Assembly: GCA_019400425.1 (NCBI GenBank)
Contig: JAFREE010000301.1
Coordinates: 1 to 14,525, forward strand
DNA: 14,525 bases
Direction: 5' to 3'
From: Hymenochaete sp. R1
Lineage: Eukaryota; Basidiomycota; Agaricomycetes; Hymenochaetales; Hymenochaetaceae
Position 1 is the first letter of the stretch, and the number at the start of each line of letters is the position of its first letter. Positions 1-14,525 of the stretch are shown in pieces. The notes below the pieces were generated by a model. That model ran no database searches and was not told the origin of the DNA. It saw only the letters and a program-made list of their open reading frames with translations. A program made the translations under genes and the position numbers.

Positions 1-161
1 GAATAATATGACAGAGAAAGAAATAAAGTAAGCGGGTAAGCTTGACTAAGCGTATGAACGGTGTTGAACCGTAACAGCGTCGAGAAACTACTGTGCCAGA
101 GCACCACTTACTGATAATTAATCGATAAAAGCGGCAACGAACGAAAACCCGTGATAGGATC
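1..161. other. 5' flank of the transposase, no gene seen
   Basis: No coding segment is recognised here. This stretch is AT-rich and would hold the transposase promoter, and possibly the end of the transposable element. I looked for terminal inverted repeats pairing with sequence after 3741 and for CACTA-type ends and found none that convinced me. The element may start outside the window. Confidence 0.4.
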
Positions 162-3100
162 ATGTTACCTGTGGCTCCTCCCACGTCTATGTCCTCCCAA
201 GATGCCGAATCAACTTACGTCTCAACCTCAGAGTGCTCATTAGATGCTTATCGAAACGTAAGCTACTCGCTTTGTGTTGCATAGTAGTACGTGCTAAGAC
301 GTGCTTGCAAGGCATGGACGCCCTCTGCCTCCGTCGAGGGCTCGAGCGCCAGGTCCAAGTTCGAATCTACTTCATCAGAAGAACTAAAGTTGCAACTTGA
401 AACGATAAAATTTAAGTGGGAGGAAGTACAAGGACGACGGGCCACACTAGTAAACGCCGTCGACGGACTGAGTCCCTCTTCCAGCCTAGCGGACTTCACC
501 AATTGTGAAAAGGCGCTGTTGTCCGAGATCACCTACCTCGCGTCGCTGAGGGAAGAAATACAACCCTTATGTAGTCAGTCTTCAGACGTGAGGGCGGAAG
601 CTTCTATGCTTCTCGGAAAAATAAGAGATGGAGAAAAAGAGCTGATCTTGGCACGAAACAATCTGGCGATTCCAATAGGAGCCAACCTTGTCAGTAAGTA
701 ACTCCCTCTCTGCCTTGATGGACAAAAAATGACACAATCCACACCCTAGCCCCTCCCCAATTCAATCGTTTAAACCAAGTTCAACCCATCGTCGCCATCT
801 CCATGCTTTTGATTGTTGTCTTCTATGTTTTTGGGGGCCTCTCACGCCAATGGTGCAATGCCGGTCTCCAATGTCTACAGAAGCTTCTGAACTTGACGTC
901 TACTATGCGTCAGGCCCGGGACTGGCGAATTCCAGTCGACATTCGCACCATTTTCGAGAAACTGAACTTGACTACGAAAACAATAACTTTCGCCGCGTGC
1001 CCGAGGTGCGGCCATTGCTACCGACCAAAGAGCTGTGGTTCGGGTGGAGTCGCCATTTATCCCCGAAGGTGCACCACCATCAACACCCTCTCAAGGAAAC
1101 AGGTTCCCTGTGACACAATGTTGACAAAATCAGGTATAAAGGAGGGCCTTAGCATTCGAGTACCGATCAAACCTTACGTCGTTCAGGATATCAATGAATT
1201 CCTTGCGCGCATGCTCAGCCGTCCTGGTGTGGTGGATGCACTTCGCGTGGGCTCCATCATTACCCCCCAGGCTACTAATGAACATATCCTGAATGACATT
1301 AAGGATGGCTCTGTACTCCAAAATCTCAAAGGCCAGGATGGTCTACCATTTATGAGGGAAGTCCCGGGTGAACTTCGTCTGGCGTTCTCTTTGTCCGTTG
1401 ACTGGTTTAACCCGTACCATAACAAAACAGCAGGCAAACAGGCATCATTAGGTGCTGTGACCCTTGCATGCCTCAACTTGCCGCCTTCAATGCGCTATAA
1501 ACAGGAGAACCTTTTCCTGGCGGCCATTCTCCCTGGACCTAAAGAAACATCGGTATCAGAAATGAATGCATACCTCGCTCCCATAGTTGGTATGCTTCTT
1601 CGGTCGTGGGAATCCGGAACCCCCTTTGTTAATAGTTACACGGGAGATTCGTTCCTTGTACGATGCATCGTTGGTTGTCTCGTTGCCGACTTACCTGCTG
1701 CGCGAAAGGTCGGTGGAATGGCCCACTTCTCGGCCACAAAATTCTGCTCCTTCTGTGAATTACCGAGGAGCAGTATCAGCAACCTGCAGGTACAGTCTTG
1801 GCCCCCACGTGATCTGGATCGCGTTCGCGATGCTGCGTATAGATGGAAAAATGCCTCTACAAAGTCGGAAAGGAAAAGGATATTTCAACGACATGGGCTA
1901 CGGTGGTCCGAACTCTACCTTTTACCATATTGGGACCCAACCGTGATGATTGTAGTGGATGGGATGCACAATCTCTTTCTTGGTGTGGTTCAGCATCACG
2001 TTCGGAAGATTCTCGGTATTGAGGAAGATAAGGAACTAGAAAGGAAGAAAAAGAATAAGAAGATTACAGACGAGCATCGTTCCGAACCTGTTGGCAGCTC
2101 CTCGACGACTACGGAGGAGTATCAGGCTCGTAAACTTGAGCTCGAAAGAATCAGCGTACGTGATCTCAAGCGTCGATGCAAAGCAGCCAGTGTGAAGGGC
2201 TACAGCAAACTAAAAAAATCGCAACTGGTGGAGAAGCTCCTGGTAAGTCCCGCCGTACCTCACCTTAAGTTATTAAGATGTCCTGAATTTCATTAATAAT
2301 GCAGCGCATAGAAGCATCTGCCCCTCGAGATTCGATTGCATCCGATGAGCTATCATCGGCCTTACCATTGGTTGGACCGGACTTCTTTGAGATACCCTCA
2401 CTAGAGGCTGGCCCTCACGACGTATTGGTAGGACTCACTCCTCTCGAAAAAGATACAATAAGGCAATGCATCTCGCGAACAAAACGACCTCGATGGCATG
2501 CTGCCCCGCCATCAAACCTCGGAAATGCAAATCACGGAAAACTTAAAGCGGACCAGTGGCGCTCGTTGATCGAGTTCGATCTGCCAGTGTCACTGGCTTA
2601 CCTTTGCTTCTACCAAAATCCAGGGGAGGAGGATAGGAACAGACTTACGAAGCTCTACGAATGTACGATGCTCCTGGCTTCTGCTATCGACTTCGGCACG
2701 TCTCGAAATACTTCGGAAAACATCAGAGCAGGCTACTCAGAGAACATGAAAGCATATTTAAAATGCATAGTGGACGGGATACCTCAGAAGGCTTTACTCC
2801 CAAACCATCACCTTTCGCTTCACTTCACCCCTTTCCTAGAACGGTTTGGACCGGCTCGTGGATGGTGGGCATATCCATTTGAGAGAGTGATCGGCTTGCT
2901 GCAAAAATCCAACGCGAACTACAAAATTAGTATGTTTCAACGTCTAATACTCAGATGCAAGTTTGACTTGACCGCATTATCTCCAGATCAATTCGGGCAG
3001 ACGATGCTTAGTAATTTCACGGCAGCTGGTAACGCCTACAACTTATTCTCTGACTCCAATGCGCAACCTGCCGTCCTCGAATGCTTCAAGCTTTTTCCAA

Positions 3101-3741
3101 TCTCGTCAGGTTTGCGAGCTGATATAGGAGGTCCCCGCTTCAATGCTGAGGAAGCAGCAGTGCCGCACGACGAGATTGATTGGCGTAAGATGAGAAGTAT
3201 GGATGATGAATTACAGTTATTACTCGGTGCTCGACAGGAGCAGCTTCAAAAAAAATATGTTCGATGGACAACCCCGACCTTCTTCTTTACTATCAAGTCT
3301 ATAAACATCCGCGGTGTTATTTTCAGGGATCATCGCTCTGGTATGCCAGGCAATTCCTTGGTGTTTTTCCAGTCACGGTCAGAGGGTTTGATTCCTGGAA
3401 AGATACGCCAAATTTTCTGGGTTCCTGTTCCTACAGGTGATGATTGCTGGAAGAGGCTGTTCTTCCTTGCAGTTCACCGCTACCTTCCAGCTCCAAACTC
3501 CCACATGACGTTGGACCCATTTCGCGACTATCCCAATTTCAAAGCGACACTACGATCAAACAGTTTGAGCCATGATATTGAGCTGGTCGAGAGCACAGAG
3601 GAAATCTGCCATGCAATAGAACAGGAGTGGTGCTCTGGAGAGTTCGGGTTATCAGTCTTCAAGCGACTTGCGAGGGTCAGTTTCTTTTGCTCTACAGCTC
3701 GAAAATTAAGTCCAACAACCCTTTTCACACAGGAGAATTGA
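162..3741 (+). CDS. Tnp2/Plavaka-type (CACTA-like) transposase with SAP-like motif
   Basis: Cut-and-paste DNA transposase of the Tnp2/Plavaka group common in Agaricomycetes; it would bind element ends and excise them in the nucleus. Proposed exons are 162-257, 312-693, 750-2242 and 2305-3741, all in frame, about 1135 aa. Numbering from Met803: a hydrophobic stretch (1-12); a cysteine cluster starting CPRCGHCY (66-103); candidate catalytic acids in SVDWFNP (D200) and VADLPAARK (D296); a CxxC at 315-318; DGMHNLFLG (386-394); a charged linker; and a SAP-like helix-extended-helix (450-480) ending at the intron. The last exon has HHLSLH and FERVIGLLQKSNANYK, typical of the group's C-terminal region. 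No internal stop is seen from 312 on. The 5' end is uncertain: there is no ATG in the 288-693 open frame, so I borrow an ATG at 162. A weak optional intron at 3676-3732 would keep the same stop. Confidence 0.8.
258..311 (+). other. Possible intron 1 of the transposase gene
   Basis: GTAAGC donor, an internal CTAAG that could be the branch point, and an unusual AAG acceptor; 54 nt, phase 0. It links an ATG-started 32-codon exon to the open frame that follows. A TAG acceptor at 287 also keeps the frame, but leaves a 30 nt intron, which is too short. Transcript data could place the start elsewhere. Confidence 0.35.
694..749 (+). other. Intron of the transposase gene (56 nt)
   Basis: GTAAGT donor at 694 and CTAG acceptor ending at 749. 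Splicing is phase 1 and joins the upstream open frame to one that is open from 750 through the Met at 803. The joined protein (PPQFNRLNQVQPIVAIS, then the hydrophobic stretch) resembles the region before the cysteine cluster in this transposase group. Confidence 0.7.
2153..2242 (+). other. SAP-like motif inside the transposase
   Basis: About 30 residues beginning ISVRDLKRRCKAASVKGY and ending KKSQLVEKLL. They follow the SAP pattern: helix, Gly-containing turn, basic Lys-Lys, second helix with Leu-Val-x-x-Leu. SAP motifs bind AT-rich DNA. A Lys/Glu-rich linker precedes it. It ends exactly at the exon boundary, so it could have arrived as a module. The call rests on pattern only. Confidence 0.55.
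2243..2304 (+). other. Intron of the transposase gene (62 nt)
   Basis: GTAAGT donor directly after the SAP-like motif and TGCAG acceptor at 2301-2304. Phase 0. It joins two long open frames that lie in different frames and that match consecutive parts of the same transposase family. Confidence 0.85.
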
Positions 3742-5259
3742 GTGATAACGGCGTTGTGAACGTTAGGAGATGGGCATTTATGGGCCGTCGGATACTCTTC
3801 AAAAGATATGATCAAGGACTTGCATTTATATTCACGCGCTCGAGATCCCCGGATGAACCTCTATAGATTCCGACGTAGATAAAGTAGAAAAAGCGTACAG
3901 GATAGTAAATATCAAAGAAAAGAAAATGAGAAAACCCCATGGAACACGGCTGCGTCAGTACTGTAGACGAACAGTGCAAGAAAATAGGACCCAGACGAGT
4001 GCAGGGATGGAATCTGGAAGATAAAGTGACCGTAGTCTCGTTCGCCAATGGCTGCCTCAGGCTGTCTTGCCTGAAAGTCCTTTCAAAAAGATCTTGGGTG
4101 TAGCGTACCATCGTATCGCCTTGATAGCAAAGTGTGCAGCTCAAATTACCTGGAATACGAGATTGCTGCATGAGCCGCAGAAGGGGTGGCGAGTACCTAC
4201 AGAAATAGAAATTCGAGGCGTGATGCAATGCCCTCAGGCTTCAGTGTCGTGTAGAGAAACAAATCAACGAGTGAAAGATACGAATGTACCTCATCGAGAA
4301 GCCACTGACAATGTGCTAGAGCTTTACGTCATTAACCTAAGGAATGAATCACTGGAAGATCCTCGAACTTCTACAGAAAATGAGGTTGAGGTGCAGTACA
4401 ACGAAGTAGCGCAGCATTGTTTGATTCCCTCGAGCTCTTTGTCTTACGGGGATGCGCGGGGTTGGCGGGCCTAAAGTGCGTCTGCACAATACGGTAGATT
4501 TAAGGCCGTCGGTGTCTGGAGAAGGTGCGTCAATATGCAATTCCATGAATTAAATTTCGATCGAAACTACGTACCAAGCTAAATAAAGTGAGGACTCTTG
4601 TTGGAAGAAGAAGGAGGCAAAGTTGTAGATGGAAGGGAAGAAAGAAGGGGAGGAGGGGGAGGAAAGAGGGGAGGAAGAGAACAAGAGAAAGTATTTTCTC
4701 GAATATGCCGAATCCTCAAAGGGTCTAGTTTCCCACAGCGGACATTACATTCATTTTACAGGCTTAACTGCTTACTCTTATTTAGAAACCGCGCACCTTG
4801 CATCGAGGTGTGCAGAGGTCCATTACTAGTAGTCTCGCATCCTTCCGGCGCACAGGGATCATTGCGAGTCTAAGGGATACATCATCCTAATTATAAGTCC
4901 TTCGTCGACCGTCCGGGCCATCCACGCCTATGACAATCGTCGGCGAGGATGCAATACGTTGCATCGCCATGTACTTGTAACATTCCTTTTTGCCCGTATC
5001 AATGTGTCCACCCTGCGCGCTGATTCGAGACGAGGTAGACCAGGCTGTAAGTATGCCAGAACCTAGATGTTAAGGCTCACTTCGGAAGGCTTGCCTGCAC
5101 CTCCCAATTCATCCACCTCCGCTCTATTCCGGGGAGGCATGGGTTGAAGGGACATATCGGCTAGGAAGACTAGTGAGAGGCAAGTTCAAGGGGAGAAAAC
5201 GGACTCTTGCTCTTCAGCTTTAACACCTACCATGCACTGTACACCTCAGGCTCAATGAC
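3742..5259. other. Region without a recognisable gene
   Basis: Several short open frames occur on both strands (for example near 3812-4228 minus and 4067-4474 plus). None has a recognised domain, and the second has only a TTG start. The first 125 bases may include the transposon's 3' untranslated part and its terminus. The stretch contains the purine tract at 4605-4690. Confidence 0.5.
4605..4690 (+). repeat. Purine-only (GA-rich) low-complexity tract
   Basis: About 85 bases of almost pure A and G on the plus strand, interrupted mainly near 4622-4631. The densest part (4632-4680) has runs such as GGGGAGGAGGGGGAGG. Such polypurine tracts can form triplex or other non-B structures and are common near promoters. 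No gene start is evident beside it. An open frame crossing it (4598-4873) is compositional. Confidence 0.75.
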
Positions 5260-5618
5260 TGTGCGCTCTTCCAGCCCAAATCAACCAGGTCTGCTTCGAC
5301 ACTCTCGTCCAGCATGGAGAGCGGAGACCCAAGTTCACTCAAGCACACTACACCTTACGATATACTCCATTTGAAGTCCAGCGGAACGACTAAGTCAGTC
5401 AAAGATAGATGTGAGTTTACTCGTTCCAGCTTCCCTCTGACGTATCCCATGCCCGCTTCCAAGCCATCCAAAACGCATATGACGTCCTTTCAGGCCGCTC
5501 GACCACCCACTTATCCTCGCATGCAGGACACAACAGGGACAACGCGGGTGCGGGAGCCGGAATGGGTAGCATGGGTGAAATAAGTGACGCTGTACTTAAT
5601 GTAGGCCGAGGGAATTAA
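5260..5618 (+). pseudogene. J-domain (DnaJ-like) protein relic, HPD core lost
   Basis: J-domain proteins stimulate Hsp70 ATPase through a conserved HPD between helices II and III. An in-frame stretch from about 5260 through ATG 5314 reads TTPYDILHL at 5348-5374 and then TKSVKDR, matching helix I and the start of helix II. In another frame at 5454-5500 it reads RFQAIQNAYDVLSGR, matching helix III of fungal J-domain proteins, preceded by LPSDVSHA. The sequence between (about 5410-5440) has no HPD and changes frame, so the helix II/HPD part has been deleted. The second frame stops at 5616-5618. It points toward the minus-strand SLP1 tail. A divergent functional gene is unlikely without HPD. Confidence 0.6.
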
Positions 5619-5763
5619 AACGCGAGCGAGTGCGAACACCTTGCCCATTTCTTAGCTAAAACTAACGGCTCAGACAGTTCACCAACTAAGGACACCGAAT
5701 GAGGAAGCGCTGAAGATAGAGGTACAAGTCCATTCTACGAGTGTGCGGGAGCACCTACGCCAC

Positions 5764-5950
5764 CTACGCTGTAGCCGCGCAATTGTCCGTGTCGTGTCCA
5801 TGTCCATGAGTATGGCTGTGCCCGCGCGAACGGGAAGGCTTGACATTAGAGTTTGAGGGCGTTTTGGGTCGACGGGAAGTGAAGTGGCGAGGGTGAGGTG
5901 CGCGTTCTCAGAAGGGATACGCCCTCCAGAAGGTGTAGTTATCGCTTGAA
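5764..5950 (-). pseudogene. Possible 3' tail of the SLP1-type gene beyond the FAS insertion
   Basis: Read on the minus strand just after the FAS fragment, one frame gives RRPKTPSNSNVKPSRSRG followed by HSHTHGHGHD and a stop at 5764; an in-frame TGA lies upstream of it. A Pro/Ser/Arg-rich tail with a His-Gly run would suit the low-complexity C-terminus of fungal SLP1 proteins, whose preceding part lies at 9621 upward on the same strand. The assignment depends on composition and position, not on a conserved domain, so it is weak. Another frame in the same stretch is also open for a while. Confidence 0.3.
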
Positions 5951-6463
5951 TGCTGACTATCCTCCCAGCGAATGCCCCGCGAAGCCGCTGTTATTCTGCA
6001 TGAGACCCTTCGAGCGCATATCCTCGAATGCCGCTTTCTCGGTGACGACAAACGCAATCTGAGCGATCTGCGTCGCGAAGAGCAGGCCAGATAGGTGGCT
6101 AAATGAGCATTGAGGTGCGCAGTTGTCAATGTCCACAAGCAGGGGAAGAGTCTTCACCCGATCGTCTTTGTCCATCGTATCGTACGTCATGTCCATGTAA
6201 TGTTGGGGATCTCTTGTCCCTTGAACCCACCAGAACGAATCGTCCTTCCCTTCGGGTCGTCCTTGACGATGTCAACAATGGAGAAACCGTAGACGGCGAG
6301 CAAGTGCTTATCGGCACCCTCCCAGACTGCTCGAGCTGCAGGCGAGTTATTGTACAGATCCATACACATCCCAGGCTCTTGAGACCCCTGGCCGGTGAAA
6401 ACATATGCGGTACGGGGCTGGGCGGCTTCGGCAGTGCCCTCGAGGACCTTCTCTCCCGGCGAC
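5951..6463 (-). pseudogene. FAS block B: first half of the malonyl/palmitoyl transferase domain
   Basis: Begins GEKVLEGTAEAAQPRTAYVF, then TGQGSQEPGM, DLYNNSPAARAVWEGADKHL and FSIVDIVKDDPKG (about 6456-6250). After a frame change it continues MDMTYDTMDKDDRVKTLPL through ATQIAQIAFVVTEKAAFEDM to the acyltransferase active site FAGHSLG (5963-5983), whose Ser accepts malonyl or palmitoyl. The family has GEYSALASI here. This copy reads GGA-TAG-TCA-GCA (Gly, stop, Ser, Ala) and then leaves FAS homology at 5950. The missing continuation is at 9604, the other end of the insert. Confidence 0.85.
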
Positions 6464-7059
6464 AGCGTGAGCAAGAACTTCTTTCTCATACTTGTCACGA
6501 ATATCCTTGTTGTATACGGGCTCACCTGTCTTGCTGTCAACCAAGCCTACATACAATTCTCCATTTGGCAGACGCTCATCGAAAAGTTCGACGAAGCGCA
6601 TTATCCAAGCCATTTCGATACAACCTTCGACAGTGAACTGCGCTCTCGAATCCATTTCCCACCTCGTACGAAAGCCACCCTATGGGACAACTTCGCCAAA
6701 GCCAGTAACGGCGACAACTTTGTCCAAGTCAATCAGGCCTTGAAGTTTGTTGAGATCATCGAATGCGTTCGTGTCCGATAAGGCCGGGAAGTCGAACTTG
6801 AAATTGGCGCGAGGCGTTACAGAGACTGTCTGAAGGACACGTTCAGCCTTTTCATGCTTCGTGACGGCGAAGTCAGCGAAATTATCAATGGTGATCGCAC
6901 GTCTCAGCTCGGCCTGTGTTGAGCGTAGTGCGGATGTTCGTCGTGATCTCTGCGAGGTCAGGATGGCGGTTCATGCCTCCATTCAGATCAACCCAGATCG
7001 GCTCGACTTGATGGGCGACCATATTCGTTACGTCCATGAGCCCTGTACCTCGCGTGCAG

Positions 7060-7112
7060 CTGGGGAATATAGATCAATAAACTAGGTCAGATGGGCAGTA
7101 ATTGGAACGTAC
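7060..7112 (-). other. Retained spliceosomal intron in the FAS pseudogene (53 nt)
   Basis: On the minus strand, GTACGT donor at 7112, an internal CTGAC, and CCCCAG ending at 7060. Removing it joins codons for AVIG to CTRGTGLMDVTNM in frame, as in the FAS KR region. All splice signals look intact. Confidence 0.8.
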
Positions 7113-8954
7113 CCAATAACAGCTCCCGCAAAACAGAGGTATTCGCCCCAGCTCTCGGAGTTCCAACGTTTGAACAGTGTCTCCAAAGAGATCTTGGACC
7201 CAGAGTCGAGGCCGTCGTTACCGAAAAGACCATGGTTGGGCGACAGAGGAAGGATGTCCTGCGTAGGCCTCGTGACGAAAGCGCGGCTTGCTTTCTTCGT
7301 CTTGACAGCTCCGAGGACTCGGCGAGGAGTCGTAGTAAGTTAACAAGCATGATACGATGCGCAAGTTCGGACTTCGTCGTCGAGACCGTCGATCTCTCGT
7401 CCATTCTCGGGAACAGCAGCGAACGGTAGGATGTAATCCAAGTCGAGACCCAGAGTCGTGTCGATGTAGTCGATGAGAGCCTCAACATCCTGCTTCTAAC
7501 CTTGATTGAATGGGATGACAGTGAGAGCAGATCCACGACTTCCGGTAGACGCCGGTCAACTTACTACTGTATTCCCAGTTTGTTCCTACGTGACGCTTGA
7601 GATGTAAGGGGAGAATCTTGTCGGAAAAGACGGAAGTAGCGTTCTGAATATGTGACCTCATGGACTGAGAAGACGAGCGACGGCTGCGGGGTCGGCGAGG
7701 ATCGGGAAACTTGGCCCGGGGGTCAGATGCCAGTGGTTTTCGCAGCGAACGAACTACACCGTAATAAAGGGCTTTGATTTTATTATTCTGGTCATTATTG
7801 ATCTCTGCTTGCGTCTTGACCACATTCCACAATTTCAGGACATCGTCTTGAATCTTCTGCATATTGAAGGAGCCTGGTACGTTATCACCGCTGGCCATTT
7901 CCTCCACGTATGCTTCCAGCTTGCGCACATTCTCACGAACGACTTCCTTGTAGACGATATCACCGCGCTCCGTGGCCTCAGTGTGGGGCGCAGTTAGTGA
8001 TGTGACTGATAATGAGCTCTGAAACTGGAGATCGGTTCTAACTCTACCTTGTCAATGTGATATTGCATGTAGCGCAGCATAGTCGGGTCCGCGCGGTTCA
8101 TGATTTGAATACACCGCGCCGTGATCTCACGATCGACAGTAGTCAAACGCCCGAAGATGATGTCGTAGAACACGAGAAGTGCATCCTGGCGAACCCAATT
8201 CCATGACGAGTCAAAGTGACGCGCCAGGTTGGATGCCGTCCAGATATAGATTGCCATGCTGCGAGTGATAGAGGCAAGCCGAGCTTGAAGTTCCGCGGCG
8301 TTAGCTCCCTTGACTTCCCGCCAATGAAATCTTTAATTGACTTGGAAAGTGAGGTCTCGTCCATACTCTTCTTAAGCTTCCGAGCAACGATAGTGCGAAG
8401 AACATCCACTGCCTTCAGCGGCTCATCCAGAACGCTAGCAGCGGGTCCTGCCACCACAGGTGGTGCGGTAACTGGGGCTGCAGCCGCTGCGACAGGCGCA
8501 GGAGCGGTGGTAGTCAGTAGCAGGGGCTTCAAGAGCTTGATCCTCGAACTCGTAATAAATTTGTTTCGTGTTGTTGGAGTGGCAGTAGATGGCACGAATG
8601 CGCCCTGAAGAATCATCTTGGATCTCGTATTTCGCTTTGAGCGTGTGGGTCGCCATCCTGACTCCTGAGTGAGAGATAGACTCGGACCGATTTCAATGAA
8701 GCGCTCGAAGTCAAAGAGCCTTAAGAAGATGTCCTGAGTTTCGATCCAGCGAATGGGGGAAGCAAATTGGTATGCGAGAAGTCCGACAAGGATAGTGTAT
8801 GCAAGCTTCTGGCGCCGCTCGTCACTCGCCCGATTGTCGATGAGTTGAGCATACTCCCGAGTTACTTCAAACGGCTTCGCAACCAAGTTCGGCACGTATT
8901 TCCCAATGAGCAAGTCATCATTGATAACGGCTACGTTGATCTTCTTGGACAAAC

Positions 8955-9006
8955 CGAAGGACGGAAGTTAGCAGTTTGAAATAATTAAAGACAAGGTAAA
9001 ACATAC
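8955..9006 (-). other. FAS pseudogene intron with a damaged 3' splice site (52 nt)
   Basis: On the minus strand, GTATGT donor at 9006 and a perfect CTAAC branch site, but the intron ends CG where the frame requires AG. Exon sequence before it reads LWAGVMPFRA and after it LSKKIN, which are contiguous in FAS proteins. Confidence 0.6.
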
Positions 9007-9205
9007 AAGCTCGGAATGGCATGACGCCAGCCCAAAGGTGACGCGAATGGAAGTGTACGTCTATGCCAGGGAGAGGAATAGTAGCGAATCGTCTCTCGAG
9101 TTTGATGTAACCTTCAGCCTTCTTTTGATCCTTCGCTTTCTCAAAGCATGATTTGTTGATCTCGCCAAGCATCTCCACTTTCTCGATGGTAAATTTCTTC
9201 ATAAG

Positions 9206-9255
9206 CCAGAAAATTGTGGTCAACTCGAGCTTAAACGTGCATAATCTTAGCGTAC
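9206..9255 (-). other. FAS pseudogene intron with a damaged 3' splice site (50 nt)
   Basis: On the minus strand, GTACGC donor at 9255 and an end reading TTCTGG where TTCTAG would be expected. Phase 0. The exon sequence NVLNYLKIEKIDIGK before it and LMKKFTIEKVEML after it are contiguous in the MPT domain of the family. Confidence 0.6.
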
Positions 9256-9620
9256 CTTGCCGATATCGATTTTCTCGATTTTCAAATAGTTGAGGACGTT
9301 GGTTAAGGTCTGAAGGGCAACGACTTGCCAACGAGCTCCCCTGCGCAAACGTAGTGCTGGCCCTCAACATTGTAGTTGATGATCTCAAGTAGGAGCTCAG
9401 TCTTATGAGCAATCGAGTCCACGACCTTCGTGGGGTGCTGCATCGTTGAAAGTCTTCGAGATACGACTCGGGTTCACTGCACACATAGCGTAGTTGGAGC
9501 GATTCTGTTCGTCGCGCTCAACAGCACGCTGCGTAGTGATACCACAGTAGAAGACTACATCGACTGGCGATGAGATGGGGGAGGACGTCGGTGATGGATG
9601 CAAGGAGGTGCTTGTGACAT

Positions 9621-11404
9621 TAGGACCAGTTGTAATGTTGTAGGTGAAAGAAAAAATGCGCGCACCTGTCTGATGCGCAACGCTTTGAGGCGTAGGTGTG
9701 GGAGCTTGACACACTGCCTTTGGTGCTTCGCTCCATTCTTTGCTCCCCAGACTCGATAGATGTTTTCTACCCCATTATCGCAATGAATCGTGTCGACGAT
9801 TCTATATAAGTGAGATGATTGGCTCTCCTTGAGAAACGCGAGTAAGAACCATGAAGACAAGAACAGTCAGTAGACGTAGCTAGGCATTACCCATGGCCAG
9901 TCTCTTCTCTAGAATGTCCTCGTCCGAGAGATTGTCGACGCGGGACTGAAGATTATCGGGATCTCGTTCAAGTCATCTTCGATGCATATCCCACTCATTG
10001 ATAGTCCTTTGAAGAAACTGTGCTTGTGATTTACTCTAAATTTTTCGATAAAGCGCCTTTCCGAATTGAAAAAGAAGGAAATAGTGCACTTATAGTTCCC
10101 TCTAGACGACCAGGTCTTTTTCATTCTTCAAGCCTTCGTGAGGCATCTCGCATGCTGCGGACCCACTCTTCAACATAACGCACATAGAAGGTAGAATTTG
10201 ACTCGAGCGCTCGGACGGGTCATAATGGTCCTGTAAGTGGATTCCCCCGAGGATGCCAAACCACCTAATCGAATCCTCAGTTTGGACGGAATATGATGCG
10301 TGTGCCGATAGCGTCGATGTATTGACACGCTGAGGCGCTTCAGAGAGACTCGGGGATGTCGTTATTCTGTCCTCCAGCTGCTCGCCAGACAGATGATTCA
10401 AAAGATGGATTTTGAACGCTGCTTTTTGAACTCTCGTGAACTAGATCGTGGACAAGATTCGATGTAGCTTCATGGGCGTGCGTATTGCTGTGGGTTGATG
10501 TGGATTCAGGCTATAAAGTGAATCGCGGGGTTTCGTCGACGAATGCATCGTCGAATTGTTCATTCGCGAGTAATCATCGCATCACTCGGGACGGACTTAA
10601 TGTCAGAGATGCAAGAGTGTCAGCGATATTGGTGGTGCTCGTGACAGCTTCCTTCGTATTTGTTGAGGCTTCAAGCGACTTCTCGGTATTCACAATCTCT
10701 TGGATCGCCTCAATGACATTTTCGGGCGATGGTGAATGTACTGAATCTATTGCCCGACGCCGAAGGTCTTTGTGTCCCCCCTCATGTTCGCCTTCCCAGT
10801 TTTCGTATTTCCATTGTTCAAGGTGCGTTGGGCCTAGGTCCTGAGCAAGGGAAGCCAATGCGGATGAAACGGTAAAATCTCGTTAGGATGTTGGGGGTGG
10901 TATGACCATCCCACGATATCTATCAGCCTGTATTTTTCGTCAGCGAAGAGTGCAACTCACCTGAATATCTCGAGTATTTTTGGCTCCGTACGTCCCGGTG
11001 GGTATCGATCTCTCTAGATCCGTAGGGACGCAAAGGCAACGCTCACGCTGAAGTCTTTGGACATTCCGCTGAAGAAATTAAAATTCCATACATGATATTC
11101 TCACAAAGCTCAACAACAATGAACCTGTCTTCACCAGGAGCATTGCATGGACCGACCTTGGCAGCACCGTTCCCTCCGTTCTCCAGTACCTGTTCTTGCT
11201 TCGCTTTCCTCGAACGATAGCAAGAACTCTTCCGTGGGCTCATTAGATGATATAGGTCGAAGGCAGCAAACAGGCGGGTCTGGAGGTTTCGGAATATGCT
11301 TCGCGATGTTGTAAAGCGGATTGGCTAGGTGATGGAGATGCAGCGAAGGTGAAAGATAAGAGTAATGCGACGAGTCCGGAAGGCAACAGGTGTAGCTTCA
11401 GCAT
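9621..11404 (-). pseudogene. SLP1: SLP1-type SUN-domain ER membrane protein relic
   Basis: SLP1/SUCO-family proteins are ER membrane proteins with a lumenal SUN domain that help protect folding proteins. Minus-strand order fits end to end: ATG 11404 with a signal-peptide-like LHLLPSGLVALLLSFTFAAS; EEFLLSFEES near 11225 (family FLSFEEWK); SUN pieces PCNAPGEDRFIVVELCENI (about 11150-11090), FFSGMSKDFSVSVAF, GTYGAKNTRDIQ (to 10961), RFYRFIRIGF, and GPTHLEQWKYENWEGE (about 10830-10785); a Ser/Thr-rich spacer; GESTYRTIM (about 10234-10208) then ALESNSTFYVRYVEEW; RVDNLSDEDILEKRL; and a membrane segment LLTVLVFMVLTRVS near 9875-9825. It changes frame many times, lacks the start of the SUN domain, and lacks the NEYYCP part. 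A weak intron lies at 10920-10960. After about 9650 the tail is low-complexity, and FAS sequence begins at 9604. Confidence 0.75.
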
Positions 11405-11770
11405 CGCAGACGGCAATATGTCGTCGTTAAAGAATGGCGCCAGCGTACTCGTTACTCCTGATCATGATGGTCATTGGTAAAGTTAAAGTTAAAAGTGCGA
11501 CACGGAAGTCGACCACGGCGCCACACGCGAAATATAGTAGCCAACGCAGCTGACACACGAAATTTACTCGCGATCGGAATCAACTAACCATTTCTTCACT
11601 GGCCATGATCATGACTATGGAAAGTTTAAATTTGTATATCATTATCCATGGCCAGAATTTTTACTCAGGAATGTGATATCCGGGGTATCTTTGAAGTGAA
11701 ATCATATACATCTACTTTGGAACAATAATGACATGAACAAGTGTAAAGGAACACGATGGTCTATCGGGAA
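11405..11770. other. Region without a recognisable gene, upstream of the SLP1 relic
   Basis: AT-rich spacer between the SLP1 relic start and the 3' end of the F-box gene, transcribed the same way. It would once have held the SLP1 promoter. Visible small features are a short direct repeat (11477-11495, GTAAAGTTAAAGTTAAAAG) and a 9-bp inverted repeat at 11599-11607 and 11647-11655. No coding signal was recognised. Confidence 0.45.
11599..11655. repeat. Short inverted repeat CTGGCCATG / CATGGCCAG
   Basis: Perfect 9-bp arms at 11599-11607 and 11647-11655, separated by 39 AT-rich bases. It lies between the F-box 3' end and the SLP1 relic start. It could be a dimeric regulator site, but one such repeat is also expected by chance in this much sequence. 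Confidence 0.3.
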
Positions 11771-12598
11771 TTATGTGCTGTGACGCGAAGCCATCTTCGT
11801 AGGACGCACCAGAAACCTTTTCTGCCATGGCCTACGTCTTACCCCTTCCCCCGGCCTACAAGAGACTATGGACACCTTCGAACGTAACTGCGGAAAAGCC
11901 TCCAGATCGACTTTGGGGCAATCGTTAAGCTGCAGGACACCAGTACAACAAATGCATGGGATATTATCCAAAGATGCTGCCATACATGCACTTGATTGAT
12001 CCTGAGGTTGAAGTTTATCGTTCGTCGACGCCCTCGCCACAAGCCGAGTCCAATTTATCTTTAAGTCAAGCTTTGATAAGCCGAACAACGTGCCCCGCCT
12101 TGAATGCCGATGTGCCATTACGAATCATCAAGGTATTCCAGCAATGGCGCTTCTTCTAAGATATTGAAGTCCGTACTTGGATCAGGAATGCTATAAATTT
12201 GTCGCAAAGTCGACGTCTTTAACATTGGTGGTGACCGCGATTGCCAACATTCCACCTTCTCAACGAATAGCTCCTCGAGGACTGGAAATTCAAGTTTGTC
12301 CATCAACGAATCGTACAGATACGCCTGCAAGAGGGTTGAGTCGTCCAGAATTTCGAGATGTTTTAATCGAGGAAGCCTGGTACTTGACGCAGCGGGAATG
12401 AAACCATGACCGTCGTGCTGACTCGGAGTTGCAGTCATCTTCAAATGCAACCTCGTAAGGTTAAGAAAAGAAAGTAACTTGGGTCGTAATTCTGAAATCT
12501 TTTGCGTCCGAGAGACAAATTTTGTTCAGTATCTCCTCCAGCATACCATCTCCGGAAACAGTTCGGTTCGTAGCGATACGGTCGAAGTTGGTACCATT

Positions 12599-12640
12599 CT
12601 ACATCACAGGGCGCTTGGAGCCCCTTAGATGTGCCCATAC
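12599..12640 (-). other. Intron in the F-box/LRR gene (42 nt)
   Basis: On the minus strand, GTATGG donor at 12640, CTAAG as branch site, and ATGTAG ending at 12599. Phase 0. Without removal a TAG stop ends the frame exactly at the acceptor. With removal the frame runs on into NGTNFDRIATNR and GMLEEILNK. Confidence 0.65.
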
Positions 12641-12867
12641 GTTCCGGGACAGTAAATGAACTGCCTTCGTATGTGAATCGACATTATACCCTCTCAGAGT
12701 GAGATACGATATCCGCCCTCGAGAACGAGTGTTCCACTCTTTGATTTTCTCTTGTTTCGTTTTCGCTTCCACAACAAGTCGGCTCAAAAACATAGTGTGT
12801 TGAGAATGAGCTGCCTCCCACGCCCTACAGATAGGCGTCATCCGAAGCATCTTGGTGTTGCTACCAC

Positions 12868-12881
12868 ATATATATATATAA
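12868..12881. repeat. TA dinucleotide microsatellite inside the F-box coding sequence
   Basis: A perfect TA run that, on the minus strand, sits directly after the codons for RIFCEV. As written the frame ends in ATPRCFG and a stop. With one TA unit fewer the reading frame runs into CGSNTKMLRMTPICRAW, completing the F-box. The repeat length therefore decides whether this gene reads through. Confidence 0.75.
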
Positions 12882-13098
12882 CCTCGCAAAAGATCCGAAT
12901 TATCAATTCCACAGGCAGCTTTGCGAAATGACACTGGATTGCCTCCCACGTTTTCTGGGCCTTCTGCTTGATGTTTGCGAACTCTGCGTGGCGTTTCGAG
13001 TCACTCGCATCCGTTAGTTCCAGTGCGGACTCAGTCATCATGAAAGCAGAAGAGTGCTTCCCCGGATGTGGAAAAGGCCGGGCCGTGCGCGAAGAACC

Positions 13099-13156
13099 CT
13101 GATAGACAAGCGCCACATTGAGCGAACATCCTAAGCAGCTTCAAGCACACACGCAC
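13099..13156 (-). other. Possible intron for an alternative 5' exon of the F-box gene (58 nt)
   Basis: On the minus strand, GTGCGT donor at 13156 and CTATCAG ending at 13099, phase 0. It would join an exon starting at ATG 13273 (MCQPSSAPSSDDS..) to the frame leading into the F-box. That exon overlaps the end of the upstream coiled-coil gene by 56 bases in another frame, so the simpler start at 13041 is preferred. Confidence 0.35.
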
Positions 13157-13217
13157 CTGCCATGACGAAGGTGCAATCTCAATGACCTTGAACGCATCCC
13201 TATATCGTACTAGCTTT

Positions 13218-14525
13218 TCATGAGTTGCCGCTCGCGAATCGTCGCTTGATGGAGCGCTGGAGGGTTGGCACATTTCGCCGAGGTCGTGCAAGACGTTTCT
13301 TGGTCGGTGACGTGGTCGGGGATGGTCCCTCCGTCGATTTAATACCTGCAGAGCTCGTGATTACAAGTGACGCGGAGCTATCCGCAATGGCATTGACAAC
13401 GTTGTGAGGATCGCCGTGCTTAGAGGATGGGCTCGACGGGTCGGGAAGTACAGGGTGAGGAAGCTCGGTGGTGTTCAAAGCATTGACTGGCGGAGTTTCT
13501 GGCGACACGGTGAGGATAGAAGGAATTGAAGGTGATTGATGAGGCGAGGCAGAATCGGGAGAGGGCGTATCGGTTCGTCGAGGGGAGAGCGTGCAATGGG
13601 CATGCGGGGAGGAATCGTGTTGGCCAGAAAGGCTAGCGCTAGGCTGAGAAATTCCTAGCTTAGGTTGCTCATCTACCTCGGCCATGCGCGTCTGCTGTCT
13701 ATTCGGGGGATCCTTTACCATCTTTCTGGTGACGTCCTCGTTCCCGCAATTGATCGTGCTGAGCACTCCCTCCCCTACAGAAGGGTGCTCAGATTCGGTC
13801 TCAGTAACGGGGGAAGCCGTTGACTTGGTATTATCAGTCGTCGTTTTCTGGAGAGAAGTGGGGATGGAGTTAGTCATGTCGCTCTTACTGAAGTCGTACG
13901 AGGAGCCATTTCTCTCGGAATCGGGATCGGGGTCCGCTTGAGGGTGCTGCTGGGGAAACGTTATAAACAAGGAGAGGGGAACGTCCTCAAGATGCACGTC
14001 TGTAACCTCCATACTCATATTAACGGGCAGCTGAGCTGGACGTGTGAGTGATGCGGAGGGCGAGTGAGTCGAGGATGCCAATGCTAGTGTTGAGGGATGC
14101 AAGGACGAAGGAGACGCCGACGTGTTCCTTCGGGTGCGCTTGCGCGGAGGAACGACGAGGTCGTCGTCGATGCAAGGGGTGCAGTGCAAGGGAGCTTCAG
14201 ACAGGACCCTTGAGGGTACCGCTTGAGGGTGACCGTCTTCCAGTGGGGCCTCCGCTTGTCGTTTCTCCTTTGTGAAGTTGAACTCTTCCATGGCTTTTTT
14301 GACGGAAAAGTAAAATTGGATGTGGGCAGACTGACATGCACTTGCCTGGGCCTTTGCAGTCCTCTCCTTCGTGACTTCCTTGCGAAGATTTGCGAGGTCA
14401 GCTTGCAGTTTCAATTCCCGTTCCTGCGAGGTGTACAACTCCGCCTCCAAGTATTGGCACGTCTTAGACCCGTTCTTCATGCTCCTCTGCATTTCCTCCA
14501 CCTCCTTCTGCGTCTTGAACGCCTG
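13218..14525 (-). CDS. Coiled-coil and disordered hypothetical protein, N-terminus outside the window
   Basis: Family not recognised. The frame is open to the window edge, where it reads QAFKTQKEVEEMQRSMKNGS, so the true start lies beyond 14525 and at least 435 codons are present. The first visible part is rich in Glu, Lys, Gln and Leu with heptad spacing (QYLEAELYTSQERELKLQAD), so it is probably a coiled coil. A basic cluster PPRKRTRRN follows, about 118-126 residues after codon 14501. About 260 residues rich in Ser, Pro and Thr look disordered. The C-terminus is basic (TKKRLARPRRN.. RSIKRRFASGNS), ending with TGA at 13218. The basic clusters suggest a nuclear location, by inference only. 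It lies 177 bases upstream of the preferred F-box start, same strand. The long clean frame argues for a live gene. Confidence 0.7.
   Translation of the reverse strand, partial: QAFKTQKEVEEMQRSMKNGSKTCQYLEAELYTSQERELKLQADLANLRKEVTKERTAKAQASACQSAHIQFYFSVKKAMEEFNFTKEKRQAEAPLEDGHPQAVPSRVLSEAPLHCTPCIDDDLVVPPRKRTRRNTSASPSSLHPSTLALASSTHSPSASLTRPAQLPVNMSMEVTDVHLEDVPLSLFITFPQQHPQADPDPDSERNGSSYDFSKSDMTNSIPTSLQKTTTDNTKSTASPVTETESEHPSVGEGVLSTINCGNEDVTRKMVKDPPNRQQTRMAEVDEQPKLGISQPSASLSGQHDSSPHAHCTLSPRRTDTPSPDSASPHQSPSIPSILTVSPETPPVNALNTTELPHPVLPDPSSPSSKHGDPHNVVNAIADSSASLVITSSAGIKSTEGPSPTTSPTKKRLARPRRNVPTLQRSIKRRFASGNS

Follow-up and report, generated by a model that had tools for sequence, protein, structure and literature searches.

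The window, namely the whole stretch of DNA analysed here, is the entire contig C226 (14525 bp) of a basidiomycete genome that was searched over 27.8 Mb in 336 contigs. It holds a 3654-bp fragment of a fatty acid synthase (FAS) gene (window 5952-9605, minus strand). Read on that strand, it shows L-A-S-I-T-D from about 9604, and GHSLG-G-stop-S-A at the 5951/5952 end. This fragment is set into a duplicate of a region of contig C322, whose frames harbor, according to Pfam, a Sad1_UNC (SUN) domain and, adjoining it, an F-box-like domain. C322 itself carries another, incomplete and inverted, copy of the F-box part (85836-89517).

Other features surround this locus. On the plus strand, positions 288-3741 display a Transposase_21 (tnp2) match, along with a weak Plavaka match below the cut-off; relatives of this region occur on C74, C259, C288, and C139. 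Left of the insertion, positions 3958-4870 and 5205-5536 form a patchwork of pieces similar to other contigs, namely to C262 83-1070 (88-93%) and, in inverted orientation, C12 3462-3911 (67-84%). Positions 1-77 are a high-copy repeat that recurs at, or close to, the ends of several other contigs (e.g. C110, C317, C94, C40), and a 435-residue open frame with no Pfam match (13218-14525, minus strand) runs off the contig end.

Table 1. Features of the FAS copy and of its landing site, with their counterparts on C315 and C322
Feature	Window	Strand	Counterpart and remarks
Left flank	5631..5951	.	Belongs to a truncated copy of the SUN-domain gene region of C322
FAS block 1	5952..6461	-	MPT region up to the active-site motif GHSLG; 88% identity to C315 279713-280223
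Inner join	6462..6462		C315 275577 to 280223
FAS block 2	6463..9605	-	Rest of MPT, alpha part, to KS start (domain names assigned partly by homology); C315 275577-279712, 84-89% identity
Piece 1	5952-6461		C315 279713-280223; far end of donor stretch
Piece 2	6463-7010		C315 275577-276126
Piece 3	7002-7544		C315 276211-276741
Piece 4	7544-8044		C315 276938-277437
Piece 5	8043-8305		C315 277541-277821
Piece 6	8312-9605		C315 278369-279712
Donor intron, retained	7060..7112	-	C315 276321-276269; 53/53 bases aligned
Donor intron, partly retained	8006..8044 (approximate limits)	-	C315 277439-277388; 39/52 bases aligned
Donor intron, retained	8955..9006	-	C315 279123-279072; 52/52 bases aligned
Donor intron, retained	9206..9255	-	C315 279375-279326; 50/50 bases aligned
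Three bases AGG	9606..9608	.	Identical to C322 64044-64046, or filler
Right flank	9609..13242	.	Decayed duplicate of the C322 SUN-domain and F-box region; C322 64110-68346, four pieces, 70-80%

The intact FAS gene and the order of its copy

The only full-length FAS gene detected in the genome is located on the minus strand of C315. It is modelled as one 3943-residue single-chain FAS in normal order with 12 introns, on the basis of open frames and GT-AG sites and without RNA, and the last part of this reading probably still includes an unspliced intron. Its first 2523 residues can be aligned almost from end to end with the fused FAS of fungal relatives; among the best 120 of 843 matches, the nearest belong to Fomitiporia mediterranea and Coniferiporia weirii (82% identity), with Phellopilus nigrolimitatus at 80% and Sanghuangporus sanghuang at 78%, which makes a hymenochaetoid fungus the probable source. 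As assembled, the gene carries one frame break near C315 280578 (280.58 kb), outside the copied block, which may be an assembly error or real. In genome searches that score only the best candidates and that covered the gene up to its last 2.5 kb, a 499-residue protein query found no second full-length FAS, and a 5.4-kb DNA query from the part upstream of the block found no other FAS fragment. No tandem copy of the donor is seen in the C315 alignment or the genome searches, nor is there a second copy of either block at the window's right end or in the donor's 5.4 kb upstream.

A DNA search of the genome with window 5951-9604 returns, besides itself, one place, on C315, matched in six pieces at 84-89% identity. 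By BLASTN of the window against C315 270001-290000, these pieces are collinear within two blocks of the same orientation and exchanged order: the donor stretch has piece 1 at its far end, whereas pieces 2-6, oriented likewise, make up its beginning and middle. Comparison with solved structures of fungal FAS reveals the swapped order independently of the donor alignment: window 6187-6546 corresponds to the beta subunit near residues 1640-1740, but window 8143-8967 to the beta C-terminus followed by alpha residues 4-181. The six aligned pieces are evenly diverged (p=0.48), and the 510-bp block does not stand apart from the others (p=0.14), in line with a single event.

The outer ends of the copy, 5952 and 9605, correspond to the neighbouring donor bases 279713 and 279712, with neither gap nor overlap (0 bp of each). 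The C315 gene reads GHSLGEYSA directly followed by LASIAD, the break falling inside the alanine codon. An earlier note, made from the letters of the window, had placed the active-site codons at the 5951 end and L-A-S-I-T-D at 9604, held these residues to be consecutive in an intact FAS, and concluded that the outer ends meet without overlap or loss while the inner order is exchanged. The minus-strand reading and the intact gene of the same genome agree with all of this, down to single-base precision at the outer ends; an overlap or a gap of many codons, which the note had named as refuting it, was looked for in the C315 alignment and amounts to 0 bp. An order-swapped FAS fragment with donor-adjacent outer ends is thereby confirmed. 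The copy is identical to the donor over the 5 outermost bases at the 5952 end and the 6 outermost at the 9605 end, and the true outer join could sit a base or two away. At the inner join, one base (6462) belongs to neither aligned block, and both donor ends fall within modelled exons. This join is read as the putative closing join of a circle.

The same inner join would result from a tandem FAS duplicate, or a longer array, inserted linearly and later cut back on both sides to one donor base, and tandem duplication with partial deletion is a false positive named in a study of human duplications (Takahashi and Innan 2020, PMC7188851). As the earlier note had argued, this route needs a chance coincidence: with independent uniform truncations in a 4647-bp unit, exact abutment has a probability of about 2e-4, and abutment within 2 bp of about 1e-3. 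The deletions must also halt at both edges of the target, which is intact to 0 and 3 bp. The donor-side false positive described in that study does not apply, as the donor is unpermuted and was not seen in tandem. The tandem route retains a slim chance. Replicative template switching (FoSTeS/MMBIR) could likewise copy two linear FAS pieces in swapped order without any circle, and repair of that type is able to join distant templates (Chicote et al. 2020, PMC7450558). The second piece, however, must then stop by chance exactly at the start of the first, which makes this route extremely unlikely; template switching on a circular template would be a variant of the circle model.

An assembly error is brought to mind by the small size of C226 (14.5 kb) and by its first 77 bp, whose presence at or near other contigs' ends suggests a short-read assembly that broke there. 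In each piece, however, 8-12% of the bases differ between copy and donor, with indels in addition, so that the copy is a separate locus. Furthermore, three misjoins would be required, the outer two of which restore the alignment to C322 across the insert, and the window contains no N. Such an error is thus highly unlikely.

Circular RNA would also yield a permuted order with abutting ends, so that a retrocopy of a circular (back-spliced) RNA has to be weighed. The donor block contains four modelled introns, of which three are whole in the copy and one is kept in part, indicating that DNA, not RNA, moved. With these introns kept and the inner join lying inside modelled exons, away from splice sites, a spliced or back-spliced RNA origin is very unlikely, and the circular-RNA retrocopy as such is vanishingly improbable. 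The four internal losses of the copy were also considered as spliced-out introns, and this was rejected: the lost stretches are coding in the gene model, while the modelled introns persist.

The landing site and the circle model

An insert-free, diverged version of the landing site is present on contig C322. By BLASTN, window 5631-5949 is 76% identical to C322 63694-64041, and window 9609-11155 is 80% identical to C322 64110-65731; weaker similarity (70-79%) extends to window 13242. In a global alignment of the joined flanks, the left flank is flush through 5951 (C322 64043), and the target flanks reach the insert at 0 bp on the left and 3 bp on the right. This alignment contains no target-site duplication. 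At the left edge of the right flank, 63 bp of C322 (64047-64109) are absent from the window. On C322 these are open, in a frame running on into the next stretch, and we read them as probably lost from the window site rather than gained on C322. Together with the three bases AGG, this absence leaves the right join ambiguous. C322 is a paralog of 70-80% identity and not an allele, so that the exact pre-insertion state is a reconstruction. The duplicate in the window is probably dead DNA, given that its match to C322 ends at 5631, that stops interrupt its SUN and F-box parts (6 among 498 compared codons and 3 among 339, respectively), and that their replacement divergence reaches 0.147 and 0.193.

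The joins of the insert are without extended homology. A comparison of the donor ends, 300 bp on either side, gives only one 10-bp inverted match (E 0.27), and no homology is found between the target and the point where the circle would have been opened. The insert lies between a T and an A and has no target-site duplication, which recalls Helitrons, which could have captured the fragment and inserted it, possibly via circular intermediates, and fungal Helitrons with joined ends have been reported (PMC5148889). However, the insert is FAS sequence end to end, no TC start or hairpin end is seen by eye at the junctions in either orientation, and the site TNAT/A given for FoHeli in that report is not matched at the insertion. 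Capture by a Helitron is scarcely credible.

The swapped order, the adjacent outer ends, the unpermuted donor, the introns kept in the copy, the lack of a target-site duplication, and the matching site free of the insert are observed. Very probably, they go back to a 4.65-kb DNA circle that was opened once, end-joined into the truncated duplicate of the SUN-domain gene, and then decayed. A 4647-bp FAS stretch, the equivalent of C315 275577-280223 reaching from within the MPT to the KS start, would have left the gene as double-stranded DNA, by release or by copying, and would then have been closed end to end, without homology, into a circle. A single cut between donor positions 279712 and 279713 would have linearised this circle, which would then have been end-joined into a break of the duplicate, with 63 bp of target lost beside it. 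One cut of a circle gives both outer ends, which explains why nothing is lost between them and why both lie at the target flanks. The inserted fragment, functionless, would have decayed through four larger losses, small indels, and stops. We infer the physical circle, as well as end joining, as opposed to copying off a circular template; the 63 bp would have been lost at the insertion and not later. The single circle proposed by the earlier note is supported by these data, whereas its size is not: the circle would have measured 4647 bp, and the proposed 3.7 kb or so is the present, shrunken length of the copy.

Relation to known circle reinsertions

Reinsertion of chromosomal DNA circles is an often proposed source of structural variation, and its kind is already established in human, cattle, and wine yeast. 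In cattle, Durkin et al. reportedly described in 2012 colour-sidedness translocations through circular intermediates, which resemble the present case in that respect, but are mammalian, large, and associated with a phenotype.

In the human genome, eccDNA-mediated duplication has been described as the cutting of a circle and its reintegration elsewhere, resulting in a swapped order, with three strong candidates once tandem false positives are excluded (PMC7188851). The path from fragment to circle, cut, and reinsertion is the same as here. That account deals with human segmental duplications, whereas the present case is a fungal gene fragment for which the donor and the insert-free site are resolved to the base. 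Human segmental duplications via circular intermediates have also been documented as a change from A-B/C-D to B-A/D-C, with closing joins that are direct or display a 1-bp insertion or 2-bp homology, and with breakpoints lacking homology (PMC7450558). The FAS insert shares the swapped order, a closing join of that type, and breakpoints without homology. It differs from the large human duplications described there, with indels of 1-27 bp, by the larger 63 bp missing here.

Among fungi, region B of wine yeast harbors circularly permuted insertions attributed to a circular intermediate and its non-homologous joining (Galeote et al. 2011, PMC3053389). The present copy is likewise a circularly permuted insertion in a fungus, with similar joins. 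As characterised in that source, however, region B is a 17-kb segment from another species, recent, present in several copies, and equipped with a replication origin, whereas the FAS copy is old, occurs once, and derives from a gene of the kind that the host itself has. A search for two adjacent pieces in reversed order within one set of flanks was carried out by Joubert and Krasileva (2022, PMC9694575); they recovered a wine-yeast case, and their count for 306 genomes of Magnaporthe oryzae (rice blast) was 0. The authors allow that the process may act on time scales beyond the sampling of one species. The present case comes, in contrast to M. oryzae, from another fungal phylum and from one genome, and an old fossil in a single genome fits this view of longer time scales. 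No circle-reinsertion case from a basidiomycete or mushroom was recognised in the open-licence literature, among the matches listed. Here, the donor, the product, and the insert-free site are found at base resolution within one basidiomycete genome. This suggests that, besides strain comparisons, a scan of old fragments inside single genomes could look for pieces that are swapped and abut; the rate at which circles reinsert in fungi over the long term would thereby become measurable.

Decay and divergence of the copy

Compared to the 4647-bp donor unit, the FAS copy lacks stretches of 84, 196, 103, and 547 bp, at about window 7002-7010, 7544, 8043-8044, and 8306-8311; the first of these losses (84 bp) is located at a 9-bp near-repeat. 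The alignments display 18 further indels, 15 of which are not multiples of three, and stop substitutions are found at 3 of the 1131 compared codons. An amino-acid difference is observed in 132 codons. At 99 of them, four related FAS are unanimous with the parent, and at 2 with the copy; in the other 31, the relatives agree partly with the parent (17), partly with the copy (3), are mixed (4), or agree with neither (7). Residues identical in the parent and the four relatives are changed in the copy in 94 of 880 cases, and the other residues differ in 38 of 251. The losses, the frame-breaking indels, the stops, and the changes at conserved residues indicate that the copy is a dead fragment.

Its divergence from the parent is uneven over classes of sites. 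Differences amount to 69/1141, 60/1140, and 202/1139 at codon positions 1, 2, and 3, and to 25/194 in introns; without CpG sites, the corresponding values are 47/914, 41/988, 135/886, and 23/178. Over 1131 codons, dN/dS between copy and parent is 0.19 (0.15-0.24). K80 distances are 0.058 at 0-fold (replacement) sites and 0.224 at 4-fold (silent) sites, a ratio of 3.86 (2.95-5.16). From a copy dead since its origin, a ratio of at most about 2 would be expected, and next to the neighbouring SUN and F-box duplicates (1.58 and 1.70, respectively) the FAS value is odd. Either the donor FAS had already diverged, or the active gene evolves unusually fast at its silent sites.

This silent excess bears on which FAS was the donor, and not on the circle. 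A circle derived from an already diverged FAS, outside the line of today's gene, is conceivable but less likely than not. Such a donor might tentatively be sought in a second copy since lost, in an allele that had split off deeply, or in a related lineage whose gene was acquired by hybridisation or DNA uptake. If this held true, circles would move gene pieces between lineages, as has been proposed for wine yeast. The differences in the introns (25/194), for their part, fit simple decay of the copy and do not require an already diverged donor.
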